DNA of 64,000 bases. It comes from a virus. Shown one piece after another: positions 1-64,000 of this stretch. A model generated the notes under the pieces. The model did no database searches and was not told the DNA's origin. It saw nothing but the letters and a program-made list of their open reading frames with translations. Where the stretch lies: positions 1 through 64,000 of IMG/VR virus record IMGVR_UViG_3300018080_000170; one strand, written 5' to 3'. The first letter of the stretch is position 1; the number at the start of each line of letters is the position of its first letter. The position numbers and the translations under genes were made by a program.

Positions 1-102
1 GGCCAGGTGAAAAGAGTTAATTGGAAACGGCGTAAAAAAGATCGCCGGCTAGGGTATGCGATTCATTTCACGAGTAGATTTACAAAGGTGGAATGTGAAT
101 AG
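1..102 (+). CDS. C-terminal fragment of an upstream gene (partial, uncertain)
   Basis: Frame 1 is open from the left edge to a TAG at 100-102 and would encode about 33 residues rich in Lys and Arg. It overlaps the next gene by 46 bases, more than most overlaps here, so it may be a chance reading frame. No function can be suggested. Confidence 0.25.
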   Translation, partial: GQVKRVNWKRRKKDRRLGYAIHFTSRFTKVECE

Positions 103-727
103 ATTTCTCAAACATCCAGATGTTGCAAAAGGAATTGATATTGCTTTTAGAAGTGGACTGGGATTAGCTTTTGACTGGACAACGTGTGGCGGTGCTTCAA
201 TTAATTTACACACAAAAGAAATTAAGATTAGCATGAGAGATGTCAAGGGTCGCTTTACAAGCGTAGAGCGATTCTTGAATCATTTGTTTCATGAGCTAGG
301 ACATTGGCAATGTAAGCTAGACCGGAAATTTACCAGATATCATGAGGGCGAGTTAACTTACGATGTTGCAAAGCAAATTGGGCTGAAAGCAGAGAGGTAT
401 GTAGATAGAGTTGGCGAAAGGCTAATGCAAAGAGCATACGGAGACAAATACAAATATGAACGAGGATATGAGTTGGAGGGAGCAGCTAAATTGTATAGGC
501 AAAACCTCGATGCGGAATTTGCTGGAACAGCTCAAAAGGGCTTTTTCCAAGATTATCAAGCCCCTGAGATGAGATGTAGCGTTAAGAGATGTAGAGATCA
601 ACTGGAGTGTTGGGTGATGGTTCCAAATCTTGGAAAGATAGGCCTATGCGATAGGCATTGGGATCAATATTGTGACGATAGAGATAAGATTTTAGAGAGG
701 ATTGATAAGAGGAGGGTAGAAAAGTGA
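56..727 (+). CDS. HExxH zincin-like protein with C-terminal Cys/His cluster
   Basis: The 223-residue protein has HELGH at residues 79-83 inside a helix-like stretch, the zinc-binding and catalytic signature of zincin metallopeptidases. A second cluster (C174, C179, C185, C198, H201, C206) could bind another zinc ion. There is no signal peptide, so it should act in the cytoplasm. The in-frame TAG at 50-52 fixes the start at 56. The end overlaps the next gene as GTGA, which suggests translational coupling. Substrate unknown. It may instead be a non-peptidase DNA-binding zincin such as the SprT type. The fold call is moderate; activity is inference. Confidence 0.7.
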   Translation: MRFISRVDLQRWNVNRFLKHPDVAKGIDIAFRSGLGLAFDWTTCGGASINLHTKEIKISMRDVKGRFTSVERFLNHLFHELGHWQCKLDRKFTRYHEGELTYDVAKQIGLKAERYVDRVGERLMQRAYGDKYKYERGYELEGAAKLYRQNLDAEFAGTAQKGFFQDYQAPEMRCSVKRCRDQLECWVMVPNLGKIGLCDRHWDQYCDDRDKILERIDKRRVEK

Positions 728-945
728 ATTACTGGGTTAAAGAAATGTTAGAAGACTTTAAACATGTCAAAGATCTTACATCTGAAGATTTGCATGATTT
801 GCTGAAAGGAATTTGTCAGCAGTATTTTAATCGGATGATGGGATCAAGAGTTGAAGCTATTGGAGCTTTGCATTTAATTGAGCAAGAAATTATTGATGAG
901 GCAAGACAAGAGCTTCTTCAAAGAGGAAAGAAAGTAGATTGGTAA
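724..945 (+). CDS. Small helical hypothetical protein
   Basis: This 73-residue protein starts at a GTG overlapping the previous stop and follows a GGAGGG ribosome binding site. It looks entirely alpha-helical and charged, with no recognisable motif. It belongs to the same tightly coupled run of small early-type genes. Confidence 0.6.
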   Translation: MNYWVKEMLEDFKHVKDLTSEDLHDLLKGICQQYFNRMMGSRVEAIGALHLIEQEIIDEARQELLQRGKKVDW

Positions 946-959
946 AAGGAGAGCAAGGA

Positions 960-1175
960 ATGATTCGTCAATTCAAGCTTAGCGCCGTGTCTGCGGGAAG
1001 TTGCGCTGCATTTGAAGAGAGTGTTGAAGCAGCAATTAAAAGAATTCTTAAAATTGAGGGAGCACTTATAGGAACGGTTAAAACGTTCTATAGCGAAGGC
1101 ATGCATATTGCTCATATTTCATATCAAATTCCTTGCGATAAGGAGAAAGACGATGACAAACAAGTACAAGACTGA
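960..1175 (+). CDS. Hypothetical protein, 71 residues
   Basis: ATG 960 is preferred over an upstream TTG because an AGGAG site sits about seven bases ahead. The product begins MIRQFKLSAVSAG and ends in a very acidic tail. It overlaps the next gene by 23 bases. No family recognised. Confidence 0.6.
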   Translation: MIRQFKLSAVSAGSCAAFEESVEAAIKRILKIEGALIGTVKTFYSEGMHIAHISYQIPCDKEKDDDKQVQD

Positions 1176-1389
1176 GGAGCGAGTGAACATTTGGGATTGG
1201 GCCGAGGATAAAGGCCTAGTGAGAAAAGTTCATGGAATAAACGGAGAGCTGGCCGATCTAGCTACCGACAAGAAAGCTCTCTTTGAATTTCTCAGGAATC
1301 TTTCAGACAAGGTAGATCTGGCCCTTAGTGGACAGACCCAGTGTTGCGGATGTAGTCCCGAGCTGCAAACACTACCGGAGAAATATTAA
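1153..1389 (+). CDS. Hypothetical protein, 78 residues
   Basis: The start at 1153 follows AAGGAG; an upstream in-frame ATG at 1108 has no such site. The C-terminal part contains QCCGCSPE, a small Cys cluster that could bind metal. Soluble and helical. Function unknown. Confidence 0.6.
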   Translation: MTNKYKTEERVNIWDWAEDKGLVRKVHGINGELADLATDKKALFEFLRNLSDKVDLALSGQTQCCGCSPELQTLPEKY

Positions 1390-1405
1390 GAGAAGGAGAA
1401 AAGGA

Positions 1406-1678
1406 ATGAAGTTAGAGAATTGGTCATTTGTAGTGTCAATTGGTGATCCGTATAAGGCACCCGAACAATGGCGGAAGGCCCTTTCGGGCGAGGTTCATGG
1501 GAATCCAAACTTTGAAAATGGAAAGCGAATTGTTACGTCAAACGTAATGGAGTTTGATCCTGAACAGCTAACGGCTCGCACTGAGTCGGGAAGTGTTTAT
1601 GTACTCGGACAAATGGATCCCGGCTTTGCCGATTATTTAGCAACAAATAAATATACTCTCGAGGATTATAGGAAATAA
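1406..1678 (+). CDS. Conserved-looking small phage protein, 90 residues
   Basis: The start at 1406 is set by AGAAGGAGAAAAGGA just upstream. The protein reads like a small beta-rich phage family containing L-S-G-x-V-x-G-x-P-x-F and later G-S-V-Y-x-L-G. It has no catalytic motif that I can name. It is followed one base later by the next gene. Confidence 0.6.
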   Translation: MKLENWSFVVSIGDPYKAPEQWRKALSGEVHGNPNFENGKRIVTSNVMEFDPEQLTARTESGSVYVLGQMDPGFADYLATNKYTLEDYRK

Positions 1679-1679
1679 A

Positions 1680-1931
1680 ATGCTGGAGTATGTCATACTA
1701 TTTTTGGTCATTTTGCTGGCTGATTTTATCGCAGAGGTGACCGTTGAAGCGATCAAATATTATCGCAACAAAGACATGGAAGATATCAAGTGCGATGGAT
1801 GCGGAAGAGTAAGAAAAACGAGACTGACGAAAGATAAATACTATTGGATGTGTAAGGACTGTTTGCCTGTCTACAATGAAGAGAATTTGACGGAAGAGGA
1901 GAGAACAGGTGGAAGAGAAAGAACTAACTAA
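1680..1931 (+). CDS. Membrane-anchored zinc-ribbon protein
   Basis: Residues 2-19 form a hydrophobic membrane segment. They are followed by a compact zinc ribbon, CDGCG then CKDC, about 18 residues apart. The 83-residue product is probably an inner-membrane protein with a small cytoplasmic zinc domain. The end overlaps the next gene by 23 bases. Role unknown. Confidence 0.6.
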   Translation: MLEYVILFLVILLADFIAEVTVEAIKYYRNKDMEDIKCDGCGRVRKTRLTKDKYYWMCKDCLPVYNEENLTEEERTGGRERTN

Positions 1932-2193
1932 AAAGGTACTAGCGGAGGTAGTAGCAAGCGGGATTGAAGTTAAGTTCTCAAGCTATTACAAATATGAATT
2001 CACATTTATAGGAGAGAATAGCTCATTTCATGTCAGGACAACTTACGGTGGATGCGGAGACGATGTTTATCGGTATGATGTAGATACTAGGCCAATTAAG
2101 TTTGATATGGATTTGGAATACAAATGGAAATCTGTTACGGTGACTGATAAAAAGACGAAACAGGAGTATTATTGGTACGATGAGAGGTGGTAA
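1909..2193 (+). CDS. Hypothetical protein, 94 residues
   Basis: GTG start after GAGGAGAG. The product is aromatic-rich, with many Tyr, Phe and Trp and alternating beta-type residues, and ends KKTKQEYYWYDERW. No family recognised. It overlaps its neighbours on both sides. Confidence 0.55.
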   Translation: MEEKELTKKVLAEVVASGIEVKFSSYYKYEFTFIGENSSFHVRTTYGGCGDDVYRYDVDTRPIKFDMDLEYKWKSVTVTDKKTKQEYYWYDERW

Positions 2194-2332
2194 ATCAGCA
2201 GATTGGCAGAGGAGACTAGAAGAAGGCGGCACTCCGCTACCGAAGGCTTTCTTTGAGCTCATGATTGATATTCTTGAAGAGTTAGAGCGGATAAATAGTC
2301 AAGATAAAAAAGAAGAGTCAGCTGCAGAATAA
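2180..2332 (+). CDS. Small hypothetical protein, 50 residues
   Basis: An ATG at 2180 inside the end of the previous gene opens a 50-codon frame with an amphipathic helix (FFELMIDILEELERIN) and an acidic tail. An AGGAG lies about a dozen bases upstream. Overlap and composition fit the surrounding style, but it is short. Confidence 0.45.
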   Translation: MRGGKSADWQRRLEEGGTPLPKAFFELMIDILEELERINSQDKKEESAAE

Positions 2333-2426
2333 CTGCGTTTATTAGTTGATATTAGTGGCCATTAAGGTCTATTAGTGTGTCATAAATAGGCCAGATAAAT
2401 TCCAGAAACAATATAGGTTTTGTCAA
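2333..2426 (+). other. Intergenic spacer with ATTAGT repeats and a weak stem
   Basis: ATTAGT occurs three times in about 35 bases, and TGGCC near 2355 can pair with GGCCA near 2392. There is no U-run, so this is not a convincing terminator. Confidence 0.25.
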
Positions 2427-2759
2427 ATGGATGAAAGATGCCCTAGAAAACTAGATAAATATCCTACTCGTGTTTGTGGCATGGGTAAGCGGAAGGCTGA
2501 GAAGATGAAATCGGGACGGTTTAATGTCATGCCTTGTGCTAAGAATGAGTGTGTGTGGTATGTGGACGATCGGAAGTCTAATTACTGCTTCTTCAAATAT
2601 ATGCTGGATAATCCTAGGGAGCATACTCTAGAGGAAGTGGCCAAACTTACGGCTACATCGATCAATAATATAGCCTTACGTGAGGAAGAAGCAAAGAAAA
2701 ACTTTCGTACTCAGATTGTCAAGATCATGAAAGAGCTGGGCGATCTAGATGACAATTAA
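2427..2759 (+). CDS. Cys-rich protein with sigma-region-4-like helix-turn-helix
   Basis: The 110-residue protein has two parts. Residues 1-55 carry scattered Cys (CPRK, RVCGMG, MPCAKNEC, NYC) that may bind zinc. Residues 66-100 read TLEEVAKLTATSINNIALRE and onward, the pattern of sigma-70 region 4 helix-turn-helix domains (TLEEIA...GVS...RQIE). It sits immediately before the head operon promoter. By inference it could be a DNA-binding regulator. It is too short to be a full sigma factor. HTH call moderate, function speculative. Confidence 0.55.
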   Translation: MDERCPRKLDKYPTRVCGMGKRKAEKMKSGRFNVMPCAKNECVWYVDDRKSNYCFFKYMLDNPREHTLEEVAKLTATSINNIALREEEAKKNFRTQIVKIMKELGDLDDN

Positions 2760-2774
2760 ATTCCACAATTTAAT

Positions 2775-2803
2775 TTAAAAAATACCCAGGAATATGTTAT
2801 AAT
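2775..2803 (+). promoter_or_regulatory. Sigma-70-like promoter of the head operon
   Basis: TTAAAA at 2775-2780, a 17-base spacer and TATAAT at 2798-2803, with TG one base upstream of the -10 (extended -10). It lies in the gap before the prohead protease gene and resembles the promoters at 27624 and 50728. Confidence 0.6.
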
Positions 2804-2850
2804 TGTATATTGGACCACTCTATTGAACCATCGGTAATCCTGGAGAAATA

Positions 2851-4836
2851 ATGGGTAAAAAGGATCAAGACACCTTTAAATTTTACGTACCTGTTGAGCT
2901 CGCCAAAGGTGAGAGCGAAGATGAATGGCGCGTAAAAGGAATCGCTTCAACTGGGGATAGAGATTTACAAGGTGAAACGGTTAGCCAGTCCGGACTCGAT
3001 ATAAGTCCGCTGAAACAAGGGAAGGGACTTTTTAATAACGATCATCAAAAGGGTCCCGAAAACATTTTAGGTAAGATTGATTATGCCCAAAACACTATGA
3101 ATGGTTTGTATGTTGAGGGCTATCTTTTTAAACATCAGCCCCGGGCCCAGGCTTTCTTTAATATTATGCGTTCATTGAAGAAGGCGGATAAAAATAGAGT
3201 TCAAATGTCCATTGAAGGAAAGATTATTAAACGCAGTGATATTGATAAAAGTGTTATAGCGCGAGCGCGAGTAGAAAAAGTTGCTTTAACCCTTGATCCA
3301 GTTAATACCAGTACTTATGCAGAAATTGCTAAGTCATTGAGCGTTGAGAGGCTTGAAGTTGATGAGTGTGCTGACACCATTGAAGAAGTTGAGAAGTCCT
3401 CTGAGATGGATAACGTCGCCGAGGGCGATGTGGAGAAGATTCAAGCTGAAGGCGCAACTAAAGCAGATAAAATCCAAAGTGGCGAAAAGAAAAAAAAGAA
3501 AAAGGACGAAAAAGTAGAGCTTTCTACTTATGATGATAATCCAACCCTTGCTAAGTCGGAGGATGGCGAGCTATTAGGATATTCGGATAAGGATTCTTCC
3601 CTGGCTAGTCCTTCAGTGGCTAGTCAACCGGTTGAAGGGGATGTCGCCTCCTCCGCCCCTTCACCGGATACGGTTGAAAAAGGTGGGGTCGGTAGTGGTC
3701 GATATAAGCATAAAAGTAAAATTCATGCTAAAGTCCATCGTCATTTAAAAGGTACGGTGGGGCATGCCCCTCTCAATAATAGAGAATATCAAAGACGAGT
3801 GGCTCATGCTATGGGCGATGAATCTCCAACCAAAGTCTCTCAGGCAATTGCTCAAGATCTTATTGAAAGCGGTCATGTAGGTAGGGCTCCTAAGTCTGGC
3901 GGTGGAGCAGTTCATGTTGTATTAAATAAAAGTGAAACGGTTTTAGTTAAAGCGCATAAGTTGGAGATGTTGTTAAGTCTTGTTAAGGGCGGTCCCGGTT
4001 CTGGGAGAAAAAAGAAAGGCTCAAGAAATACCAAAAAAAAGAGCAAAAAAAGACTTGAAGATGCATTAAGCTTTCATCGTAAAAAAGTTGTACAAGCTCG
4101 CAAAGCAGGAAATCCTAGCGATATTCTTGCCCATCAACATGCGGTGGAAACATATAAAAGAATGCTTGGTAAGTCTGAATTAGTAGAAAAAGGTGGACCT
4201 GGTAGTGGCAGAAAACATGGTAAAGGAACATCAGGAGCGGCAATTCAGAGACGAGCGTTTGCTGATAGAGGTCCTGGAAGAATTTCCGGAGATAAGGGGA
4301 TTGCATTAAAGCTATTTCGTGAACAAAAGAAAAAGAATCCTAAGAAATATAACATAAGTGAGGCTGAGTTTAGTAGGCGTTGGGATAAGAAACATAGTAT
4401 GAAGAAGGCTCGCCCTAAAGGAGTTGGGTCTAGAGGCGGAAAAGTTGTTGGTTATACGCGCTCGGGTAAGCCTAAATATCAAAAGATTCTAAATGCTGCT
4501 CACAAGATGGAAGGTTCTTATGGGGCTTACAATCACGAGGCCAGAGGAACCCATAGCGGAAGACCGATTGTAACCGAGAGAGATAAAAAGCTTATTGATA
4601 AACTTCATAGCCACGGTCTTAGTGAACATGAGAAAGTTGTTTTTTATGATTCAAAGCGCGGTCGTCATGCAATGGACGATATGATGGGAGCCGGCCTCTA
4701 TACAGATGAAATGATCAAGTTATTTAAAGAAGATCTTAAGGACTGGGATCTTAATCACGAGCATAAAGCAAAACGCGCTACTAAGGAGTCGAGTGAAAAG
4801 GAACCAGAACCCAATAAGTATCTTGATACTCGATAA
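2851..4836 (+). CDS. Prohead protease with long modular Lys-rich C-terminal extension
   Basis: Residues 1-165 match the phage prohead serine protease family: DEWRVKGIAST, FNNDH with catalytic-type H65, GLYVEGYLF, and VQMSIEG with likely nucleophile S120. Such proteases cleave scaffold and capsid N-termini inside the prohead. The family is usually about 200 residues; this protein has 661. The extension contains an acidic linker, a poly-Lys stretch (213-218) and three boundaries, VEKGGVGSGR (275-284), LVKGGPGSGR (377-386) and VEKGGPGSGR (445-454), each starting a basic module. A GSRGGK...SGKPKY motif follows at 526-543. The modules may be processed into small internal head proteins (inference). 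The start follows TGGAGAAATA. Confidence 0.85.
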   Translation: MGKKDQDTFKFYVPVELAKGESEDEWRVKGIASTGDRDLQGETVSQSGLDISPLKQGKGLFNNDHQKGPENILGKIDYAQNTMNGLYVEGYLFKHQPRAQAFFNIMRSLKKADKNRVQMSIEGKIIKRSDIDKSVIARARVEKVALTLDPVNTSTYAEIAKSLSVERLEVDECADTIEEVEKSSEMDNVAEGDVEKIQAEGATKADKIQSGEKKKKKKDEKVELSTYDDNPTLAKSEDGELLGYSDKDSSLASPSVASQPVEGDVASSAPSPDTVEKGGVGSGRYKHKSKIHAKVHRHLKGTVGHAPLNNREYQRRVAHAMGDESPTKVSQAIAQDLIESGHVGRAPKSGGGAVHVVLNKSETVLVKAHKLEMLLSLVKGGPGSGRKKKGSRNTKKKSKKRLEDALSFHRKKVVQARKAGNPSDILAHQHAVETYKRMLGKSELVEKGGPGSGRKHGKGTSGAAIQRRAFADRGPGRISGDKGIALKLFREQKKKNPKKYNISEAEFSRRWDKKHSMKKARPKGVGSRGGKVVGYTRSGKPKYQKILNAAHKMEGSYGAYNHEARGTHSGRPIVTERDKKLIDKLHSHGLSEHEKVVFYDSKRGRHAMDDMMGAGLYTDEMIKLFKEDLKDWDLNHEHKAKRATKESSEKEPEPNKYLDTR

Positions 4837-4847
4837 AGGATTAAACA

Positions 4848-6083
4848 ATGGCAGATAAAGAAAAAGATAAACCGAAATCTAAATTGAAGTATGCCAAGCG
4901 AACCGGAACGCCTGGTAATTATGTTTACTGGCATGAGGATGAGAAGAAAGCGATGGTTCCAGGAGATCGTCCAAAAAATGTCGACGAGATTAATTCTAAA
5001 CCTCGTTACGAGCATCATCCTCACGACGAACGCGCCACCGATCAAGTAGGACATAAAAAGGCGGCTGAAGAGATGGGATCGGAGGAGTTGGAAGCTAAAC
5101 CAGAGAAGCCGAAAAAGCCATCCAAAAAAGAATCTGAAACAAAGATGATGGCGCTGAAGAAAAAGGGCCCTTCAATAGAAGATAGAGTAGCGGCCATTGA
5201 GAAAGAGCATGCTAAAATGGCAAAGAAGGACAAAAGCTTTATGGGAGAGAAAAACGCGGATAAAGAAAAGCTTTTGAAAGAGGGAAAGAAGGATCTTAAA
5301 AAGAAGTGCATGAAAAAGTCCGCTGACAATGGCGAAGACGAGTATGTAGAGATTGACAGAGAGAAGCTTGAGAAGATTCTTGATTTGGCAAGAAAACATC
5401 TTAGCAAGGGTGGACCCGGGTCTGGCAAGAAGAAAGGCGCTGGTCCAGTTGATTGGGATGAGAAGTTTAAAGAGCGCATGAGAGCTCGGAAAGAAGCTCG
5501 CAATCAGGCCGCTCTTGGTAAGATTTCAGGGAAAGTGAAAGAGAGAGAGGAAGCTGATAAAAAGTTTGCCGAGCGTATGAAAGAGCGCAAAGAAAAGCGA
5601 AATCAAGCTGCAGCCGGCAGGGTTAGAGAGGGGATGATGTCGGATAAGCAGCGAAAGCGCTTTGGACAGGTAGAGCAAGCCAATAAAGAAAAGAAACAGA
5701 GAATTCTTGCTCGCCTTCGATCGTCAGCTAAGGAGCAGATGAAAAAAGCCAGTGGCGAAGGTTCAAGAGGCGGAAAAATTATTGGTCGAACAAAGTCAGG
5801 AAAGCCGATTTATGACAAAGCCGACCATCCAGCTCATAAGAAATTTACTTCTCAGGATCATAGGGACGCTGCAGGGCTTCATCATGGTAAAGCTTCGTGG
5901 GCCGGAGCTGGTAGTTCTGAAGAGAATAAGACTAAAGCGAAGCATCATAGAGAGCAGCGCGAGAAGCATAAAGATATGGAAATGCCTCGACACACTCGCA
6001 ATCTTATAGAAGATAAGTATAAACAGAAATATCCAAAAAGAATTGTTCCTGAATTTGTTAAAAGGCCAAGAGAAACTTATTAA
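4848..6083 (+). CDS. Basic head-associated protein with KGGPGSGK and GSRGGK motifs
   Basis: This 411-residue, very Lys-rich and His-rich protein lies directly after the protease and shares two of its motifs: KGGPGSGK (187-194) and GSRGGKIIGRTKSGKPIY (305-322). Residues 20-28 (GTPGNYVYW) resemble a short motif seen in other phage head proteins. Residues 204-225 and 236-258 are an internal duplication (KF-x-ERM-x-x-RKE-x-RNQAA). Low complexity suggests an extended, perhaps DNA-binding, protein packed in the head or consumed during maturation. The stop overlaps the next start (TAATG). Function inferred from context. Confidence 0.7.
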   Translation: MADKEKDKPKSKLKYAKRTGTPGNYVYWHEDEKKAMVPGDRPKNVDEINSKPRYEHHPHDERATDQVGHKKAAEEMGSEELEAKPEKPKKPSKKESETKMMALKKKGPSIEDRVAAIEKEHAKMAKKDKSFMGEKNADKEKLLKEGKKDLKKKCMKKSADNGEDEYVEIDREKLEKILDLARKHLSKGGPGSGKKKGAGPVDWDEKFKERMRARKEARNQAALGKISGKVKEREEADKKFAERMKERKEKRNQAAAGRVREGMMSDKQRKRFGQVEQANKEKKQRILARLRSSAKEQMKKASGEGSRGGKIIGRTKSGKPIYDKADHPAHKKFTSQDHRDAAGLHHGKASWAGAGSSEENKTKAKHHREQREKHKDMEMPRHTRNLIEDKYKQKYPKRIVPEFVKRPRETY

Positions 6084-6928
6084 TGAAAATTGAAAAAGCA
6101 AAACTAGAACAACTTCTTAAGTTGCTTAAAAAAGCCCTCGCCATTGGTGCGGGCGATTCTAGTTATGCTAACACGTTGCCAGGGGACATGAGCGGGGCGG
6201 TTGCTAATACAACTGAGAGTCTTGCTGGTGGAAAGAAAAAGAAAAAGCGCAAACAGAAGCGTAAAGGTGAGGAGATTGAGAAGGCTGTTAATCAAGTAAT
6301 CGAAGAAGATAGCGAGTTGTTAGTAAGATTGGCAAAGGGAGAAAAGATCCCTGGTGGTAAGGCTGCTGGAAGGCCCGATAGTGACTTTGATTCAAAAGAG
6401 CTAGCTATGGGGATCAAAGTCGAAATGGAGCATACAAAGGATAAGGCAAAGGCTAAAGAGATCGCAAAAGATCATTTGGCAGAATTTGCTGATTATTACA
6501 CGCGCCTGAAGGCAATGGAAAAGAAGGCTGAAAAGGAAAAGAAAGAGGTTAAAAAGGCCGCCATCGTTGTCAAAGATCCTAAAGATAGGGATAGAGCATT
6601 TGAGATCGAGACGACTAAAGAAGGTAAGAAAAAACTTGTTCTACCTCGTCCTCAGGATGGAAAAGGCTCAATGCAAGGCGAACGCGGTAGGGGAATGGGG
6701 TCTGGTAAAGGAAAGAATAAGATTAAGGGATGTAAGCTTCTTAATGCAAATGATGATATATCAAGACAAAAGAGGAAGAAAATTTTTAAATCAATTTTAA
6801 AGGAGGTTAAAAATAGGTTCCCGGAAATGGATTATCAAACAATAGTTGATATTACCATGAAAAGATGGGAAAAGAGACTTCTAGAGGAAGATTCAGATAC
6901 GACGTCTGAGTCCGATAACAAACAATAA
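6083..6928 (+). CDS. DUF5661 protein with capsid-like N-terminal motif
   Basis: Residues about 95-155 (GIKVEMEHT...AKEIAKDHLAEFADYYTRL) match the DUF5661 family of unknown function, often found in phage head regions. Residues 28-47, YANTLPGDMSGAVANTTESL, match residues 34-53 of the major capsid protein with identical spacing. A KKKKKRKQKRK stretch follows. The C-terminus is helical and acidic. It lies between the basic head protein and the scaffold-like gene, so a head assembly role is likely. The shared motif may mark a protease site or a common docking segment (inference). Confidence 0.75.
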   Translation: MKIEKAKLEQLLKLLKKALAIGAGDSSYANTLPGDMSGAVANTTESLAGGKKKKKRKQKRKGEEIEKAVNQVIEEDSELLVRLAKGEKIPGGKAAGRPDSDFDSKELAMGIKVEMEHTKDKAKAKEIAKDHLAEFADYYTRLKAMEKKAEKEKKEVKKAAIVVKDPKDRDRAFEIETTKEGKKKLVLPRPQDGKGSMQGERGRGMGSGKGKNKIKGCKLLNANDDISRQKRKKIFKSILKEVKNRFPEMDYQTIVDITMKRWEKRLLEEDSDTTSESDNKQ

Positions 6929-6944
6929 AAGGAGAAAGGTGAAC

Positions 6945-7577
6945 ATGTCTGATCTTGAGAAGACCAAGCTTGAAGAGCAGGAAAAGGTCGAAGAGACTGT
7001 GACTGACGAAGAGCTTGAGAAATCCATCGATGATCTTATCGATGAGTACCTCGAGAGCGAAGAGAAGGCTGAGGCCGATTCCGCTGACGAAGAGACCGGC
7101 GAAGAGCAGGTTGAGAAGTCCGAGGAAGGAGCCGAGGAAGAGCCTGAAGAGACTCCTGAATCTATCGAAATCTCAGTTGAAGATCTCCAGTTGCTGAAAG
7201 CTGCAAAAGAGCAGAAGGCAAAGGAAGAGTCAGCTAAGAAGGAAGAGGAATTCAAGAAATCAATTCAGGACATCGTTCAAGAGGAAATCAAAGATCTCCG
7301 AGAAGCAGTCAGTGAGCTGACTAAAGCCCTTCGTGCACCCAAGTCTAGCCGCCAGTCGGTTAGTAAGGTGAACGAGGTTAAGAAGTCATTTCATACGGCT
7401 GCTGAGAACGAAGGGACAAAGAAGATTTCTAAGTCCCAGGTTCTTGACACAATGGAAGAGCTTTGGAAGGCCGGAAAAATTTCCGGTGCCTCACTAAGTG
7501 GTTATGAAGCAACCTCTCAGATTCTTGATCCCAAGGATCGCGAAGTTGTTGAAAATGCAATCAGAGAGTCAAAGTAA
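6945..7577 (+). CDS. Acidic coiled-coil scaffold-like protein
   Basis: A 210-residue, strongly acidic, helical protein just upstream of the major capsid gene, the usual place of a capsid scaffold. Residues 1-90 are mostly Glu with VEKS and LEKS motifs; a coiled coil (about 80-130) and a folded C-terminal helical part follow. ATG 6945 is about ten bases from AAAGGAG; a GTG at 6939 is a less likely start. It would direct shell assembly and then be degraded by the prohead protease. No sequence family recognised; the call rests on composition and position. Confidence 0.65.
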   Translation: MSDLEKTKLEEQEKVEETVTDEELEKSIDDLIDEYLESEEKAEADSADEETGEEQVEKSEEGAEEEPEETPESIEISVEDLQLLKAAKEQKAKEESAKKEEEFKKSIQDIVQEEIKDLREAVSELTKALRAPKSSRQSVSKVNEVKKSFHTAAENEGTKKISKSQVLDTMEELWKAGKISGASLSGYEATSQILDPKDREVVENAIRESK

Positions 7578-7591
7578 GGGAGTATTAATCA

Positions 7592-9058
7592 ATGGCAAAT
7601 AACAACCCTTCTTCGTTGACTGGTTTTGGAGCCGATGCTCCCCAGCTTCTCGAAGAGATCACCAAAGCGTTAAGCTTTGCGAATCAAAATTATTCGGATA
7701 CGTTGCCGGGTGATTTTACAGGTGCTCCCGCTCTTCAGGTTGAATCACTCGACAAGACTCTGAGAGTGGTTACCCATGAGCAAAAGCATCTGCTTCTTTG
7801 GAATGATATTCCGAAGACTCCTGCATACAACACGGTTGAGCAGGCCAATACGAATAACAGTTATGGCGCACAGATTCCAGCCTTCTTTCAGATGGCAGGA
7901 GCTCCAGAAACTGCGGATTCTGGCTACGATCGAAATGTGGTGCAGATTAAGTACTTGGGCGTTCAGAAACAGATCAATCATGACGTTATGCTGGTTAGGC
8001 AAGCTCATGGTCCGATCGTTCAAAGAGAGATCAAAAATGGAGCTCTCTGGATTCTGGCACAGCTCGAGCGCGCTCTCTTTTCAGCCGACAGTTCCATCAA
8101 TGGCCTAGAGTTTGATGGTATTGATAAACAGGTTGAGGATAAAGAGGGTCAGGCTGAGTTTAAAGCTCAGGCCTTTGATGGCTACAATGTGCTGAGTGGC
8201 GCAGATACCATCATTCTCGATAAGCGAAATGATCTCCAGAGTGGAGAGGTTTTGGATGAGGAAATCCTCGAAGAGGCCGCTCTCGTTCAGGCGAACAATT
8301 TCGGTATGTGCACGGATATGTACATGGATACGAAAGCTCACAGTGACTTCAGCCGTGCTTTCTATGCTAAGGAGCGCATCAATACGCTCGGTATGGAAGG
8401 AAAAGCTGGTTATGTTGTGAAGCAGTTCGTTTCCGGTTCCGGCACTTTTAATCTTAAGTCTGGTGTGTTCCAGCGACCTCGCCGAATCCCGTTGGCGGCA
8501 GCTGTTTCATCTGAATCAGCTCCTACCCTTCAGGACGCGAATGCTGGTGACAATAGCCCGGCTTCTGGCGATTCTCAGTTTGCGGCCGTTGACGCTGGTC
8601 AGTACCAGTATAAGGCTTCTGCTGTTTATGCTGATGGTGAAACGTTGGCAGGCGGCGCGAAGGCTGTTACTCCGGCAGCTGGCGACAAAGTCGTGCTAGA
8701 TATTCTGCCAGGTTCGAACCCCAGTGGCGTTCAGTATTTCAATATCTTTCGTTCACCAAAAGGTAGCGCGGCTACTTTTGAGTTTATCGGTCGTGTGAAA
8801 CCTGAGAATTTCCACGCTGGTGATGGTGATTTTCGTGATCTGGATATTGATCTTAACGCTGATATGCCAGGTTTGTCTCGCGCTTATCTCATGCAGATGA
8901 ACGAAGACAACCTTGCGTTCAAACAGCTTCTTACTATGATGAAGATCGATCTTGCATTGCTTGGTACGAACTATCGATGGATGCAGCTGCTTTATGGTGC
9001 GCTTCATATGTATACACCTCGCAAGAATTGTATCGTGAAGAACATCGGGCGTTCATAA
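7592..9058 (+). CDS. Major capsid protein (HK97-like fold)
   Basis: A 488-residue protein of the expected size, position and style for a myovirus major capsid protein; it forms the head shell. The N-terminal region (1-60) holds YSDTLPGDFTGAPALQVESL at 34-53, shared with the DUF5661 protein. The core includes a long helix, PIVQREIKNGALWILAQLERALF, typical of the spine helix. Residues about 305-425 look like an inserted Ig or fibronectin-type domain (YQYKASAVYADGE, VQYFNIFRS) that probably projects from the surface. Codon choice is more regular than in flanking small genes, fitting high expression. A strong terminator follows. Confidence 0.85.
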   Translation: MANNNPSSLTGFGADAPQLLEEITKALSFANQNYSDTLPGDFTGAPALQVESLDKTLRVVTHEQKHLLLWNDIPKTPAYNTVEQANTNNSYGAQIPAFFQMAGAPETADSGYDRNVVQIKYLGVQKQINHDVMLVRQAHGPIVQREIKNGALWILAQLERALFSADSSINGLEFDGIDKQVEDKEGQAEFKAQAFDGYNVLSGADTIILDKRNDLQSGEVLDEEILEEAALVQANNFGMCTDMYMDTKAHSDFSRAFYAKERINTLGMEGKAGYVVKQFVSGSGTFNLKSGVFQRPRRIPLAAAVSSESAPTLQDANAGDNSPASGDSQFAAVDAGQYQYKASAVYADGETLAGGAKAVTPAAGDKVVLDILPGSNPSGVQYFNIFRSPKGSAATFEFIGRVKPENFHAGDGDFRDLDIDLNADMPGLSRAYLMQMNEDNLAFKQLLTMMKIDLALLGTNYRWMQLLYGALHMYTPRKNCIVKNIGRS

Positions 9059-9062
9059 TCTA

Positions 9063-9081
9063 GAATCTAATCGTTAGATTC
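9063..9081 (+). other. Perfect hairpin directly after the capsid gene
   Basis: GAATCTAA, loop TCG, TTAGATTC form an eight-base-pair stem a few bases past the capsid stop codon. It precedes the terminator and could protect the mRNA 3' end. Confidence 0.5.
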
Positions 9082-9092
9082 ATATAAACGGG

Positions 9093-9127
9093 AAGGGGAT
9101 TAGCTTTAGTGGCTGATCCCCTTTTCC
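9093..9127 (+). terminator. Rho-independent terminator of the head operon
   Basis: AAGGGGAT-TAGC pairs with GGCTG-ATCCCCTT around a short loop and runs into TTTTCC. The strong GC-rich stem closes transcription of the protease-to-capsid operon. Confidence 0.75.
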
Positions 9128-9135
9128 TGTATAAT
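9107..9135 (+). promoter_or_regulatory. Possible promoter for the start of the accessory island
   Basis: TATAAT at 9130-9135 directly follows the terminator, but no good -35 box is present (TAGTGG at 17-base spacing). Confidence 0.35.
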
Positions 9136-9152
9136 GAGGATGGAGGATGAAG

Positions 9153-9422
9153 ATGGGTAAAGAATTCTGGGAAAAGCAATATAAGAAGTGGGGATATTCA
9201 GGTTGTTATATTCTTGACCTATCGCTAGATGAGCATGAAAAACGGGCGCAAAAGATAGGTCCAAAAGAATGCATGTATACATGTTGGGGATTAGAGTTTG
9301 AAATGGGGGAAGATGGAGATCCATTTTACTGGGAGCTAGATTACGATGGCAAAAAGAAATACAAACAAGTCTACAAAATCTACAAGCGTTATTCCGAAGT
9401 ATCGCCAGGTTCTTTTTCTTGA
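9153..9422 (+). CDS. Hypothetical protein, 89 residues
   Basis: ATG 9153 lies six bases from GGAGG; ATG 9147 touches it and is less likely. The product is aromatic and charged (GYSGCYILDL, CMYTCWGLEFE) with no known motif. Its end overlaps the HAD gene by 77 bases in another frame, unusually long for this genome. Confidence 0.5.
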   Translation: MGKEFWEKQYKKWGYSGCYILDLSLDEHEKRAQKIGPKECMYTCWGLEFEMGEDGDPFYWELDYDGKKKYKQVYKIYKRYSEVSPGSFS

Positions 9423-9918
9423 TATTGATGGTGTCCTCAATTCACATCAAAGTGAAGTAATGTATATGAATCTCCACGATCCGATTCCTTCTAGCTGGGA
9501 TCAGCGCCCATGTCCGATTGCACTTGGCAATCTAGTGAAGATTCTCAAAGATTGTCCGGATGTTGTGATTATTATTTCAAGTGCTTGGCGCTATTGGAAA
9601 AACTTGAAAGAGCTGAAAGAAATGTTTACCGAATGGATCGGAAAGGAATATGCTAAAAGAATCAAAGGAACTACTCCTGTTACAGATATTCGAATAGATG
9701 GAAGTGAGTATAGAGGGTCGTGTATTAAGAAGTGGATTGAGAAAAATGGGATGCCGTCAAAGTTTATTATTCTAGACGATAATAGCGACATGGAGCCATA
9801 TATGGACCATCTCCATAAAACGTGCTCCCTTCATGGTCTTCAGCTTGGAGACGCTTTCATTATTGTAGAATACTTTACAGGTAAGCCATATTATAATGGA
9901 CCGAAAACAGTTATTTAG
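9346..9918 (+). CDS. HAD-superfamily hydrolase (RNA-repair-associated HAD type)
   Basis: The protein has FLDIDGVLN with nucleophile D26 and general acid D28, motif II ISSAWR (S78/S79) and motif IV ILDDNSDM (D144, D145). The compact 190-residue layout without a large cap, plus GSEYRGSCIKKWI, resembles HAD domains linked to Swiss-army-knife RNA repair proteins. It probably removes phosphate from a nucleotide or nucleic acid end. Substrate is inference. The first 20 residues overlap the previous gene, and the true start could lie downstream. Confidence 0.75.
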   Translation: MAKRNTNKSTKSTSVIPKYRQVLFLDIDGVLNSHQSEVMYMNLHDPIPSSWDQRPCPIALGNLVKILKDCPDVVIIISSAWRYWKNLKELKEMFTEWIGKEYAKRIKGTTPVTDIRIDGSEYRGSCIKKWIEKNGMPSKFIILDDNSDMEPYMDHLHKTCSLHGLQLGDAFIIVEYFTGKPYYNGPKTVI

Positions 9919-9926
9919 AGGATGTT

Positions 9927-10049
9927 ATGATTCGATGGGCTTGTAAACAGATTTGGGATTTTTGTGAATATTGGGAAATTAGTTTAGGGCGATTGGCACC
10001 ATACGTTTTTGGAGGTATGATAGGTCAATGGCCAAAGAGGGTTAAATGA
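9927..10049 (+). CDS. Small conserved-looking protein, 40 residues
   Basis: ATG 9927 follows AGAGGATGTT. The 40-residue product contains WEISLGRLAPYVFGGMIG, which resembles a short sequence seen in small phage proteins. Its TGA overlaps the next ATG (ATGA), indicating coupling. The hydrophobic middle may touch membrane. Function unknown. Confidence 0.5.
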   Translation: MIRWACKQIWDFCEYWEISLGRLAPYVFGGMIGQWPKRVK

Positions 10050-10273
10050 AATACTTTTTAGTAAGGCAGTCAAATGAGGAAAGAGTAGACGAGGAGGAAT
10101 TCAATACCAGAGCAGAAGCTATGCAGCATCTTGATCGGCTTAGGAAGAAATATTTGACAATTATACGATCTCTGCGAATGAGAGGAAAAAAGGATAAGGC
10201 CGATGAGGCAATGGACGCTTTAGAAGAAATCATTATTGCAGAAAGACAAGATATTGAGCCTATTGAGAGATAA
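10046..10273 (+). CDS. Small helical hypothetical protein
   Basis: 75 residues, coupled to the previous gene by ATGA. Charged helices with R-x-K-K and E-R-Q-D patterns; no domain recognised. Confidence 0.55.
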   Translation: MKYFLVRQSNEERVDEEEFNTRAEAMQHLDRLRKKYLTIIRSLRMRGKKDKADEAMDALEEIIIAERQDIEPIER

Positions 10274-10274
10274 C

Positions 10275-10496
10275 ATGAAGCTTTTGACTCTTACATTAAT
10301 AGTAGGATTTATGTTTATTCCCAAACATATTCATTGTAAAAGTGTGGTATTAAAAACAAAGAAAAACACCAACCATACGATTCGAAACATTGACATTACA
10401 TCGCCTCAGAAGTTGCCAAGTGAGATTAAGATTGAAATTAACATAGATGAATTATTGAAGAAAAACAATAATAAAAAGGTGATTAGATATGAATAA
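10275..10496 (+). CDS. Small exported protein
   Basis: Starting at ATG 10275, the first 20 residues (MKLLTLTLIVGFMFIPKHIH) form a signal peptide or membrane anchor. About 50 polar Lys/Asn-rich residues follow, probably outside the cytoplasm. It ends inside the next gene by eight bases. Role unknown. Confidence 0.5.
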   Translation: MKLLTLTLIVGFMFIPKHIHCKSVVLKTKKNTNHTIRNIDITSPQKLPSEIKIEINIDELLKKNNNKKVIRYE

Positions 10497-11178
10497 AGAA
10501 AATACAAAAAAATTACTTAAGCGCTTCCCACTCATGTATCGAGGTTATTATAAGAATATGCGCCAAACTTGTATGTGTTGGGGCTTTAGTTGTGGCGATG
10601 GCTGGTTTGATCTCTTGTGGATGCTTAGTTTGGCTATTGAGGATGAGCTTAAAAGGAATTGCGGACACACCTGGCTTAAGGTTCGATGGGGACTCTTAAG
10701 GGCATGGTTTGCTCGTAAGTGGAATTGGCTTGTGTTTAGACAGCCAAAATGGCTCTATCGAAAAACAGATTTTGGACCCATTGCTCGCGGTATTATGTGG
10801 TCAGATTCAGGAGTATTTGAAGTTACTCAGGTAAAAGAGAAGTTTGGTGGTTTGCGCTTTTATACTCAGGCCTGCAATAGTAGAATTCATAGTCTTATTA
10901 GTCTCGCTGAGAGAGCTTCATATAATACGTGCGAACAATGCGGTAAATATGGTAGGCTGCGTGGCCATGGCTGGTTATATGTAAGCTGTAATGAACATGC
11001 GAGAGAAGGTGATAGAGACGAGGATCTCAAGGCGGAGAGAGAACCTACAGAGAACCTGTTGGAACAGGCGTTGGCAATGCTAGGCAAACCTGAAGAAATA
11101 GCAAAACAAGATGCTCCCCAAGGTTGGGCGATTATGATGAAAAAGCTGATTGATAAGATTGAGGACCTGATTTACTAG
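10489..11178 (+). CDS. Conserved phage protein with VKEKFGGLRFY and CEQCG motifs
   Basis: The 229-residue protein contains MCWGFSCGDGWFDLLW near the N-terminus, VKEKFGGLRFYTQ in the middle and CEQCGKYG...W...C-x-x-H after it. This combination recurs in tailed-phage genomes without a known function. The CEQCG...C-x-x-H part is probably a small zinc site. Soluble. No catalytic motif evident. Confidence 0.65.
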   Translation: MNKENTKKLLKRFPLMYRGYYKNMRQTCMCWGFSCGDGWFDLLWMLSLAIEDELKRNCGHTWLKVRWGLLRAWFARKWNWLVFRQPKWLYRKTDFGPIARGIMWSDSGVFEVTQVKEKFGGLRFYTQACNSRIHSLISLAERASYNTCEQCGKYGRLRGHGWLYVSCNEHAREGDRDEDLKAEREPTENLLEQALAMLGKPEEIAKQDAPQGWAIMMKKLIDKIEDLIY

Positions 11179-11180
11179 AA

Positions 11181-11423
11181 ATGGACGTCAAAGAAGAAAT
11201 ATATAGGCTACAAAAACGAGTCAATGAATATCATCAAAAGGTCGAACGAATCCTTGGCTATACAAAAGGAGTTCTTTGGTTTGAAACGCCAAATCCGCTT
11301 CTTGGAGGAATCACGCCTCTTGATATGATTAAGATGGGAAGACATGAAAAGCTATTTAAATTTATTGACAACCAAATAGCCGAAGGCGGATGGGAAAAAG
11401 ATGATGCAAAACACAACGATTAG
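11181..11423 (+). CDS. Orphan DUF2384 (MbcA/ParS/Xre toxin-binding) domain protein
   Basis: Residues 32-70 read WFETPNPLLGGITPLDMI followed by G-x-x-E-K-L, the core of the DUF2384 domain of antitoxins that neutralise RES-type toxins. It has 80 residues and lacks the usual N-terminal helix-turn-helix. No RES toxin is next to it. It could be a decoy antitoxin that blocks host RES toxins (inference). It overlaps the next gene by 23 bases. Confidence 0.7.
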   Translation: MDVKEEIYRLQKRVNEYHQKVERILGYTKGVLWFETPNPLLGGITPLDMIKMGRHEKLFKFIDNQIAEGGWEKDDAKHND

Positions 11424-11631
11424 ACAGCACATAAAAAGCTGGAGAGCTGAACAACAGGATAATTATAGGACTGTTTGCTTATGTGGAATGTCAGATTGGA
11501 ATTATGTATGTGATAAGTTTAATTCAGTTTATCACTGTAATAATTGTGGACGAACAACTTGGATTGATTTAAGAACTGGCGGAGTTAGTGTTATTGCTAA
11601 AGGGCTGAAATGGGATCAGATTAAGAAGTAG
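11401..11631 (+). CDS. Zinc-ribbon protein
   Basis: A 76-residue protein with CLCG, later C, and CNNCG, the ligands of a small zinc ribbon (residues about 26-50), then a Trp-containing beta tail. It starts at ATG 11401 or 11404. Its stop overlaps the first base pairs of the structured RNA that follows. Confidence 0.55.
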   Translation: MMQNTTIRQHIKSWRAEQQDNYRTVCLCGMSDWNYVCDKFNSVYHCNNCGRTTWIDLRTGGVSVIAKGLKWDQIKK

Positions 11632-11731
11632 CAACACTTGTCAGGGCCTTCTGCTCAAAAATACAAAGAGCGCAGACCGTCCTTGAGCTGCAAAAATTAC
11701 TAAAACAGGTGGCGTGGACAAGGTAGTTGCT
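11630..11731 (+). ncRNA. Structured intergenic RNA, copy A of a two-member family
   Basis: A basal helix AGCAAC/GTTGCT (11630-11635/11726-11731) supports P1, CTTGTC/GACAAG (11637-11642/11717-11722). Inside lie AGG (11643-11645), hairpin P2 (TCTG..CTC with GAG..CAGA, 11650-11676), CTTGA (11682-11686), hairpin P3 GCTGC/GTGGC (11687-11691/11709-11713) and GTG (11714-11716). The same order and the same AGG, CTTGA and GTG junctions recur at 21650-21737, with base changes that preserve pairing in P1 and P3. It may be a riboswitch, ribozyme, processing site or small RNA; no known class is recognised. Confidence 0.75.
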
Positions 11732-11751
11732 GTATAAAGAAAGTAGGGGAT

Positions 11752-11934
11752 ATGGTGAAAAAGCTACATTGTGATATTTGTGACAAATGCAGGAAAGTAT
11801 TAGATTACAACCAGATAATTAAACCAATTGTGATACGAGGAAGAAAAGGCCCATATCATTATTGTTCCATGAAGTGTTGTCAAGAGCATGAAGAAGAGCG
11901 TAACGAGAATGAGAAGGTCACGTTTGAAGAATAA
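11752..11934 (+). CDS. Small Cys-rich zinc-finger protein
   Basis: 60 residues with CDICDKC near the N-terminus and CSMKCC near residue 38, a likely zinc-binding treble-clef or FCS-like finger. It begins 20 bases after RNA copy A, with AGGGGA as ribosome binding site, so it is the first gene downstream of that RNA. Confidence 0.6.
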   Translation: MVKKLHCDICDKCRKVLDYNQIIKPIVIRGRKGPYHYCSMKCCQEHEEERNENEKVTFEE

Positions 11935-12154
11935 TCATCCTAAATGGGATGATAACTTCAAAGATATGACTGTAAGACAGGCTAACTGTATTCGCAAGAT
12001 GAGGGTGGAATATAACTGTTCTTGGCGGGTGGTAGCTGGAATTTGCGATGGCTTTTGGAATGGTAACTGGGGAGAAAATCAAATTGTCGGAATGGATATT
12101 TGTAAGAGGGCAATGGAAGTATTAGGCCAAACTTGGGAAGACTGGGGAGAGTAA
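11909..12154 (+). CDS. Hypothetical protein, about 81 residues
   Basis: The start is uncertain: ATG 11909 and ATG 11888 are both possible and neither has a strong ribosome binding site. The conserved-looking part is DMTVRQANCIRKMRVEYNCS followed by WRVVAG and C-x-G-F-W, resembling a small helix-turn-helix (VRQANCIRKMR...SWRVVA). DNA binding is a guess. Confidence 0.5.
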   Translation: MRRSRLKNNHPKWDDNFKDMTVRQANCIRKMRVEYNCSWRVVAGICDGFWNGNWGENQIVGMDICKRAMEVLGQTWEDWGE

Positions 12155-12155
12155 G

Positions 12156-12659
12156 ATGAGGTACATTAAACAAAAGGATACTTATAGTTGCGGGCCAATT
12201 GCTTTAATTAATGCTATGAAGTGGGCGGGCTTCAATTATACTTACAAAGATCTAAAACGAATGCAAAGGCTTTGTAAGTGCAAGTATCCAAATGGAACTC
12301 ATTGGCGAGATATGACTAATGCTATCAGAGATATGTCAAAGCTTATGACCACTACTCGTAAGAATTGGCCGCTTATTCTTGATATTATTAAGCACCTGGA
12401 GAAGGATGGTGTTGTTATTCTTGCATATAAGAGAGATCCTAAGCATGTTGGGCATTATATTTTGATTACAGATTATGATAAAGAAAAACAAGAGTTTAAA
12501 GTAGTTAATGCTGGTCGTCCTTGTACCCGCACGACATCAAAGATGAAAAAAGATACTCTTGATAATATTATTAAACATCGATATATGAAGAATCGCCGCC
12601 CACATTTTCCGGCAGCATGGTTTATCAGATTTAAAGTAATGAGGAGAGAGGCAGCATGA
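12156..12659 (+). CDS. C39-like papain-fold cysteine peptidase
   Basis: The N-terminus QKDTYSCGPIALINAMKWAG carries nucleophile C12 in the Q...SCGP...A context of C39 and related peptidases. H100 (HVGHYILITDYD) and N118 (KVVNAGRP) complete a plausible Cys-His-Asn triad. At 167 residues it is a lone peptidase domain with no transporter and no signal peptide, so it probably acts in the cytoplasm. Bacteriocin-type transporters normally carry such domains; a stand-alone phage copy may cleave a host or phage protein (inference). Confidence 0.75.
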   Translation: MRYIKQKDTYSCGPIALINAMKWAGFNYTYKDLKRMQRLCKCKYPNGTHWRDMTNAIRDMSKLMTTTRKNWPLILDIIKHLEKDGVVILAYKRDPKHVGHYILITDYDKEKQEFKVVNAGRPCTRTTSKMKKDTLDNIIKHRYMKNRRPHFPAAWFIRFKVMRREAA

Positions 12660-12859
12660 AAAAAAACCAAGAAAAACGTAGAGTTAGAGCTCTTGAGCGA
12701 GCTCGCAAATACCTCAATGATCCCAACCACATACCTAAATGCTGTACTAAGCTAGATAAGAGCTCAGAAGAGTTTAAATTAGCACTAAAACAGTATAGAA
12801 ATCAATTATCCAATGAAATCAAAGTATTAGAGGAGCGTACAAAAAACGTTACTTCTTGA
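12656..12859 (+). CDS. Small basic helical protein
   Basis: 67 residues, coupled to the previous gene by ATGA. Lys/Arg-rich helices with one CC pair. No family recognised. It ends the transcription unit before a strong promoter. Confidence 0.55.
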   Translation: MKKNQEKRRVRALERARKYLNDPNHIPKCCTKLDKSSEEFKLALKQYRNQLSNEIKVLEERTKNVTS

Positions 12860-12869
12860 CAAAAAGTTC

Positions 12870-12898
12870 TTGCCTTTTTCTGCGAAATCAGCTATAAT
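12870..12898 (+). promoter_or_regulatory. Sigma-70-like promoter of the 12923-14208 cassette
   Basis: TTGCCT, a 17-base spacer and TATAAT at 12893-12898. A consensus TTGACA lies further upstream at 12856-12861 but at unsuitable spacing. It precedes a compositionally distinct cluster of small genes and the tRNA. Confidence 0.65.
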
Positions 12899-12922
12899 AT
12901 AAGAAAGAGGGGAGGACATCAT

Positions 12923-13279
12923 ATGAATACAATCACTCGTAAACGGATTCAGAACGGTCACAGGGTCGATGTTGAATTCAAACGCATTGGTTGGTTTCAT
13001 GTGAACGAGGAGACGGTTTTTACGCGCACCTATGAGGTTGCGGCCTGGTATACGAACATTGCAGTTCAGCCGGGTTGGTATCCTGTCTATCAACAGCGAC
13101 CGGGCGAGGATTTCTTCGTCGAGATGCCTGGCGTAGTTGTTGGGTCGGATTTCACCTCGCTTTTTTGCGGCAATCGAGTTGGGAGCAAGGTGAATGAAGA
13201 TGTTGGGAAGGAAGATGTCTATGTTTTGAGTGGTTGGAATTTTCAGCTTAAAACGCGTAATGAGATTACGCTTGACTAG
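12923..13279 (+). CDS. Hypothetical protein, 118 residues
   Basis: Start at ATG 12923 after GGGGAGGACATCAT. The product is beta-rich with many aromatic residues (GWFHVNEETVFTRTYEVAAW) and no known domain. Codon use is visibly richer in GC than in the genes before it. First gene of the cassette that includes the tRNA. Confidence 0.6.
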   Translation: MNTITRKRIQNGHRVDVEFKRIGWFHVNEETVFTRTYEVAAWYTNIAVQPGWYPVYQQRPGEDFFVEMPGVVVGSDFTSLFCGNRVGSKVNEDVGKEDVYVLSGWNFQLKTRNEITLD

Positions 13280-13290
13280 GAGGAGGGAAT

Positions 13291-13479
13291 ATGAAAAATA
13301 ACTATCACCAGTCAGAAGTTTGGAGAGGCGAGAATACTCGCGGTCATTTTGTCCAGATTCTTAAGCTCAATGAAAAAACGTTTTATGTCCGGGTTGATCG
13401 TCATGTGGATAGTGAGTATAAAACGTTTAAGAGTTATGATGAGGCCGCCCGGTTTGCAGAAAAAGCGATTGCAAGTTAG
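13291..13479 (+). CDS. Small hypothetical protein, 62 residues
   Basis: AGGAGGGAAT precedes the start. The product has an alternating beta pattern and ends in KSYDEAARFAEKAI, a motif seen in small phage proteins that handle row-like sequence repeats. Function unknown. Confidence 0.6.
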   Translation: MKNNYHQSEVWRGENTRGHFVQILKLNEKTFYVRVDRHVDSEYKTFKSYDEAARFAEKAIAS

Positions 13480-13490
13480 GAGGGGATGAG

Positions 13491-13781
13491 ATGAGAGATT
13501 TTATTGAGATTGGTCCCGTTCCGGCTGATGAGCCTTGTGCCCAGGTTGGTGAGGAGAATTATCGTGAGAAGGCTTATAAAGAGTGTGCGCGGTTTATTGA
13601 GCTGATTCGCACTAAACTCGGTCCCGAGCCGAAGAAGGCGCGTTTGGCAATTAAAGCTTTTCCGCATGACTTTGGGACCTATCACGAGGTTGTGTGCTAT
13701 TTTGACACTCACAATTCAGAGTCGGTTGATTATGCATTTCGATGTGAGAGCGATGCACCGACAACATGGGAGGCTGCGTGA
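13491..13781 (+). CDS. Conserved phage protein (EIGPVPADEPCAQVG type)
   Basis: 96 residues. EIGPVPADEPCAQVG, then Y...EC, then FPHDFGTYHEVVCYFD and a final W. These blocks look like a conserved family that recurs in tailed-phage genomes, but no activity is known. AGGAGGGGATGAG provides a strong ribosome binding site. Its TGA overlaps the next GTG. Confidence 0.65.
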   Translation: MRDFIEIGPVPADEPCAQVGEENYREKAYKECARFIELIRTKLGPEPKKARLAIKAFPHDFGTYHEVVCYFDTHNSESVDYAFRCESDAPTTWEAA

Positions 13782-13933
13782 AGAAATATCGATATCGTTT
13801 TGGCGAAGACGATTATTGGACGACTGTTGATAACCCGTGGGATGTTGATCTCAGTTATATGTTCATAGGGGGAGTTTGTATAGTTGAGTGTATCGAGGTG
13901 GACGAAGAGAAGGAGGAGAGTGCTGGCGAGTAG
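13778..13933 (+). CDS. Small hypothetical protein ending inside the tRNA gene
   Basis: A GTG overlapping the previous stop opens 51 codons (VKKYRYRFGEDDYW...). The TAG at 13931-13933 lies within the tRNA, so the last ten bases are shared with the tRNA acceptor stem. It is acidic at the C-terminus. Coupling and composition support it. Confidence 0.55.
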   Translation: MKKYRYRFGEDDYWTTVDNPWDVDLSYMFIGGVCIVECIEVDEEKEESAGE

Positions 13934-13996
13934 TTCAGTTGGTAGAACGCCTGGCTGTTAACCAGGAAGTCGCAGGTTCGAGCCCTGCCTCGCCAG
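13924..13996 (+). tRNA. tRNA-Asn (anticodon GTT)
   Basis: A complete cloverleaf. Acceptor stem TGGCGAG/CTCGCCA is perfect (13924-13930/13989-13995) with discriminator G at 13996. The anticodon stem is CCTGG/CCAGG with loop CTGTTAA and anticodon GTT at 13957-13959. The T arm is GCAGG-TTCGAGC-CCTGC. CCA is not encoded in full (the DNA continues CAG), so host enzymes must add it. It is the only tRNA seen in the window. Confidence 0.95.
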
Positions 13997-14019
13997 CAGT
14001 TTTTAGAGGAGGAAAGGAA

Positions 14020-14208
14020 ATGACAAGCAAGAGTTTTCTTACCGTCTCTCTGACGAAGACAGAGATTCAAGTTTTCGATGTAACGCGAGGGGAGTTTGTT
14101 CTTAAGGTCCCGCGTGAGGGTAACGAGGACTTGATTGAGCGTTTTGGTCTCAGCGAGGAGAGCGCCACACTTCAGATCATCGAGAACACAGAGGAGGAGA
14201 TTGCATGA
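14020..14208 (+). CDS. Small hypothetical protein, 62 residues
   Basis: The ATG at 14020 follows AGAGGAGGAAAGG just after the tRNA. The same frame is open upstream through the tRNA but has no start signal there. The product is acidic and beta-rich. Coupled to the next gene by ATGA. Confidence 0.6.
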   Translation: MTSKSFLTVSLTKTEIQVFDVTRGEFVLKVPREGNEDLIERFGLSEESATLQIIENTEEEIA

Positions 14209-14399
14209 AGCACAAAATCACATACGCAATTTCAAGCGAGCTTGAAGAAACTCTTAATAAGATTACCGCTAATGATGGAGATGTAATTTCTGTCTTGGAT
14301 AATGGTACAGTTGAGCGTCACGTGTTTACCGGGATGCCGAAAGAAACTTGTCGAGAGTTCATGATTGTCTACCGGCAGTTTGAGGAGGGGGATTTTTAA
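14205..14399 (+). CDS. Small hypothetical protein, 64 residues
   Basis: Coupled ATGA start. Acidic protein with an N-terminal helix (ISSELEETLNKIT) and a short beta part; no known domain. Last gene of the cassette. Confidence 0.55.
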   Translation: MKHKITYAISSELEETLNKITANDGDVISVLDNGTVERHVFTGMPKETCREFMIVYRQFEEGDF

Positions 14400-14410
14400 A
14401 ACGGTATAAT
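14380..14410 (+). promoter_or_regulatory. Possible promoter
   Basis: TATAAT at 14405-14410 with TTGAGG 19 bases upstream, just before a new run of genes. The long spacer makes it weaker. Confidence 0.4.
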
Positions 14411-14428
14411 GAATTATAGGAGGAGGTA

Positions 14429-14644
14429 ATGAGAGTATTGTTAGTTGTTTGGGGCCTATTGACGGGCTTTTTGCTTGTGAAGGTTATCACTCTGTATATT
14501 GACAATGTGCAGTTAGAGGTTCGATATAGTATGGCATGGGATGCATTTAAGTGTTGTGCAAAGAATTTGACACCGACCGGCGCCCTTGGAACGAAAGAGT
14601 GTTGGGACGAGGCAGCAAGAAAATATTTGAAGGAGGAAGAGTAA
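14429..14644 (+). CDS. Small single-pass membrane protein
   Basis: Residues 3-23 (VLLVVWGLLTGFLLVKVITLY) are a membrane segment. The remaining 45 residues contain CC and C and are probably periplasmic. A strong AGGAGGAGG site precedes it. Role unknown. Confidence 0.6.
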   Translation: MRVLLVVWGLLTGFLLVKVITLYIDNVQLEVRYSMAWDAFKCCAKNLTPTGALGTKECWDEAARKYLKEEE

Positions 14645-14949
14645 TGAAGGCTAAGACAGTTAAGGTTTCGGTCCCAGCTGAAACATACGCTGAGATCGAA
14701 GCCCAGCTTAAAAAGGATGTAAAGAAACAACTTACCACCCTCGAGCGTCAGGTAAAGAACAAAGAGGCTACAATTAATCGCCTTAAGAATAAAATCAATG
14801 AGCTTCAGGGTAATCAACGAGAAGTTGTTGAAAAAGCCCATAAGATTGTCCAAGCTTTTAGTCAGCTTACAGCGCTACAGGAATTGGCTGAGGAGTGGTT
14901 GGGAAAGAAGTATAAGCTTGAGGAAAATAATGAGGAGGATTACTGGTGA
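14644..14949 (+). CDS. Coiled-coil protein, 101 residues
   Basis: ATG 14644 overlaps the previous stop and follows AAGGAGGAAGAG. Residues about 20-70 form a long heptad-type coiled coil (KKQLTTLERQVKNKEATINR). Soluble, probably oligomeric; function unknown. Confidence 0.6.
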   Translation: MKAKTVKVSVPAETYAEIEAQLKKDVKKQLTTLERQVKNKEATINRLKNKINELQGNQREVVEKAHKIVQAFSQLTALQELAEEWLGKKYKLEENNEEDYW

Positions 14950-15422
14950 AAATTAAAAAAGTAGATTGGTATTGCTTCAACCATGAGAAAGTTTATGAGA
15001 AGTTTGAAGGCGATTTGAAGTTTATCAATGAGTTTTGTGTTAGAGGCTGGTATCAGCCTGTTGCTGTTTATCGCAATTCTAATCCCAATCGTGAGAAGAA
15101 TCATAAAGATTATATGCTTCTATTTATGGACTATGAGTATACCTTCTTTGGTCCAGAAGAAGAGGCGCCAAGACGTCTTATTGTATCTGGAATGGATGCA
15201 GATGAAATGGAAAAATATCGCTATCAGGGGGCTGTTCATTGCTTGGAATGTGATACAGTCTTGTATAGTATTAATAGACACCACTACCATACATGTGATT
15301 GTCCGAATAAGGCAATGGTAGATGGTGGAAAAGATTATTTGAAATATGGCTCAAAGAATGGCGCGATTAGAGTTGTTAAGCTTGACCTATTGACTAATAC
15401 GATTGTAGAGGATAAAGAATGA
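14946..15422 (+). CDS. Protein with C-terminal DUF7695-like Cys/His domain
   Basis: GTG start within GTGA, after GGAGGATT. Residues about 95-150 contain VHCLECDTVLYS, HHYHTCDC and VDGGKDYLKYG, the layout of a small DUF7695-type metal-binding domain seen in phage proteins. The N-terminal 90 residues are of unknown fold. It is translationally coupled to the PRPP synthetase gene. Confidence 0.6.
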   Translation: MKIKKVDWYCFNHEKVYEKFEGDLKFINEFCVRGWYQPVAVYRNSNPNREKNHKDYMLLFMDYEYTFFGPEEEAPRRLIVSGMDADEMEKYRYQGAVHCLECDTVLYSINRHHYHTCDCPNKAMVDGGKDYLKYGSKNGAIRVVKLDLLTNTIVEDKE

Positions 15423-16387
15423 GTATTAAAGTTTTCTGTGGAACTGCTTCAATGAGTCTTGCTAGCGACATAGTTGCAGATTTAAGTGTATTACTTGGCC
15501 ATTGTGTTACTTTGGGGGAGATGTCGGGGAAGCGTTTTGATGACAAAGAGCTGTTTGTAAAGGTAGAAGAAAGCGTAAGAGGAGAGGATGTATTCGTTGT
15601 TCAATCTACTAGCTCACCAGCTAACGAAACTTTAATGGAGCTTCTGATTATAATTGATGCCCTAAAGAGAGCCTCGGCTGGCAGGGTAACAGCTGTGATT
15701 CCTTATTTTGGATATGCGCGACAAGATCGCAAAACCTCGCCTCGAACGGCGATTACAGCTAAATTGGTAGCAGATCTAATCACAGTCTCAGGAGCAGATC
15801 GAGTGATCACCATTGATCTTCATTCGCCTCAAATTCAAGGTTTTTTTAACATTCCAGTTGACCACCTTTTGGCCGGTCCGCTTTTTGTTAAGTATATTGA
15901 AGAGCGCTATTCATGGGATGATAAACTTACGATTGTTTCGCCGGATGCCGGAGGAGCAGCGAGAGCTCATACATTTGCTAAATATTTAGGCGTTCCTTTG
16001 GCGGTGATGAGTAAGAGGCGGAATGAACATAATAAAGTCGAGACGATGGAAATTATTGGAGATGTAAAGGGAAGAGATATTTTTATCTTTGATGATATGT
16101 GTGATACAGCTGGAACGCTGCTTATGGCGGCCGATGTGTTGAAAGAAAAAGGGGCGGAGGATGTGAGAGCAGCAGTCACTCATCCGGTGCTTTCTGGGTG
16201 GACGATGGATAGGATAGAACAGTCTGAATCATTAACAGAATTAATTATAACTGATACAATTAAGCTTGAAGAACGAATTGAAGATTCTGATAAGATTCAA
16301 ATCGTTTCGGTGGCCGGGCTATTGGCACAGGCAATTAGATGTATTTATACTGATGACTCAATAGGAGCCTTATATAGCTATAAATAA
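15419..16387 (+). CDS. prs: Ribose-phosphate pyrophosphokinase (PRPP synthetase)
   Basis: It makes PRPP from ribose 5-phosphate and ATP, feeding nucleotide and NAD synthesis. At 322 residues it is full length. Visible signatures are PYFGYARQDRKTSPRTAIT (95-113), DLHSPQIQGFF (133-143), the KRRNEHN flexible loop (199-205) and the PRPP loop DDMCDTAGT (225-233). All key residues appear present, so it should be active. Phages often pair this enzyme with a nicotinamide phosphoribosyltransferase to rebuild NAD; no such partner is in this window. Its start is coupled by ATGA to the previous gene. A structured RNA follows immediately. Confidence 0.95.
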   Translation: MSIKVFCGTASMSLASDIVADLSVLLGHCVTLGEMSGKRFDDKELFVKVEESVRGEDVFVVQSTSSPANETLMELLIIIDALKRASAGRVTAVIPYFGYARQDRKTSPRTAITAKLVADLITVSGADRVITIDLHSPQIQGFFNIPVDHLLAGPLFVKYIEERYSWDDKLTIVSPDAGGAARAHTFAKYLGVPLAVMSKRRNEHNKVETMEIIGDVKGRDIFIFDDMCDTAGTLLMAADVLKEKGAEDVRAAVTHPVLSGWTMDRIEQSESLTELIITDTIKLEERIEDSDKIQIVSVAGLLAQAIRCIYTDDSIGALYSYK

Positions 16388-16397
16388 GCGGAGGCGT

Positions 16398-16538
16398 GTG
16401 CTCAAATATAGTGCTCGGATCCCTAGGTGGATGGGAGGGTTAGGTGTTAGGGCAAGCTATAGAAACCCATCACTCTCTATAGCCTCTGCGAATACGTCCA
16501 CCCAATGGCCGTCCTAACACGTCCGTTGGGCCGAGCAC
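16398..16538 (+). ncRNA. Large pseudoknotted intergenic RNA
   Basis: GTGCTCGG (16411-16418) pairs perfectly with CCGAGCAC (16531-16538), enclosing about 110 bases. Inside, GGTGGATG (16426-16433) pairs with CGTCCACC (16495-16502) and GTGTTAGGGC (16444-16453) pairs with GTCCTAACAC (16511-16520). The latter crosses the former, so this is a pseudoknot. GCTATAG/CTATAGC (16456-16462/16477-16483) is a seven-pair hairpin, and CCCAA/TTGGG may close another. A second GTGCTC at 16398-16403 can compete for the same 3' strand. This looks like a ribozyme, switch or stable RNA. It lies between the PRPP synthetase and a membrane protein gene. Class unknown. Confidence 0.75.
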
Positions 16539-16556
16539 AAAGAAAAAGGAAAGGGA

Positions 16557-16847
16557 ATGATTAAACGATTACTAGCACTGAACATAATGCTTAAGTTTCT
16601 GGATGTATATCTAACGCGGATTGCGTTAGGTATTGGAGGAAGAGAGGCTAATCCGATAGCTGATTTTCTCATGCAGATTCTAGGAGTTGATTGGGCTTTG
16701 TTACTATTATTTTGCTGGGTAGTAGCAATTATGACAATCATTGCTCAGTACTATTCTAAAGCAGTTTATGTACTTGGAATTATTGGTATTTTGCATGGCT
16801 CCGTTGTCTTGTGGAATAGTTATGTGATCTATAGACTTTTAGCTTGA
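16557..16847 (+). CDS. DUF5658-like membrane protein
   Basis: 96 residues with three to four hydrophobic segments. The N-terminal region FLDVYLTRIALGIGGREANP fits the D-x-x-x-T...GG-x-E-x-NP pattern of DUF5658, a small membrane family of unknown function. It sits 19 bases after the pseudoknotted RNA, with AGGAAAGGGA as ribosome binding site, and may be controlled by it (inference). Confidence 0.65.
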   Translation: MIKRLLALNIMLKFLDVYLTRIALGIGGREANPIADFLMQILGVDWALLLLFCWVVAIMTIIAQYYSKAVYVLGIIGILHGSVVLWNSYVIYRLLA

Positions 16848-16872
16848 TCTTTGGTCCGAAGTAGGATATAAT
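16844..16872 (+). promoter_or_regulatory. Sigma-70-like promoter
   Basis: TTGATC at 16844-16849, a 17-base spacer and TATAAT at 16867-16872. It overlaps the end of the previous gene and is 20 bases upstream of the next start. One of the best matches to consensus in the window. Confidence 0.75.
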
Positions 16873-16892
16873 AAAGATAGAGGAGAAAGATC

Positions 16893-17183
16893 ATGAAGAG
16901 ATTTTTGCTGTGCCCGCAGGATGGAGGGTTACACGATATAGAATGCGACGATCATAATGTCAAGATGACATACTCGGAGTTTGATAAAAGCTGGACTAAG
17001 CCCGGTGGTGTTTGTGGAAAGCTTCACGACCATGGGAATGGTCTTTCTATTAAGACAGATGGGGCTGAGTATAGGTGGGATTATTGTAAGGCGTATTACA
17101 TCTTCACGATGTTGGAAGAGTATTATAAAGCGAGCGGTCAAGATCCTTATTGTCGAAAGTTTGAGGTGGAGGAAGTTAAATAG
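16893..17183 (+). CDS. Hypothetical protein, 96 residues
   Basis: ATG after GAGGAGAAAGATC. The product has several Cys and His (CPQDGG, ECDDH, VCGKLHDH, DYC, YCRK) that could bind metal. No known domain. Its TAG overlaps the GTG of the next gene. Confidence 0.6.
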   Translation: MKRFLLCPQDGGLHDIECDDHNVKMTYSEFDKSWTKPGGVCGKLHDHGNGLSIKTDGAEYRWDYCKAYYIFTMLEEYYKASGQDPYCRKFEVEEVK

Positions 17184-17683
17184 TGTCAGAAGTCTTCTTT
17201 ACATCGGATCATCATTTCGGTCATACCAATATCATCAAACATACTAATCGTCCGTTTAAAAATGCTAATCAAATGAATGAACGCTTGATAGCTGAATGGA
17301 ATACAATTGTTCGGCCAGATGATGTAGTTTATCATTTGGGCGATTTTGCCTGGGGTAATAACGCAGAGAGAATTGGTTCGTTCATAAAAAGATTAAATGG
17401 GAACAAACATTTGGTTCTCGGTAATCATGATAAATTGAAACCTTTTTCATATGTTGAGGCTGGCTTTCTGAGCGTGCATACCAGTCTAGAGTTTAATGGT
17501 ATTTATTTGGCTCATGATCCGGCTGTTAAAGTAGCCTTACAGAAAGGTGATTGGTTAATTCATGGACACATTCATAATCTATGGAAAATAGAAGAGGATA
17601 AGAAACTGATTAATGTATCAGTGGAAGTTTGGGACTATAAACCGGTTATGTACGAAACCTTACGATGTATAATAAAGGAGTAA
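17183..17683 (+). CDS. Calcineurin-like metallophosphoesterase
   Basis: 166 residues with every signature block: SDHHFGH (D9, H11), HLGDF (D54), LGNHD (N81, H82), AHDP (H111) and HGHIH (H127, H129), which together hold two metal ions. It resembles the small predicted phosphoesterases common in phages that contain DHHFGHTNII. It should hydrolyse a phosphodiester or phosphomonoester, possibly a nucleotide; the substrate cannot be told. GTG start overlapping the previous stop. Confidence 0.85.
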   Translation: MSEVFFTSDHHFGHTNIIKHTNRPFKNANQMNERLIAEWNTIVRPDDVVYHLGDFAWGNNAERIGSFIKRLNGNKHLVLGNHDKLKPFSYVEAGFLSVHTSLEFNGIYLAHDPAVKVALQKGDWLIHGHIHNLWKIEEDKKLINVSVEVWDYKPVMYETLRCIIKE

Positions 17684-17693
17684 ATCCGCCCTG

Positions 17694-17727
17694 TAAAGGG
17701 TATTATAAAAGTCGCTCCGTCGGGAGC
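17694..17727 (+). other. Two small hairpins in the leader of the cloverleaf RNA
   Basis: CCC-tgtaaa-GGG (17689-17700 region) and GCTCC-GTCG-GGAGC (17714-17727) lie between the phosphoesterase gene and the cloverleaf-like RNA. They may belong to the same transcript. Confidence 0.4.
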
Positions 17728-17742
17728 AATGTACAAGACATA

Positions 17743-17843
17743 GCGCTGGGGCGAGGCTGGCTCGCCCAACCCGGGTTCTAGAACTGGGTAAGTGCACAGG
17801 GTTTTAGCGCAGAGTTCGCTAGAAGTTAGTCAGACCCCAGCGC
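17743..17843 (+). ncRNA. Cloverleaf-like structured intergenic RNA
   Basis: GCGCTGGGG (17743-17751) pairs perfectly with CCCCAGCGC (17835-17843). Three hairpins lie inside: GGCGAG/CTCGCC (17750-17755/17761-17766, sharing two G with the outer stem), ACCCGG/CTGGGT (17769-17774/17784-17789) and TTTTAGCG/CGCTAGAA (17802-17809/17817-17824). The 101-base element looks tRNA-shaped but lacks tRNA arm lengths, a normal T loop and a CCA end. It shares no clear sequence with the other three RNAs. Function unknown. Confidence 0.7.
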
Positions 17844-17866
17844 CCTTATTTGAGGAGGAGAGGAAA

Positions 17867-18109
17867 GTGGCCAATAAGGAAATAAATACGGGAGGAATTA
17901 GCGTTACTGGGCTACTGGGAGTTGCTTTTGTCGTGTTGAAGTTGACGGGAGTAATTGATTGGTCTTGGGGTTGGGTGCTAGCGCCATTTTGGATTCCACT
18001 AGTTATATTTTTGACGATTTTCGCAATGGCAATTGTGGGATTTGTGGTATTTGCTCTTGGCAAAGCGTATATGCAACAAAGACGAGATAAGAGGAGGTAT
18101 GGACGATGA
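17867..18109 (+). CDS. Small membrane protein (transmembrane Fragile-X-F type)
   Basis: The GTG at 17867 follows GAGGAGGAGAGG. The 80-residue product has two membrane segments, about 12-30 and 40-65. NTGGISVTGLLGVAFVVLKL, then G-V-I-D-W-S-W-x-W-V-L-A-P-F-W, resembles a small phage membrane family labelled transmembrane Fragile-X-F protein. A longer frame starting at 17792 would run through the RNA and is rejected. Coupled to the next gene by ATGA. Confidence 0.65.
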   Translation: MANKEINTGGISVTGLLGVAFVVLKLTGVIDWSWGWVLAPFWIPLVIFLTIFAMAIVGFVVFALGKAYMQQRRDKRRYGR

Positions 18110-18651
18110 GGAGAGCATTATTTGCAGTTACGTTAATCTTGATGGGCTTATTTTTAATTAGCTGTGGAAGCGAGAAGATCGTTGAAACAGTTACTAATAA
18201 TGGACCACAAGGTGAACAAGGAGAAATGGGAGAGCCGGGCGAAACGGTTGTTGTAGAGGTTCCAACTCTACCGGAGTTTGTTGGTGAGTATTATTTGCCA
18301 TTTTCTGGCTATGTTATCATCAATGTGAACCATGAGGATGAATACTCTGTTACAGCTCGCTATGAAACATTGAACCCAGACGACTCTATTTGCGTGTTAT
18401 CTCTGAATGGAAGTACAATTGATTTGCATAATGATATCTTGCTGTATGGAGCAACAGTGAGCCTTGTTAGCGGAAATTGTGATGACGATACTACAGGAGC
18501 AGCTTTATCGACTGGCTCAGGTCGAAACTACCGATATGAAGTAGTGATTGGCTTTAATGATGATGATTTGCTAACAGTTAACTTGCAAGTGTTTCAGACC
18601 CGCAATGGGGTGACAACTCGAGTTATTAACCGAGATATGGTTGAGGAATAA
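18106..18651 (+). CDS. Lipoprotein with short collagen-like stretch
   Basis: A lipoprotein signal peptide ends in LISC with C20 as the lipidated residue. Five Gly-X-Y triplets follow (GPQGEQGEMGEPGET, residues about 33-47), then a beta-rich domain of about 130 residues containing two Cys. It should be anchored in the host membrane facing outward. Collagen-like repeats trimerise in phage fibres. A host-surface role such as superinfection exclusion is inference. Coupled to its upstream neighbour. Confidence 0.7.
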   Translation: MRRALFAVTLILMGLFLISCGSEKIVETVTNNGPQGEQGEMGEPGETVVVEVPTLPEFVGEYYLPFSGYVIINVNHEDEYSVTARYETLNPDDSICVLSLNGSTIDLHNDILLYGATVSLVSGNCDDDTTGAALSTGSGRNYRYEVVIGFNDDDLLTVNLQVFQTRNGVTTRVINRDMVEE

Positions 18652-18652
18652 A

Positions 18653-18985
18653 ATGAAACTAGAAGAACTGAAAGATTTTTATCTTATTTTGGTTAATGAA
18701 GAAGACAATCTTGTTTGTCAGAATACTAGTTATCTTTCCAAAGATTGCGCAATCAATGAAAATTGCTGTATCTCAGCACAATATTTGCATACTAGCGAAG
18801 AAGGGTACGATGGATGCCCGAGTATAAATTACGGAGATTTTCATAAGTGGGAAGCCTATGAGTATTTTACTCAAGCTTTTGAGAATGTAAAATCGCCTGA
18901 AACAAAAATTACTTTACTATATCAAATGTTGTTAAGAACAACTCGTCAGCTGCAAGAGCTTAGATGTCAGTTAAGGAGCGTATAA
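18653..18985 (+). CDS. Hypothetical protein, 110 residues
   Basis: ATG 18653 follows TGAGGAAT. The N-terminal half has clustered Cys (VCQNTSY, KDCAINENCCIS, GCPS); the C-terminal half is helical and resembles a short dimerisation helix. Function unknown. The stop overlaps the next start (TAATG). Confidence 0.55.
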   Translation: MKLEELKDFYLILVNEEDNLVCQNTSYLSKDCAINENCCISAQYLHTSEEGYDGCPSINYGDFHKWEAYEYFTQAFENVKSPETKITLLYQMLLRTTRQLQELRCQLRSV

Positions 18986-19167
18986 TGACAGCCTGGAAAG
19001 CAGCACCTACAAAGCGCGAAACAGGGAGACCTCGTAAGAAGTGCCCTAAGTGCGGTAATGATATGATTGTAGCTAAAAAGGCTGAAAATTGGAAGTCTAT
19101 TTGGATGTGCGAGAAGTGTGATCATAGGATGCCCAAAGTTAAGGGAGATGTGGAGTATTGGAAATGA
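18985..19167 (+). CDS. Zinc-ribbon protein
   Basis: 60 residues; ATG 18985 is seven bases from AAGGAG. CPKCGN and CEKC lie about 22 residues apart, a classic zinc ribbon, preceded by GRPRKK, an AT-hook-like basic segment. It could bind nucleic acid. Coupled to the next gene by ATGA. Confidence 0.6.
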   Translation: MTAWKAAPTKRETGRPRKKCPKCGNDMIVAKKAENWKSIWMCEKCDHRMPKVKGDVEYWK

Positions 19168-19382
19168 AGATTTATGGCGTACTAAACGACTGGGATTGTA
19201 AGGAACTTTACTACAAGACCAAAAAAGCAGCACGGGAAGCTGCTGAGCGTATTTGTGACCGAATGAATAAAAAACATCGTGGAACTAAAACGATTGTGCT
19301 TGATTTTACAAAACGCACGTCTCCAAAAGAAGAAAGCGAGACGTGCGTTTCAATCTTTGAGCACACTGTGAGGGAAAAATGA
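19164..19382 (+). CDS. Small hypothetical protein, 72 residues
   Basis: Coupled ATGA start. Contains KTKKAAREAAERICDRMNKK, an amphipathic basic helix. No recognised domain. Coupled again to the next gene. Confidence 0.55.
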   Translation: MKIYGVLNDWDCKELYYKTKKAAREAAERICDRMNKKHRGTKTIVLDFTKRTSPKEESETCVSIFEHTVREK

Positions 19383-19633
19383 TTAAGTATATCTTGATCG
19401 TGTTAACAGGATTATTGCTTCTCTGTATAATGAACGTGGTAAGGGCAGATGTAGGGGATGTTTGCATTAATTATAGTGAAATGATGTCAGCATGTACTCA
19501 GCTTTGTCGTTTTAAGGGAATGGAAAGAACCGGTTTTGATTTTACAGGAGAGGTGAATATAAATTTAATGACTGGGACTAAGAGGTGTATTTGTGAAAAA
19601 GCAAAGAAGAAAGACACCGACAAAGGTAATTAA
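19379..19633 (+). CDS. Small exported Cys-containing protein
   Basis: Residues 1-24 form a signal peptide (ILIVLTGLLLLCIMNVVRADV) with a plausible cleavage after RA-D. The 60-residue mature part has five Cys (VCINY, ACTQLC, RCIC) likely to form disulfides in the periplasm. It overlaps the metzincin gene by 41 bases, so the two are probably co-expressed. Confidence 0.6.
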   Translation: MIKYILIVLTGLLLLCIMNVVRADVGDVCINYSEMMSACTQLCRFKGMERTGFDFTGEVNINLMTGTKRCICEKAKKKDTDKGN

Positions 19634-20363
19634 ATTCCCAGATTTAAAGAAACCTCGTTTATCGCTAAGGCAGCGATTTCTTGAGAACTTTTGGTTACAA
19701 ATTCTTGTGAGACTTATCTTGTTAATGGCAACCTTATATTTAATTGTTAGTTTGATTGGCTGTGGAGAAGATCTCAGTAATTGCGGAAAGGAAAGTTTTC
19801 CGGCAACATTCTATGTTCACAGCGATTTTCCTGAGGAACGTATCCAGTATATTGAAGAGGCAATGGAATTGTGGAACCAGGCTTTAGGAAAAGAGGTTTT
19901 TAAATATGGCGGCCGCTCTGATGATCCTTATGATACGGATGATTATATTAATACAATTCAGTGGTTAGGAGACGAACTAAGTGATGAAGCCGCAGGGGAT
20001 GCAGTTTGGTGGATAGGTTGTGGAGCAAAAATAAGATGCGATGTTAGAGTAAAAAAATATGGATTTGGGGTTCCCAAAACAAATGAGGATGGATCAAGAA
20101 CATATTACGCTGATATGGGAAATGATTATCTTCGAGCTTTAATAATGCATGAGCTCGGACATTGTATGAATTTACGACACACAGAGAATAAGTTCGATAT
20201 TATGTATGGTGATGGAATCTATAATCCTAGCGGTGAATACGAATTGAGTATATTTGATATTGAGAGAGCAAAGAAAGAGCTTGGTTTAAGCGAGGAGATT
20301 TACTACGAGAATGGACAGCCTAATCGAACTAATCTCTGCGTAACAAAAACATTTTCGGAGTAA
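19593..20363 (+). CDS. Metzincin-like metallopeptidase lipoprotein
   Basis: The 256-residue protein has a basic tail (1-32), a hydrophobic segment (33-56) ending in LIGC with C57 as probable lipid site, and a matrixin-like catalytic domain. HELGHCMNLRH at 186-196 gives three zinc ligands and catalytic Glu, and DIMYG at 202-206 is a Met-turn. It should be a membrane-anchored, outward-facing protease. GTG start after AAGAGG. Phage-encoded metzincins on the host surface are unusual; targets could be host surface proteins or competing phages (inference). Confidence 0.8.
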   Translation: MKKQRRKTPTKVIKFPDLKKPRLSLRQRFLENFWLQILVRLILLMATLYLIVSLIGCGEDLSNCGKESFPATFYVHSDFPEERIQYIEEAMELWNQALGKEVFKYGGRSDDPYDTDDYINTIQWLGDELSDEAAGDAVWWIGCGAKIRCDVRVKKYGFGVPKTNEDGSRTYYADMGNDYLRALIMHELGHCMNLRHTENKFDIMYGDGIYNPSGEYELSIFDIERAKKELGLSEEIYYENGQPNRTNLCVTKTFSE

Positions 20364-20945
20364 GTGGTGAGAGAGATAATAAAAGCATTGAAAGACATTG
20401 AACCAAAAACGGGACTGTGGCAAAAAATCTATCTATCCGATTGGTTTGATGTGATCTATAGACCCTATTGTAGGGTGTGGCATTTCTGTTCTACGATTAA
20501 GAAAATGTTTATATATTTCCCACTTATTTGGCGCGACCAAGATTGGGATGCTGATTTTCTATATGAGATGATGGAATTTAAGATGGAGCGGATGCTGAAA
20601 GCTCTCAAAGAAGGAAGTGCCGAACATGATAAGGATACTCTACAGGCTCTCAGGATTTGTGCTCGCATTATGCATCGCCTAAGTCACAGGTGGGAGTATC
20701 ATGATCGTATTTGGGCTCGTCATGATGAGAAGTGGGGTAATATTAAATCTCGTTTCGGTCCCTCGCGCGAGGATGGACTCCGCCAGTGGATCGTGGAAAG
20801 AGAGAATGTCAAAACTCCTGAGGACGAAGAGCAAGAAAGAAAAGATATGTTTGAGTGTATAGAAATGGAAGAAAAGATTGTGTCAAGAGATCTAAAGATA
20901 TTTGGTAAGTTGTTTGCCAAATATTCAAGATCATGGTGGGACTGA
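20364..20945 (+). CDS. Conserved phage protein (YFPLIWRDQDWD type)
   Basis: A 193-residue protein containing YFPLIWRDQDWDADFLYEMM, FKMERM, HDEKWG and a C-terminal WWD. These blocks resemble a conserved family found in many tailed phages with no known activity. GTG start at 20364 or 20367. Soluble and helical. Confidence 0.65.
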   Translation: MVREIIKALKDIEPKTGLWQKIYLSDWFDVIYRPYCRVWHFCSTIKKMFIYFPLIWRDQDWDADFLYEMMEFKMERMLKALKEGSAEHDKDTLQALRICARIMHRLSHRWEYHDRIWARHDEKWGNIKSRFGPSREDGLRQWIVERENVKTPEDEEQERKDMFECIEMEEKIVSRDLKIFGKLFAKYSRSWWD

Positions 20946-20947
20946 TC

Positions 20948-21154
20948 ATGAAAAAGACATTTACGCTTACGTTTGTGGCCGATGAATCATTTACAATGGA
21001 GCAGTTGGACAATCTTTTGTGGGATGCTGGATATAGAAATGAGCTCTATTTTCCAGTTGACAAGACTTCTCATCCAGTAATGAAGGTAGAAAAACGCAAT
21101 GAAAACAAAAATAAAGGTACTCATCGCGCTGGTTTTTTTGACACTGGCGTCTAA
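20948..21154 (+). CDS. Small hypothetical protein, 68 residues
   Basis: ATG 20948 just after the previous stop. Alternating beta N-terminus (KKTFTLTFVADESFTMEQLD). It overlaps the next gene by 56 bases, so its C-terminus could be a chance extension. Confidence 0.45.
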   Translation: MKKTFTLTFVADESFTMEQLDNLLWDAGYRNELYFPVDKTSHPVMKVEKRNENKNKGTHRAGFFDTGV

Positions 21155-21410
21155 TGTGTATTCTTTTGACCACGAAGATAAACTATATCATGCTGGTGGG
21201 TCTTTTGCGATTAACCATGTTCTATATGTAGTCTGCAAAAACCAATTGAAATTTAGCAAGAATGAGTGTATAATAGGGAGTAGTGTGGTTACTATGGGAT
21301 TGGGGCTGGCAAAGGAATACGTTAAAGATCCTCAAGCAGATCCCTATGATATCTTAGCTAACTCAGGAGGCATCGGGCTATCAATCCCGTTTCTTATCTG
21401 GGAGTATTAA
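21099..21410 (+). CDS. YfiM-like (DUF2279) periplasmic protein
   Basis: Residues 1-23 are a signal peptide (MKTKIKVLIALVFLTLASNV...). The mature part contains DKLYHAGGSFAIN, GLGLAKEYVKDPQADPYD and ANSGGIG, which fit the YfiM/DUF2279 family (DK-x-x-H, KE, D, AN-x-x-G). Function in bacteria is poorly known. A phage copy would sit in the host periplasm, possibly modifying the envelope. Confidence 0.65.
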   Translation: MKTKIKVLIALVFLTLASNVYSFDHEDKLYHAGGSFAINHVLYVVCKNQLKFSKNECIIGSSVVTMGLGLAKEYVKDPQADPYDILANSGGIGLSIPFLIWEY

Positions 21411-21602
21411 ATGCCGAAATGCTACGTCCGAGAGAAGGACGAAAATGGTAAATGGGTCAACACTCCGTTTGACACCTATGAAGAAGCATCAGAGTATGTA
21501 GATAGGAAATATTGCAAATGGGAGTGGGAGGAGCGTCAAAAGAAGAAGGAAAGGAAAGAATCCAAACAGTCAAAACTACAGGATGTGACTTTTAACAAAT
21601 AA
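21411..21602 (+). CDS. Small charged protein, 63 residues
   Basis: Starts immediately after the previous stop. It carries YVREKDENGKWVNTPFDTYEE, then a Lys/Glu-rich tail. No domain. Last gene of the accessory island. Confidence 0.5.
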   Translation: MPKCYVREKDENGKWVNTPFDTYEEASEYVDRKYCKWEWEERQKKKERKESKQSKLQDVTFNK

Positions 21603-21631
21603 TTTAATTATCTTCGGAAATCCGGTATAAT
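21603..21631 (+). promoter_or_regulatory. Sigma-70-like promoter of the second virion operon
   Basis: TTTAAT at 21603-21608, a 17-base spacer and TATAAT at 21626-21631. Transcription would begin near 21638, so the structured RNA at 21650 lies at the very 5' end of the transcript. Confidence 0.65.
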
Positions 21632-21649
21632 AATAATCGTATATGAGGT

Positions 21650-21737
21650 TCAACTCGTCAGGATCTTACAACACTGAGATTGTAATTATTCTTGAGCCAA
21701 AACAGTAACGCAGTCATAGTTGGCGTGGACGAATTGA
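21650..21737 (+). ncRNA. Structured 5' leader RNA, copy B of a two-member family
   Basis: P1 is TCGTC/GACGA (21655-21659/21728-21732), extended by TCAA/TTGA across one mismatch. AGG (21660-21662) follows, then P2 TTACAA/TTGTAA (21666-21671/21680-21685), CTTGA (21691-21695), P3 GCCAA/TTGGC (21696-21700/21720-21724) and GTG (21725-21727). Order and junctions match copy A at 11630. P1 changes T-A to C-G, and P3 changes several pairs without losing pairing. The position between promoter and first gene suggests a cis-acting leader or a self-processing RNA. No known class recognised. Confidence 0.78.
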
Positions 21738-21764
21738 TACAACAATAAAAAAAAGGAAAAGCCT

Positions 21765-22046
21765 ATGAAACAATTCAAGACCGACAATCTTGCACTATGT
21801 CCTTATTTGGAGATGGAAGGACTTAAGTATTCTCACGCCGAGTGGGGAATGGGAAAAAATAATAAGTCTAAAGTTTATTTTGTTTTTAATGATGAAAAAG
21901 GTACCGGTCGAGATCTAGAAATTAGCTTCAGATTCTCTGACTTTAAGAAGTACAGAGATCTGGGGTTCTTTTATAGAGCGGAGATTGAAAAGCTTCGCCG
22001 TGAGAACAAAGAAGAAGATTTGAAGAAAAATAAAGGGAACAAGTAA
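21765..22046 (+). CDS. DUF5659-like protein
   Basis: 93 residues; FKTDNLALCPYLEMEGLKY fits the DUF5659 pattern (F-x-T-x-D...A...L...G) of small phage proteins of unknown role. First gene after RNA copy B, with AAAAGGAAAAG as binding site. The end overlaps the next start. Confidence 0.6.
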   Translation: MKQFKTDNLALCPYLEMEGLKYSHAEWGMGKNNKSKVYFVFNDEKGTGRDLEISFRFSDFKKYRDLGFFYRAEIEKLRRENKEEDLKKNKGNK

Positions 22047-22414
22047 TGGGAAGTCAAAAAGCTAGAAATGAGAGAGTAATCCAAAATTTGCAAATGGAAG
22101 ATAGCGCTTTTGCCCGTCGTGGAGTAGACGTCGGATTTGTTCCAAGGTCTATGGGCTCGGTTCCGGCTGCCGAAATTGAGGCTGGCAAAAGAACGTCCGT
22201 TCGTATTGCTAATGCGTCCGGAGGAACTATTTATGTTGCTATCGGCGATACCGGAATGGCAGCCCCTACTGGAATGACTGATGGAGTAGCAATTTTTGAT
22301 GGAACAACTCTTGTGATTAATACTGGCCCTGATCACAGATTTGTTCGTTTTGACGGCGCTCAAGCAGCAGCACAGTATGTAATTTATGATTCCGACACCG
22401 AAGGTGAATCATAA
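22046..22414 (+). CDS. Small virion-type protein, 122 residues
   Basis: A Gly- and Ala-rich beta protein: NASGGTIYVAIGDTGMAAPTG and VIYDSDTEGE. Such sequences are typical of small phage decoration or fibre-base proteins. No precise family. It sits in the run of small structural genes after the accessory island. Confidence 0.55.
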   Translation: MGSQKARNERVIQNLQMEDSAFARRGVDVGFVPRSMGSVPAAEIEAGKRTSVRIANASGGTIYVAIGDTGMAAPTGMTDGVAIFDGTTLVINTGPDHRFVRFDGAQAAAQYVIYDSDTEGES

Positions 22415-22417
22415 TTG

Positions 22418-22423
22418 TATAAT
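22418..22423 (+). promoter_or_regulatory. Isolated -10 element
   Basis: TATAAT at 22418-22423 in the gap before the next gene, without a convincing -35 box. Weak promoter candidate. Confidence 0.3.
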
Positions 22424-22462
22424 AAAATAATATCACAATAAAATTACCAAGGAGGTAAGATT

Positions 22463-22933
22463 ATGAAGAATGCAGTATTTGCGTCCGATGATTTTATGGT
22501 TGCGCTCAAGGATTTGTCTGAAAAGGATGTTCCTGTTCGCACAGCTTATAGGCTGAAGAAAATTCTTGATCAGGTGGGAAGGTCACTTGAGCTTTACAAT
22601 AAAACACGAACTCAGATCCTCGAAAAGCATTGTATTAAGTGGGAAGAGGATGATGAGGAGAAAGGCGCAGTTAAAGGGAAGCCAAAGATTGAGAATAGTC
22701 AATACGTCTTTTCGCCGGAAGCTACAAAAGATCTGGCAAAAGATCTCGATGATCTTCTCAATATTGAGTTTGTAATTGATGACACAATTAAGCTTGAAGA
22801 TCTTGGTGATGTTAAGGTTGCAACGAAGACCTTGATTCTTCTTGATGAAGTTTTTGAGGAATTCAAGAACGAGAAGAAGAAAGAGAAGAAGGAAGCCAAG
22901 AAGAGCAAGCCCAAGAAAGTAGCTGAAGGGTAA
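22463..22933 (+). CDS. DUF1617-like helical protein
   Basis: 156 residues with a very strong AAGGAGGTAAGATT ribosome binding site. Helical layout (VPVRTAYRLKKILDQVGRSL, then R...L-E-K-H) and a beta middle resemble DUF1617-type phage proteins. The C-terminal 20 residues are almost all Lys/Glu. Function unknown. Confidence 0.5.
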   Translation: MKNAVFASDDFMVALKDLSEKDVPVRTAYRLKKILDQVGRSLELYNKTRTQILEKHCIKWEEDDEEKGAVKGKPKIENSQYVFSPEATKDLAKDLDDLLNIEFVIDDTIKLEDLGDVKVATKTLILLDEVFEEFKNEKKKEKKEAKKSKPKKVAEG

Positions 22934-23442
22934 TGCCGCATAAAGTAAAGGATGCGCCGGATAAAACTAAAACCCGGCTTATTTACGATAGTTGTTATAA
23001 TGTGATTGAGATACGCGAGTTCTCCTATCTGGCCAAGTTAGGGGAACGTCGCGTTAAAGTCACACGTTTTAAGTATGACGATAATTGCTGTTTGCTGTCG
23101 CGCATTATTCCTCGCACGACAACAGATGCTGTTACGTATGAAGATTTAGGAGTCCCACCTAAGCCTGTTATTACAGGAACTGTTCCTGCTTCTCCAAATG
23201 TAGCTACTACGATTACAGTTGATGGAACGTGTACAGCTGATAATGGAGATGTGGTTCATATCTACGCGGATGGGGAAAGACTAAAAGAAACTGGAGCTAT
23301 TGCTGCCAATGCTTTTTCTTTTTCGATTGATTTAGCCGCAGTTGGATATACAGCTCCGGCTAATATTAATTTAACAGTGAGAGTACAGAACTTGGAAGGA
23401 GAGTCGGAATATTCTGATCCTCTAATTTACAATTTAATTTAA
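22933..23442 (+). CDS. Ig-like domain virion protein
   Basis: 169 residues. The first 75 are of unknown fold. Residues about 77-165 (PPKPVITGTVPASPNVATTI, D-G-T-C-T-A-D-N-G-D...) form a bacterial Ig-like domain of the type found on phage surface proteins. Probably a minor virion or fibre protein. The start overlaps the previous stop. Confidence 0.6.
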   Translation: MPHKVKDAPDKTKTRLIYDSCYNVIEIREFSYLAKLGERRVKVTRFKYDDNCCLLSRIIPRTTTDAVTYEDLGVPPKPVITGTVPASPNVATTITVDGTCTADNGDVVHIYADGERLKETGAIAANAFSFSIDLAAVGYTAPANINLTVRVQNLEGESEYSDPLIYNLI

Positions 23443-23501
23443 GCCACCTGTTCATCGGTACTGGGCGAGTAAGGCGGGATAAGCGGATGCGGGAGAATGG
23501 G

Positions 23502-23507
23502 TATAAT
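23502..23507 (+). promoter_or_regulatory. Isolated -10 element
   Basis: TATAAT at 23502-23507 in an 80-base gap; the -35 region is poor. The rest of the gap shows no structure. Confidence 0.35.
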
Positions 23508-23521
23508 TAAGGTAGGTTTAA

Positions 23522-24013
23522 ATGACACTTACAGAGTTCGTCAAAAAGCTTATAACATTTGACGTTTTCTGGGGTCGACGTTCAAAGATACATCATGGTG
23601 TTAGAGATGGAGGGACGAAAGCTACTTCCATCGGAAATAGTTTAATTGCCAAAGTGCACAATGGCAATTCTATTTTCAACGTTAACCATCCAGATAACGA
23701 ATGCCAGGGTGGGCATTACCACGATCCGTTTATTCATAATGAGAAAGTTTGTCTCAGTTTTGATGTAAGCGATTGGGTAAATAATCAGATCGAGATTATT
23801 GCTTCAGGAGTTCCAGGCCCAGGGCAAATTGGACCTCATACATATGCGACATCAAATTGTTTTCAGGTCCAAGTTTACAAGAGAATTGCGATAAACGCGT
23901 GCAAAGAAGTTTTTACAGCAATCGTAGTTGATTGCAATACAAGAAGCATATACCTGAGGAAAACTTCGCTACCTCCTGCATTTAATGGAAAGGTAATCAT
24001 TGATGCAGAATAA
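23522..24013 (+). CDS. Virion-associated protein sharing a C-terminal domain with the 24195 gene
   Basis: A 163-residue protein. From about residue 90, IIASGVPGPGQIGPHTY...PPAFNGKVII matches the C-terminus of the gene at 24195 (IPSGAPGAGQIGPHT...GPAFNGVMLI). The N-terminal half contains GNSLIAKVHNGNSIF and several His and Cys. The shared module points to a fibre or decoration function. Confidence 0.6.
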   Translation: MTLTEFVKKLITFDVFWGRRSKIHHGVRDGGTKATSIGNSLIAKVHNGNSIFNVNHPDNECQGGHYHDPFIHNEKVCLSFDVSDWVNNQIEIIASGVPGPGQIGPHTYATSNCFQVQVYKRIAINACKEVFTAIVVDCNTRSIYLRKTSLPPAFNGKVIIDAE

Positions 24014-24195
24014 TGATAAAAAAATACAAAAAACAGAAACAAAAACTAATAAGTAATAATGAAATATTGCTTAGGCGAATAGAAAAATTAGAAGTAGTAC
24101 TATTTTTAATTGTCGATGCATTAAGACAGACAGGAATCTCGGAGGGGTTCTTAAAGCAAGTGGAAAGTATTTTGTCGACAAAGGAGAATAAATAA
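24013..24195 (+). CDS. Small coiled-coil protein
   Basis: 60 residues: basic N-terminus, then a helix with leucine heptads (LLRRIEKLEVVLFLIVDAL). It bridges two genes with one-base overlaps. Could be a small membrane-associated or oligomerising protein. Confidence 0.5.
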   Translation: MIKKYKKQKQKLISNNEILLRRIEKLEVVLFLIVDALRQTGISEGFLKQVESILSTKENK

Positions 24196-25154
24196 TGGCT
24201 AAGCTTAATTACGAACATGTCTTTGCAAGCGCTGGTTTTTCCGGCGAAAATTGGGACATCACTCAAGGCCACAATCAGAGCTTTGATAGTTCGGGCGATG
24301 CGAATGACGTTACTTTTACTGCAGCGACCAGTAAAATTACGTTGTCTGCCGGAACTTTTCCGGCTTGGATGCAGGTCGTGGGTGCCGAGTTCAGTACAGA
24401 TTCTGGAACTAACCCTGGTCCGTTTACTATTACCGTAGTGAACAGTAATCAAGATATTGAAGTTAGCCCGGCCCCTGCCGATGAAGAGGGTGTGGATGTT
24501 GTGTTTGATGGTTCGCCTGATACCGATATTCAAGATGTCCTTCTTAAGACCGGAAATGGCGCTATGGAAACTGATGCTCCTCACGCTCTTGTTTCAACGG
24601 GAGCTCTAGGTGCACCGAGAACATTGGCTCTTGATAATATGGAAGCAGAGAACGCGGCTCAAGGCAGTGCAGCTCTCGATGGTAGATTTTTCTACCTCTC
24701 TATTCAGAATTCGGACATTAGCTCAACTAATTCAATTACGTTGAGTGGGAGTTCGACTATTAATGGAGCTGCTTCATATGTTATTGAGACGACTGGTGAC
24801 TATTTAGTTCATCATATTAGTGGTGGTGTTTGGAGGATTAACGTTCTTCCGACTCCGGGTGAAGTTACCGCTACGATGAAGAGAATCCCTTTTGCGGCCG
24901 CTGATTGGGCTGCTGGGACTAATAATGAAATTACCTGTATCCCGTCTGGAGCGCCAGGCGCTGGACAGATTGGTCCTCATACGCTGACTGTTGCAGGTTC
25001 ATACGTTGTTCAGATCGTTAATACCGATCAGACTCCGGATGAAATTGTTGACGCCGAGGTTCAGTTTGATGCAAGCGGGAATATTACCATTTTGAAAGCA
25101 GGTCTTGGGCCAGCTTTTAATGGTGTTATGCTAATCGTTGGTACTCTCGACTAA
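24195..25154 (+). CDS. Beta-rich virion protein, 319 residues
   Basis: Repetitive beta-rich sequence (TSGDANDVTFTAAT-like strands, LDGRFFYLSIQNSDISSTNS) ending in the IPSGAPGAGQIGPHT domain shared with the 23522 gene. Typical of decoration or fibre proteins exposed on the virion. Codon use is fairly regular. Ribosome binding site GGAGAATAAAT. Confidence 0.6.
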   Translation: MAKLNYEHVFASAGFSGENWDITQGHNQSFDSSGDANDVTFTAATSKITLSAGTFPAWMQVVGAEFSTDSGTNPGPFTITVVNSNQDIEVSPAPADEEGVDVVFDGSPDTDIQDVLLKTGNGAMETDAPHALVSTGALGAPRTLALDNMEAENAAQGSAALDGRFFYLSIQNSDISSTNSITLSGSSTINGAASYVIETTGDYLVHHISGGVWRINVLPTPGEVTATMKRIPFAAADWAAGTNNEITCIPSGAPGAGQIGPHTLTVAGSYVVQIVNTDQTPDEIVDAEVQFDASGNITILKAGLGPAFNGVMLIVGTLD

Positions 25155-25179
25155 ACTATTAAAGTCTAGGAGATAAAAC

Positions 25180-25368
25180 ATGGGCGTTAGAGAAAAGCTC
25201 AAAGAGCTTAAAAGCGAAATCCAAGACCTTAGTAGTAGGGAAAGAGCCAAACGTTCTGAGATAGTTGAGCTAAAGAGACTTGTCGAAGAGAAAAAGAAAA
25301 GAGAAGAGTCTCTCAAACTTCTTGAAAAAGAGGAATCTGCTCTACTGAAAGAACTTGGATTAGAATAA
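25180..25368 (+). CDS. Coiled-coil protein, 62 residues
   Basis: Almost wholly an Arg/Lys/Glu coiled coil (LKELKSEIQDLSSRERAKRS). AGGAGATAAAAC precedes the ATG. Probably a small oligomerising partner of neighbouring virion proteins. Confidence 0.55.
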   Translation: MGVREKLKELKSEIQDLSSRERAKRSEIVELKRLVEEKKKREESLKLLEKEESALLKELGLE

Positions 25369-25387
25369 ACAGGAATAGGGGTAGGCA

Positions 25388-26179
25388 GTGGCCGCGGGCG
25401 AAAAAGAAATTGTACAAACTATAAAAGCCTTCGGCGGTGCAGCTCTAAATTATATAGACATATTAGAGTCTGATTTTGCTGCAGCCGCCGGCGCTGCCTA
25501 CACACCCCCTGAACTAGGTACATTTCGCCGTGTGGGCGGAAGTCGTATCATTCAATTTCTCAAAAACATTCCCGGCGTAATTGAAACTTTCCAAACATCG
25601 GCTGCGACGATCCGATTGCCTAGTGGTTTAGTAGCAACAAATGATGCTTTGGACGGAAGACAGATTTGGATTAAAAATTCCGGGACTGGAAATGTAACTG
25701 TAGAAGATCATCTAGGGAATAATCTAGATGATATAGAGGATGGTGTTTTAGCTTTTGCAGCCCACAAGGATAACGATAATTGGGAAGTAAAATTTGTCTA
25801 TGATGTTCCGCCAAGTGCTAGCCCTGGGTTTACTTGGGGAATGAGCGGAAATGTAAAGAATCAATGGCTTCTTAATGATACAGTTCCTTCCAATAGAACA
25901 GGCCGCAATTTTCCTTTCTATAATGGGGAGATTATTAAAGTTTCGGTTTCAAATGAGCTTTCAAATACTTTTGATGTAAAAATTTATGAACATGATGGGA
26001 CAACATATACCCTTCTTACAACGGTAAGTATGGTTGCCCAGAGAAGTAGTGTCTTTATTCTTTCTGGAATTTTTGTTACTCGTAATAAGGAGTTAGCTGT
26101 ATATATATCTGCAAGTGGTGCAAATGCAGCAAAGAACCCTGTAGTCGCACTAATATTAAGTGGGACAAATAAACCGTAA
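25388..26179 (+). CDS. Fibre- or decoration-type protein, 263 residues
   Basis: GTG start. The N-terminal half resembles phage surface proteins that carry ...RLPSGLVATNDALDGRQIWIKNSGTGNV...; the C-terminal half (from about residue 145) is a jelly-roll-like beta domain. The stop is one base from the next ATG. Structural role inferred from composition and place. Confidence 0.55.
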   Translation: MAAGEKEIVQTIKAFGGAALNYIDILESDFAAAAGAAYTPPELGTFRRVGGSRIIQFLKNIPGVIETFQTSAATIRLPSGLVATNDALDGRQIWIKNSGTGNVTVEDHLGNNLDDIEDGVLAFAAHKDNDNWEVKFVYDVPPSASPGFTWGMSGNVKNQWLLNDTVPSNRTGRNFPFYNGEIIKVSVSNELSNTFDVKIYEHDGTTYTLLTTVSMVAQRSSVFILSGIFVTRNKELAVYISASGANAAKNPVVALILSGTNKP

Positions 26180-26907
26180 TGGCTAAGATAGTTAAAAATA
26201 CTACGCTGAGTGATATCGAAATCTATGGTGTTGGTATAGTTATTGAAGCTGAAGAATCGCACGTAGTTGATCCGTCCAATTATCGTTTGTGGGCTTCAGC
26301 AATTATTGAAGATGCGGCTTTTCAAGCTGACATTGATAGTGGTGATTTAGTTGTTAATGATGGGCATGAAGATTTAAATATTTATGAAGCTAAAAAGTTT
26401 CTTGCGTATCCTGATGAAGCATGGAATGTTAGATTTTGGACCGACGATAGGAGATCAAATGGTTTTCCAAATCATCTAGACACTGTTCAGGAGGCAATTG
26501 AATATGCAAAATCTGGCGCTATTGATAATGACTTAGACACCTTTCAATATGGAAGAGCTGGATTAATTGCGAATACCACTTTTCTCTATAATTTGTTTCA
26601 GATTCCAAGTGATGAATCACCTTCGTGTACAAAATATGATATAATATTTAGGGGTCTATCGTTTTCAAATAGCAATAATTCTGCCTCATTTAATGTAAAA
26701 GTTTATACATATCCTCCTAACACTAATCCAATTCCTGCCAATAGAACACTTATACATACCCAGGCGTTTAGTGGGTATTCCGGTTATTCGGTAGATTTAA
26801 ATATCGATGTGGATATTGGGGAGAGTTTGGCAGTAGAAGTAGAGCCTCCTCAGAGCGGAATTAAACCACAAGGAATTAACGTGATACTTTATTCGAGGAA
26901 ACGATAA
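26179..26907 (+). CDS. Virion-type protein, paralogue of the 26907 product
   Basis: 242 residues. The first 75 residues (IVKNTTLSDIEIYGVGIVIE, later SGDLVVNDGHEDL) match the N-terminus of the next gene product. The C-terminal 100 residues form a beta domain like that of the 25388 gene (SFSNSNNSASFNVKVYTY). Probably a receptor-binding or decoration protein. Confidence 0.6.
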   Translation: MAKIVKNTTLSDIEIYGVGIVIEAEESHVVDPSNYRLWASAIIEDAAFQADIDSGDLVVNDGHEDLNIYEAKKFLAYPDEAWNVRFWTDDRRSNGFPNHLDTVQEAIEYAKSGAIDNDLDTFQYGRAGLIANTTFLYNLFQIPSDESPSCTKYDIIFRGLSFSNSNNSASFNVKVYTYPPNTNPIPANRTLIHTQAFSGYSGYSVDLNIDVDIGESLAVEVEPPQSGIKPQGINVILYSRKR

Positions 26908-27593
26908 TGAGAATTATCAAAATTAAAAACCTTCAAGATTCTTCAGATATCTATTGCGGTATCACAATTGGATCTGGGGAATATTATCAACTTCAATCTA
27001 TTGGTGAGCGAGATGAGTTTGTAAATAGCACCAAAGTAAGTCAGCATTTGTGGAGTGATCCTGCTAAAATCGCGATTAATGATGGCGAAAGCGATCTTAG
27101 TTCTGCGGCTGGAGATAAGTGGCTAAAAGAAGGTTGTGAAAATCGTCGTATTTATTTAGAAGATAAGAATAATCCGGGAGAGTTTGATCCTGGGACTCAT
27201 GATAGCAATAAGTATTTCAATGTCCATGTCCGTAAAGACTATTCCACTGTAAAACATGCCGAGATTACTACAAAAACCACAACAAATCTTTGGATTCCGG
27301 CAGATGGAAAGCACGTTGATATTACTGATATACAATTGGGAGGAAGAATTACTGAGAGCGGTAAGTATCTTAAAGTTGTTGTGCAAATTTATCAGAATAG
27401 CGCATGGATTCCTATTTTTTGTGCGCAGGGGTACGGTATTGGACCAATTGCCGGAATGATGCCAATTTGCGGACATTTGGACACAGATAGTGGAGATGGG
27501 GAAGTCGCCCGTGTCCGCGTTGTGACATCTGGCGATGTAGCAGATGACAACTTTGAGATTTGTATTCATATACATGGGCACGAAGAGGGCTAA
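26907..27593 (+). CDS. Virion-type protein, paralogue of the 26179 product
   Basis: 228 residues with IIKIKNLQDSSDIYCGITIG and IAINDGESDL at the N-terminus, matching the previous protein, and a different beta-rich C-terminus ending CIHIHGHEEG. A shared attachment domain with variable tips is the likely arrangement (inference). Confidence 0.6.
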   Translation: MRIIKIKNLQDSSDIYCGITIGSGEYYQLQSIGERDEFVNSTKVSQHLWSDPAKIAINDGESDLSSAAGDKWLKEGCENRRIYLEDKNNPGEFDPGTHDSNKYFNVHVRKDYSTVKHAEITTKTTTNLWIPADGKHVDITDIQLGGRITESGKYLKVVVQIYQNSAWIPIFCAQGYGIGPIAGMMPICGHLDTDSGDGEVARVRVVTSGDVADDNFEICIHIHGHEEG

Positions 27594-27623
27594 TTTTTGA
27601 CAAAAATGTCAAATCAATTTAAT

Positions 27624-27652
27624 TTAAATTGTGCATAAAAAGATACTATAAT
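27624..27652 (+). promoter_or_regulatory. Sigma-70-like promoter
   Basis: TTAAAT at 27624-27629, a 17-base spacer and TATAAT at 27647-27652. The flank CAATTTAATTTAAA also occurs before the head operon promoter near 2767. Confidence 0.65.
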
Positions 27653-27704
27653 TGTAAGGTATATACTCGGAACCAACTAATTTTACATGTAAAAGGAGTT
27701 CATA

Positions 27705-28019
27705 ATGTCAGAGAAAAGATTAAGCGATAAGCAGGTTGGATATGTTCGTACGGCTATCCCCTTGAGGAAAGAGGATAAGATTGAAGAGAAGATTGCCCCC
27801 ATCGCTGTTGGTCAGCTGACTCTTGCTTCCACACCAATTAGTGAAGCAATTGAAGGCGTTGAGGCTGGCGATATTGCAGTCGTTACCCTCCAAAGTGACG
27901 ATACAGGCGGAGCAGTTGGTCTTATTCTTGCTGAGTGTGAAGCTGGGAGTCTCAAAGTTACGCCAGCAGCTGTGAATAACGGCGACGCTGTGCTCTCATT
28001 TGTGATTTTTAGAGCATAA
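27705..28019 (+). CDS. Small abundant virion-type protein
   Basis: 104 residues behind its own promoter, with AAAAGGAGTTCAT binding site and a hairpin after it. Sequence is small-residue beta-rich (TLQSDDTGGAVGLILAECEA). Regular codon use like the capsid gene suggests high expression. A head decoration or fibre-base protein is plausible; no family recognised. Confidence 0.55.
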   Translation: MSEKRLSDKQVGYVRTAIPLRKEDKIEEKIAPIAVGQLTLASTPISEAIEGVEAGDIAVVTLQSDDTGGAVGLILAECEAGSLKVTPAAVNNGDAVLSFVIFRA

Positions 28020-28023
28020 ATTT

Positions 28024-28047
28024 AAGCACCTAGTGCTTTAATTTTTT
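28024..28047 (+). terminator. Weak rho-independent terminator
   Basis: AAGCAC-CTA-GTGCTT is a six-pair hairpin followed by TAATTTTTTC. It separates the 27705 gene from the lysis-type pair and may be leaky. Confidence 0.6.
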
Positions 28048-28063
28048 CTAGGAGGAGAGCCCA

Positions 28064-28471
28064 GTGCCTGATGATAAAGAACGTACTGTTGAATTTCAAC
28101 TCTTAAAGCAAGAAATTACAACTCTTCATAAAACATCAAGCGATTTGAAACAAGCTCAAGTGGATCTTGACGAGAAAGTCGATGGAATTCGTCTTAGTCT
28201 TGCCAAGCAAAATGGAGCTATACCTCGAATTGAATCTAATGTTCAGATGTTGATTACAACTGTTACGCAGCAATTCGATCGGTCGAATAAAAAAGACGAA
28301 GATCAAGACAAAAGAATTGCTAAAAACGAAAAAGATATTGCTCTCATTCAAGAGGCAGAAAAGGTAGAATCGAAAACACTTAAAGATTATAAAGGATACC
28401 TTAAATGGGCAATTGGTTTAGTCGTCTCCTTAGCGGCTTTAGTTCTCGGCGCCCTAAAGTGGCTGTTTTAA
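28064..28471 (+). CDS. XhlA/holin-like protein
   Basis: 135 residues: a long charged coiled coil (about 10-105) and one C-terminal membrane segment (YLKWAIGLVVSLAALVLGAL), the layout of XhlA-type lysis accessory proteins. GTG start after AGGAGGAGAG. It overlaps the peptidase gene by 67 bases. It probably helps deliver the peptidase across the inner membrane; alternatively a virion membrane protein. Confidence 0.65.
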   Translation: MPDDKERTVEFQLLKQEITTLHKTSSDLKQAQVDLDEKVDGIRLSLAKQNGAIPRIESNVQMLITTVTQQFDRSNKKDEDQDKRIAKNEKDIALIQEAEKVESKTLKDYKGYLKWAIGLVVSLAALVLGALKWLF

Positions 28472-28896
28472 ATGAGAAGAAAAAAGAAAAAGTCTCTTTG
28501 GGTCCGGACGATAAGCTCTCTGCTCATTTTAGACGCAAAGAGTTTAATTGTCGCTGTGGTCGCTGCTCTCCTGCTGTGGTGGATGGTCAGATTATCAAAT
28601 GGCTAGAAGCTATTAGAAAAAAGATTAGCCTTCAGCGAGCAAAAGATACTAAGATAACCATTACTTCGGGAAAAAGGTGCAAGAAACATAATAAAAAAAT
28701 CGGCGGACATTCAAAGAGTAAACATGTTCCCGATGAAAAAGGAGAAGTAAAAGCTGTCGATTTCAAGATAGCTGAACTTTCTGGATCTGATTTGGAGAAT
28801 ATCGCTCGTTCGGTAGGAGTAAAGGCCGTTGGAGTAGCTTCAACGTGGGTCCATATTGATACTAGAGTTGATAGAGATAGAAGGTGGGAGTATTAA
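28405..28896 (+). CDS. M15-family peptidoglycan peptidase (endolysin-type)
   Basis: 163 residues. LSAHFRRKEFNCRCGRC, ITSGKRCKKHN, GGHSKSKH...VDF and WVHIDTR mark the Peptidase_M15 (VanY-like D-Ala-D-Ala or L-Ala-D-Glu) family. Zinc ligands are H107, D119 and H150. It should cut cell-wall peptides. Start 28405 follows AAAGGA within the previous gene, so both are translated together. An endolysin role is likely; a virion-borne peptidase used at entry is the alternative given the structural neighbours. Confidence 0.85.
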   Translation: MGNWFSRLLSGFSSRRPKVAVLNEKKKEKVSLGPDDKLSAHFRRKEFNCRCGRCSPAVVDGQIIKWLEAIRKKISLQRAKDTKITITSGKRCKKHNKKIGGHSKSKHVPDEKGEVKAVDFKIAELSGSDLENIARSVGVKAVGVASTWVHIDTRVDRDRRWEY

Positions 28897-29751
28897 ATGG
28901 GTCTTACATTTAATGTATTAGACGGATACAATGATGAGATCATAGATATCGGTACGCTTACTTTCTATGGCATTGAAGGAGATTTGATTTTTAGGGCTCA
29001 AATTGTTGATGAGATATCTGGCGTTCCGTATTATATTAGTGTCGGAGCAACTGTTAAGTTTACATTTCCAGGTGTTGATGAAAATATTATTCTTTATGGA
29101 GCGGTATTGGGGAATAGAAGTTTAGTTCAAACTACGATTCCTGGGGATACTTTGCCTTTTGTTACTACTGGCGGCGTTCAAATTCAAATTACCGAAGGAA
29201 TTGGAACGTCTATTGCTTACGCTGGTGGAGCCGTTAGAAAGCTATCTTATACCGAGGGACCTGGTCAACAGCCTGCTGGAACCGGTGTTGGCGGCGAGAC
29301 GGTTAAAACAAGCGGTTCGGATCCGGCAGCTGGATATTTGTTAGATGAACTGTTAGCAGGTGCAGGAATTCAAATTACTAAAGAAGTTATTGGTGGGCAA
29401 GAAAAAACGAAGATTGCAGCCGTTAGCACTCCTGTTGAGCAATCAAATCTGACGTTAAAAACAAGTGCAACTTTTACTTGGGATTTGGATACAAATCAAT
29501 TGCTTTTTGATGATGATATTGAGATCCACATTCCAGGAACCAGTGTTGTAAATACGATTGATCATAGTGTTAGCTCTCCAATCTTATTTTTGGCTAATGA
29601 TCAAGTAGCTTATATTGATGTTAGTTTAACGGCGTCACAAACAATTACTGTGACGGTTGTTGATGAAGCTAGCTTTGTCGATCAACAGGGCCGATACATT
29701 ATGGCGAAGCGTTTGGATGACGAAGTAACTGTTTATGATCTTCTTGTGTAA
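28897..29751 (+). CDS. Baseplate- or fibre-type protein sharing a C-terminal domain with the 50780 product
   Basis: 284 residues. N-terminal beta domain, Gly-rich linker (GPGQQPAGTGVGGETV), then a C-terminal domain (about 200-284) with NDQVAYIDVS...SFVDQQGRYIMAKR that matches the end of the protein at 50780. Structural protein; exact place unknown. Starts one base after the peptidase stop. Confidence 0.6.
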   Translation: MGLTFNVLDGYNDEIIDIGTLTFYGIEGDLIFRAQIVDEISGVPYYISVGATVKFTFPGVDENIILYGAVLGNRSLVQTTIPGDTLPFVTTGGVQIQITEGIGTSIAYAGGAVRKLSYTEGPGQQPAGTGVGGETVKTSGSDPAAGYLLDELLAGAGIQITKEVIGGQEKTKIAAVSTPVEQSNLTLKTSATFTWDLDTNQLLFDDDIEIHIPGTSVVNTIDHSVSSPILFLANDQVAYIDVSLTASQTITVTVVDEASFVDQQGRYIMAKRLDDEVTVYDLLV

Positions 29752-29759
29752 GGTGTATA

Positions 29760-30134
29760 ATGTCGTTAGAAGTTAAAGTATTAAATGAGCTGAATACGAC
29801 ACAACCGCAAGAGGTTGATGAATTTGAGTTCTTTTCAGGAGAAGATAGAACAATTAAGCTTCAAATATTTGATGAGCCATCAAATAATGACTATTTGATT
29901 GCTCTATCTTCTACGGTTAATATTGTTTTGCGAAAAAAGGATAACACAGAACTTTCAAAGGCAGCTACTATTGACACGGTACATAGAAGTATTATCACCG
30001 CTAGTCTTACAGCCGCTGAGACGGCTTTATTGATTAGTGGGAATATTATTGTTACGATTGCCGACGGAGGCTCAACAAGGATAGCTAGAGGAATTAACAA
30101 GATAAAGCTTTTGTCGAAAGTTAAACCTTTTTAA
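29760..30134 (+). CDS. Small baseplate/fibre-type beta protein
   Basis: 124 residues resembling the N-terminal half of the preceding protein (EDRTIKLQIFD, STVNIVLRKKDNTELSKAA), as in upper-baseplate proteins that bind fibres. The stop overlaps the next start (TAATG). Confidence 0.5.
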   Translation: MSLEVKVLNELNTTQPQEVDEFEFFSGEDRTIKLQIFDEPSNNDYLIALSSTVNIVLRKKDNTELSKAATIDTVHRSIITASLTAAETALLISGNIIVTIADGGSTRIARGINKIKLLSKVKPF

Positions 30135-30352
30135 TGAGACGTAAGATCACAGATATTGAGGAGAGAAAAGCTAGAAAGAATCAAAAACTTTTTGCAGAGT
30201 TAGATAAGAAGATTCTTCAGGTAGAGATGGCTATATTTAAAAAAGAGTGCGAACTTAGTCATTTAAAACTTGAACATATGAGACTTCAAGGAGAGCTGCA
30301 AAAATTGGAAAGTAAGATTGTTAAACATTTGAGAGAACTAGATGTCAAATAG
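30134..30352 (+). CDS. Coiled-coil protein, 72 residues
   Basis: An unbroken charged helix with leucine heptads (LDKKILQVEMAIFKKECELS). It overlaps the connector gene by 11 bases. Function unknown; small oligomerising partner. Confidence 0.55.
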   Translation: MRRKITDIEERKARKNQKLFAELDKKILQVEMAIFKKECELSHLKLEHMRLQGELQKLESKIVKHLRELDVK

Positions 30353-31166
30353 ACACTTTACATCAAGAACTGAAGCATTAATTACGCCAGCCGTTTTAAA
30401 GAGAAGGTATCTTCATGGCGTTAATACCAAAGACGATAACGGGAAAGAGCTATCAAATCAGACTCTTTCTGAGTATATTAATAATGCAGTTGGTTGGCTA
30501 GAGGAAGAATTAGATATCCCTATTCGACCTCTCGTATTTTCAGAAGCCAATGGAAACCAGGAGCTCCACGATTATCGTCATACAGATACTTTCTGGAATT
30601 GGAATTTTATTAGGCTCGATGTTTATCCGGTTATCTCGGTTGAGTCTGTTAAGGTTATGTTCCCAACTGACGAAGAGCTGATCGAATATCCTTCTGGATG
30701 GTTTAGACTTGAACAAGATACAGGTATTCTTAGACTCGTTCCCGATAGTGGATCAGTCCCTGCCGTTCTTACTCATTCGGGGGTTTTGATTCCTCACCTA
30801 GCTCTTCAAAGGAGATTAATTCCGCAGATGTTACAAATTGAGTACACTGCAGGATTTGAGCTTGATAGAATTCCTGTTCTGTTAAACAATATTATTGGAC
30901 TGAAAGCTGCAATTGATGTTCTCAATATTGCTGGTGATTTAATCACGGGAGCAGGAATTGCATCACAGTCAATCGGATTGGATGGATTGAGTCAAAGTAT
31001 TGCTACTACGTCGTCAGCGACTAACGCCGGATACGGTGCTCGTATTATTCAGTATGAGAGTCAGTTGTTTGGTGGCGGCGGAGCCGGCTTTGGTGGAAGT
31101 AAGAAGCCAGGGCTGTTACAAAAAGCGAAAGAAAATTACAAAGGAATTAGGATAGACGTGATCTAA
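30342..31166 (+). CDS. Head-tail connector (adaptor) protein
   Basis: 274 residues, mostly helical, with LSEYINNAVGWLEEELDIPI and RLDVYPVISVESVKVMFPT, typical of gp6-like connector proteins that bind the portal and seal the head. Position just before neck and tail genes supports this. The C-terminus is Gly-rich (GGGGAGFGGSKKPG). The start lies inside the previous gene. Confidence 0.65.
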   Translation: MSNRHFTSRTEALITPAVLKRRYLHGVNTKDDNGKELSNQTLSEYINNAVGWLEEELDIPIRPLVFSEANGNQELHDYRHTDTFWNWNFIRLDVYPVISVESVKVMFPTDEELIEYPSGWFRLEQDTGILRLVPDSGSVPAVLTHSGVLIPHLALQRRLIPQMLQIEYTAGFELDRIPVLLNNIIGLKAAIDVLNIAGDLITGAGIASQSIGLDGLSQSIATTSSATNAGYGARIIQYESQLFGGGGAGFGGSKKPGLLQKAKENYKGIRIDVI

Positions 31167-32761
31167 TGCCATTTGTTCCACATGAAACATCAACTTCGGT
31201 TACTGATATAAGCTCACATACTTTATCTGAGATGTCAATCCCAGAGAAGTATAAGTTTTATGTGTGGCTGAAGACAAGAGGGATGAAGGTAAACGACTTT
31301 AAGGAAGTTTCGTTGCCTTCTGGAGTTTTAAGTTTAAGAAAAGATGATGACGGAGTATATAGCGGAAATTTTATTAAAAGTGAGGTAAGTGATACCGGTG
31401 AAATTCCGCTAAAGTTTGACAAAAAGACTCTTCCTGAGATTGTTAAAATGCTCGAGGTTAAAGAGTATATTGAGCCTGCATCGGTTGCTTCTCTTCCAGA
31501 GTTAGAAGAAAAGGCTGAGGAGGTCGAGCGACCTGTTGAACCTGAACAAGAAAGTATTTCGGTCCCGTCATCAAAGGGAGATATTAACATTACAATTAAT
31601 GTTCATAAAAGTAAGGGAGCGATTATGAATCGTAATAATGAAAAGGGTAGGAAGTCGTTAGTTAAGGATCTTTATGAAGAGCTGAAGAAATCCGGCCACA
31701 CTGTTAAAGAGATCAAAAGCGCTTCTAATATCAGTGAACTAATTAGCAAATTGCCTGAAGATAGACGGGAAACCTTTGAAAAGAGACTAAAGAACCAGAA
31801 AACCGTCAAGAAAAGCTTCTCGCACTATCAAAAAGAGTATAGTCTTCCCGAGAATCTTGATTCTGATGAGAAGATTAAGAAAGGCAAGAAGGCTTTTAGG
31901 CGCATGATTAAGGATTTCTGTAAGTCTGAAAAGAAAGAGCAGGCCAGTCGTCGTGCTTTTTCTATTTTGAAGAGCAAATATGGTCTTGAAGGAATGAAGC
32001 AGCTCAAGAAGTCTTTCAAAGATACAAATAATTCTTGGAAAGAAACTCTTGGAGATCTGTTTCCAGAAACTTTTGCTCTTTTGAAAGTTAAGACCAACCA
32101 GCTTGATGAGACGATGCCCGGGATCAATAAAAGTGGCGCTCCCGTTGATCCTAAGCATTTTTACAAAGCAAGCGAAAATGCCGGTCTTTATAGGATTCCG
32201 ATGTATGAGGTTGATCGTGAAGGAGCCGATAAGGCTTATCAAGAGGAAGTTAAAAAGGCTGACGATAAAGCTAAAACTGACTTTATTAATAGCACAAAGA
32301 ATATGAATGTTGAGCCAATTGAGAAATCTGATTTAAGTGCTAGCCCAAATACAAGTGATGAATTGAGTGTTGATGGAAGTGGCGAGAATGAGAAGCTGAA
32401 AGATAATAATCCTGGAACGCAGGATTCTTTTCCGTCTCAAACGCCAAAGATGGATCCTGATGGTAGTCATCACATGGATGATGCCAGAGGGGGTAATGAT
32501 GAAATACAGCAGTTTGCCGCACGCGTTAATGCTATGATGCAATCTTCCACTCAAACTAAACCAGATATTACTCCTGAGCGTTCAGAGAATGGTGAAGCTG
32601 GGAATGGCGGAACAGATGAGATTCAGCAAAAAACTGCTCCGAGTCCTTCTCCCGATGCCGAGACCTCAAGTGAACAAAGTAAAATTGAGCACGATGGAAG
32701 CGGCGGAATGGGCCGAGATGGTAAGGCTGGCGCAATGGATAAGCCAAAAGAAAGATCATAA
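31166..32761 (+). CDS. Large charged structural protein, 531 residues
   Basis: Residues 1-95 look folded. A Glu/Pro-rich linker ends at GDINITINVHKSKGA, and a Lys-rich helical region (150-330) contains repeated K-S motifs (VKKSFS, FCKSEK, LKKSFK, INKSG, IEKSD). Residues 380-531 are a Ser/Asp/Gly-rich disordered tail with two D-E-I-Q-Q motifs. A second ribosome binding site (AAGGGAG) and ATG at 31624 could yield a shorter product. The position among neck genes and motifs shared with head proteins suggest a virion or head-maturation role. Function unknown. Confidence 0.6.
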   Translation: MPFVPHETSTSVTDISSHTLSEMSIPEKYKFYVWLKTRGMKVNDFKEVSLPSGVLSLRKDDDGVYSGNFIKSEVSDTGEIPLKFDKKTLPEIVKMLEVKEYIEPASVASLPELEEKAEEVERPVEPEQESISVPSSKGDINITINVHKSKGAIMNRNNEKGRKSLVKDLYEELKKSGHTVKEIKSASNISELISKLPEDRRETFEKRLKNQKTVKKSFSHYQKEYSLPENLDSDEKIKKGKKAFRRMIKDFCKSEKKEQASRRAFSILKSKYGLEGMKQLKKSFKDTNNSWKETLGDLFPETFALLKVKTNQLDETMPGINKSGAPVDPKHFYKASENAGLYRIPMYEVDREGADKAYQEEVKKADDKAKTDFINSTKNMNVEPIEKSDLSASPNTSDELSVDGSGENEKLKDNNPGTQDSFPSQTPKMDPDGSHHMDDARGGNDEIQQFAARVNAMMQSSTQTKPDITPERSENGEAGNGGTDEIQQKTAPSPSPDAETSSEQSKIEHDGSGGMGRDGKAGAMDKPKERS

Positions 32762-32764
32762 TAA

Positions 32765-33538
32765 GTGGCTGTAATAAATAAAAAAATACCAAAAACAAAA
32801 TCTTTTGATCCGACATTTAATACGATTTCGCTAAATCCTGCTAAAGCGAATCAAATGATTGAGGATCAAGGGGCTCGAGTTAGAGTATATCGTACGGTAT
32901 TGTGTCCGAATAGAAAGAGTATTGATTCTGCAGAACATGAGATTGATTGTCAGATCTGTCAAACAAAAGATGGCTTTATTGACCTTGAACCAGTTGAAAC
33001 ATGGGCATACATTGGTAATCAGGACCTAACAAAACAGTTTAATGAAGAAGGAGTATGGGACGAGCAGGGCGTCGTGATGACATTTCCAACAGGAATTGAA
33101 GTTTTTTACTGGGCTAAGATTGAAATGTTGGATTTCACAACGCCAATGATTGAACTAGTTCAACGTCAAGATGGAGATATTGACAATTTAAAATATCCTG
33201 CACATTCGGTTAATGTGCTAATTGATATTGATGGAATTAGATATCATCAGGATACTGACTTTCAAGTTGGAGTAAATGGAAATATTCAATGGCTTGGAGC
33301 AAGAAGACCGGACAAAGGTAAGATTTATACGTTGCATTATAATTATCCGGTAACGTTTAGGGCTGTTAATGCTGTTCATATTAATCGATTTTCGCAGCTT
33401 GGAGCCAAACAGCCACATAAAGAGCCAATTGAGTTGCCACAACAGTGGAATTGTAAAAGAGATTTTTTGATTGAAAGAAAAGATTTAGATGAAAATCTAT
33501 TGACACCTAACAAGATAATTAATGAGCAGAATCCATAA
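32765..33538 (+). CDS. Neck/head-completion-type structural protein
   Basis: 257 residues; EDQGARVRVYRTVLCPNR then DCQICQTKDGF gives a Cys cluster that may bind metal. The rest is beta-rich. Similar sequences occur between connector and sheath genes of large myophages. GTG start at 32765. The call rests on gene order. Confidence 0.55.
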   Translation: MAVINKKIPKTKSFDPTFNTISLNPAKANQMIEDQGARVRVYRTVLCPNRKSIDSAEHEIDCQICQTKDGFIDLEPVETWAYIGNQDLTKQFNEEGVWDEQGVVMTFPTGIEVFYWAKIEMLDFTTPMIELVQRQDGDIDNLKYPAHSVNVLIDIDGIRYHQDTDFQVGVNGNIQWLGARRPDKGKIYTLHYNYPVTFRAVNAVHINRFSQLGAKQPHKEPIELPQQWNCKRDFLIERKDLDENLLTPNKIINEQNP

Positions 33539-34251
33539 TGGGAAAGAATATAAGCGTTGATTCAAAAGCAAAAGCGTTAGGAATAGATTTACGAACTGCG
33601 TCACAGAGAGCGATAAAACAACTTCAAAGTGCTTTAAAGCAAACAGCAACTGCGACGTATAATGAATTAGTAAGGAGAGCGCAAGATAAGCTGAAAACAA
33701 CTCGAGATGATTACATAAATGCTTTGCATTGGGAGCAGATAGGTCCCGATTCGTACATTATTTATTTGGACGATACAATGGGACACGTAGAAGATGGCTT
33801 TCCGACATTTGATATGAAGCCAGGTTTATTGAAGGGACCAAATGCTAAAACAACAAAGAAAGGAACACGCTACAATACGGTTCCTCAAACATATAAGCCA
33901 AAGTCAAAGCAAGCAATTATGGCTCCCGGGCTGAGAGAGCAATTGCAAGAAGTAATTTCAGCTAATAAGTTGCAAAAAGTTTTTAAAGATAAGACGACAG
34001 GAAGGCCGCTAGAAGGAATTGTTGCAACAGTTAAAGAGACGGGAATTGATAGATTAAAGGGATTGGTTAAAGTACAAAAGAGATACAAGGAGAGGACACA
34101 GAGTTTTTATATGACATTTAGAAGAGTGAGCGACAATAGCGATCCGGGTAAATGGATTCATCCAGGGTATAGTGGAGCTCATTTATTTCCTGAAGTTGAG
34201 AATTATTTAGAAAGACAAATAGAACAAATACTAAAGGCAATATTTGAATAA
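33538..34251 (+). CDS. Neck/tail-completion protein (gp10-like)
   Basis: 237 residues, basic. MTFRRVSDNSDPGKWIHPGY near residue 195 is a motif found in phage proteins of the HK97 gp10-like neck family. The N-terminal half is a helix followed by DDTMGHVEDGFPTFDMKPGL. It probably joins head and tail. One-base overlaps with both neighbours. Confidence 0.65.
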   Translation: MGKNISVDSKAKALGIDLRTASQRAIKQLQSALKQTATATYNELVRRAQDKLKTTRDDYINALHWEQIGPDSYIIYLDDTMGHVEDGFPTFDMKPGLLKGPNAKTTKKGTRYNTVPQTYKPKSKQAIMAPGLREQLQEVISANKLQKVFKDKTTGRPLEGIVATVKETGIDRLKGLVKVQKRYKERTQSFYMTFRRVSDNSDPGKWIHPGYSGAHLFPEVENYLERQIEQILKAIFE

Positions 34252-35216
34252 TGGGCTTCATTTTCACAGATTTAGTTGTTGAATCAATCATCCGCGATGG
34301 GCTTGTTGATATGAAAAATAAACTTGCCACTAGCGATGATCAAGTGCCGGATGTATTTTCAGAGCTTTTAGCTTCTCACCTGTCAGTAAAATACGGACAG
34401 GGCGAAATTGATTCAATTACGACAATGGTAACGGCTCAAGATACTATTCATGTTGTTCATTCATTTGCTCAAGTTGATACTAAAGTGCCTTGTATTTCAA
34501 TTCATTTAATGGATGCTTCAGAGGATGAAGCTCACGCTGTATTAGGAGACTTTGGAGAGAATCACGATTATTCAGCTGCACCTACAGAGTTTGTAAGTTC
34601 TTTTGATTGTGATAGTTATGACTCGGTAACAGGAATTGTTGATGCATCAACTGCTGATCCTAATCTTGCACCAATACGAAGAGGGCATATGTTTAAAGAT
34701 GGTTCCGGAAATCAATATCAAATTCAAGGAGCCATTACTAACGAAAGTGGAAATAAAAAGTTTGGACTTGAAAAAGGATTAACTCTTAATTTAACAGGAT
34801 GTACAATTATTTCTCAGACCAATTTTCAGAGAAGAGAAGAGCAAACGATACCTGATAGAGAAAATGTTATGATTGGTATTCATACTGAGAATGCTCTTCA
34901 AACCAAGTGGCTGTACAATATTGTTAAATATATTCTATTATCTAGAAAGGATGACCTATATACGCGAGGATTGAGAATTACAGCTCTGGATGCTTCTGAT
35001 TTTGGTTTTGATGTTAGTAAAATACCATCAAATATTTATACTAGATTTATAACGCTTAAGGCGCTAGTTTATCATAAATATGAAACGGGATTGGTTACTC
35101 TTGTTGATACCGTTGATTCCGTTGTTAGAACACAGCGTAGATCCGATCAACTGCCAAGAGAAAATGAAAACCAAATGACCGTAAGAACATTAGAAGATCC
35201 AGATTTAGAAAGCTAA
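34251..35216 (+). CDS. Tail-terminator/neck-type protein
   Basis: 321 residues, directly before the sheath gene, where tail terminators usually lie. Beta-rich, with GIHTENALQTKWLYNIVKYI in the second half. No motif proves the role; assignment is from order and size. Confidence 0.5.
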   Translation: MGFIFTDLVVESIIRDGLVDMKNKLATSDDQVPDVFSELLASHLSVKYGQGEIDSITTMVTAQDTIHVVHSFAQVDTKVPCISIHLMDASEDEAHAVLGDFGENHDYSAAPTEFVSSFDCDSYDSVTGIVDASTADPNLAPIRRGHMFKDGSGNQYQIQGAITNESGNKKFGLEKGLTLNLTGCTIISQTNFQRREEQTIPDRENVMIGIHTENALQTKWLYNIVKYILLSRKDDLYTRGLRITALDASDFGFDVSKIPSNIYTRFITLKALVYHKYETGLVTLVDTVDSVVRTQRRSDQLPRENENQMTVRTLEDPDLES

Positions 35217-35264
35217 GGATTAAATATGAAGAAGAAAAAAAGGAAAAATAAAAAGGAGAAGGTG

Positions 35265-35456
35265 ATGAAAGATGAGCCAAAGCGCGATAAAGCCGCGGAG
35301 GTAATAAGTTTTGACAAGGCTTTTAGAATTTTTAAACTAAAAAATCCTCATGTTCGTTTGTGGGATAAAGAGTCGGTAAAAGTGTTTGTCGCGAAAAGAA
35401 TGCCATCTTTGAAAGCCTCGCTAGAGGATTTTATTAAGATATTGAACAAGTATTAA
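35265..35456 (+). CDS. Small basic protein, 63 residues
   Basis: ATG 35265 has AAAAGGAGAAGGTG ahead. An in-frame ATG at 35226, with AAGGAT, would add a 13-residue poly-basic leader and cannot be excluded. Contains AFRIFKLKNPHVRLWDKESV. Unknown; lies just before the sheath. Confidence 0.55.
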   Translation: MKDEPKRDKAAEVISFDKAFRIFKLKNPHVRLWDKESVKVFVAKRMPSLKASLEDFIKILNKY

Positions 35457-35478
35457 GGCGATAAAAAGGAGATTAACC

Positions 35479-37653
35479 ATGGCCATAATTAGGAATTTTA
35501 ATGGAGCCTCGCTTAGAAAGCCGGGTGCGTATAGCGCGCTTAAGGTTACACTTGACGGCGGTTTACCTTCTGTTGCTGTTGGCATCGTCGGAATCGTTGG
35601 AGAGTCTTCAAGAGGTGCTCCTGGTTCGTCTGACGGCGTAACAGAGTGGGATAGCACTCAGCTACCAGATTTGATTGAATATTACGGAAGCGGTCCTATT
35701 GTTGACGCTGCGATGGTGCTCGTTAATCCATCAAATGATGGAAGAGTTGCCAACGGAGCTAATAGGATTAAAGTGTATAAAGCCAACGCTTCTCTTCAAG
35801 CATCGCTAACACTAGCGGATAGCTTTGGAGATTTGAAAGCTGCCGCGTATGGAGCGGAAGGAAATTTGATTAGCGCTACAATTGAACAAGACTTGTCGGT
35901 TGTTGAGGCTACAACTCAGTCTAGTTCGGATATTGTTTTCACCGGGGACGAAACCGGTGCTCAGATCATTGTAAGAGAAAACGGTGAAGCTGCAAATACT
36001 TATACTGTGAGCGGAAATATGGCAGATATGGCAGCTTTGCTTGTTGACTTCAATAATGATGCAAATTGGACTTCGCCTCCAACCCTAACTGCGACTAACG
36101 ATAGTAACAAACTTATTATTACGCAGGATGCTGATGCTAATGAGCATAAGATTGGTGGCGGGAGAAGTTTTGAGATTATCAGTGCAGATCCGCTGTTTAA
36201 TCTTGCAACCGGTCTTTTAACTCCCTCTCAAGAGCCGAATCGATCAATTCTTATTGAGAGACAGTCAGACGGAACTCAAGAAGATACAGATGATTCGACC
36301 GGGCCTCTTGGCGGAGATATTTATATGGAAATTGGCTGCGATGCTACTACTTGCACTTTGACGATTAGTTCCACGCAGCTTACAACGGTTGCAGTGGGCG
36401 GTCCGTCGTCGCTGTCAATCGATTTAGCAGATTATTCTACGTTGAATGATCTAGCTTCTTTTATTGATTCTCAAGCTAGTTATAGCTGTTCAATTCCTTC
36501 GGGAATTAATGGCGGTCTTTCGCCATCGGTTCTTGATAGAGTGAGCGCAGTTGGTATTGCATCAGGTGCGGCAAAGCCTGGAAGAGTTAAGGCAGATTCG
36601 TATTCTGTTGAGCAGTTTATTGTTCAGAGCTCACAGCTTACAGAACTTGAGCCTTCAAGCTCTAAAGGTCTTCCAGATGTGCTTAGTAAGACATTTTTGT
36701 CGGGCGGGGCACTGGGAGCGTCGGCAAGCTCTGATTTCTCTGCTGGATTTACTGCTATGGAGTCAGAGAGAATTAATATGCTGATTCCTTTGATCTCACA
36801 AGATGCTTCTGATGATATTGTTGAAGACGCGTCAATTACCGATGCGGGTTCTTCATATGATATTGAATCGGTTCAAGTGGCTGCTCTTAATCATGCTAAA
36901 AAGATGGGCAATACACAAAATCGGAGCGAGAGACAGGTGTATGTTGGATATCGCGGAACGTTTGAAGAGTGTAAAGCTCAATCACTTTCATTGAATAGTG
37001 AGCTAGTTTCTCTTGCGTTGCAAGATGTTCAGGTTGTTGATAATAGTGGTGAGCTGATTTTTAAACAGCCGCATATTCTTGCATGTCTAGTGGCCGGAAT
37101 GCAAGCTGGTGCGGAAATTGGCGAACCAGCTACTTTCAAATATATTAATGCTTTTGGCATTCAACATCTTAAGAAGCAGGGAGTTACGCCGAGCTCTCTT
37201 GAGCTGTTTGATCCTGCCAAGCAATTTAACCAAGCTATTGACAATGGGCTTTTGATTGTTGAAAAGCCGTCTTCGGGCGGAATTAGGGTTGTGGTTCACA
37301 ATTCCACATACTCCAAGGATGATAACTTTGTCTACAACAGACCGTCAGTGCTTGGAGCCGCTTTTTATGTGGCTTTTGATCTCAGGGATTATCTTGAGAA
37401 TATCTTCATTGGAACAAAAGCTCGAACAGGCAGCGCAGAGAGTATTGCTAACGCAGTAAAATCTAGAATGACTGGTTATTTGAGGGAGGATATTATTGTC
37501 GGAGACGATACTAATGATGGATTGGGGTATAAGGCCCTGACAGTCACTCTTATTGGAAATACAGCCTATGTAGACGTAACTATTACGCCTGTGCAAGGTA
37601 TTGATTTCATTCTTGCAACAATTAGGCTTGATAACATTAGACAGTCAGCATAA
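35479..37653 (+). CDS. Contractile tail sheath protein
   Basis: 724 residues. The N-terminus FNGASLRKPGAYSALKV and C-terminus (GYLREDIIVGDD, YVDVTITPVQGIDFILATIR) fit phage sheath proteins; sheath subunits surround the tube and contract at infection. The protein is longer than many sheaths (400-660), apparently from inserted domains around residues 150-400, which include two DETGAQIIVRENGEA-like beta modules and a Cys pair. Strong AAAAGGAGATTAACC binding site. Followed by the tube gene. Confidence 0.85.
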   Translation: MAIIRNFNGASLRKPGAYSALKVTLDGGLPSVAVGIVGIVGESSRGAPGSSDGVTEWDSTQLPDLIEYYGSGPIVDAAMVLVNPSNDGRVANGANRIKVYKANASLQASLTLADSFGDLKAAAYGAEGNLISATIEQDLSVVEATTQSSSDIVFTGDETGAQIIVRENGEAANTYTVSGNMADMAALLVDFNNDANWTSPPTLTATNDSNKLIITQDADANEHKIGGGRSFEIISADPLFNLATGLLTPSQEPNRSILIERQSDGTQEDTDDSTGPLGGDIYMEIGCDATTCTLTISSTQLTTVAVGGPSSLSIDLADYSTLNDLASFIDSQASYSCSIPSGINGGLSPSVLDRVSAVGIASGAAKPGRVKADSYSVEQFIVQSSQLTELEPSSSKGLPDVLSKTFLSGGALGASASSDFSAGFTAMESERINMLIPLISQDASDDIVEDASITDAGSSYDIESVQVAALNHAKKMGNTQNRSERQVYVGYRGTFEECKAQSLSLNSELVSLALQDVQVVDNSGELIFKQPHILACLVAGMQAGAEIGEPATFKYINAFGIQHLKKQGVTPSSLELFDPAKQFNQAIDNGLLIVEKPSSGGIRVVVHNSTYSKDDNFVYNRPSVLGAAFYVAFDLRDYLENIFIGTKARTGSAESIANAVKSRMTGYLREDIIVGDDTNDGLGYKALTVTLIGNTAYVDVTITPVQGIDFILATIRLDNIRQSA

Positions 37654-37668
37654 TAAAAGGAGAGTATA

Positions 37669-38082
37669 ATGTCAATTGTTACAACTGGTGCAAGAGCTAT
37701 TTTCAAAATCAACGGTGAGAAAGTAGTTTATGCCTCTAATTGCAACTATAACATCAATCATACTCTTCAGCCAATTGATGTGCTAGATAGAATCGAACCC
37801 ATTGAGCAGGCTGAGACTGGGTATACGGTTGATTTTAGTTGTACAACGTTTCGAGTTGCGAACTCTTCGGCTGTTAATTTAGGAATTCAACCTAAGTTGG
37901 CTGAGATTTTGCAACAGCCCGAACTTACGGCTGAAATTATTGATAGTCAAACCGAAACAACGCTTCTTCTTGTTGAGCGAGTGAAAATGACTACTCGCTC
38001 CGGCACGGTTGATGCCCGAGGCGTTTTTACTGAGACTTGGAATTTTATTGGCATTAAAGCTTCTGATGAAGCTGGTCAATAA
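37669..38082 (+). CDS. Tail tube protein
   Basis: 137 residues, the usual size for a tube subunit, directly after the sheath. Beta-rich with GARAIFKINGEKVVYASNCN and a short acidic end. It forms the inner tube for DNA passage. Confidence 0.8.
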   Translation: MSIVTTGARAIFKINGEKVVYASNCNYNINHTLQPIDVLDRIEPIEQAETGYTVDFSCTTFRVANSSAVNLGIQPKLAEILQQPELTAEIIDSQTETTLLLVERVKMTTRSGTVDARGVFTETWNFIGIKASDEAGQ

Positions 38083-38108
38083 GCACGTTATGTGCGGATG
38101 GATTCGTG

Positions 38109-38135
38109 GATGTAGAAAGGGTGGAAGTCTACATC
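38109..38135 (+). other. Stem-loop between tube and chaperone genes
   Basis: GATGTAG (38109-38115) pairs with CTACATC (38129-38135) around a 13-base loop. A smaller GCAC/GTGC hairpin precedes it near 38083-38095. There is no U-run, so it may be an mRNA stabiliser or attenuator that sets the high tube to low chaperone ratio. Confidence 0.5.
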
Positions 38136-38162
38136 AAAAACTAAAATAAAAAGGATAATATA

Positions 38163-38567
38163 ATGGCTAATAAAAGCGATAAGACTATCTCTTCGCTTCC
38201 TTCAATGGAACATACCTTCCATATATCTGTTGTTGGAGAAGATACTAAGCAGATGTATAAAGGGGATTTTACCTACCGTAAGCCTACATTGGGAGATAGA
38301 GCCAAGTCTCAAGTTATGCGCACTCGTTTAGATGGCGACTTGGAAAATCTCGATCCCAATATCCAAGCATTTCATTCAATGGTATCAATTTTAAGACACA
38401 CTTTGGTCAAAAGCCCATCGTGGTGGATTGAATCAGATTATGGTTACGAGCTTCATGACCTTAACGTTGTTTCAGAAGTGTATAAAGAAACATTAAGGTT
38501 TGAGAAAGAATGGGCGGATAAGGTTTATGGAAAAGACGAGGAAGACAAAAAAGATAAGTCTGCGTAA
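38163..38567 (+). CDS. Tail assembly chaperone, first frame
   Basis: 134 residues between tube and tape-measure genes, the standard place for the gpG-like chaperone. It is helical with an acidic Lys/Glu tail. Near its end, gac aaa aaa gat (A6 at 38547-38552) precedes the TAA at 38565 and lies in the overlap with the second frame, which suits programmed frameshifting. Confidence 0.75.
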   Translation: MANKSDKTISSLPSMEHTFHISVVGEDTKQMYKGDFTYRKPTLGDRAKSQVMRTRLDGDLENLDPNIQAFHSMVSILRHTLVKSPSWWIESDYGYELHDLNVVSEVYKETLRFEKEWADKVYGKDEEDKKDKSA

Positions 38568-38916
38568 TATTCAACGCATTGCATACAATCAGCTCCGCAA
38601 AGATCCTACAACTCTTGAGGAATTAGAGCAGTTTTTGAAAGATTGGTGGAGCGATAAGTATAATTTGCCCGACAATCACCCTCTTCTTTTGGAAAAAACT
38701 CTCGAAGAGCTAATGATTATGTACTACAAAGATGTCTATAAAGATAAGGATAGTCAAGCATTAAAACAATTTGAAGAAGAAGAGGGAATCAAAAAGAGCG
38801 ACGAGGATTGGTTTAAAAAGCAAATGGGGAACAAAGATTATAACGAAAGTAAAACATTGAATTCATCAAAAGACGAAAATGAATTTGAAGAAAAGTTTGA
38901 TACCCTTGGAGAGTAA
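38527..38916 (+). CDS. Tail assembly chaperone, second frame (probable frameshift extension)
   Basis: The frame is +1 (equal to -2) relative to the first chaperone and overlaps it. From the A6 run it reads KKISLRNIQRIAYNQLRKDP, a helical acidic domain typical of gpT-like extensions, so a fused product spanning 38163-38916 is expected. A weak independent start at ATG 38527 exists. Shift direction cannot be told: -2, as in phage Mu, or +1. The stop overlaps the tape-measure start (TAATG). Confidence 0.7.
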   Translation: MEKTRKTKKISLRNIQRIAYNQLRKDPTTLEELEQFLKDWWSDKYNLPDNHPLLLEKTLEELMIMYYKDVYKDKDSQALKQFEEEEGIKKSDEDWFKKQMGNKDYNESKTLNSSKDENEFEEKFDTLGE

Positions 38917-41006
38917 TGCCTAGAACTGAACATACACTATTAATCAAAGGTGATTTTAAAGACTTTCAAACTAAGTTTGATGGTCTTACAAGTCAGCTAG
39001 ATGCGTTTAGCAAAAAAGAGCTTGGCGTAAACCTTAAGACCGATTCTCTTGATTTCTTTAAGAAAAGCAGCAAAGAGACTCTTGAAGAGCTCAAGAGAAT
39101 GCAAAAAATTACTGGCGATGTGATCGATGAGCTTGTCGACAAAATAAAGAATGCTAAAACACCAGAGGAATTTGCTAGGCTTAACCAACAGTTGGTTCGA
39201 ACAAAACGTCTCGCTGGTCAAGTTGGAAAAGAGATTGCTAACTGGGAGAAGCCCGGTCGTAATGTCGCTGGAATGTTAAGAGGTCTTGCTGGTTCAATGG
39301 GCGGTGGTGGCGGAGCTGGAATGGGAATTTTAAGTAAGCTTGGAATAGTTGGAGCAGCTTTAGCGGTTCCTTTAGCAGCATTTGGAGGAGCCTACGCAAT
39401 GGGAGCCCCGAGAAGAGCTATTGCTCCTCAGAATTTGGCAATGATGGGTATGGGAGGTCCGCGAACTCGAGGCGGCCTAGAGGCTGTTAGAGAGCAAGGA
39501 CTTCAGTTCGGTTTCGGCCCCCAGCAAACAATTCAGCAGCAGATGATGGGAATGAGAGCAATGGGGGAAGGATTTCGAGCCGCTCCATTTCAAAGACTTG
39601 GAAGAATGACTGGATTTTCGCCTGAAGATTTAATGGGAGTCGGAGGGGGCTTCAGACAGGCTGGAATGCAAGCGTTTCAAATTCCACAGGCGGTTGAAGA
39701 TATGTATGTTCGAGCTATTGCCGAAGGATTTGATCAAGCTCGAGCTATTGATTTTTTGAAAGCAATTTCTGATCATACTGCAACTCTTGCGGCTGCAGGC
39801 GGAGTGAGTCCTAAGGCTATTGCCGATATTCTTGGCGATTTTATGGCCGGATCTGACTTCTTTACTCAGAATGCTCAACGCGGGCTGACAGCAATGGCTG
39901 GAATTTCACAGGCGATGTCTGGAACGGGTCCAATGTCAGCTGTTCAGTTTAGGTCTTTGGCCAGGTTGATGCCTGAAGCTACAATGACTGATCTATTATA
40001 TGCTCAGCAATTTAGGCTGGAGGAATTAGGAGAGCAGAGGCCTGGAGATTTGCCAGGAGCGCAGGAAGTTTTGAGTTCATTTTTGGATGCTTTAAGTACA
40101 ACGGTAACTGGTAAAACATTACAAGGGGCAAGTGAAGAAGACATTAGAAGACTTGTTCCTGTGTTTAGAAAACAATTTGGATTTTCAGCTACGCTAGCAG
40201 AAGAGGTAATAAGAGCTAAAGCCGTTCCAGGCGGTAAATTAGACGAGGAAACACAGAGAAAAATCAAGATAGAGCAAAAAAATGCTAATGCTAAGTTGGG
40301 CGACGTGATGGGAAGTATTGATGCTCAAACAGAAATTCAAAAGGCAAGATTGTCAGAGTTAGTTTTAGATATTGGAGATGGCTTAGTCCCTATGACAGCT
40401 CAAATTCAGAAGGGCGTTTGGGGAATTTTTGATTTATTGGCGAAAAAATTTGGGGTTCCAGAAGGAGTTGATGTTCAAAGAGAACGCGTTGAATTTGCTG
40501 AGAGCGAAAGACAATTTTTACTTAAGCGTATTAAAACGGGCCGAGCATCTCAAACAGAGAGACAGAGATTTGAAGAACTTACTAAGAAAAGAATTGCGTT
40601 TTATAGCGAAAGAGCTCATCAGTTAAGATCACCGAAAACAGAGATGGCCGAATGGGAAGCCGATATGCCTGCTTATGGAATGGGAATCGGTGGCCCCACA
40701 GCCGAAATTACTAGGCCTCCTTCTCGGGCAGAATTAGCTCAGGCGAAAAAAGAAGGAACTCAATCAGTTCAAGCTCAACGCGATTTAATTGCTGCTCAAA
40801 AAGCATATGCTGAAAGTCATAGAAAAGCAGCTAAAGCAGTTGATGAGCACGCTGAATCTTCAGTTAGAGCTAAAAGAAAAATGGACAGAGCGGGTCGTAG
40901 AGGTAGAAGAGTTAGTCCAACTGTTCGCGTTACTAGCGCAGCTGATGAAGATCTTATTGATATTAGAGACGTAGGAAACATAGATAGCGTGGATACAAAT
41001 GACTAA
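38916..41006 (+). CDS. Tape measure protein
   Basis: 696 residues: helical N-terminus, hydrophobic Gly/Ala-rich segment (137-160, GILSKLGIVGAALAVPLAAF), long Gln/Met-rich helical middle and coiled C-terminus. It sets tail length and enters the membrane on DNA ejection. At the usual 0.15 nm per residue the tail would be about 100 nm long. Position after the chaperone pair supports the call. Confidence 0.85.
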   Translation: MPRTEHTLLIKGDFKDFQTKFDGLTSQLDAFSKKELGVNLKTDSLDFFKKSSKETLEELKRMQKITGDVIDELVDKIKNAKTPEEFARLNQQLVRTKRLAGQVGKEIANWEKPGRNVAGMLRGLAGSMGGGGGAGMGILSKLGIVGAALAVPLAAFGGAYAMGAPRRAIAPQNLAMMGMGGPRTRGGLEAVREQGLQFGFGPQQTIQQQMMGMRAMGEGFRAAPFQRLGRMTGFSPEDLMGVGGGFRQAGMQAFQIPQAVEDMYVRAIAEGFDQARAIDFLKAISDHTATLAAAGGVSPKAIADILGDFMAGSDFFTQNAQRGLTAMAGISQAMSGTGPMSAVQFRSLARLMPEATMTDLLYAQQFRLEELGEQRPGDLPGAQEVLSSFLDALSTTVTGKTLQGASEEDIRRLVPVFRKQFGFSATLAEEVIRAKAVPGGKLDEETQRKIKIEQKNANAKLGDVMGSIDAQTEIQKARLSELVLDIGDGLVPMTAQIQKGVWGIFDLLAKKFGVPEGVDVQRERVEFAESERQFLLKRIKTGRASQTERQRFEELTKKRIAFYSERAHQLRSPKTEMAEWEADMPAYGMGIGGPTAEITRPPSRAELAQAKKEGTQSVQAQRDLIAAQKAYAESHRKAAKAVDEHAESSVRAKRKMDRAGRRGRRVSPTVRVTSAADEDLIDIRDVGNIDSVDTND

Positions 41007-42465
41007 TATTAAGTCAACAAGATCGGCTTGTGTTTTGAGAGTATTTTCCTATATAAATGCACTCCCTGTTAAAACCGATCGCACTGAAACAATAACAAAA
41101 GATCTTTTAGATACGACTGAGCATGTAATATCAAAAGGGATTATAAGCTGTTCAATCAGCAGATCAAAAGGAGCAGCATCGGCTACATTTAGTGTTACTC
41201 TAAAGCTAGTTAATGATTATAAAAAGATGTTTAGACCCGGAGATTGGGTTTTAATATATTTAGATAAAGCAAGCGAAATTGATCTTAAAAGTGGGACTAA
41301 TAAAGGACTTAAGCTCATAGGGAACATTGATAGAATCTCAACATCTAGATCAGTAGCAGATAATGGAGCAATTATTGAGACGTGCAGGATTGATGGTCGA
41401 GATATTGGAAAAATATTTGAAAAAACTCAGTTATTTTATGATTCTACTTTAGCCGATGAGTCCTTGCAAAGAGTGATTTTGTTTGCAACAGCATTGGTGA
41501 AAAGTGGGAATCCTCAAGATTTTGTTAATGTTTATCTTGATTTGTTTCTTGGTAAGGGCGCAAAAGAATTCTTAGCCGACTCTTCAAAAAGTCCAGTTTT
41601 GTTTCAGATGCTAATGCCCCCAAAAGTATATAGAGTTTTAAAAGGAGGAGAAAGAACAAAGTTTACTGTTACAGCATTTTATGACATTTTGAAACGAGAG
41701 TTTGATGACTACTCAAAAGAAGGATTTTCAGTAGGGAAAGATGTTGGAAAAGATTTAGTTGGGAATTTGTGGCAATTAATTCAACAGGGATGTAACTCGA
41801 TTGTTAATGAAATATACCTTGATACAAAAACTCGCGACGATTCAGTCGTTCCAGTCTTAACCATGAGACAAATTCCCATGACTAAGAATGAATTAGTTGC
41901 GCTATCAAAAAATGGCATTTTTGTGTCAGAGAAAGATATTTTAACCGATGATCTTGGCTTTAGTGATCATGAAAAATATAACTATTTGATTATTAGAGAT
42001 GGTCAGAATTTTTTACCTAATCAAACATATTTAATTAATGCACGAAAGAAAAAGCTTCCAGTTGTTGATATTGATTCTCTAAAGAGATATGGACTTAATC
42101 GCGTTGATAGGACTACTGAGTATGCTCTTCACGATAGGAGAAATAAAAAGGAGGCCGGTTTTAGTAATTTTAGTTTAATAGGAAAATGGGCAGAAAGAAT
42201 TAGTGAATATTGGTTTGGCTACCATAAATATGAAACTGGAACTATTATTATAGAAGATCGTACTGATTTTGAAGTAGGAGAGTTTATCAGAATTTATGAT
42301 AGAAATAGAATGTATATGGTAGAGGGGTATAGTTATAATTGGAATTTCTTAGAGCCTATTATAACAACTTTACAAGTTACACATGGAATGATGACTAACG
42401 GAGACTATATTGAAAAAGATTCCACAGACCCAAATTTACCTCCGTTAATTATCACGGATGATTAA
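40999..42465 (+). CDS. Baseplate hub protein (gp27/gpD-like)
   Basis: 488 residues following the tape measure and preceding the spike, the normal hub position. Beta-rich domain with FRPGDWVLIYLD and a C-terminal FEVGEFIRIYDRNRMYMVEG that resemble late-control-D or gp27 hub folds. It probably forms the trimer that joins tube and spike. Confidence 0.7.
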   Translation: MTNIKSTRSACVLRVFSYINALPVKTDRTETITKDLLDTTEHVISKGIISCSISRSKGAASATFSVTLKLVNDYKKMFRPGDWVLIYLDKASEIDLKSGTNKGLKLIGNIDRISTSRSVADNGAIIETCRIDGRDIGKIFEKTQLFYDSTLADESLQRVILFATALVKSGNPQDFVNVYLDLFLGKGAKEFLADSSKSPVLFQMLMPPKVYRVLKGGERTKFTVTAFYDILKREFDDYSKEGFSVGKDVGKDLVGNLWQLIQQGCNSIVNEIYLDTKTRDDSVVPVLTMRQIPMTKNELVALSKNGIFVSEKDILTDDLGFSDHEKYNYLIIRDGQNFLPNQTYLINARKKKLPVVDIDSLKRYGLNRVDRTTEYALHDRRNKKEAGFSNFSLIGKWAERISEYWFGYHKYETGTIIIEDRTDFEVGEFIRIYDRNRMYMVEGYSYNWNFLEPIITTLQVTHGMMTNGDYIEKDSTDPNLPPLIITDD

Positions 42466-42467
42466 AA

Positions 42468-43580
42468 ATGAAAATATTACCAGACGGTACAGTAGTTTCA
42501 AGTAATACAATTGCCGGACAAAGATCTGGAAATAGAAAACTGTACAAAAATTTTAAAATTGAAAAAGCGATTATTGTTGATGTAATGTATGCGGGCGAGA
42601 AAAGGAATTTATACGGCTTGGGGACCGAATATGATGTTTTGATTGTTAATGGCCCTAGGGAAGGCGAGAGGCTGACAAATGTTTTATCAATAAATTCTTT
42701 TGGAGGCCTTAACAATTTTTGTGAGTGGGTATACAACAAGCGAAAAGTTAATTATCACGGAAATAAAAATACTATCGATACTCCTAGTGAGGAATTTGAC
42801 AATGCATATGTGATTGTTGGTTTTCTTGGAGGTCATTATAATTCGGCCGTTATTCTTGGAGGTTATCCTCATCCAGGGAATACTGTTGAAAAACCTCAGA
42901 GAAGTGATGGTGAGATTTTGGTGGGGGAATTTAATGGTCTCCGATGGAAAATTAATGATGATGGAGAGTTGATTATTACATATTATGGCGGCAAGAGAGA
43001 CTCAAAAAACCCCCACACTCCAATACGAGACGACACCGCCCCTACAGAGATCAAGATTGATAAAGATGGAAAGTTGTTTGTTTCTGACAATAAAGATCAA
43101 AAAATTCTAATTGATAGAGTTAGTGAGACAATTCGCATTGAGAATCCAGAAGCTTTTATTCAACTAGATATTCCTAATAAAACTATTGAAGTTAACGCAA
43201 ATCAAGATGTCAAAAATATATCTGGTGAACAACAAATTAACGAGGTAGGAACAAGCGAAACCAATACTATTGGTGAAAATCAAAACACTACGGTTGGAGG
43301 AACCAAAGAGACAACTGTAGAAGGGACACATACTGAAACTGTAAAAGATAATGTAACTAATAATTATCAAAAGGATGTTACTGAAACAATAGGACAAAAG
43401 TGGCAAATTAATATTACAGGGGATGTTGATCTTAATAGTGGGGGAAAGGTTACAATTGATGCAAGTAGTAATGTTGAAATTCAAGGAAATAGCAAGGATG
43501 TCGTTACTACTGGAAGCTATGATCCCTTTTTAATGGCTCCTCATGTCCAGGGATATAATAAAATAAAAGCCGGAGGGTAA
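42468..43580 (+). CDS. Baseplate central spike (gp5/gpV-like)
   Basis: 370 residues. The N-terminal OB-fold-like part (to about 145) is followed by a beta-helix of short repeats (NQNTTVGGTKETTVEGTHTE) typical of membrane-piercing spikes. No lysozyme domain is seen. The final GSYDPFLMAPHVQGY may be the tip. It should puncture the outer membrane. Confidence 0.8.
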   Translation: MKILPDGTVVSSNTIAGQRSGNRKLYKNFKIEKAIIVDVMYAGEKRNLYGLGTEYDVLIVNGPREGERLTNVLSINSFGGLNNFCEWVYNKRKVNYHGNKNTIDTPSEEFDNAYVIVGFLGGHYNSAVILGGYPHPGNTVEKPQRSDGEILVGEFNGLRWKINDDGELIITYYGGKRDSKNPHTPIRDDTAPTEIKIDKDGKLFVSDNKDQKILIDRVSETIRIENPEAFIQLDIPNKTIEVNANQDVKNISGEQQINEVGTSETNTIGENQNTTVGGTKETTVEGTHTETVKDNVTNNYQKDVTETIGQKWQINITGDVDLNSGGKVTIDASSNVEIQGNSKDVVTTGSYDPFLMAPHVQGYNKIKAGG

Positions 43581-43586
43581 AATAAA

Positions 43587-43778
43587 ATGGCAATGAATAA
43601 AGATCAGTTAGGGCAAGAGATCGTTGATGCTATAAAATCTGTTACCGGAGGGTCAGAAACAGCACAAGTTTTACAAATTTGGCAAGCAATTTCCGAAGCT
43701 ATTATTCAACATCTTATTACAAATGCTGAAGTAACAGTTGAACATAGTGGACCTCGAACTGGGGGAATAACAGGATAA
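43587..43778 (+). CDS. Small baseplate-associated protein
   Basis: 63 residues (NKDQLGQEIVDAIKSVTGGS) directly after the spike; proteins of this type often follow spikes in myophages. Helical N-terminus and a Gly-rich tail. Possibly a spike-tip or assembly factor. Confidence 0.6.
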   Translation: MAMNKDQLGQEIVDAIKSVTGGSETAQVLQIWQAISEAIIQHLITNAEVTVEHSGPRTGGITG

Positions 43779-43782
43779 TATA

Positions 43783-45816
43783 ATGGCAGGTATTGGCGAA
43801 ATTATTAAACAAGTTCAGAATGTTGTAGATTTTTTTACTGGGGAAAAAGATCCGCGGCCGTATCCCAAAATTAGGCTTATTACTAATGATGTTAAAGCGG
43901 AAAATTGGAATAAAAGTTTTCCGTATAGCTTTAGAGTTGTTGATGACAATGATAATTTTAATCCTAAAGCCGTTGCAAGTGGATATAGAGAATTTAAGCT
44001 TCATATAAATCCGTCTGATTTACAACAAGACGAGCAATTTTCCGTTGCAATTACTCCTACACAAGACGGAATTATTGTTGAACATAATGGAATTATTTTC
44101 AAGAATTTGACAATTTCCGGGACAACTGGACTCCATCCATTTAAAGGAGAAGGAGGCTCAACTAGTAGCGGTGGAGTCATTGCAGGAAGTCCTAATTTGC
44201 AAACCGGGTATGAACATTTTCAAGAGCTAAGAAATTATTTTAGAGCATATGCTCAAGAAAAAAGGGAAAAGAAAACTCTTAGAATGCTTTTTGTAAACAG
44301 AAAAGATAGTGAAATCTTTATTGTTGAGCCCGAGCTGTTTTCTTTAAAAAGAGCTTCCTCAAAAAGCTTTTTGTATGACTATACAATTCAAATGAGAGTT
44401 CTTGGCTCTGTTAACGCACGAATTGATATTGAAGATCCGATTCCTTCCTTTTTTAAAGACTTTGATTCCGTAGTAACTGAAGTTAATGAAAAGCTGACAA
44501 TTGCTAGGGGCGTAATGCTTAAGAACCAGGCAATTTTGAGGAATATTGAAGGTAATATTGCACAAACATACCTCGAGCCTCTTCGAAAAGCAACGCTTGC
44601 AACAAAAGCTTTAATTGGTGCAACTTATAGTGTTTATGATATGCCTAGTTCGCTAACAAATAAGCTTACTACTGGAACTAAAGCAGCCTATTATAGCGTT
44701 ATTGCTAGCTTAAGAAGAGAAGGGAATCCTGCTTTTCGAGAAGTGTCGGTTCCTAAAAATATTAATCGAGAGGCCGAAAAGGACTTTACTACTGATCTTT
44801 TGCCTGCAGAGGCAGCAGAACAAATTACATTGGATTTCTTGAATAATGACGAAAGACAGGAGTTTAATAAGGAAGTTGAAAGCGTGGTAGATTCTCCTAG
44901 AGAGTTTTATGAGAGTTTAAAAGAAGAGAATCAACGAATTTATGACAACGCAAGTGAAGCTTTTGGATTAGGTAATAGTGACTATAATAGTTTTACTGAT
45001 AGGCTTCAAACTTTTACGCCTAGTGAAGGTCGAAGGCCGTCAGATAGTGAAGCTGACGTCTTAGGTGCGTTTGATGATGTTGACAAAGCTCTTGATTATA
45101 TGGTTTCAACAAATCTTCCATTTAGGAATACACTCGAAGAAAACATTAATCAAATTAATACGGTTTTTAATCAGCTTACTCCAGTAGGAATCCCTGGGTC
45201 AGTCGAAGAAATTATTTTACCTCACGATACATCTCTAGAGGATTTAGCTTCTCAATATTTCAATAATCCTGAAAAGTGGATTGATATTGCAGTATTAAAT
45301 AATTTGAAACCTCCTTATGTTAGTGAAACATCAACAAATGTTCGCATTAAGATGCCGGGAGACAAAATTCTTATTCCTAGGCCCACTCAAGCTGGAGAAT
45401 ATGATGTCCCCGTTACAAAGGATTATCCCATTACACAGAATCTAACTGCAGCAGAAAAAAATCTTGGAGTAGACTTAAAATTAGATAAGAATTTTGATCT
45501 TGAGTTTTCAAATACGGGTGATTTTAAGCTTATAGCTGGCGGGGATAATGCAGGACAAGCAGTTATTATTAAGCTGACACTAGAAAAAGGAGATGTTAAA
45601 TATCACACCGATATAGGAGTTGGACTAGCTGTTGGTGAAAAAATGACTAACGTTGATACAGTAAAAGATGAAATCACCGAAGCTATATTGAAAGATCTAC
45701 GTTTTGATCAAATTACAAGTCTTACAGTTAATATAAATGGAAGTACCATTGAAATGAGAATTGATTTAAAGATAAAGGGTATGGAACAGCCCGTCCCGGT
45801 TACATTACCTTTATAA
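43783..45816 (+). CDS. Baseplate protein: LysM-like (gp53-type) fused to gp25-like wedge domain
   Basis: 677 residues. The N-terminal region is a beta domain (FSVAITPTQDGIIVEHNGII) like XkdP or tail-tube initiator proteins. Residues about 478-533 form a LysM-like module (SLEDLASQYFNNPEKWIDIA ... IPR). Residues about 564-677, with IGVGLAVGEK, are a gp25/gpW-like wedge domain. A single chain thus covers parts that are separate in phage T4 (gp53 and gp25). It forms the inner baseplate. Confidence 0.75.
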   Translation: MAGIGEIIKQVQNVVDFFTGEKDPRPYPKIRLITNDVKAENWNKSFPYSFRVVDDNDNFNPKAVASGYREFKLHINPSDLQQDEQFSVAITPTQDGIIVEHNGIIFKNLTISGTTGLHPFKGEGGSTSSGGVIAGSPNLQTGYEHFQELRNYFRAYAQEKREKKTLRMLFVNRKDSEIFIVEPELFSLKRASSKSFLYDYTIQMRVLGSVNARIDIEDPIPSFFKDFDSVVTEVNEKLTIARGVMLKNQAILRNIEGNIAQTYLEPLRKATLATKALIGATYSVYDMPSSLTNKLTTGTKAAYYSVIASLRREGNPAFREVSVPKNINREAEKDFTTDLLPAEAAEQITLDFLNNDERQEFNKEVESVVDSPREFYESLKEENQRIYDNASEAFGLGNSDYNSFTDRLQTFTPSEGRRPSDSEADVLGAFDDVDKALDYMVSTNLPFRNTLEENINQINTVFNQLTPVGIPGSVEEIILPHDTSLEDLASQYFNNPEKWIDIAVLNNLKPPYVSETSTNVRIKMPGDKILIPRPTQAGEYDVPVTKDYPITQNLTAAEKNLGVDLKLDKNFDLEFSNTGDFKLIAGGDNAGQAVIIKLTLEKGDVKYHTDIGVGLAVGEKMTNVDTVKDEITEAILKDLRFDQITSLTVNINGSTIEMRIDLKIKGMEQPVPVTLPL

Positions 45817-45828
45817 GGATATAAGATC

Positions 45829-48800
45829 ATGGCATTCAATTTGAGATCTAGACAACAGATTTTGGCTGATATGATTGCTAAGATGTTAGCCGAAACTCCA
45901 GTTAATGATATTAATAGAGCTTCAGTTGTTCGAACTTTGCTTGAAGCTGCCGCTCAAGAAGCATTTCAAGAAAACTATGACATGCTTCAAATTATTAGAA
46001 ATTATAATCTAGATACTACTGAGGGAGATGATTTAGTTAATAGAGCTATTGAGTATGGACTAGAAGGACGCACGGCCGCTCAATCTGCTTCGGGTTTAAT
46101 TACTATTAGTGATAGTAATATTACGAAAGTTGAAACTAATATTTATGATAATCTCCCCGGCCCGGTATCTGGAGATACAAGAATTTACGTTGATGATGCA
46201 ACCTCATTCCCCACTTCTGGAGCATGGTCTGTGATTATTGGTCGCGGAACTGATAATGTTGAAACTGTTTCCGTTGATACAGCACAAGGGAGCAATGGAA
46301 AAACTAATAATATAAGCTACTGGACCATTTACTTATCTGCTGGACTTGCAAACGACCATGGAACTGAAGAGTCGGTAATTTTGTCTCAAGGAGGAGATCG
46401 AATTATTCCTGCTGGAACAACTGTTAAAATTTCAGCCAGTGATATTGCTGAGGAAGTGTCTTATTCGGTTAATAATGAAGAGACTATTTTAGACGGAGAA
46501 GAGGAAGTTGAGAGTGTTCTTATCACTGCTCTTACTCCAGGAACTGATGGAAATGCTCCAATTGGAGCTATTAATGAATTTGATTCTTTACCGTTTGATG
46601 GAGCTGAAGTAACAAATCCAGCTGCATTTACTAATGGGACAGATGAAGAGACGGACGAAGAACTGAGAGATAGAATTAGAGCTCATATTCAGAGTTTAAG
46701 TCGAGGAACAGCTGAGTCGGTCACATCAACAGTCGTTGGTATTACTGATCCTGATGAAAACAAGCGCGTTGTGTCAGCAAATTTTGTTGATTCAACTACA
46801 CTGAATGATTTGGGATTTTTGTATATTGATGATGGAACTGGGTTTGAACCGTCGTTCGCTGGACAAGGGCAAGAAATTGTTTTGAATTCTGCAACTGGCG
46901 GGGAGCAGTTTTTACAATTAGATACTCCTCCCGTTATTAAGGCACAAGTAGAGACAATTAATTCTGAATCGTATGATCTGGGGACTGCTAATGAAACGCT
47001 TATCTATGAAGTTAATGGAGTAGAAGAAATTATTACTTTTAGCTCGGATGATTTTATTAATCCTGGAATTGCTACAGCTGAAGAAGTAGTTGAATCAATC
47101 AATGATAATGCTACACTAATTGAAGCAAGAACTTCCGAAAATGGAACAAAAGTTACTATTAGAGCAAAAGCCCAAGAGAACGAATCAATACAGGTCACTG
47201 GCGGGACAGGTAATACATCTGATAAATTAAATTTTTCAACTGGATTAAATGAGTCTTTGAGGCTGTATAAGTTTGACGGACTTTCAGTTAGTTTATTGAA
47301 CAAGGATGGGACGACCGCAACGATTGAGTGTGCGACCCCCCAGTTGTACAACCTAAATAACGGAGATACTTTAACAGTAATTGTTGATGGTAAAACAGCT
47401 AACGTACAAACTGCAACATTTAATACGGCCGATTTTGTTAATATTGCTGCTGCAACTGCTGAAGAAGTTGTTGCTGTTTTAAATGAAGATTTAGCGGGAG
47501 TTACAGCTTTAGTTACCTCTACTGATTCAAGAATTACTCTTAGATCTAATTTAGAAAATAGTGCTATTTCTAGTGTACAGGTAACGGGCGGAGCAGCAAA
47601 TGCTGAGTTTAACTTTGATACAACTGCCGTTGTTGGATCTAGTAAAGATTATACATTGAATAGATTTAATGGTCAAATTGAGTTGGAAGTTCCAGCTTCC
47701 ATTGGAGATCAGTATACGGCTGGGTCGGATCAGACAAGAGGGTTACTAGTCACTGAGTTTGCCGAGCCATATAATTTATCTAATGGAGAAGCGATTACAA
47801 TAGAAGTTGATGGCGGTGGCGGTCAGGTTGCAACATTTAATACAGCCGATTTTGTTAATATTGCACAGGCGACAGCTGCTGAAGTAGCTGCAGTTATCAA
47901 TGAAGATGTCGGCGGTGTAACAGCGCTTGCATTAAGTAATGGAAAAGTTCTTGTAAGAACAAATAATTTCACTTCCTCTGGTAGTATTGAAATTACAGTA
48001 TCTACCGCTCCTTCGCTTGGATTTTCAATTGGAGAGTTAGTTCAAAGTCTTGAGTCTCATACTGCTGCTGTAATCTCTACTACAGAAAACTTCATTTTTG
48101 ATGAAGGAGACGAGTTAATTGTTGTTATGGATGGAGATGCGGTTTATACCATTACAATGGATGTAGATGGAGAAATAAGAAACGTTGTTAGTCCTAGTGT
48201 TTTTGATGCAGATGTTCTAGCCACAGGTGACACTTTTGGCTCTAAATTTACGGAAGAAAATGAGATATTGGGATACAGAATTGTTATTAAGACTGGTGCT
48301 AGCGCTGGACACATAACAACAATTAATAGTTATAATCCAGTTACCGGAAGCGGTCGTATTAGTATGGTCGGGGCTGCCCCATTTGGCCTGGCGGTAGGAG
48401 ATACTTTTATTGTTGTTCCGATTACTGCTGAAAATGTTGTTGGGTATCTTAATAATAGTTTTGTGACAACAATGGCTCTTCGTTCAAATGTTGAGTTAAT
48501 TGGAACTAACAGGGTTCAAATTAGTTCGACAGTGACAGGTGAAAGTGGAAGTGTCCAAGTAACTGGTGAAGATGCAAATGATAAGTTACAGTTTCAAACC
48601 AATGAGGTTCGAGGATTAGACGGATATAAATATTACACTGGTTTATTGAGACGAGTTCAAAGAACAGTTGATGGTTTGAGCTCAGATCCAGTAACTTTTC
48701 CTGGCGTTAAAGCTGCTGGGATTCAGATTGAAGTTTTACCTCCTACAGTTAAACAAATTTCTGTTGAGGTTAACGTTACTCTAGCCGAGGGCATAACATT

Positions 48801-49011
48801 AACAACAATTCAAGAAGACATCAAGAACGCAATTTCGCAATATATTAACGGCTTAGGTGTAGGCGAAGATGTAGTTGTGCAAGAATTGTCATGCCGAATA
48901 ATTTCTGTTGAAGGCGTTACAGATGTCGAAATATTAACACCCGATGGGAATGTTATTATTGCAGATAACGAGGTTCCGAGAATTAGAGATACAGATATTG
49001 TTATAGGATAA
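45829..49011 (+). CDS. Baseplate J-like wedge protein with repeated inserted domains
   Basis: 1060 residues. The N-terminus (IRNYNLDTTEGDDLVNRAIE, ASDIAEEVSYSV) and C-terminus (VEVNVTLAEGITLTTIQEDI) are those of baseplate J (gp6-like) proteins that build the wedge ring. The middle holds three tandem copies of an inserted beta domain at about 46980-47262, 47356-47655 and 47785-48030, plus a partial copy near 48430-48600. Each shows F-x-x-x-D-F-x-N, A-T-A-x-E-V and a V-T-G-G ending. Typical J proteins are about 300-500 residues, so the inserts double its size. They may be surface-exposed carbohydrate-binding modules. Confidence 0.85.
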   Translation: MAFNLRSRQQILADMIAKMLAETPVNDINRASVVRTLLEAAAQEAFQENYDMLQIIRNYNLDTTEGDDLVNRAIEYGLEGRTAAQSASGLITISDSNITKVETNIYDNLPGPVSGDTRIYVDDATSFPTSGAWSVIIGRGTDNVETVSVDTAQGSNGKTNNISYWTIYLSAGLANDHGTEESVILSQGGDRIIPAGTTVKISASDIAEEVSYSVNNEETILDGEEEVESVLITALTPGTDGNAPIGAINEFDSLPFDGAEVTNPAAFTNGTDEETDEELRDRIRAHIQSLSRGTAESVTSTVVGITDPDENKRVVSANFVDSTTLNDLGFLYIDDGTGFEPSFAGQGQEIVLNSATGGEQFLQLDTPPVIKAQVETINSESYDLGTANETLIYEVNGVEEIITFSSDDFINPGIATAEEVVESINDNATLIEARTSENGTKVTIRAKAQENESIQVTGGTGNTSDKLNFSTGLNESLRLYKFDGLSVSLLNKDGTTATIECATPQLYNLNNGDTLTVIVDGKTANVQTATFNTADFVNIAAATAEEVVAVLNEDLAGVTALVTSTDSRITLRSNLENSAISSVQVTGGAANAEFNFDTTAVVGSSKDYTLNRFNGQIELEVPASIGDQYTAGSDQTRGLLVTEFAEPYNLSNGEAITIEVDGGGGQVATFNTADFVNIAQATAAEVAAVINEDVGGVTALALSNGKVLVRTNNFTSSGSIEITVSTAPSLGFSIGELVQSLESHTAAVISTTENFIFDEGDELIVVMDGDAVYTITMDVDGEIRNVVSPSVFDADVLATGDTFGSKFTEENEILGYRIVIKTGASAGHITTINSYNPVTGSGRISMVGAAPFGLAVGDTFIVVPITAENVVGYLNNSFVTTMALRSNVELIGTNRVQISSTVTGESGSVQVTGEDANDKLQFQTNEVRGLDGYKYYTGLLRRVQRTVDGLSSDPVTFPGVKAAGIQIEVLPPTVKQISVEVNVTLAEGITLTTIQEDIKNAISQYINGLGVGEDVVVQELSCRIISVEGVTDVEILTPDGNVIIADNEVPRIRDTDIVIG

Positions 49012-49013
49012 AA

Positions 49014-50723
49014 ATGAGCAAGCTAGATAGATATATCAAAACTATTCCCAACATGTATCCAACCAGGGTGGAGGGAACTTTTATTCGAGGGCTAATCGAA
49101 GCCTGGGCTCAAGAAAATGAAAATTTGGTTTTGCAAATTGAAGAAGCAAAAAATCAAATTTTTGTTAATTTAGCAAGCGATAAATATCTAACCGCTCTGG
49201 GGCAGAATGTCGGAGTTAGTAAGCCTTTAGCAGCTAATTTATCTGATGATCAATTTCGGCAATTAATCCCTGTTATGAGTTTTGACCCAAAACAGGTTTT
49301 AATTACTATGTATAAACTGTTAGATATCTTCTGGGGTCCTTTATTTTCGAGAGCTAATATTACTGCGCAAGTGTCAGAACCGTACAATTTTGGAACCTCG
49401 GCTCCTCTAACTGGGACAGTAAATTTTGTAAATGATTCTACTGAAGTTACAGGAACTGGAACTTTTTTTACAGCTGAAGTATCAGTTGGAGAATATATCA
49501 AGTTATCAACTGATGACAATGATAGATTTGTTAAGGTAATTCGAGTTATTGATAACACAACTTTGTCATTAGCAACTAGGTATGGTGGCGACACCGCTTC
49601 GGGAGTTGGAGTTAACTACTTGTCAAAGAAGTTAGAGCTCGATTGTGATGCAGAAGAAGGTATTATTTTGGATTTTAGCCCAATATACTTTGATGATACA
49701 TCAGCTGTTATAGTAAGTGAACTCATAGAGGTAATTAATAATCAAAGCGATGTAATTGTGGGAGATGTGGTTAATAGCGCTACAAATGTTCCACAGCTTA
49801 ATCTTAGAACAGATACACCGGGAGCGGCTGGATCAATTAATATAACAGGTGGAACGGCTAATACTATTTTACAATTTGTAACGGGGGAAAATCTGATATC
49901 TGATCTTCCTTCTCCAACAGTTGTGTACGAAGTGAATAATCGAGAAATTGTTGTTATGATTCCTGATTTAGCGCCTGCTATTGGTTTGGCAAATAGTCAT
50001 TTTTTCCATTCTGACAATGGAATTGTAACAGCCGTTGACAATATTCTAAAAACTGTTACCTGTGATTTTGACAATGAGGTTACGGCTAATGAATATATCG
50101 ATAAGACATTTTCACAAAATACTGAAGAGTTTACTATTCAGTCTCATACGACTGGCATAAATAATGTCGTTCTTCAGTTTAGCGCCGGAGTAGATCTGTC
50201 GAGAGTGTCAACAGTTTCTGGCAAAAATGGTTTTGTCATATTCTATGAAAATTGGTATGGATCCTTTATATACGATCCTGCCGATTCTCCTTACACTGTT
50301 CAAAAGGAGAAAACAATATTAAATCAAGTAATTACTGAGGGAAATATCTATCCAATTATTGCTGCAGATGATTCAAGTGACATTCCCGATGCAACTGGAT
50401 ACGTAGTATTTAATTTTGGAAGAGCTAATGAAGAAGGACCAATTGCATATCGCGGTAGGCCAACTAATTCAAGTTTGTTAATTGATCCTGGACATATTTT
50501 CCAATACGATCATGCAGTAGGTGACACAATTAATTTATTGGATCCTGATTTAGTGCCTCATGTGCCGCGTTCAAGTGGAGTTGATAGACCGGTTTATATG
50601 GTTGATCCTCAAGAGGCCAGACTAGTAGCCCAAACACTAATTAGACAAATTAAGGCGGCTGGGGTAGTCATAAGATTCATTATAGATACGCCAGAGTATT
50701 TGTTTAGCCTTTGTCGAGATTAA
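49014..50723 (+). CDS. Baseplate/tail protein (tail protein I-like) with inserted domain
   Basis: 569 residues following the J protein. The N-terminus (YIKTIPNMYPTRVEGTFIRG, LTALGQNVGVSKP) fits baseplate tail protein I-type components, which attach fibres. Around residues 240-300 one copy of the J-protein insert occurs (EVINNQSDVIVGDVV ... NITGGTANTILQF). C-terminal helix VAQTLIRQIKAAGV. Wedge or fibre connector is likely. Confidence 0.65.
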   Translation: MSKLDRYIKTIPNMYPTRVEGTFIRGLIEAWAQENENLVLQIEEAKNQIFVNLASDKYLTALGQNVGVSKPLAANLSDDQFRQLIPVMSFDPKQVLITMYKLLDIFWGPLFSRANITAQVSEPYNFGTSAPLTGTVNFVNDSTEVTGTGTFFTAEVSVGEYIKLSTDDNDRFVKVIRVIDNTTLSLATRYGGDTASGVGVNYLSKKLELDCDAEEGIILDFSPIYFDDTSAVIVSELIEVINNQSDVIVGDVVNSATNVPQLNLRTDTPGAAGSINITGGTANTILQFVTGENLISDLPSPTVVYEVNNREIVVMIPDLAPAIGLANSHFFHSDNGIVTAVDNILKTVTCDFDNEVTANEYIDKTFSQNTEEFTIQSHTTGINNVVLQFSAGVDLSRVSTVSGKNGFVIFYENWYGSFIYDPADSPYTVQKEKTILNQVITEGNIYPIIAADDSSDIPDATGYVVFNFGRANEEGPIAYRGRPTNSSLLIDPGHIFQYDHAVGDTINLLDPDLVPHVPRSSGVDRPVYMVDPQEARLVAQTLIRQIKAAGVVIRFIIDTPEYLFSLCRD

Positions 50724-50727
50724 TAAT

Positions 50728-50756
50728 TTAAAACAACAGCATAGATATAATATAAT
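50728..50756 (+). promoter_or_regulatory. Sigma-70-like promoter of the fibre operon
   Basis: TTAAAA at 50728-50733, a 17-base spacer and TATAAT at 50751-50756, in the 56-base gap before the fibre genes. Same pattern as the promoter at 2775. Confidence 0.65.
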
Positions 50757-50779
50757 ATATTGATGTAGTTGGAGGAAAA

Positions 50780-51877
50780 ATGGCCGTTCTACAAAAGACA
50801 AGAATTCTAGCTCAAGAGCGCTTAGACAAGACGGATTATGATAATATTGAAACATTTGTGTGTGAAGATCTCAACCAAATGTTTCGAAGGATTTTTACCA
50901 GCTCAACAGCTATAATTAATGGCTTTGAAATTTTTGATGATGCTGCATTAACTCAAAGAACCCCGTCTGCTTCTCCTGTTTATATTAAGATGGAAGATTC
51001 TACCATACTTCATACCGATTCTTCAGGTCCGAGTTTTTATGTTGGATCGTCAATTACGTCGGCAGAAGAAGTTACATTGACCGACGGGCAAACAAATTAC
51101 ATTGAGTTGGATATTTCAAGAGAGCCAGCTGTTCCAGCAACGAGAACATTTCGAGATCCAAACGCAAACGCAGGAGAGGGGGCTGATTATACTCAGATTA
51201 TTGACACAGTTGAAAATATTGTAGCTACGATTACTGTTAATACAACTGGCTTTAGTGGCGGAACAAAAGTTCCTCTCTATAAAGTTACAGTTGCAGCTGG
51301 TAGTATCACGGCAGCTGTTGATAGTAGAAATTTATTTTTTAGGCTTGTCCCCGGGGAGCCCTACAATGAAGATTATGAATTCCCTTGGACGAGCCGAGGT
51401 GAGCCTGATAATGATTTAGTCCCCGATGGGAATGAAATTCTTAAGGGCGATAAGCAAATTCAGTCATTTAAAGACTGGGCCGATGCAATAATGACTGAGT
51501 TGAAGGTTATAAAATTTGGAAGTGCAATTGGAGTTTCGTGGACAGACCCGACTCCTACTTCTATTAGCCAGTTAGGAAGAGAGCTATTTTTGCGCGGGGG
51601 TGGGACGATTTCTTGGGATGGGTCTGATATGACCTGGACATCTAATTTTACAATTGATATTACAGGAACCGCTTTTGTTAATACTATTACGACTGCAGGA
51701 AGTCCGCTATCAATTGGAGCAGATCAAGTGGCGTATGTTGATGTTGATCCTACGCAAACAACTAACATTTCTTTTCAGGTAGTAGATTCGGATTCATATG
51801 TTGATCAAGATAATCGTTATATCCTTGTTAAAAGAGATGGAAGCGATATTATCATTATAGATCGATTAGTAGGATAA
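50780..51877 (+). CDS. Fibre or fibre-adaptor protein
   Basis: 365 residues. Helical N-terminus (QERLDKTDYDNIETFVCEDL), beta middle (ITSAEEVTLTDGQTNYIELD) and a C-terminal domain with GADQVAYVDVDPTQ...SYVDQDNRYILVKR that matches the end of the 28897 protein. First gene after the promoter; GGAGGAAAA binding site. Probably links fibres to the baseplate. Confidence 0.6.
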   Translation: MAVLQKTRILAQERLDKTDYDNIETFVCEDLNQMFRRIFTSSTAIINGFEIFDDAALTQRTPSASPVYIKMEDSTILHTDSSGPSFYVGSSITSAEEVTLTDGQTNYIELDISREPAVPATRTFRDPNANAGEGADYTQIIDTVENIVATITVNTTGFSGGTKVPLYKVTVAAGSITAAVDSRNLFFRLVPGEPYNEDYEFPWTSRGEPDNDLVPDGNEILKGDKQIQSFKDWADAIMTELKVIKFGSAIGVSWTDPTPTSISQLGRELFLRGGGTISWDGSDMTWTSNFTIDITGTAFVNTITTAGSPLSIGADQVAYVDVDPTQTTNISFQVVDSDSYVDQDNRYILVKRDGSDIIIIDRLVG

Positions 51878-51883
51878 TAAATA

Positions 51884-52606
51884 ATGGCATTAAAATTAGG
51901 GAATAAACAATCATCTAAACTTACAAAGAAAACTCTTATTTTCCAAGAATATCCTTCCGGGGATACTATTATTGCGGCTGGTGGAGTTGAACTTATTCGT
52001 GTTCATAATGCTACGGGGCAAGTCGAAATCCATCAGGAGCTAAAAGTAGATAATCTTAATGGATTAGTGAGCGCTGTTAATGGAGTATTACAAGGCGGAG
52101 CAATTGCAACTCCTGAAGGATATACTTCGAGTTTTAATGGAACGACTGCTTGGACTTTAAGCGGAAGTATTTATTATATAGATTTTACGCATAATCTTGG
52201 ATCTACTCAGTTATTGTGTACGGTTTATGATGATGCTAATGAGGAAGTAAATGTTGATGCTAAGACATTAATTGATGGGAATACTCTTCGAATTGAAGTT
52301 CCTGCTGTCCCTGATAATAGATTTTCTGGCCAGATTGTAATTGCTCAAGTTGACGATCCTAATGTTCCGGGGCAAACATTTAATTTTAATGCGACTACTT
52401 CGTGGACTTTAGATGGCGCAACTTATTATGCAAATTTTCCTCATAATGTAGGATCGAGTAATATAATTTGTGAAGTGTATGATGATGCTGGAGCACAAGT
52501 TATTGTTACTAAAATAAAATATGATAATAACAATCTTAGGATTGTTGTTCCTTCTGTGCCCGATTTAAGGTTTGCGGGGCATGTAAATATTTTACAAGTA
52601 GAATAA
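51884..52606 (+). CDS. Fibre-type protein with two tandem repeats
   Basis: 240 residues. Residues about 85-160 and 165-240 are two copies of one beta domain: FNGTTAWTLSGSIYYIDFTH against FNATTSWTLDGATYYANFPH, each followed by C-x-V-Y-D-D and ending RF-S/A-G. Looks like a trimeric fibre or receptor-binding tip. Confidence 0.6.
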   Translation: MALKLGNKQSSKLTKKTLIFQEYPSGDTIIAAGGVELIRVHNATGQVEIHQELKVDNLNGLVSAVNGVLQGGAIATPEGYTSSFNGTTAWTLSGSIYYIDFTHNLGSTQLLCTVYDDANEEVNVDAKTLIDGNTLRIEVPAVPDNRFSGQIVIAQVDDPNVPGQTFNFNATTSWTLDGATYYANFPHNVGSSNIICEVYDDAGAQVIVTKIKYDNNNLRIVVPSVPDLRFAGHVNILQVE

Positions 52607-52621
52607 AACAAAGAGCTAGTT

Positions 52622-52660
52622 ATTAGGTTTTATATTGTAACGTGCAATATAAATTGTCAC
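52622..52660 (+). other. Hairpin in the gap before the 52692 gene
   Basis: TATATTG and CAATATA (about 52632-52652) pair around taacgtg. There is no U-run; weak terminator or mRNA-end structure. Confidence 0.4.
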
Positions 52661-52691
52661 ACTATTCATTAATGAAAAGGGAGATGAATAA

Positions 52692-53327
52692 ATGGCGAAA
52701 GAAGTAAAAGGCGATCTCAACGTTAAGAGAACTCTTGACGCTGACCGCAGGGTTAATGAAGGCCTGAAACAGACAGACGATCTTGATGCTGCTCTGGATT
52801 TGGGTATTCATTGTGAAAAGTGGCAAAGGATTGAGACTGACGATCTGGGAGCCCAGAATGTTGATCTTCCTGATGCTACTACAATTAGTGAGGGCTGGCA
52901 GGTTGTGATTGAGAATTTTGGTGGAACTGATGCTCTTAACGTTCGCGATGGCGCGGATGGCGCACTGAAGACAATCGCAACTGGTAAGGCTTATTTGTTT
53001 ACGTGTTTGGATAACGGCGCTGCTGCTGGGACCTGGCATGTTAACTTTCTTGAAGATGATCTTACTCTCGTTGCTACTCGATACGCATCAACGTTTGATG
53101 CTGGCGCGAGTTGGGGCGCTGCGGCCGGTGGTTATTACACAATTACCATCACGCAGGCTACTCATACTCGCGGCGTCGATCCGATGATTCAGATTTATGA
53201 GACATCGGCCGGCGACGATTTTCTCGTTGAAGTTGATCAGCTTAAAGTCAGCGCTGCTGGCGATGCAGCTTTTCGCGTTACCGAGGATCCGGATCTTCGC
53301 TTTGCAGGGAAAATTATCCTTGTGTAA
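52692..53327 (+). CDS. Fibre-associated protein sharing its N-terminal motif with the giant fibre
   Basis: 211 residues. N-terminus VKGDLNVKRTLDADRRVNEG resembles that of the giant fibre (LKGDHTVERDLRVERN), a likely attachment motif. The C-terminal FRVTEDPDLRFAGKIILV echoes the repeat ends of the preceding protein. Codons are more regular and GC-richer than in neighbours, suggesting high expression. Closed by a terminator. Confidence 0.6.
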   Translation: MAKEVKGDLNVKRTLDADRRVNEGLKQTDDLDAALDLGIHCEKWQRIETDDLGAQNVDLPDATTISEGWQVVIENFGGTDALNVRDGADGALKTIATGKAYLFTCLDNGAAAGTWHVNFLEDDLTLVATRYASTFDAGASWGAAAGGYYTITITQATHTRGVDPMIQIYETSAGDDFLVEVDQLKVSAAGDAAFRVTEDPDLRFAGKIILV

Positions 53328-53338
53328 TTAATATTAAT

Positions 53339-53374
53339 GGGAGTTGGGCTAGCTTAAGGCTAGCCCGGCCTCCC
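53339..53374 (+). terminator. Strong hairpin terminator
   Basis: GGGAG (53339-53343) with CTCCC (53370-53374) encloses GGGCTAGC/GCTAGCCC (53346-53353/53359-53366). The stem is long and GC-rich; the following sequence is only A/T-rich, so termination may be partial. Confidence 0.65.
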
Positions 53375-53409
53375 TATTATATAAAATAAAATAAAAAGGA
53401 GATAATAAA

Positions 53410-53709
53410 ATGGAAAAGAAAGATGGAATGTTAGAAACGTATCATTTTGATCAAAAAGCGGTCATTAAAGTTAATAAGGATAAAACTGATATTGAAGTTC
53501 TTGGGTGGAATAGCCCCTATAAGAATAATGATGCTCAATCAATTGACGATGTTAAGTACTTTGTGGTAAAAAAAGAACTTGTTGATATTACAAAGTTGGA
53601 TCCTGATAAAAAGTATAATATCAATTTTACTATTAAGTTTTTAGAGAACTCAGATGGAACATTTGATCAGCCGGCCGCAATTTTTAAATCAATCGAAGAA
53701 GTAAAATAA
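53410..53709 (+). CDS. Hypothetical protein, 99 residues
   Basis: AAAAGGAGATAATAAA precedes the ATG. Lys/Asp-rich beta protein with no domain. It lies between two fibre genes and could be a fibre assembly chaperone; this is only a guess from position. Confidence 0.5.
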   Translation: MEKKDGMLETYHFDQKAVIKVNKDKTDIEVLGWNSPYKNNDAQSIDDVKYFVVKKELVDITKLDPDKKYNINFTIKFLENSDGTFDQPAAIFKSIEEVK

Positions 53710-53736
53710 TATATTTGCATATATTAGGAGCATAGA

Positions 53737-56700
53737 ATGCCCAGAAAGCTTAAAGGCGATCATACTGTAGAACGAGATCTTCGTGTTGAACGAAATATAA
53801 CTCAAGAAAGCGCCGCCAATCCTTTGCGAACGATGAAGGATTTAAGTGGGGCTGTTGATAAAAAGACAATTCGAGAAGTTGTATCTAGCGGAAATTACAA
53901 GTTATATTCTGTCAACGATGACGATTCTACGAATGTTGATAATATACTTGTGGTTAATCTTGAGTCGGGGAATATTGGTATTGGCGTCGTCCCGACTAAT
54001 TCGGGTGGGAATGCCCTGCGAATTGGTCTCACTACTACAGTTAAGGGAAATAGCGAAAAATTAACTGCCTATAACGAAGCAACAGCTGGAACAGCCGATA
54101 CGACTGTTGGCGCTAGATTATTGCTTGATTCTAATTCTGCGAATACTGCAGGCCAATCTACTATCTATTCAGAAGTTAGACGTAGAATGACTGCTAGCAC
54201 TGAAGATACGGCTGGAATTTTATCTGCTCTAGAGTTGAAATCTGTTCTAGATCCGGATGGAGGAGCTGTTACTTATACTCATAGTGATGGGACTATGGGC
54301 GTGGCGGATTTGGTTGCTCATGGTATTCAGAATGTTGGTTCTGGAAGTCTTGCTATTTCTCATGCTGCGGCTCTTTATGTTAAAGCAAATTCGGTTGTTG
54401 GCGCAACCAATAAGTATGGATTGTATATTGGTACAATTGCAGGAAGTACAAATGATTATGCAATTTATACTAATACAGGGAAGGTAAGATTTGGCGAGAC
54501 GGTAGAGATTCAGCAATATCTTGGTGTTGGAAATGCTCCTAGTTCTACTGTCGGAGCTTATATTCAAAATACAGATCTAACGGGAACAGTTCAGACTGGA
54601 ATTCATAGCTCTCCAATTAGTACGGCGGCTGCAACAGTTAGTATGCGCGGAATTGTTTCGGCTCCTCAAACAACAGATGCTGTATTTACTTGTGAAAATT
54701 TGACGGCTTTTATGGCTTTAGACGCGGCTAAAGGAGCATCCTCAACTATAACTCGTCATAGGATGTATTACGCTGCTTCTCCTACTCAGGGGACAAATAA
54801 CGTTTGGGGAACAGACAATCTAACATTCACTGGAGATTACGTTTTTCATTTTACTTCTACCCGTCCAAGTGAATTTGCCGGTAGAGCTGGTTTTGGTGGT
54901 TCGGCTTCAGCAAATGCGATCGTACGAGTTGGTGCAACTAATCCATTGGGGGGTACTATTCAGCGTGGGTTTGCCGCCGAGATGGAGGCGACATCAAATG
55001 CTACTAATGCAGTTGTAGGTGTTCTTGGTAACGTTACGACAGCTGCGGCTTCTTTTACTACTGCTTATCTTGCACAACTTCAAGCATCAGATAGAGCTAA
55101 GGGGTCTGGAAGCACTATTACCAGGAAAATTGGTATTCATGCGCCGATGCAAACTGGCGGAACGAATAACGCAATTCTTGTAGATAATACTTCTTTTGTT
55201 GGTAATTTTGGAATTAATTTAGCTACTATGAGCCCATCTGAGTTTGCTGGACGTATGGGTATTGGTGGTAGTTCTAGTTCTGGAGCAGTTTTACAAATTG
55301 CTGCATCTAATCCAATTACTAGCGTGGAACAAAGTGGGATATTTATTCCTATAGTTGGAAGTTCCGATGCCACAACGGCTATTTTTGGAGTCCAATCATA
55401 TCCGACAACTGCGGATGAGACTTTTACATGTGCGCTTGTTACAGGTTATACATTTTATGACAGAACAAAAGGTGCTGCTTCAACAATTACACGTCACATT
55501 GGATATTATGGAGCTCAACCTACACAGGGCACTTATAATACTTTTATTTCAGATGACGATTCGTTTACTGATGATTATTCAATTTATTTAGTTTCTAGTA
55601 GGCCATCTTATTTGGGCGGCGATCTTAGCATAGATGGTGATTTAAATATTACTGGTGCATTAAACGCCGATGGCGGGATTAACGATACGTCTGGCGATAT
55701 TATTCAGTCTACAGTTGGAAGTTTCTTCTGGAATATTGATTCTAATGATGATAGCTCAGATGAGGTTTTTGAGTGGGCGTCGGATCGAGTAGGGGATTCG
55801 GGTGGTGATATTTTAATGCGCCTAACCGATGAAAATATTTTATATTTGTTTGATTCGGCAAGTAATGGTCCCGCTTCGGGGAATCTTAAAAATTATGCTA
55901 GTTATCAAGCTGGTATTGGAGCCGCAAGCGATTCCGAGTTCGGCTTATTCGCAGGAATTGCTGATGGTGTATTAAGTTTGTCTGGCGACACCGGGTTTGG
56001 CGCCGGTTCAACAAAGTTGAGTATTTTTAGTGGTGGGCATTCTACTCCAAATAAAATGGTTGCCTATATTGATGGTAATGTTTTAGCTCAGTTAGATGCT
56101 ACAGGCTTACAAATAACAAGTGATGGTGATGCACCTCTAAAAGTTATTAGTGGCGATCCTGGGTCAGATTTGCAAGTTACTGATAGCACAATGACTGCTC
56201 ATATTCGAGCATATAATGAACAATTTGCAATTGCTAGTGCAGGGACAAGTCCTATTTATTTTATTTCTGATTATGGCAATGGATCAACTAGCGCCGATTT
56301 TATTTGGAAAACGGACTCTACTACATTAAATACTCCTAATGGCACAGAGTTAATGAGACTCACCGATGGAGGAAATCTTTTAATTGGTATTACAGCTCCC
56401 GATGGGATTGAAGCGCTACACGTTAAAAAGAGTTATAGCGGCGCTGGATCTTTTGAAGCTGCCTATATTGAAGCTATTTCATCTCCAAGCGTGGCACTAA
56501 CTGGTGGGGTTAATGGTTTAATTGTGTATGGGGAGCGTCAGGTCAGTGCGTCCGCAACAGATACTGGACGCGTTCATGCGCTATCGCTTAGAAGTCTTTT
56601 TGATGTAGATTCCGGACAGACATTAAGCTGTTCTAATTCTTCGGCTTCGACTATATATTCAACTTTACATGTTCAGGCTCCAGCTAATACCGGGTCTGGG

Positions 56701-59700
56701 ACAGTTAATCTTGATAAGTTTGCCTATATTTCTATTAGTAGCAATACTCATCTTGATACTGGAACAGATAAGTATGCTATATATATAGATCAGATTTGGG
56801 GCGCAACTAATAACTGGGGTATTTATCAGACGTACGGTGGAAACAATAACTATTTTGCTGGCCCTATCCGAGCCGGAACAACTGGCGGGATTACAGATGC
56901 CGATGAACAAGTAACTGTTTATCGCGAGTATGATGCAGATAGTCTTAACCCCGTAGGATTAGGGGTCAGGCTTGTTTTAGATAGATCATCTGCTTATACT
57001 ATTGCTAATTCGCGCGGTGCTGAAATTGAAGTTCAAAGAAGTTATGGTTCTAACACAATTTCAGAAGGTCATGATTTATTTGGAAGCGCATTTAGGGCTC
57101 TTTTTAATGGTAGCGGCTCATATACAAATACTTCAAATGTTATGGTTATCCGTACTATTTCGCCGTCTTTTTCAGGCGGCGGAACAGTTAGTTTGAATTC
57201 TTATATGGGCATGTTTATTTGTGACGTGAGTACTTCTAACGCAACAAATCAGTTTGGTTTATATATCGGTAATCAAACAGGTGGCTCTTCTCAAAATTAT
57301 GCTATTTATACTAATGATGGCGCGGTTCGTTTTGGTGAGCAAGTTACTGTCGAAGATAATCTTGGTCGCGGACTAACTATTAAAAATCCAAATGCTAATA
57401 GTCAAGCCCGAATTAATATGTATGCGTCTGGGGATACTAAATCTTGGTGGCTTGGGAGAATCACTGGCGCAGAGGGAATGTTTGGAATTCAATATGCAAA
57501 CGGCCTCAATAGTAGCGCACAACTTCAATTAAGAAACAATGCCGATGATGCAATTGATGCGCAAGCTGGAACTGGTAGATTTGCGGCCGGTGGCCCTACC
57601 ATTCAAGATACGGATCGTTGGATTATGCTTGGTTTAACCGACACTAGTCAGACAGTTCTTACTGGCACTTCTCAAGTTGGCACGAGAATGGCTTTTCGCG
57701 CCAATAGTAATGCAACGACTATGATTACCGGAGCCGTTATTGACGCTAAAAGCGATGACGCTTCTTTCGCTACAACCGATATTGTAATGTTGGATGTAGG
57801 CTCATTTACTTTAGGTGCTGGACATACTTGTACAGATATTATTAGTTTACTCGTGAGGCCTCAGCCGATTGATGATGCTACTAATTCGGCTTATATTTCA
57901 ACCACAACTGCATTAGAATCGGGTGATTGGTTTATTCATTCGACTTCAATTCGTCCGAGTTGGTTGTCTGCACCATTGAGAGTTAATCCAGCTACCTCAG
58001 CTCAAGTTTCAGGAACAAATAATACTCTTCTTGAAATTATTCGTTCATATACAGGTGCTGCTGGGAATTCGCATATTGCGGCTTTTATTGAAAATGATTT
58101 AACAACAAACGCTTCTCTTACTGCCACTCAAACAACTTTAGAAGTTAAACATAGCCGAACTGTAACGGATGATGTTTCGGAGGCGACTGGAGTCGGACTC
58201 GGTTATGCGGCTAATCTTTTGGTTGGGTCGGATTTTGATGTTGCAGCTACAAAGACATATTCATATACTGATTCTGGTGGCTATAATGAAATTTCAATCG
58301 CCACTTTAAATGAGTTAGGGGCCGGAACAACTGCTATTTCAAATTATGTTAAGTTACGTATTAAATCCGATACTGGCTCAAACAGTACTAATAAGTATGG
58401 AATTTTGATTGATGATATTTCTGGCGCTAGTAATTTAAATTACGCTATTCGAACTAGTGCTGGCCAAGTATATCATGCGGATAATACAGGTATAGGTGCT
58501 TATCCCGACCCCGATATGGCATTGAGAATTGGATGGTCTGGAAATGCGACCGATATTAATCAATATGGTATTTATGTTGGAACAGAAGCAAATTCAAATG
58601 CTACTACTTCGTTGTCAGGGATTGCAATTCTTCCTACAACGGATAATGCGGCGTTTACATGCGCAAGAGTTTTTAATGTTAGAGCTTTAGCTGCCCAAGC
58701 TGGAGCCGGTAGTACAATTCAATATGCTATTAGTTATAATTCGCAGACACAAACCGTTGGAAGCGTTGGAAATGCAGTTCTTGCTGACAATTATAGTTTT
58801 AGCGGCGATTACGGTATTAATCTAAACACCACTCGTCAGAATTATTTTGGTGGCCCGATTAGAGTTAATGATGACAACGGTGTTATTAATACTACTGAAA
58901 TGCTAAGTGTAACAAGAAATTACAATGGAAATGCAGCAGATTCTCATACCGCCGTTACTCTAAATTGGGATTTAGATACCGACGATGCTCTTACAGGTGG
59001 CCAAAGTTGCGTTCTTTATTCTCGTTGGAAAAGAACTATTGATGCTAATGTAACAGATGCGCCTGCTGGGGGCTTTGGCGCAATTCAGAATATGCAAATT
59101 TCTCGTATTTATGATGTTGATGCAGCCGCCACGTATACTTTAACAGATGCGGATGGAATGGCTGCAATTAGAATTCCTAGTGTTTCACTTTCGGGCGGCG
59201 GTACATTAGCTGTTTCACAGATGTACGGAATTTACATTCATGCTGATAGTATTGCAACTGGAATTAATAAGTATGGTTTGAGAATTGGTGGGATGACGGG
59301 CGCAACTAATAACTACGCTATTTATACTGGGATAGGACTCGTTCATTTTGGCGGTGATGTTGAAATTGATGGCGGAGAATTGTTAGTTGGAGATGGAACT
59401 GGTCTTTCTACGATGAGTATTCCCGACACAGCTGGAGGAGCTCCATATCTTGGAGTTAAAGAATCATCTCAGCCAGTTTATACGTCTATTGCGCACCAAG
59501 ATGGGACTTACAATAAGAGAATTGGATTATTTGCCAACAGCGACACGGGGAATGTTGGCGTTGTTTATGGCTCTTCTTCAGATATTCCAACATTTAAGAT
59601 TGTAAGTGATTGGAACGATGCTACTCAATTGTCAATTAATGGCAATACAAATCAAATTACAATTCCTTCAGGCGATGTTGATATTACTAGGACCGATGAT

Positions 59701-62700
59701 GGAAGCGCTATGGGCTTGGTTATTGAGAATACTGGGAGTGATAATGCGAATACCCAGGCCAGAGTGCGATGTACAGTTAATGAAGATGCTGCTCGTTCAT
59801 ATATGGCTATTACCAGAAGCGGATCTTCGACATATGATGTTAGTTGGAATTGGGTATTAGCTACTAATTCAAAAACAATGTATTTGGCTAGAGATGGCTT
59901 GTCTACTAACATTGCAATGTCTATTGACGCAAGTCAGAATGTTGAAATTCCTCAAATTTTAGGTGTTGGCGGAACTTCTGGTTCTGGTTCTATTGTGCGA
60001 GTTGGACAAAATAATCCGCTTAGTGGTACCTCACAATATGGCGTAACAATTGAACACGCTGCAACATCTGCCGCCACTACTTCAGCTATTGGCGTTTTTG
60101 GATCCGTAACAACAGCTAATGCTTCTTTTACTTGTGGAATTCTCCGAAATTTCTTTTCAAATAATCCTACACTTGGAGCTGCAAGCACCGTTACCCGTAG
60201 GATTGGCTACGGCGGAATAATGCCAACAGGCGGAACGAACAACGCATTTATAAGTGACAATATATCGTTCACTAGCGATTGGGGAATTAATCTATCAACA
60301 TCTAATCCGTCTAGGATTAATGGAGATTTAAGACTTAATACTGCATCTGCTATAATTGGCGGATATAATAAATTAACAGTATATGGCGATTATGGCGCAG
60401 GATCAGAAGGGCATAGTAGTCAGGCTATTGGAGCCGAAGGATTGTTTGATTCAGATAGCCCTTATACTGTAAATTCAAATTCTGGTATTTATGGGCAACT
60501 TAGAAGAAATATTACAACGAGTGTAACTGATACTGGTGGTTATTTTGGCGCGTTAACAGCTAGACTAGCATTTAATGTTGCTTCGGCTCAAACATATACT
60601 AACGCGCAGAGTCCTGGATTTGCTTCCGTTATGATTAACTCACCGCAGAACTATGGATCAGGAACTCTTGCCATTACACATTTTGCCGGCCTTTGGGTTA
60701 ACAGTTCGTCTCTTGCCACAGGTAGTTATAAGTACGGAATATATGTGGGAAGTCAATCCGGGGCTTCGAATAACTACGCTATCTATACAAATAATGGAGA
60801 TGTCAGATTCGGAGACGATGCTGAAGTAGTTGGAAAAATGGGTGTTGGTGGAGCTGCTTCGTCTAATGCAATTCTTAGAACAGGTTACGCCAATCCTCTT
60901 ACAGGAACTAACCAGCGCGGTTTTGCTGCCGAAATGGAAGCAACATCAAATGCTACTACGCATGTTGTAGGTTATCTTGGTAATGTTACAACTGAGGCCG
61001 CTTCTTTTACAACTCCCTATCTTGCGCAATTTCAAGCATCAGATAGAGGTAAAGGATCTGGAAGCACTATTACTAGGAAGATGGCATTTTATGCTCAAGA
61101 GCAAACTGGCGGAACTAATAATGCTATTATAGCTGACAATCTCACATTTTCTGGAGATTATTGTTTGCATTTCACCAATACGAATCCTAGCCATATTTAT
61201 GGTAGAATCGGAATTGGTGGGTCAGCTCATGTTGATACTGCATTGGCGATTCAAAGACCTAGTAATATAGCGGCTGCAAATGAATATGCAGTATTTGTTG
61301 ATTATGTTGGTAGTTCTTCTGCTACAACAAGCATTCGAGGCTATACTTCGCAAGTTACAACTGCTGCAGCTTCATATACCTGTAGCATTTTAACTCATTT
61401 TGGTGCCTATGATATTACTAAGGGTGCCGGCTCAACAATTACTCGTCAGCGTCAATATTGGGGACAGCCACCTGAGCAAGGGACAAATAATGCTTGGGCG
61501 ACCGATAATGCCACATTTACTGGAGATTGGCATTTGCATTTTACTAATGATCGTTGGTCGTTACTTCCTAAGTTGCAATTGAGCGCGACAGAAACTTCTG
61601 ATGCGAATGCAAGATTGTTTGTTAAGAATGGCGATGACGGCCTTGCAGTAGCGGATAGTGTTGGAGCTGCTCGACAAGTTATTCTTGAAAGTAATACAGG
61701 GAATTTTGTTGCATTTAGGCGTCCAGATAGCAATTATAGCGGATTTATTTTTAATGAAGGAACCGACGGAGACGCCGCTCAATTAAGACATCGCTGGACG
61801 GGTACTGCTTCTACTAGTGGATATGAATTTAGAACTAATAATGCTCAATTGTTTAGAATTGCTGCTGATGGTTCCATTTACATGGGCTTTGATGGATCGA
61901 GTGCGGCTAGCTATCTATATGGAGATCGGTTTAATCTTATTTCCAACGGGACTGAAGGATTTCAGCTTGATATCCGAGGCGGCGATACTTCAAATGCTGC
62001 TAACATTAGTAGAATCGATATGAGAGGTTATCGAGCCGATGCGGGTGGCCGTAGTGTTCAAATTGAAGCTTTTTATGGCTCATCTGGAACAAACCGCCAG
62101 ATTGGTGAAATTTCCTTTAATAATACGACGACTGATCCTACAACTACCGGCGGCGAGCTTGAGATGTTGTTGCACAATACAAGCTCGCTCGGAACTGTTC
62201 TTAAGATGACTGCAAGTTCAAGTAGTATGATTTTTGATCTTACAAGCCGCGAGACGTTGATTCAATATAGTTCGTCAAGTGGCGTATATATGCATCTTGA
62301 AAATCAATATGCCGTTTCGTCTACGGGAGCGTATGCACAATTCTTGATTGAAACGAATAATGATAATGCCGATCCTTATGTTAATTGGCGTATTAATGAT
62401 GGCTCGACAGTTAACTGGTCAGCCGGTATTGAGAATGGCGTAAATAATAGATTTAAAATTTGCCCAGCTTCGGGTCTTGGAACTGATCTTGGATTAACAA
62501 TTGGAACTACAGGGACAGCGGTTCTGCGTAGAAACGAGACAGCTTCGTTAGCTGGTGTTCTTGATTTGACTAATACGAATGCAACATCTGTAGCGAATGG
62601 TATTGGGATGAGGTTCCAGGCTCATAGCACAGATGATGTGGTTCGTACAATGGGCGAGATTTATTGTGTTAAGGAGCAGGTATGGACCAGCACTTCAACT

Positions 62701-63204
62701 ACAAGAGATGCACAGCTCCGATTTTATACTAGTTTGAACGGAACAACCGGCGGGGCGGGGCAGGAAGCTCTTATTCTTGATAGCGCTAAGGAAGTCTATT
62801 TCCCGAATATTTCAACTACGGGCTCTGCTGCGAATGCATTTTTGGATAGTGGAAATAGTAATCAGCTTTTGAGATCGACTTCATCAGCTCGATATAAGAT
62901 GAACATCGAAGATATGAATATCGATAGTTCAAAAATCTTTAGTTTAAGACCTGTTGAGTTTGATGATCGTAACCGCGGGACACATCACTTTGGTCTTGTC
63001 GCTGAAGAAGTTGCAGAGATTCTTCCTGAATTAGTTCAATTTGCTCCTGAGAAGTGTTTAATTCCAGATAGCGATTCGGATAAGAAAGTTCCTGATGGAG
63101 TTCAATATCAGTTGCTTAGCGTACTTCTGTTGAATGAAGTCAAGAAACTCAATAAAGAAATTGAAAAAATTAAATCAGAAAAAGATACAAATAGGAGTAA
63201 CTAA
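53737..63204 (+). CDS. Giant tail fibre with C-terminal S74 self-cleaving chaperone
   Basis: 3155 residues, the largest product here. The N-terminal attachment motif (KLKGDHTVERDL) is followed by a very long repetitive beta-rich shaft. Two repeat types recur: a NKYGLYIG...NYAIYTN-x-G-x-VRFG block (about five copies) and a block with GGxxSSNA...NPLxGTxQRGF ... TGGTNN ... SGDY. The last 107 residues are an endosialidase-type intramolecular chaperone (peptidase S74): S3049 and K3054 in S-S-A-R-Y-K match its Ser-Lys spacing, and FGLVAEEVAEILPELV is typical. The chaperone trimerises the fibre and is then released. No enzyme domain was recognised in the shaft. Confidence 0.85.
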   Translation: MPRKLKGDHTVERDLRVERNITQESAANPLRTMKDLSGAVDKKTIREVVSSGNYKLYSVNDDDSTNVDNILVVNLESGNIGIGVVPTNSGGNALRIGLTTTVKGNSEKLTAYNEATAGTADTTVGARLLLDSNSANTAGQSTIYSEVRRRMTASTEDTAGILSALELKSVLDPDGGAVTYTHSDGTMGVADLVAHGIQNVGSGSLAISHAAALYVKANSVVGATNKYGLYIGTIAGSTNDYAIYTNTGKVRFGETVEIQQYLGVGNAPSSTVGAYIQNTDLTGTVQTGIHSSPISTAAATVSMRGIVSAPQTTDAVFTCENLTAFMALDAAKGASSTITRHRMYYAASPTQGTNNVWGTDNLTFTGDYVFHFTSTRPSEFAGRAGFGGSASANAIVRVGATNPLGGTIQRGFAAEMEATSNATNAVVGVLGNVTTAAASFTTAYLAQLQASDRAKGSGSTITRKIGIHAPMQTGGTNNAILVDNTSFVGNFGINLATMSPSEFAGRMGIGGSSSSGAVLQIAASNPITSVEQSGIFIPIVGSSDATTAIFGVQSYPTTADETFTCALVTGYTFYDRTKGAASTITRHIGYYGAQPTQGTYNTFISDDDSFTDDYSIYLVSSRPSYLGGDLSIDGDLNITGALNADGGINDTSGDIIQSTVGSFFWNIDSNDDSSDEVFEWASDRVGDSGGDILMRLTDENILYLFDSASNGPASGNLKNYASYQAGIGAASDSEFGLFAGIADGVLSLSGDTGFGAGSTKLSIFSGGHSTPNKMVAYIDGNVLAQLDATGLQITSDGDAPLKVISGDPGSDLQVTDSTMTAHIRAYNEQFAIASAGTSPIYFISDYGNGSTSADFIWKTDSTTLNTPNGTELMRLTDGGNLLIGITAPDGIEALHVKKSYSGAGSFEAAYIEAISSPSVALTGGVNGLIVYGERQVSASATDTGRVHALSLRSLFDVDSGQTLSCSNSSASTIYSTLHVQAPANTGSGTVNLDKFAYISISSNTHLDTGTDKYAIYIDQIWGATNNWGIYQTYGGNNNYFAGPIRAGTTGGITDADEQVTVYREYDADSLNPVGLGVRLVLDRSSAYTIANSRGAEIEVQRSYGSNTISEGHDLFGSAFRALFNGSGSYTNTSNVMVIRTISPSFSGGGTVSLNSYMGMFICDVSTSNATNQFGLYIGNQTGGSSQNYAIYTNDGAVRFGEQVTVEDNLGRGLTIKNPNANSQARINMYASGDTKSWWLGRITGAEGMFGIQYANGLNSSAQLQLRNNADDAIDAQAGTGRFAAGGPTIQDTDRWIMLGLTDTSQTVLTGTSQVGTRMAFRANSNATTMITGAVIDAKSDDASFATTDIVMLDVGSFTLGAGHTCTDIISLLVRPQPIDDATNSAYISTTTALESGDWFIHSTSIRPSWLSAPLRVNPATSAQVSGTNNTLLEIIRSYTGAAGNSHIAAFIENDLTTNASLTATQTTLEVKHSRTVTDDVSEATGVGLGYAANLLVGSDFDVAATKTYSYTDSGGYNEISIATLNELGAGTTAISNYVKLRIKSDTGSNSTNKYGILIDDISGASNLNYAIRTSAGQVYHADNTGIGAYPDPDMALRIGWSGNATDINQYGIYVGTEANSNATTSLSGIAILPTTDNAAFTCARVFNVRALAAQAGAGSTIQYAISYNSQTQTVGSVGNAVLADNYSFSGDYGINLNTTRQNYFGGPIRVNDDNGVINTTEMLSVTRNYNGNAADSHTAVTLNWDLDTDDALTGGQSCVLYSRWKRTIDANVTDAPAGGFGAIQNMQISRIYDVDAAATYTLTDADGMAAIRIPSVSLSGGGTLAVSQMYGIYIHADSIATGINKYGLRIGGMTGATNNYAIYTGIGLVHFGGDVEIDGGELLVGDGTGLSTMSIPDTAGGAPYLGVKESSQPVYTSIAHQDGTYNKRIGLFANSDTGNVGVVYGSSSDIPTFKIVSDWNDATQLSINGNTNQITIPSGDVDITRTDDGSAMGLVIENTGSDNANTQARVRCTVNEDAARSYMAITRSGSSTYDVSWNWVLATNSKTMYLARDGLSTNIAMSIDASQNVEIPQILGVGGTSGSGSIVRVGQNNPLSGTSQYGVTIEHAATSAATTSAIGVFGSVTTANASFTCGILRNFFSNNPTLGAASTVTRRIGYGGIMPTGGTNNAFISDNISFTSDWGINLSTSNPSRINGDLRLNTASAIIGGYNKLTVYGDYGAGSEGHSSQAIGAEGLFDSDSPYTVNSNSGIYGQLRRNITTSVTDTGGYFGALTARLAFNVASAQTYTNAQSPGFASVMINSPQNYGSGTLAITHFAGLWVNSSSLATGSYKYGIYVGSQSGASNNYAIYTNNGDVRFGDDAEVVGKMGVGGAASSNAILRTGYANPLTGTNQRGFAAEMEATSNATTHVVGYLGNVTTEAASFTTPYLAQFQASDRGKGSGSTITRKMAFYAQEQTGGTNNAIIADNLTFSGDYCLHFTNTNPSHIYGRIGIGGSAHVDTALAIQRPSNIAAANEYAVFVDYVGSSSATTSIRGYTSQVTTAAASYTCSILTHFGAYDITKGAGSTITRQRQYWGQPPEQGTNNAWATDNATFTGDWHLHFTNDRWSLLPKLQLSATETSDANARLFVKNGDDGLAVADSVGAARQVILESNTGNFVAFRRPDSNYSGFIFNEGTDGDAAQLRHRWTGTASTSGYEFRTNNAQLFRIAADGSIYMGFDGSSAASYLYGDRFNLISNGTEGFQLDIRGGDTSNAANISRIDMRGYRADAGGRSVQIEAFYGSSGTNRQIGEISFNNTTTDPTTTGGELEMLLHNTSSLGTVLKMTASSSSMIFDLTSRETLIQYSSSSGVYMHLENQYAVSSTGAYAQFLIETNNDNADPYVNWRINDGSTVNWSAGIENGVNNRFKICPASGLGTDLGLTIGTTGTAVLRRNETASLAGVLDLTNTNATSVANGIGMRFQAHSTDDVVRTMGEIYCVKEQVWTSTSTTRDAQLRFYTSLNGTTGGAGQEALILDSAKEVYFPNISTTGSAANAFLDSGNSNQLLRSTSSARYKMNIEDMNIDSSKIFSLRPVEFDDRNRGTHHFGLVAEEVAEILPELVQFAPEKCLIPDSDSDKKVPDGVQYQLLSVLLLNEVKKLNKEIEKIKSEKDTNRSN

Positions 63205-64000
63205 TGGCAATTAGACTTGAGCCAGGACAGAGCTCGGAATTAGTTGAGAATAATGTTATTTCTCAAATGCAGGGCAGTCTTGATACGGCTATCTTTATTG
63301 ATGGAGATGAGGCCGTTCGCTTATATAATTTTGATAAGCGAATGAGATTGTCGCTAGGCGATTTGGAGCTTTATAGATCTGAGCCTGGCGATTCTGTTCG
63401 TATTAAAGTAGAGAATCTTTCAACTGCTGGAGATAGTTCGGCGAGTGCTCTTTTCTATACTCATGCAACTTCTGGCAGTGCATATGCTGGTCATACTTTA
63501 AGGGTAGGCTCTCATTATTTTACTGTTGGTTTAAATACAAGCGGTAATTTGTTATTTAATAATGGCAATGGAATTGCGACAACTAATGTTTTAACCTTAT
63601 ATAATAGTAATGATGTTGGTATTTTAAATGGGTCTTTGCTTACTGCTCAACCTGTATCTGATGAGCCTACTCATATCTTAAGAAACGATGGATCAGCTGA
63701 AGATATTTATATGCTTGTTGGAACGACCGATGTGCTAACTATTCCTGTTGATGCTCCTAGAACATCTCTATATTTTAAGGCCGATACTGCAAATATTTAC
63801 GTTAAGCAAGATGACGGAAGCACGACGAATTGGCTCCCCGTTGGAGCTGGAGGTGGCGAGGGAGAGGCCGGTCTTGAACAGATGCTCAATGAAAACGATA
63901 TGGAGGAAATTGCTTATACATCATTTACTCCATTTGATCCAGTTAATCATCCAAGTCTTGTTAATGAATCAGCATCACAAAATTCAGAAGATAATGTAGC
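63204..64000 (+). CDS. Fibre-type protein (cut by the window edge)
   Basis: ATG 63204 overlaps the previous stop and AGGAG lies ahead. The frame is open to the edge for 265 residues: IRLEPGQSSELVENNVISQM, then beta-rich segments and GAGGGEGEAG. Probably another fibre or fibre-tip protein. The C-terminus is missing. Confidence 0.65.
   Translation, partial: MAIRLEPGQSSELVENNVISQMQGSLDTAIFIDGDEAVRLYNFDKRMRLSLGDLELYRSEPGDSVRIKVENLSTAGDSSASALFYTHATSGSAYAGHTLRVGSHYFTVGLNTSGNLLFNNGNGIATTNVLTLYNSNDVGILNGSLLTAQPVSDEPTHILRNDGSAEDIYMLVGTTDVLTIPVDAPRTSLYFKADTANIYVKQDDGSTTNWLPVGAGGGEGEAGLEQMLNENDMEEIAYTSFTPFDPVNHPSLVNESASQNSEDNV

Follow-up and report, generated by a model that had tools for sequence, protein, structure and literature searches.

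The KGGxGSGR repeats in the head-gene region of this uncultivated phage are probably cleavage sites of the form [VILM]xK↓GGxGSGR (↓, predicted cut), at which the prohead protease would expose a conserved N-terminal tag, and the long extension of the protease would then be a self-encoded polyprotein. Sequence comparison shows a phage-specific cleavage rule, modules that are bounded by the motif and a head-gene context; from these we infer cleavage (in cis or in trans), targeting, presence in the virion, DNA binding and a role for the tag. The first-pass annotation had read the extension as a possible self-processed polyprotein, and comparison strongly supports the motifs as processing boundaries for the protease on the same chain, through the cleavage rule of the family, the covariation of P1 and the module boundaries. 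Its reading of KGGxGSGR as one site divides in two: [VILM]-x-K fits as the site, whereas GGxGSGR appears to be a separate conserved N-terminal tag.

The window comprises bases 1-64000 of a virus record of 70,393 b, and its features are listed in Table 1. A scan of the whole record recovered the copies that had been described, three in the 661-aa protease ORF and a fourth in the next ORF: KGGVGSGR at aa 277 (nt 3679-3702), KGGPGSGR at aa 379 (nt 3985-4008) and aa 447 (nt 4189-4212), and KGGPGSGK at aa 187 of ORF 4848-6083 (nt 5406-5429). There is no KGGxGSG beyond these four in the 70,393 b, and the backwards control pattern had zero matches there. Synonymous codons vary among the four copies (AAA GGT GGG.., AAG GGC GGT.., AAA GGT GGA.. 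and AAG GGT GGA..), so the motif is conserved at the level of protein.

Table 1. Features of the window, with predicted boundaries and cuts (↓).
Feature	Coordinates (nt)	Strand	Basis or remark
Protease ORF, SPO1-type prohead protease with ~500-aa C-terminal extension	2851-4836	+	661 aa
Protease domain, aa 1-161, invariant His65 and Ser120	2851-3333	+	Family alignment, AlphaFold2, Foldseek
Predicted self-cleavage site AEIAK161↓SLSV, end of protease domain	3319-3345	+	[VILMF]xK↓[STA], K in 69/70
Acidic disordered spacer, aa 162-277, net -15	3334-3681	+	pLDDT <50
Boundary 1, VEK277↓GGVGSGR	3673-3702	+	Motif; L005 homology breaks 3 codons upstream (after SAPSP)
Module 1, aa 278-379, basic	3682-3987	+	Unrelated modules in its place in L005
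Boundary 2, LSLVK379↓GGPGSGR, behind amphipathic helix	3976-4008	+	Motif, predicted structure
Module 2, aa 380-447, net +14, predicted helical	3988-4191	+	Charge count, model
Boundary 3, ELVEK447↓GGPGSGR	4180-4212	+	Motif
Module 3, aa 448-524, net +17	4192-4422	+	Homologue in L005
Module 4, begins GSRGGKVVGYTRSGKPKY, second widespread boundary module, near neutral	4423-4833	+	
411-aa basic ORF carrying the fourth motif	4848-6083	+	No Pfam or PHROG family
Boundary 4, HLSK187↓GGPGSGK	5397-5429	+	L005 DNA identity ends at K-G codons
Boundary of GSRGGK type, QMKK300↓ASGEGSRGGK	5736-5775	+	
281-aa ORF, start (LLKK↓ALAIGAGDSSYANTLPGDMSGAVANTTESL) mimics own capsid N-arm	6083-6928	+	Local alignment
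Acidic scaffold-like ORF, 9 rule sites	6939-7577	+	1.4 expected, 0/300 shuffles
Major capsid protein (MCP)	7592-9058	+	phrog_752, E 1e-66
Predicted MCP maturation site EEITK25↓ALSF	7664-7666	+	K25 invariant in 83/83 aligned MCPs
531-aa ORF, 12 [VILMF]xK[GAST] sites	31166-32761	+	3.5 expected, 0/300 shuffles

In a profile search phrog_1028 (head maturation protease) matched aa 3-162 of the protease ORF (E 1.4e-35), and the ~500 aa C-terminal of the domain matched no accepted family. Among unique family proteases the catalytic H65 is kept in 67 of 70 relatives, the other three having gaps there, and S120 in 70/70. AlphaFold2 gives pLDDT >90 over most of aa 30-160 and predicts disorder after aa 162 (pLDDT <50 from residue 163); a two-sequence model of the full ORF (mean pLDDT 39) is usable for secondary structure only. 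In Foldseek the domain matches herpesvirus assemblins best among PDB entries, at prob 1.00 and E down to 2e-5 but with a TM of only 0.3-0.4. The enzyme is an SPO1-type protease, with the herpes-assemblin fold in the model. We found the protease in 75 of 80 relatives collected via the capsid protein. These proteases are mostly 260-280 aa long, with a single scaffold gene between protease and capsid genes, and the long extension of the 661-aa protease is unusual among them. The window keeps the gene order protease, scaffold, MCP, with two extra ORFs in between. The protease ORFs of L097, L098 and L123 carry an intein-like insertion (CFPGD...VVHN before CPVN) near a conserved motif.

The cleavage rule of the family can be read from deposited capsid chains. 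The MCP of phage 812, a homologue of that of the window phage, is in the PDB both full-length (463 aa) and mature (439 aa, alignment offset 24), and because the mature chain lacks 24 residues, the cut lies at VVK↓SF. Mature HK97 capsid chains in the PDB begin at S104 (TFNK↓SLG), and the two phages together give Lys as P1 and a hydrophobic residue as P3. Lys occupies the MCP cut position in 83/83 aligned SPO1-type MCPs, that of the window phage included, and 60 unique MCP sites have L55/I3/V1/M1 at P3 and A58/S1/T1 at P1'. The same pattern, [VILMF]-x-K↓[STA], stands directly behind the protease domain, with Lys in 69/70 unique family proteases, and in the window phage this K161 site coincides with the end of order in the AlphaFold model.

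Scaffold proteins are dense in such sites: those of 63 relatives hold 359 [VILMF]xK[AST][VILMF] sites vs 21.8 in shuffles, and neither the Arg nor the polar-P3 control pattern is enriched in them. [VILMF]xKGG also occurs there 20 times vs 2.2 expected. About 80% of [VILMF]xK occurrences are followed by S, G or A, hence a P1' Gly is nothing unusual in this system. At P2' the motif has G, where capsid and self-cleavage sites nearly all have L/F/M; this is not prohibitive, because about 40% of scaffold sites also have no hydrophobic P2'.

When the window proteins were scanned for rule-site enrichment, the scaffold-like ORF 6939-7577 ranked first and ORF 31166-32761 second, which on sequence grounds makes the latter a candidate for another prohead-protease substrate. 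The protease ORF was also in the top three (13 [VILMF]xK[GAST] sites vs 5.6 expected, a number reached in 1/300 shuffles). In L016 (3-7333), several adjoining large ORFs made of SPSASISLSPS-type repeats lie beside head genes.

In most relatives the protease tail also contains a copy of that part of the phage's own capsid N-arm which surrounds the cut (e.g. SPO1 LDKSLEAGYEVDPEKMEGGDVFRKESLD). This mimic spans 30-40 aa, cut site included, in the protease tails of L061, L064-L138, SPO1 (L010) and A9 (L011). Of 81 comparisons with a tail or ORF, 53 scored above every one of 100 shuffles. The window phage has it outside the protease tail, in the separate ORF 6083-6928 (nt 6083-6265), where local alignment to its own MCP arm scores 70 (shuffle mean 23.9, max 44). 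By its sequence the mimic may target or regulate the protease, or act as a pseudosubstrate element.

The modules had been described as small and basic, which is right for three stretches, with net charges of +10 over 102 aa, +14 over 68 and +17 over 77 (+0.21 per residue in module 2 and +0.22 in module 3), and wrong for the spacer before the first motif (-15 over 116 aa) and for the last 137 aa (+5). Pfam gave no accepted match in the extension or in ORF 4848-6083, and tblastn of module 3, a motif-rich peptide and the GSRGGK module against isolate phages gave no useful match or close homologue.

The closest comparison is with relative L005, whose protease domain is 92% identical to that of the window phage. 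L005 keeps the protease and spacer as far as SAPSP, beyond which its modules differ; the one KGGPGSGR in L005 stands at the start of a module 3 homologue (EKGGPGSGRK), C-terminal and behind different modules. In ORF 4848-6083 the helix EKILDLARKHLSKG is kept in L005, which reads NKGCTPKEKRC after the K-G codons, the start of an unrelated CTPKEKRC module. By these alignments, modules have been exchanged between the two phages at motif boundaries. A second module type, GSRGGK..SGKPIY, also stands behind [VILMF]xK↓[GAS], with K[AGS] in 31/32 cases and P3 in VILMF in 26/31. ORF 4848-6083 itself opens with KYAKRTGTPGNYVYWHE (4848-4935), a module that in L065 and L084 also opens proteins encoded upstream of the capsid gene.

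We compared the motif across phages, as the first-pass annotation had proposed, and the preceding residue proved phage-specific and P3 hydrophobic. Viral contigs and genomes gave 37 unique KGGxGSG sites, of which 78% have a hydrophobic P3 vs a background of 24%, and P2 and P4 are at or near background. This first scan fixed Lys at P1 and so was biased; we repeated it with P1 free. Of 96 unique GGPGSG[R/S]K sites, 37 directly follow the start Met, 18 follow Lys, 10 Glu, 6 Asp and 6 Ala. Within contigs P1 agreed in 40 of 50 pairs vs 16.9 expected (0/1000 permutations; 15 contigs with at least two non-Met copies), and such agreement is weak at P2-P4 and absent at P5-P8. Some copying between sites is likely, because P2-P4 are slightly concordant, and simple duplication as the cause of the P1 concordance is ruled out by the P5-P8 control.

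The rest of the proteome follows the same residue. With the motif masked, proteins are enriched for [VILMF]-x-X-[GAS] where X is the P1 residue of the phage concerned (z 6.7 for K, 7.1 for E, 2.8 for A, 2.9 for D and 3.5 for N, the A, D and N types resting on few contigs). Label permutation gave 0/5000, and did so again when masking was loosened and when P1' was restricted to A/S. The own P1 residue was not the most enriched of the five in 15-17 of 36 contigs. Certain P1 residues (among them G, F, R and P) match none of the types, and part of these sites look like chance matches in GC-rich contigs. A scan of genome_contigs returned 27 matches, with the motif in a retained open frame in only four, which look like chance or non-phage matches. 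Two isolate relatives of E-type phages are without the motif.

In the 113.7-kb phage G013, about 20 large proteins are divided by 35 sites, with K at P1 in 35/35, V24/I5/L4/F2 at P3 (35/35 [VILF]) and P2, P4 and P5 free. Several of its proteins begin with leaders of 12-22 aa ending K↓GGxGSGR; a search for its head protease identified none. Recognisable parts of these G013 proteins (L025, L028, L279-L282) include an acetyltransferase, pentapeptide repeats and DUF3626, and the set looks like a large store of virion-delivered proteins.

P1 also goes with the type of head protease. In the Glu-type contig L220, the gene after the motif ORF encodes a Peptidase_S77 (T4 gp21 family, E 4e-29) and the portal is T4-like, and in L207, likewise Glu-type, the MCP is gp23-like; T4 gp21 cuts after L/I-x-E (PMC9026906). 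The Lys-type contigs L013, L015 and L026 carry Peptidase_S78, that of L026 just under the family cut-off, and Lys-type motif genes sit among portal, terminase, protease and capsid genes.

The motif is not specific to the protease ORF. Where the tag follows the start Met, the tagged genes have strong Shine-Dalgarno sequences and stand beside portal and terminase genes, and the contigs carry an SPP1-type portal (phrog_64) in 5/5 tested. No S77, S78 or SPO1-type protease was found in the start-Met records tested, an absence that is weak because many of these contigs are fragments. The start-Met MGGPGSGRK proteins (n=39) have a median length of 66 aa and a net charge of +0.22 per residue, and these short basic proteins resemble modules 2 and 3. 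Contigs L203, L216, L229, L189, L194 and L233 hold families of unrelated short basic ORFs, several per contig and close to portal and terminase, that have only the start MGGPGSGRKKGS in common.

We propose that the protease cleaves after Lys, with a hydrophobic P3 and a small P1' ([VILMF]-x-K↓[S/A/G]). It would cut itself loose at K161, cut the scaffold at many places and remove the capsid N-arm before A26. Cuts at VEK↓GGVGSGR, LVK↓GGPGSGR, VEK↓GGPGSGR and LSK↓GGPGSGK would separate exchangeable, mostly basic modules, and every released module would begin with the GGxGSGR tag. Other phages would reach the same free end via other proteases (P1 Glu, Ala or Asn) or with genes that open directly on MGGPGSGR. 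The short helices ahead of K probably act like the capsid targeting sequences (CTS) of T4, carrying the modules into the prohead and then being removed. Since trypsin also cuts after Lys, tryptic ends would be identical to the ends left by Lys-P1 cleavage. A wider proposal, on which we are evenly divided, is that virion-internal or injected proteins of phages with unrelated head proteases have GGxGSGR as their common N-terminal tag, that P1 belongs to the phage's own protease or is the start Met, and that the exposed tag has a conserved job in packaging, DNA attachment or tail passage.

The same extension could be an uncut, large and disordered head protein in which the glycine-rich motif is a flexible joint between shuffled modules and hydrophobic-x-Lys is the end of a helix. 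The position of the motifs between predicted helices (at low model confidence), the exchange of modules among relatives and the departure of P2' from the capsid rule all suit a joint, yet it would leave unexplained why Lys, or else Glu, Ala or Asn, precedes GG in step with site enrichment and protease type, and why in other phages the tag stands behind a start Met; we regard it as unlikely. We think it considerably less probable again that the protease site is a coincidence and that GGPGSGRK serves as a small arm contacting DNA, as do the glycine/arginine starts of some DNA-binding proteins. In favour of such an arm are the short, very basic standalone MGGPGSGRK proteins, some of which we take to resemble terminase small subunits or HNH proteins. 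Against it, the constraints on P1 and P3 would be left unexplained, and in G013 the residue after the tag is mostly H, Y or T, not a basic one. A DNA-contacting role of the tag itself may be real and compatible with cleavage. That the repeats are recombination seams, islands of DNA homology for module swaps with no role in the protein, is the least credible reading, rejected by the synonymous codon differences at many positions among the four copies and further opposed by the conservation of the motif as protein across unrelated phages, in frame and at specific positions, even though window/L005 homology breaks at or beside the motif.

Several known systems offer parallels. The herpesvirus assemblin precursor is a protease fused to scaffold, and shares with the window protease the fold (by Foldseek), a release site right behind the protease domain and fused downstream cargo; it differs in that the window phage fuses exchangeable basic modules, has its scaffold in a separate gene and shows Lys specificity. 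In T4 the CTS and the internal proteins cut by gp21 (IPI-III, Alt) likewise place a short leader before a protease site ahead of basic internal proteins, under a hydrophobic-x-P1 rule (L/I-x-E in T4). The short helices of the window phage end LVK, LSK and VEK in CTS fashion, but lie inside the chain, and G013 has N-terminal leaders of the T4 kind. P1, by contrast, is Lys in the window phage, Glu being found only in T4-type tag carriers, and the window phage strings several modules on one chain, that of the protease included, with a conserved tag after the cut.

As in phiKZ and SPN3US, one protease (there gp245 and its relatives) would mature multiple head proteins; gp245 removes its own C-terminal propeptide of 64 residues (PMC10052503). 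The phiKZ-type enzymes differ in cutting after S/A-x-E, mostly to remove N-terminal propeptides, and no common GGxGSGR tag is reported for them. SPO1 gp3.2 and the Herelleviridae head protease belong to the same phrog_1028 family, with the order protease-scaffold-MCP, but the SPO1 protease has 256 aa and lacks both the module extension and the two extra ORFs. Polyvalent phage proteins (Iyer et al. 2017, PMC5512222) are multi-domain, and their processing, believed to precede or follow delivery, is ascribed mainly to fused metallopeptidase domains; the window modules, unlike these, match no effector, LPD or MPTase domains, and the candidate processor is the prohead protease.

Head-protein processing, targeting leaders and self-release of head proteases are already known (PMC9026906, PMC10052503). 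In the phage literature searched as full text, with few subscription papers, no paper contains GGPGSG, and neither GGxGSGR as a common post-cleavage tag nor a P1 that follows protease type is reported.

Self-cleavage of T4 gp21 has been called a major gap (PMC9026906), and the invariant site behind the SPO1-type protease domain, together with the capsid-arm mimic in the tail, offers a direct test case for it. If the proposal is true, the residue preceding the tag would make the specificities and substrates of head-maturation proteases in uncultivated phages readable from sequence, the tag would flag packaged, probably injected phage proteins, and several virion proteins would be deliverable as one chain, even on the protease itself.

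Follow-up and report, generated by a model that had tools for sequence, protein, structure and literature searches.

In SPO1, A511 and phi812 (Herelleviridae) the head genes run in the order protease, scaffold, capsid. The window, by which we mean the whole 64,000-nucleotide stretch of viral DNA analysed here, has the same order, with a capsid protein of the same family and fold. In these three phages maturation takes place at a K|[SA] site, and a copy of the N-terminal arm of the capsid protein is present on the tail of the prohead protease; the corresponding site in the window is a predicted one. Unlike these phages, the window encodes its arm-bearing tail in an ORF of its own, into which a DUF5661 domain is inserted; its protease has a long, cassette-rich extension.

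In phage T4, the capsid targeting sequence (CTS), a short segment common to several head proteins, directs them into the prohead (PMC9958956, PMC5694885). The likeness to the present case, a short segment common to head proteins beside a prohead-protease site, is one of working only. The T4 CTS is an N-terminal leader of ~10–20 residues and is removed by cleavage, whereas the part shared here lies mainly on the product side. Unlike the T4 CTS, the SPO1-like segment is held in common with the major capsid protein and is located on the protease tail. By analogy, the T4 capsid targeting sequences are the nearest functional precedent.

The herpesvirus protease (assemblin, UL26/UL26.5) enters the capsid via a C-terminal extension and is freed by self-cleavage. 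When the protease of one relative of the window phage (L040) was modelled, the closest structures were the herpesvirus proteases (Foldseek probability 0.97–1.00, best E 1.1e-3). In herpesviruses the extension reproduces the scaffold and binds the capsid protein; here it is the N-terminus of the capsid protein itself that is reproduced. The capsid fold of HK97 (gp4/gp5) is also found in the window. At its known maturation site, HK97 gp5 reads NK|SLGS. The HK97 protease, used as a control, contained no arm copy (score 29, against a shuffle maximum of 45).

Features of the head-gene region of the window, with the basis of each assignment
Feature	Position	Strand	Basis
Prohead (head maturation) protease ORF	2851..4836	+	phrog_1028, E=1.4e-35
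ORF between protease and DUF5661 ORF	4848..6083	+	KGGPGSGK and GSRGGK cassettes
'DUF5661 protein': arm copy, K-rich stretch, DUF5661 domain, protease C-tail	6083..6928	+	PF18905; arm and C-tail homology
N-terminal helix, residues 1–17, to predicted K17|A18 site (6131–6136)	6083..6133	+	aligned with MCP helix and K25|A26
Capsid N-arm copy, residues 28–47	6164..6223	+	relatives-only protease-copy HMM, E=0.006
DUF5661 domain, residues 105–148	6395..6526	+	PF18905, E=1.8e-12
Segment homologous to relatives' protease C-terminal tail, residues 228–264	6764..6874	+	Smith-Waterman and HMM
Scaffold-like protein (start may be ATG 6945)	6939..7577	+	gene position as in SPO1, A511
Major capsid protein (MCP), HK97 fold, SPO1-type	7592..9058	+	phrog_752 and AF2 model
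Capsid propeptide, residues 1–25, predicted helix 17–31	7592..7666	+	K25 invariant; A511/phi812 mature ends
Predicted capsid cleavage K25|A26	7664–7669	+	inferred from A511 and phi812
Capsid N-arm motif, residues 34–53, start of mature protein, predicted flexible	7691..7750	+	sequence and AF2 model

The shared segment reads YANTLPGDMSGAVANTTESL in the DUF5661 ORF (residues 28–47, nt 6164–6223) and YSDTLPGDFTGAPALQVESL in the major capsid protein (MCP; residues 34–53, nt 7691–7750). The first-pass annotation had pointed to a motif common to these two positions with 11 identities; the motif was confirmed, ungapped, and the count is 12 of 20. As had also been claimed, the likeness continues upstream into a helix ending K-A-L (LLKLLKKAL/LLEEITKAL), and downstream it extends to ESL. 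When the two proteins were compared by BLASTP, E was 1e-6. When the MCP was searched by tblastn against the 70-kb record of its own phage, the DUF5661 ORF was the sole match besides the MCP itself (E = 6.6e-4). MCP residues 10–60 scored 76 against the DUF5661 ORF; when the same residues were composition-shuffled and searched over all other window ORFs, the best score was 39.9 ± 3.7, with a maximum of 52 in 300 shuffles. By all three measures the similarity stood well above chance. It was confined to the first ~60 residues of the MCP, and no further arm copies were found elsewhere among the ORFs of the window. The scaffold-like ORF (6939–7577) separates the two genes, as originally described.

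In a profile search, the window MCP matched the SPO1-type family phrog_752 with E=1.2e-66 over residues 10–486, and it was 31% identical to the SPO1 capsid protein. Its AF2 model (pLDDT 75) was closest to the SPO1 capsid 9vel (Z 32.3, 3.1 Å rmsd over 384 residues), and gave Z 24.6 against phi812 (5lii). The window phage has an SPO1-like (Herelleviridae-type) capsid. The annotated mature peptide of the capsid protein of the Listeria phage A511 starts at S24, after K23, and the phi812 capsid chain in PDB entry 9row starts at S25, after K24; the K|[SA] cut of the relatives lies 8–15 residues upstream of the motif. Conservation of the motif in related capsids had been set beforehand as a point on which the claim could fail. 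Among 30 related capsids, V50-E51-S52-L53 was invariant or nearly so, and the lysine aligned with K25 was invariant. From this lysine and the mature ends of A511 and phi812, cleavage is predicted at K25|A26, and the window propeptide is likely cut there. In the AF2 model the capsid arm was predicted to be flexible, behind a helix. Almost certainly, the motif forms the N-arm of the capsid protein after maturation, on the mature side of the predicted K|A cut.

The motif as a cleavage site in itself was considered and rejected: A511 and phi812 are cut at K|S, upstream of it. The early suggestion of a prohead protease site was thus right as to proximity and wrong as to the exact position, which is likely K25|A26 for the MCP and K17|A18 for the DUF5661 ORF.

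The DUF5661 domain (PF18905; residues 105–148) was matched with 47.8 bits against a curated cut-off of 27, and the motif lies outside it. The ORF has a capsid-arm copy behind K|[AS], like most relatives' protease tails, and a cut is likely at K17|A18, just upstream of the motif. Its C-tail gave a Smith-Waterman score of 69 with the protease tail of L026, the nearest non-identical relative, a value reached by none of 2000 shuffles (maximum 54). When an HMM of the nearest 15 protease tails was searched over all ORFs of all loci, the C-tail was found with E=6e-5, the next match outside the family being at E=1.7; the window tail was missed by a general HMM of the tails of all phages. In L026 both the arm and the C-tail are on the protease, in the order seen in the DUF5661 ORF, and the DUF5661 domain is absent from that protease. 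The presence of both homologies in the L026 order thus indicates a protease tail encoded as a separate gene; very probably, the DUF5661 ORF is a prohead-protease tail that was split off, with the DUF5661 domain inserted between arm and C-tail. This arrangement is shared by two close relatives (L001 and L002), the only other phages in which a free-standing DUF5661 tail was found. When annotated phages were searched with the ORF by tblastn, the sole match was to a DUF5661-type stretch in a 735-kb uncultured phage (two accessions).

The window protease matched the head maturation protease profile phrog_1028 (E=1.4e-35, residues 3–162), with a catalytic domain of about residues 1–165. The Pfam S78 profile gave no match in this ORF, matching the SPO1 and A511 proteases only. 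The long tail carries KGG[VP]GSGR and GSRGGK cassettes and, unlike the tails of most relatives, has no arm copy (score 26, against a shuffle mean of 29.7). No Pfam, PHROG or NCBIfam family was found for the ORF that follows (4848..6083). This ORF shares one base with the DUF5661 ORF (TAATG, window 6081–6085), and the overlap suggests coupled translation of the detached tail.

The cassettes, KGG[VP]GSGR and GSRGGK..GxTxSGKPxY, each stand behind a lysine, and occur both in the tail of the protease and in the ORF that follows it (window 3679–4250, 4429, 5406 and 5763; L001 3325–6515). Their order and number differ in L001 (93% capsid identity), as if shuffled. A cysteine-containing cassette, CTPKEKRCVKEVKKESPGVNPYAVCRASIGGTT, is found at L001 5298–6515 where window ORF 4848–6083 has a KGGPGSGK cassette. 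Further along the window, ORF 13888–14208 overlaps a tRNA-Asn gene (13924–13997); the first residues, VVQLVERLAVNQEVAGSSPASPAV, are probably tRNA sequence read as codons, which makes the start of this ORF doubtful.

The window scaffold contained 11 K[SA] dipeptides against 5.1 expected (p=0.005), an excess that a substrate with many K|[SA] cuts should show, and the scaffolds of most relatives were also rich in K[SA]; K|[SA] therefore fits as a general maturation site. When the proteases were aligned, H63 and S122, the catalytic residues (S78 family), were invariant, and the sites K163|S164 and K201|[AS] were seen to flank a linker ahead of the arm. The L040 model showed an ordered catalytic domain, a helix up to K201, a disordered arm and then two helices. 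Capsid and protease had the same layout in the predicted models, a helix ending in K|A being followed by the disordered arm and then by the next element.

A capsid-arm copy was found on the C-terminal protease tail of most relatives, behind a K|[SA] site of its own; it was clear in 17 of 19 annotated phages. The comparison of tail copy with capsid arm was DKSLEAGYEVDPEKMEGGDVFRKESL against NKALEAGHTVNPLDLEGGGAFRVESL for SPO1 (BLASTP E=2e-10) and MKSWTTGHGTTPDTQVNAGALRRESL against LKSFTTGYGITPDTQTDAGALRREFL for A511 (BLASTP E=1e-11), and the phi812 tail also bears a copy. In these three phages and most others, the tail copy resembles the capsid arm of the same phage. In the Thermus phage Lalka27a (L008) a weak arm-like match was seen at protease residues ~205–250 (score 58, against a shuffle maximum of 47). 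The protease-copy HMM matched it with E=3e-8, a value that is not independent, as the Lalka27a copy was in the training set. The match hints that the arm copy extends beyond the Herelleviridae.

In most of 80 further metagenomic viral loci, retrieved by means of the capsid alignment, the copy lay within the protease ORF, 1.5–3 kb ahead of the capsid gene. With arm HMMs built solely from relatives, the number of matching ORFs was exactly two in 78 of 100 loci; counted by distinct capsid arms, there were two matching ORFs for 65 of 85, one for 20, and never three. No arm copy was seen in Bacteroides phage DAC16 (one of the 19 annotated phages), L102 or L071, and the arm is therefore not indispensable. 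The L102 protease (4992–5735, 248 aa) has no detectable arm copy, yet the capsid arm of this phage is typical. Looked for in other phage heads, as proposed in the first-pass annotation, the motif was present in related capsids and on the protease tails of most relatives; that annotation had recognized the second copy, but missed its place on the relatives' prohead protease and the character of the DUF5661 ORF as a detached tail.

For the 80 phages with an identified protease, the scores of own arm against own tail summed to 5123, compared with 3335 ± 113 (maximum 3824) when partners were permuted (20000 permutations). After removal of capsid-body and protease-domain distances, partial Mantel r was 0.13 (p = 0.0006). 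The effect is small, and the tracking of arm and tail mostly follows shared ancestry. It may be noted that pairs had been picked by their own score in the first co-variation test; when this was repeated free of such selection, the effect persisted and was smaller.

With moderate confidence, we propose that imitation of the capsid N-arm allows the protease tail to enter the growing head; the steps from docking onward we infer. The tail would use its capsid-like helix and arm to bind the partner of the capsid N-terminus, either the scaffold core or a neighbouring capsid subunit, and would thereby co-assemble with the immature shell. In most phages the attached protease would be brought in along with it. 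Once active, the protease would cut its own tail as well as the scaffold and the capsid protein at K|[SA], and the remaining tail fragment would resemble the mature capsid protein at its N-terminus. The tail of the window phage, being separate, would have to act unattached to the catalytic domain; the latter has no arm and therefore would have to enter the head another way. A docking segment for a common partner had been one of the earlier guesses. As a putative role, it is the best-supported functional reading of the sequences.

The shared segment could instead be a recognition or pseudo-substrate element, whose helix and arm bind an exosite of the protease and position K|A, or keep the enzyme inactive until assembly. 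A K-[small]-[hydrophobic] site is indeed found ahead of all 52 capsid arms and of 46 of the 52 copies, the catalytic domain runs directly into the arm copy in A511 and phi812, and the N-terminus of T4 gp21 keeps the active site of this protein blocked until it has cleaved itself (PMC9958956). Against this, the scaffolds are rich in K[SA], yet the arm HMM matched only the capsid and one other ORF, never the scaffold. Since the scaffold presumably undergoes cutting with no arm of its own, cutting probably does not depend on the arm. Moreover, conservation extends up to ~30 residues into the product side. The window has its copy on a protein distinct from the protease; one-chain inhibition is thereby ruled out there and is not a general explanation. 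We regard a recognition element as unlikely. A somewhat smaller chance is given to the tail being a minor structural head protein, its cleaved fragment staying in the virion, with the arm anchoring it to the inner shell and a K-rich stretch perhaps contacting DNA. The separate tail genes of the window and of L001/L002 would fit this directly, and in many copies the arm is succeeded by a K-rich stretch, although those of A511 and phi812 have none. Mass spectrometry has identified the protease in purified virions of Listeria phage CKA15 (PMC12282133) and Staphylococcus phages fRuSau02 (PMC5618024) and JS1 (PMC12977511), which favours both a structural role and the proposed recruitment; these reports do not specify the part or fragment concerned. 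As the maturation protease cuts after lysine like trypsin, trypsin-based proteomics would miss the processing. A structural role of the tail is compatible with its recruitment by arm imitation.

A trace of capsid duplication had also been suggested at the outset, and the closeness of the DUF5661 and capsid genes could be read in that way, the second copy being a functionless product of recent duplication or gene conversion of the start of the capsid gene. When codons were compared at identical residues of arm and copy, 366 of 908 (0.40) agreed overall, against 428.9 (0.47) predicted from codon usage alone; in the window, 4 of 13 agreed, against 4.9. Recent DNA copying was rejected on this test, and the copy is retained across very distant phages; we consider such an origin very improbable. 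Since the codons match no better than expected, the evidence points to selection on the protein as what keeps the likeness. What may survive of the duplication idea is the origin of the tail, which possibly goes back to a partial copy of the capsid gene made long ago. The segment is short, and a chance resemblance or a generic low-complexity linker might be thought of; the tblastn, HMM, shuffle and BLASTP results and the recurrence in dozens of phages leave that a negligible chance.

Returning to recruitment through the arm, we found no description of the protease–capsid similarity in the open-access papers searched, although it may have been published elsewhere, nor any of how the prohead protease of SPO1/phage K-type phages is recruited. 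These phages include therapy phages of Staphylococcus and Listeria. The capsid-arm copy on the tail provides a concrete, testable recruitment route and can be seen in genomes that became public years ago. Tentatively, SPO1-like proteases may enter the immature head by mimicry of the capsid N-arm, the mimic co-evolving with each phage's own shell protein; in the window phage it would then be a free-standing assembly protein, apart from the catalytic domain. With its tail split from the protease, this phage would constitute a natural experiment.

Follow-up and report, generated by a model that had tools for sequence, protein, structure and literature searches.

A conserved non-coding element in a Herelleviridae-like phage

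In the genome of a bacterial virus, uncultured and known from environmental DNA alone, we identified a conserved, non-coding and, judging from two effective sequences, probably structured element, RNA1 (17698..17846, + strand), composed of small upstream hairpins and a closed domain. We tentatively read it as a lineage-specific sense-strand structured RNA that would be trimmed from a polycistronic message and act in trans, like RNAs C and D of phage T4 in kind, and we place the probability of this reading somewhat short of even. The stretch of DNA analysed, hereafter the window, spans 64,000 nucleotides of a 70,393-base virus record (IMG/VR IMGVR_UViG_3300018080_000170). Its capsid protein (MCP) is ~31% identical to those of SPO1-like Herelleviridae phages, and the virus is a large Herelleviridae-like phage. 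The window also carries an ORF of 3155 aa with internal repeats (53737-63204), which apparently encodes a giant tail or fibre-like protein.

RNA1 occupies an intergenic gap whose length of 183 bases (17684..17866, + strand, ORF table) agrees with the initial annotation of this locus. Upstream lies the gene for a calcineurin-like phosphoesterase (PF00149, phrog_547; 17183..17683, + strand), and downstream, in the window, a gene for a small membrane protein (phrog_1374; 17867..18109, + strand). Two relatives were found in IMG/VR (3300018080_000123 and 3300017991_000085), with a capsid protein 93% identical to that of the window virus and long blocks syntenic with the window. Both (2/2) contain RNA1 at the same position, in one copy per record as in the window virus; the lack of conservation in related phages, which the initial annotation had named as an argument against its RNA, thus did not occur. 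As these two hardly differ from each other, they count as one independent comparison, so that effectively two sequences are compared throughout.

Over 144 aligned bases, the segment 17698-17843 is 91.7% identical to the relatives (4 gap columns); in 15 genes compared, third codon positions are 49-68% identical. The stretch 17701-17780 ranks second in conservation among 2149 intervals of 80 nt, coding and non-coding alike, taken from the 26 kb compared. Zeros at 16300-16580 in the sliding conservation profile are an anchor artefact and were left out. Several 1-nt indels separate the RNA1 sequences of the window and the relatives, which leaves no reading frame, and RNA1 is therefore not coding; it is conserved above the local background without coding constraint. 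RNA1 is not the only intergenic stretch so well conserved: several other gaps are 0.87-0.97 identical, and a promoter, a hairpin or a small ORF can partly explain this in some of them. One 63-base gap (12860-12922), 97% conserved, contains a strong sigma-70-like promoter (TTGCCT, ~17 nt, TATAAT) that is probably an operon promoter, and another conserved gap (2333-2426, 0.91) has a long hairpin, GGTCTATT..AATAGGCC, that may be a terminator or some other RNA element.

The phosphoesterase gene is the upstream neighbour in the relatives too. The phrog_1374 gene is not at this place there, and a lipoprotein-like ORF (18106..18651 in the window, + strand) directly follows RNA1; in the window the membrane-protein ORF is inserted between RNA1 and the lipoprotein gene, with the junction at the ribosome-binding site. 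As the next gene downstream differs and RNA1 is kept, RNA1 is not tied to one gene. Small membrane-protein ORFs of phrog_1374 are widespread in viral contigs. The relatives differ at the tRNA-Asn gene of the window (13924-13997) too, of which they keep only about the first 12-19 bases; in a relative (17360-17870) this remnant is followed by an ORF for a PD-(D/E)XK endonuclease (PF11645) and then by a different tRNA-Asn, which looks like the replacement of the tRNA by a homing-type insertion.

Predicted fold of RNA1

The 9-pair GC-rich closing stem, P1, was located exactly where the initial annotation had placed it: GCGCTGGGG (17743..17751, + strand) pairs with CCCCAGCGC (17835..17843, + strand) at a predicted probability of ~0.97-1.0 in the window, and the stem is invariant in the relatives. 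The 101-nt domain that it closes folds at -45.1 kcal/mol (z -2.67; 2/200 shuffles equally stable). When both strands were scanned for GC-rich closing stems with at least 8 pairs, no other element of this span had so low an energy per base, and the next independent match on the + strand was another intergenic element (16411-16538), described below as RNA2.

The minimum-energy fold consists of P1, a long-range helix P2 and two hairpins, all on the + strand. P2 (17755..17762 with 17824..17831) has pairing probabilities of 0.75-0.97 in the window and ~0.5 in the relative, where two G-U to G-C changes are kept and one C-G pair is broken to C-A. P3 (17769..17789; 17769-17774/17784-17789) is shifted in the relative to CCGGG-UUCUAGA-CCCGG, and in P4 (17803..17823; 17803-17809/17817-17823) an inner G-C becomes U-A in the relative and the outer pairs are not conserved. 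P3 and P4 are two of the three inner hairpins that had been described as a cloverleaf; the first, of 6 pairs (GGCGAG/CTCGCC), is not part of this fold and competes with P2. It also needs two bases of the closing stem, G8 and G9, and three-hairpin versions free of this overlap reach only -38.9 to -39.7 kcal/mol, i.e. are 5-6 kcal/mol weaker than the P2 fold. The best fold of the window that keeps the GGCGAG/CTCGCC hairpin has -42.4 kcal/mol; in the relative, the P2 and hairpin folds are nearly equal (-43.0 and -42.6, 0.4 kcal/mol apart).

The two small hairpins noted earlier just upstream are present on the + strand, CCC/GGG at 17689-17700 and GCTCC/GGAGC at 17714..17727, together with a weak third, ATGT/ACAT, at 17729-17741. 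On the minus strand the second is terminator-like, and this hairpin (17712-17729) and the CTTTTATAAT that follows it are conserved in the relatives. An invariant four-codon mini-ORF, ATGTACAAGACATAG (17729-17743), lies just 5' of the closing stem.

Of the 35 pairs in the window fold, the relative keeps 30, no more than chance would give: random placement of the same changes keeps a mean of 28.5 (p 0.23, effectively two sequences). Because the 3' half of RNA1 was misaligned by MAFFT, these counts were taken from a separate pairwise alignment; the covariance model R1 derives from the MAFFT alignment and is therefore less sensitive for that half. P1 never varies and covariation therefore gives no test of it. 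On either strand, the consensus energy of the core is lower than that of most column-shuffled alignments (z -2.5 for +, -3.2 for -). The changes kept in the + strand fold, three G-U/G-C exchanges and one compensatory G-C to U-A, lean towards the + strand as the one that folds.

Distribution of RNA1

Beyond the two IMG/VR relatives, RNA1 was absent from all other viruses and genomes searched. BLAST of the 183-base gap against isolate phages gave chance matches only, relatives of the two flanking proteins were present in other records without RNA1 beside them, and neither RNA1 nor RNA2 occurred in any record searched among distant capsid relatives. The closing-stem pattern matched 26 stretches in viral contigs, of which only the two relatives were true by sequence and context; six additional matches to the conserved-core pattern were rejected, as they all share one unrelated 24-base match. 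Among genome contigs a pattern scan returned 24 stretches, none scoring clearly (best 19 bits), and a prs-based scan returned the two known relatives only. Both RNAs are also absent from Rfam and from all isolate phages searched.

Possible roles of RNA1

The favoured reading of RNA1 as a trans-acting phage RNA starts from directly supported features, i.e. the sequence with its conservation and non-coding nature, P1, the synteny and the lost linkage to one downstream gene. RNA1 would be transcribed within a polycistronic message of auxiliary genes and host nucleases would then trim it out; the 9-pair GC-rich stem may clamp its ends so that it persists, and the highly conserved 5' half with the invariant GGTAAGTGCACAGGGT could be where a protein or RNA partner makes contact. 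The low fold energy and the pair changes kept in the + strand fold speak for this reading too. A search of the + strand of the gap gave no sigma-70-like promoter, and the tRNA and RNA2 are likewise intergenic and equally oriented, in agreement with release from one shared message. Against this reading stand the single independent comparison, the p of 0.23 and the minus strand, which folds about as well. Neither RNA1 nor RNA2 has perfect complementarity of 12+ bases to the window.

The position of RNA1 also counts against a role in trans, since it fits a cis-acting leader as well, a serious rival that we nevertheless regard as rather unlikely. As part of a 5' untranslated region, RNA1 would set translation of, or read-through into, the following segment of the operon, and a small hairpin would immediately precede the Shine-Dalgarno sequence. 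In the window and the relatives alike RNA1 ends ~24 nt before the next start codon, a mini-hairpin precedes the ribosome-binding site in both (CCTT/GAGG, in the relative CCTT/AAGG), and the four-codon ORF ATGTACAAGACATAG is conserved. However, a leader is weakened by the retention of RNA1 in front of different genes, the predicted fold leaves most of the Shine-Dalgarno core unpaired, and the mini-ORF starts only two bases after a possible ribosome site.

A strong GC stem between two co-directional genes could also be an intercistronic processing or stability element that blocks exonucleases or forms an RNase III-type site and so separates upstream from downstream message levels with no role in trans; this is improbable, as a simple hairpin would suffice for it and the near-invariance of 17701-17780, unpaired bases included, would be left unexplained. 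A still smaller chance is given to an element that works as DNA or from the minus strand, i.e. a protein-binding or replication-related palindrome, or an antisense transcript that ends at the terminator-like hairpin (17729-17712). RNA1 is partly self-complementary (the model of RNA1 gives its reverse strand 20 bits), the minus strand has the terminator-like site, and the core folds well on both strands; the genes of the region are however all on the + strand, conservation ends at 17864, in the direction in which a minus-strand promoter would be needed, and the kept G-U exchanges favour the + strand.

The initial annotation rightly held that RNA1 is not a tRNA. ARAGORN sees only the tRNA-Asn at 13924 and the tRNA model RF00005 finds the same locus only, at E up to 10; searches for tRNA, tmRNA and Rfam families at strict and loose thresholds gave nothing for RNA1. 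With all families of Rfam 15 at gathering score, neither RNA1 nor the relatives' sequences were matched, and at E up to 10 the matches were meaningless. Its anatomy differs too, with a closing stem of 9 pairs instead of 7, the CCA absent and a T-like hairpin that sits mid-element. A T-loop reading of P3 was rejected, as the window lacks the G-C pair that closes the loop, and the 7-nt T-loop-like loop of the relative has U where a T-loop has a purine. A tRNA mimic, decoy or decayed tRNA, which the outline of a closed stem around several arms and the T-arm-like hairpin of the relative might suggest, found no positive support and is hardly credible given the lack of any tRNA score at all thresholds used, the wrong arm order, the missing acceptor and T-arm geometry and a loop motif not kept in the window.

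Comparison with known phage RNAs

T4 RNA C and RNA D are expressed late and visible on northern blots, and their function is unknown (PMC9697503). They are annotated as rnaC and rnaD (species 1 and 2 RNAs) at NC_000866 70908-71171. In the favoured reading RNA1 is alike in kind to these phage-encoded structured small RNAs of ~120-140 nt, which lie in a tRNA-bearing genome region, but shares neither sequence nor model similarity with them: on the rnaC/rnaD locus, the models R1 and R2 reached at best 6.1 and 4.2 bits. RNA C moreover has a canonical T-arm at its 3' end, which RNA1 lacks, and RNA1 sits alone between protein genes.

Phage K of the Herelleviridae expresses non-coding RNAs whose function is unknown, lnc001/002 and seven sncRNAs, some of them intergenic, and its long lncRNAs resemble GOLLD and ROOL by position and abundance (PMC9241854). 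These are non-coding RNAs in a phage of a related capsid lineage, but no homology to RNA1 was found in the phage collection. GOLLD, ROOL and OLE are large ornate structured orphan RNAs of bacteria and phages, found near tRNAs. RNA1 shares with them its status as a (probably) structured orphan, in their case partly of phages, but they are much larger, and no match to their Rfam families occurs anywhere in the window.

A second structured RNA nearby

The better-supported structured RNA of the neighbourhood is RNA2, a non-coding element (16388..16538, + strand) between the phage prs and a DUF5658 ORF, 1.2 kb upstream of RNA1. On the + strand it has a closing stem (16411-16418/16531-16538), three hairpins (16420-16436, 16456-16483 and 16501-16530) and a possible pseudoknot (16444-16451/16513-16520). 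Of the 44 pairs in the window fold, none is lost in the relative although 7 are changed (p 0.0008), including C-G to G-C, U-A to C-G and A-U to G-C, and by consensus energy the + strand is the better one (z -3.8 vs -1.5 on the minus strand). RNA2 has no match in Rfam, and a promoter motif common to the upstream regions of RNA1 and RNA2 was not found. That the two are new families of structured, trans-acting phage RNAs at work during infection, restricted to this lineage and placed among auxiliary genes by the phage prs, is a doubtful though conceivable extension of the favoured reading.

Many structured RNAs of phages are still without a known role, RNA C and RNA D of T4 included after decades. 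A conserved element that, like RNA1, is retained although the gene next to it differs makes a good candidate for a phage RNA acting in trans; the stronger RNA2 beside it provides a second, structurally supported target.

Follow-up and report, generated by a model that had tools for sequence, protein, structure and literature searches.

The window analysed here, a stretch of 64,000 nucleotides, makes up most of a 70.4-kb virus record and was found to carry an SPO1-like major capsid gene at positions 7592-9058 (PHROG major head protein). The capsid protein shares about 31% amino-acid identity with those of SPO1-type phages, and the phage group of the window is nearly unknown. A strong terminator-like hairpin (GGGGATTAGC..GCTGATCCCCTTTT) is present 3' of the capsid gene at 9092-9125. 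Between the capsid and tail genes lies a block of small accessory genes, among them a putative ribose-phosphate pyrophosphokinase-like gene (15419-16387), judged by sequence, and one open frame of 3155 amino acids extends over 53737-63204.

Two copies of a structured RNA element, A and B, are described here, with the features of both loci being listed in Table 1. Copy A is positioned between two tightly packed genes, with the end of its P1 helix 13 nt 5' of an AGGGG motif and 20 nt 5' of the ATG of the 60-aa gene. Copy B lies directly 5' of a gene, as had been proposed in a preliminary description of this DNA; the end of its P1 is 15 nt 5' of AAGGA and 27 nt 5' of the ATG of the 93-aa gene. 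The Shine-Dalgarno sites of both loci are outside the fold. The 93-aa ORF has 97% amino-acid identity with its counterpart in a sister phage, and the gene order past it leads to virion proteins. No firm family assignment was obtained for either downstream gene (60 or 93 aa), and no relative of them was found among known phages.

A promoter had also been proposed 5' of copy B and is plausible. Its TATAAT is conserved in the sister phage, as is TCCGGTATAATAWTAATCGT at the same site, but the -35 box is weak, the putative promoter scores under the threshold of the promoter scan and that scan gave none of comparable quality just 5' of copy A. The leader following copy A (11726-11749, GTTGCTGTATAAAGAAAGTAGGGG) shows no change in the sister phage, with the surrounding region being only 74% identical. 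About 6.3 kb 3' of copy B, in a 385-nt gap, a terminator-like hairpin with a T tract was observed at 28024-28038.

Table 1. Features of the copy A and copy B loci (positions within the window).
Feature	Position	Strand	Basis or remark
ORF, 76 aa, zinc-ribbon-like cysteine pairs	11401..11631	+	stop codon overlaps 5' end of copy A P1
Copy A, whole three-way-junction RNA, 13-bp P1	11630..11731	+	covariance model R2, 83.2 bits, E 2.2e-20
Copy A P2	11643..11683	+	P2a, CU/CC loop and P2b; RNAalifold, A/A2 comparison
Copy A P2a AGGGC/GUCCU	11643-11647/11679-11683	+
Copy A P2b UCUGC/GCAGA	11650-11654/11672-11676	+
Copy A P3 GCUGC-17 nt-GUGGC	11687..11713	+	RNAalifold, A/A2 comparison
ORF, 60 aa, cysteine-rich, 3' of copy A	11752..11934	+	weak VATC treble-clef similarity, below curated cut-off
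Putative promoter	21603..21631	+	weak -35 TTTAAT, 17 nt, TATAAT (21626-21631)
Copy B, whole three-way-junction RNA	21650..21737	+	covariance model R2, 81.0 bits, E 8.9e-20; sister orthologue
Copy B P1 5' strand UCAA-c-UC-GUC	21650..21659	+	partner 21728-21737; B2 minimum-energy fold
Copy B P2a 5' strand AGGAU	21660..21664	+	partner 21688-21692 AUUCU; RNAalifold
Copy B P2b hairpin UACAA-8 nt-UUGUA	21667..21684	+	4/5 pairs compensatory over four sequences
Copy B P2a 3' strand AUUCU	21688..21692	+	RNAalifold
Copy B J2/3 UGA	21693..21695	+	same in 4/4 sequences
Copy B P3 hairpin GCCAA-19 nt-UUGGC	21696..21724	+	compensatory pairs
Copy B J3/1 GUG	21725..21727	+	GUU in orthologue B2
Copy B P1 3' strand GAC-GA-a-UUGA	21728..21737	+	B2 minimum-energy fold; RNAalifold
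Shine-Dalgarno AAGGA and start codon ATG 3' of copy B	21753..21767	+	outside fold
ORF, 93 aa, 3' of copy B	21765..22046	+	weak DUF5659 similarity, below curated cut-off

Fold and covariation of the two copies

The preliminary description had reported helices P1, P2 and P3 in the same order in A and B, and the sequences are as it gave them, with all three helices able to pair. The window contains exactly two occurrences of a 3' half motif, CTTGAGC-N15..40-GGCGTGGAC, where 0.01 would be expected. The helix boundaries, however, differ from those first given, as P1 is longer (13 bp with bulged purines in A, 9 bp with one mismatch in B) and as AGG and CTTGA, taken to be conserved unpaired junctions, for the most part pair with each other (AGG with CTT) to form P2a. 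Of the junctions only J2/3 UGA and J3/1 GUG (GUU in B2) are unpaired. The fold consists in order of P1, P2a (AGGRY/RYYCU) without any intervening J1/2 (0 nt), a small internal loop, P2b, UGA, P3 and GUG, and its invariant unpaired core is limited to UGA/GU and the CU internal loop.

Pattern and DNA searches identified a sister phage, represented by two IMG/VR contigs of 113.6 and 90.7 kb, of which the capsid protein is 93% identical to that of the window. Each contig has exactly one copy-A and one copy-B orthologue (A2 and B2, identical between the two contigs) in the same order and orientation as in the window, and both loci are syntenic in the two phages. The number of distinct element sequences known is therefore four (A, A2, B and B2), from two phages. 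DNA identity between window and sister is 74% around copy A and 86% around copy B (650 nt surroundings), compared with approximately 91% between copy B and B2 themselves (8 differences in 88 nt).

The unconstrained minimum-energy folds of A2 and B2 are the three-way junction; A and B are able to adopt it, although their own minimum-energy predictions differ from it. Copy B alone has a folding energy no better than that of its shuffles (z -0.85), and so the case for structure rests on comparison. Between A and A2 there are 14 substitutions within 28 pairs and all 28 pairs are kept, an outcome reached by random placement of the 14 substitutions in 15 of 200,000 trials. RNAalifold, when applied to the four unaltered sequences, returned exactly the 20 modelled pairs, eight of them changed on both sides. 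In the four-sequence alignment 97.5% of cells are paired (34-58% in slid controls); pair counts from alignment A5, which contains the unaltered sequences, lean towards the modelled structure since it was fitted to the model. The covariation score of 0.567 was reached by none of 500 shuffles, and the observed energy of -19.4 kcal/mol, against a mean of -2.9 kcal/mol for column shuffles (z about -8), by none of 1000. A hold-out covariance model (R3) built from A and A2 only, with two bases removed from the loop of A, recovered copy B at E = 2.2e-6 and B2 at 9e-6, the next unrelated match being at 0.28. Building R1 and R2 required two adjustments to keep the aligner in register, namely trimming of the long P2b loops in A and A2 and removal of a single base from B and from B2.

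On this comparative evidence the three-way-junction structure is well supported, and it is the shape of the fold rather than its exact letters that is conserved in the sister phage. The original claim that the two copies form a family of structured RNAs in which helices have changed in a compensatory manner is borne out by these orthologues and by four-sequence covariation far above controls. The view that A and B did not arise by a recent duplication is also supported. Structured RNA with real compensatory evolution is found here twice in a nearly unknown phage group, and the case shows that sister-phage orthologues can establish an RNA structure from very few sequences. A kissing contact between L2 and L3 (ACUG/CAGU in B) was considered and rejected, being absent from A.

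The strand on which the element functions can also be addressed from the alignment. Six of its cells are G-U pairs and only one is C-A, with 78 of 80 cells paired on the + strand and 73 of 80 on the - strand. As G-U pairs become A-C mismatches on the opposite strand, the gene-sense strand is the functional one, and RNA of this strand is under selection.

Distribution of the element

The preliminary description had matched the element to no known family and this still holds, there being no matching family among the 4227 covered by the Rfam search. At the gathering threshold, the Rfam 15 scan detected only a tRNA-Asn in the window (13924-13996); near the elements, a loose threshold gave chance matches (E 0.55, outside the fold, and E 1.5, on the other strand), and the sister loci gave nothing at E <= 1. 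The element is a new structured RNA without an Rfam entry, although its general kind is known.

Pattern scans with relaxed criteria, covering 2.9 million viral contigs and 85,000 genomes (five scans of the viral contigs and one of the genome contigs, filtered by covariance model or inspection of pairing), revealed no further member. Beyond the sister contigs, matches among viral contigs were found in about the number expected by chance and had their helices missing. The genome-contig scan yielded 111 stretches, the best of which (L117, from Pseudomonas, 32.7 bits) is inside a 934-aa gene and was rejected. A weak BLAST match was discarded as falling in a helix-turn-helix-like coding stretch. 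Searching for distant relatives by their capsid added 78 loci. The covariance-model search suggested at the outset, applied to the whole records of 50 distant capsid relatives and, with R2, to all 78 loci, found no member outside the lineage; a match at L179 overlaps ORFs and is without the helices.

The element is thus apparently restricted to one phage lineage. The family may be wider, as letter patterns are blind to relatives in which all helices have changed and as the capsid search of IMG/VR left a gap from 93 to 46% identity, the nearest non-sister relative being a 46% identical contig.

Candidate roles of the element

Judged by position and conservation, the element is best read as an mRNA leader that acts in cis and is specific to the lineage. 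Compensatory change has preserved the fold at two loci in two phages, always 5' of a gene and on its strand, and this is most simply explained by a cis-acting element. Unlike the structure, the function of both copies is something that we infer, and it is an even call whether A and B represent a single cis-acting mRNA element, present at two sites, that is read by a factor in trans and regulates both downstream messages. Each copy would then be transcribed together with the gene behind it; the RNA folds into P1, P2 (P2a, CU/CC loop and P2b), UGA, P3 and GUG. A factor acting in trans, most likely a protein that the phage encodes or recruits, would recognise the invariant UGA/GU(G) junction and the CU internal loop and would thereby set the translation or survival of the two messages together in a small two-site post-transcriptional regulon. 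Such a regulon would have a structured site before the start codons of at least two genes in one phage, and this arrangement was found at two loci in two phages. The element is probably a binding site for such a factor, likely of the phage, and both copies are candidate sites. Given that the searches beyond the lineage gave no member and that neither copy is followed by a recognised metabolic gene, a factor of the phage or of the host machinery would be a likelier reader than a general metabolite. Against a trans-acting reader, both downstream genes are tiny, the element is found in two phages only and no switch that hides the Shine-Dalgarno site was seen. The CCUU of P2a was considered as an anti-Shine-Dalgarno switch and was not adopted, since the best partner of the Shine-Dalgarno differs between the copies and is weak in B; neither a consistent partner nor a switch between exclusive folds was seen for the two copies.

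Phage translational operators have been reviewed, among them the T4 gene 32 pseudoknot and the RegA sites (PMC3014915). Like the element, these are located in phage mRNA before start codons, and several messages can be recognised by a single factor. The RegA sites lack structure and lie on the start codon or immediately 5' of it, and in gene 32 the operator takes the form of a pseudoknot, whereas the element is a three-way junction 5' of a free Shine-Dalgarno and a candidate site only. If the copies do form a shared binding site, they would expose a post-transcriptional regulon of two genes, and the transcript, used as bait, would offer a way to the protein that reads it.

Five other explanations were ranked below a cis-acting element read by a factor. 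An mRNA processing or stability element, in which the fold would mark or shield the 5' end (B) or an intercistronic cleavage site (A) and so set the message levels of the neighbouring genes, is unlikely; the tight packing of the genes around copy A, the start of its P1 in the upstream stop codon and the likely transcription start near copy B are all compatible with it, but such elements seldom require invariant junction letters and an identical topology at two loci. The conserved junctions had been regarded as a hallmark of riboswitches or ribozymes, yet no observation made here points to ligand binding or cleavage, and confinement to a single phage lineage is evidence against a widespread class of either. 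A riboswitch class has a conserved aptamer which is usually widespread before related metabolic genes. Here the instances number four, all from one lineage, neither copy has a recognised metabolic gene 3' of it, the invariant core is small and no expression platform is visible, and a small-molecule riboswitch of unknown class is accordingly rated as quite improbable in spite of its agreement with the three-way junction, the invariant junction letters and the gene-proximal 5' position. Phage-borne candidates are on record, namely manA and wcaG of cyanophages (PMC2864571), which resemble the element as structured leaders; the element differs from them in having no Rfam match and no metabolic gene recognised downstream. 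A broader proposal, that of a new phage-borne class of ligand-sensing or catalytic three-way-junction RNA present twice per genome, with a wider family missed by letter-based searches, appears rather improbable.

That one compact, self-contained fold occurs twice, at unrelated genes, would suit a separate small RNA, or a decoy RNA, produced from the two loci and acting in trans. No terminator-like site lies between either element and the next start codon, however, and the Shine-Dalgarno spacing suggests a leader, which leaves this reading more doubtful than the riboswitch. It is very unlikely that the element is a put-like or EAR-like antiterminator acting on RNA polymerase. Phage HK022 likewise has two similar cis RNAs of about 70 nt, putL and putR, one of them just 3' of an early promoter (PMC9378689), and a terminator-like hairpin is present 3' of copy B; but put comprises two stem-loops arranged as a V and lacks a closing P1, whereas a P1 of 9-13 bp is conserved in the element, and copy A is inside an operon with no good promoter nearby. 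Lowest in rank is a self-cleaving ribozyme, which we consider highly improbable. Three-way junctions with invariant letters are known in ribozymes, and to that extent the fold is in its favour; the element has few such unpaired letters (UGA, GU, CU) and no Rfam ribozyme match. The hammerhead core (CUGANGA - stem II - GAAA - stem III - cleavage triplet) is not that of the element, with its junctions of 0 nt, UGA and GUG. The pRNA of phi29 is also a phage RNA with a three-way junction, but it is encoded once, close to the end of the genome, and does not serve as an mRNA leader, and the element had no match to the pRNA family among the Rfam families searched.

Comparison with the sister phage, which also possesses the tRNA-Asn, showed a further conserved stretch at 13738-13935. 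It covers the end of an ORF (13491-13781), the intergenic region and the 5' part of the tRNA gene, and is 91% identical between the two phages, with neighbouring stretches at 75-82%; it is possible that it represents a leader or promoter of the tRNA-Asn.
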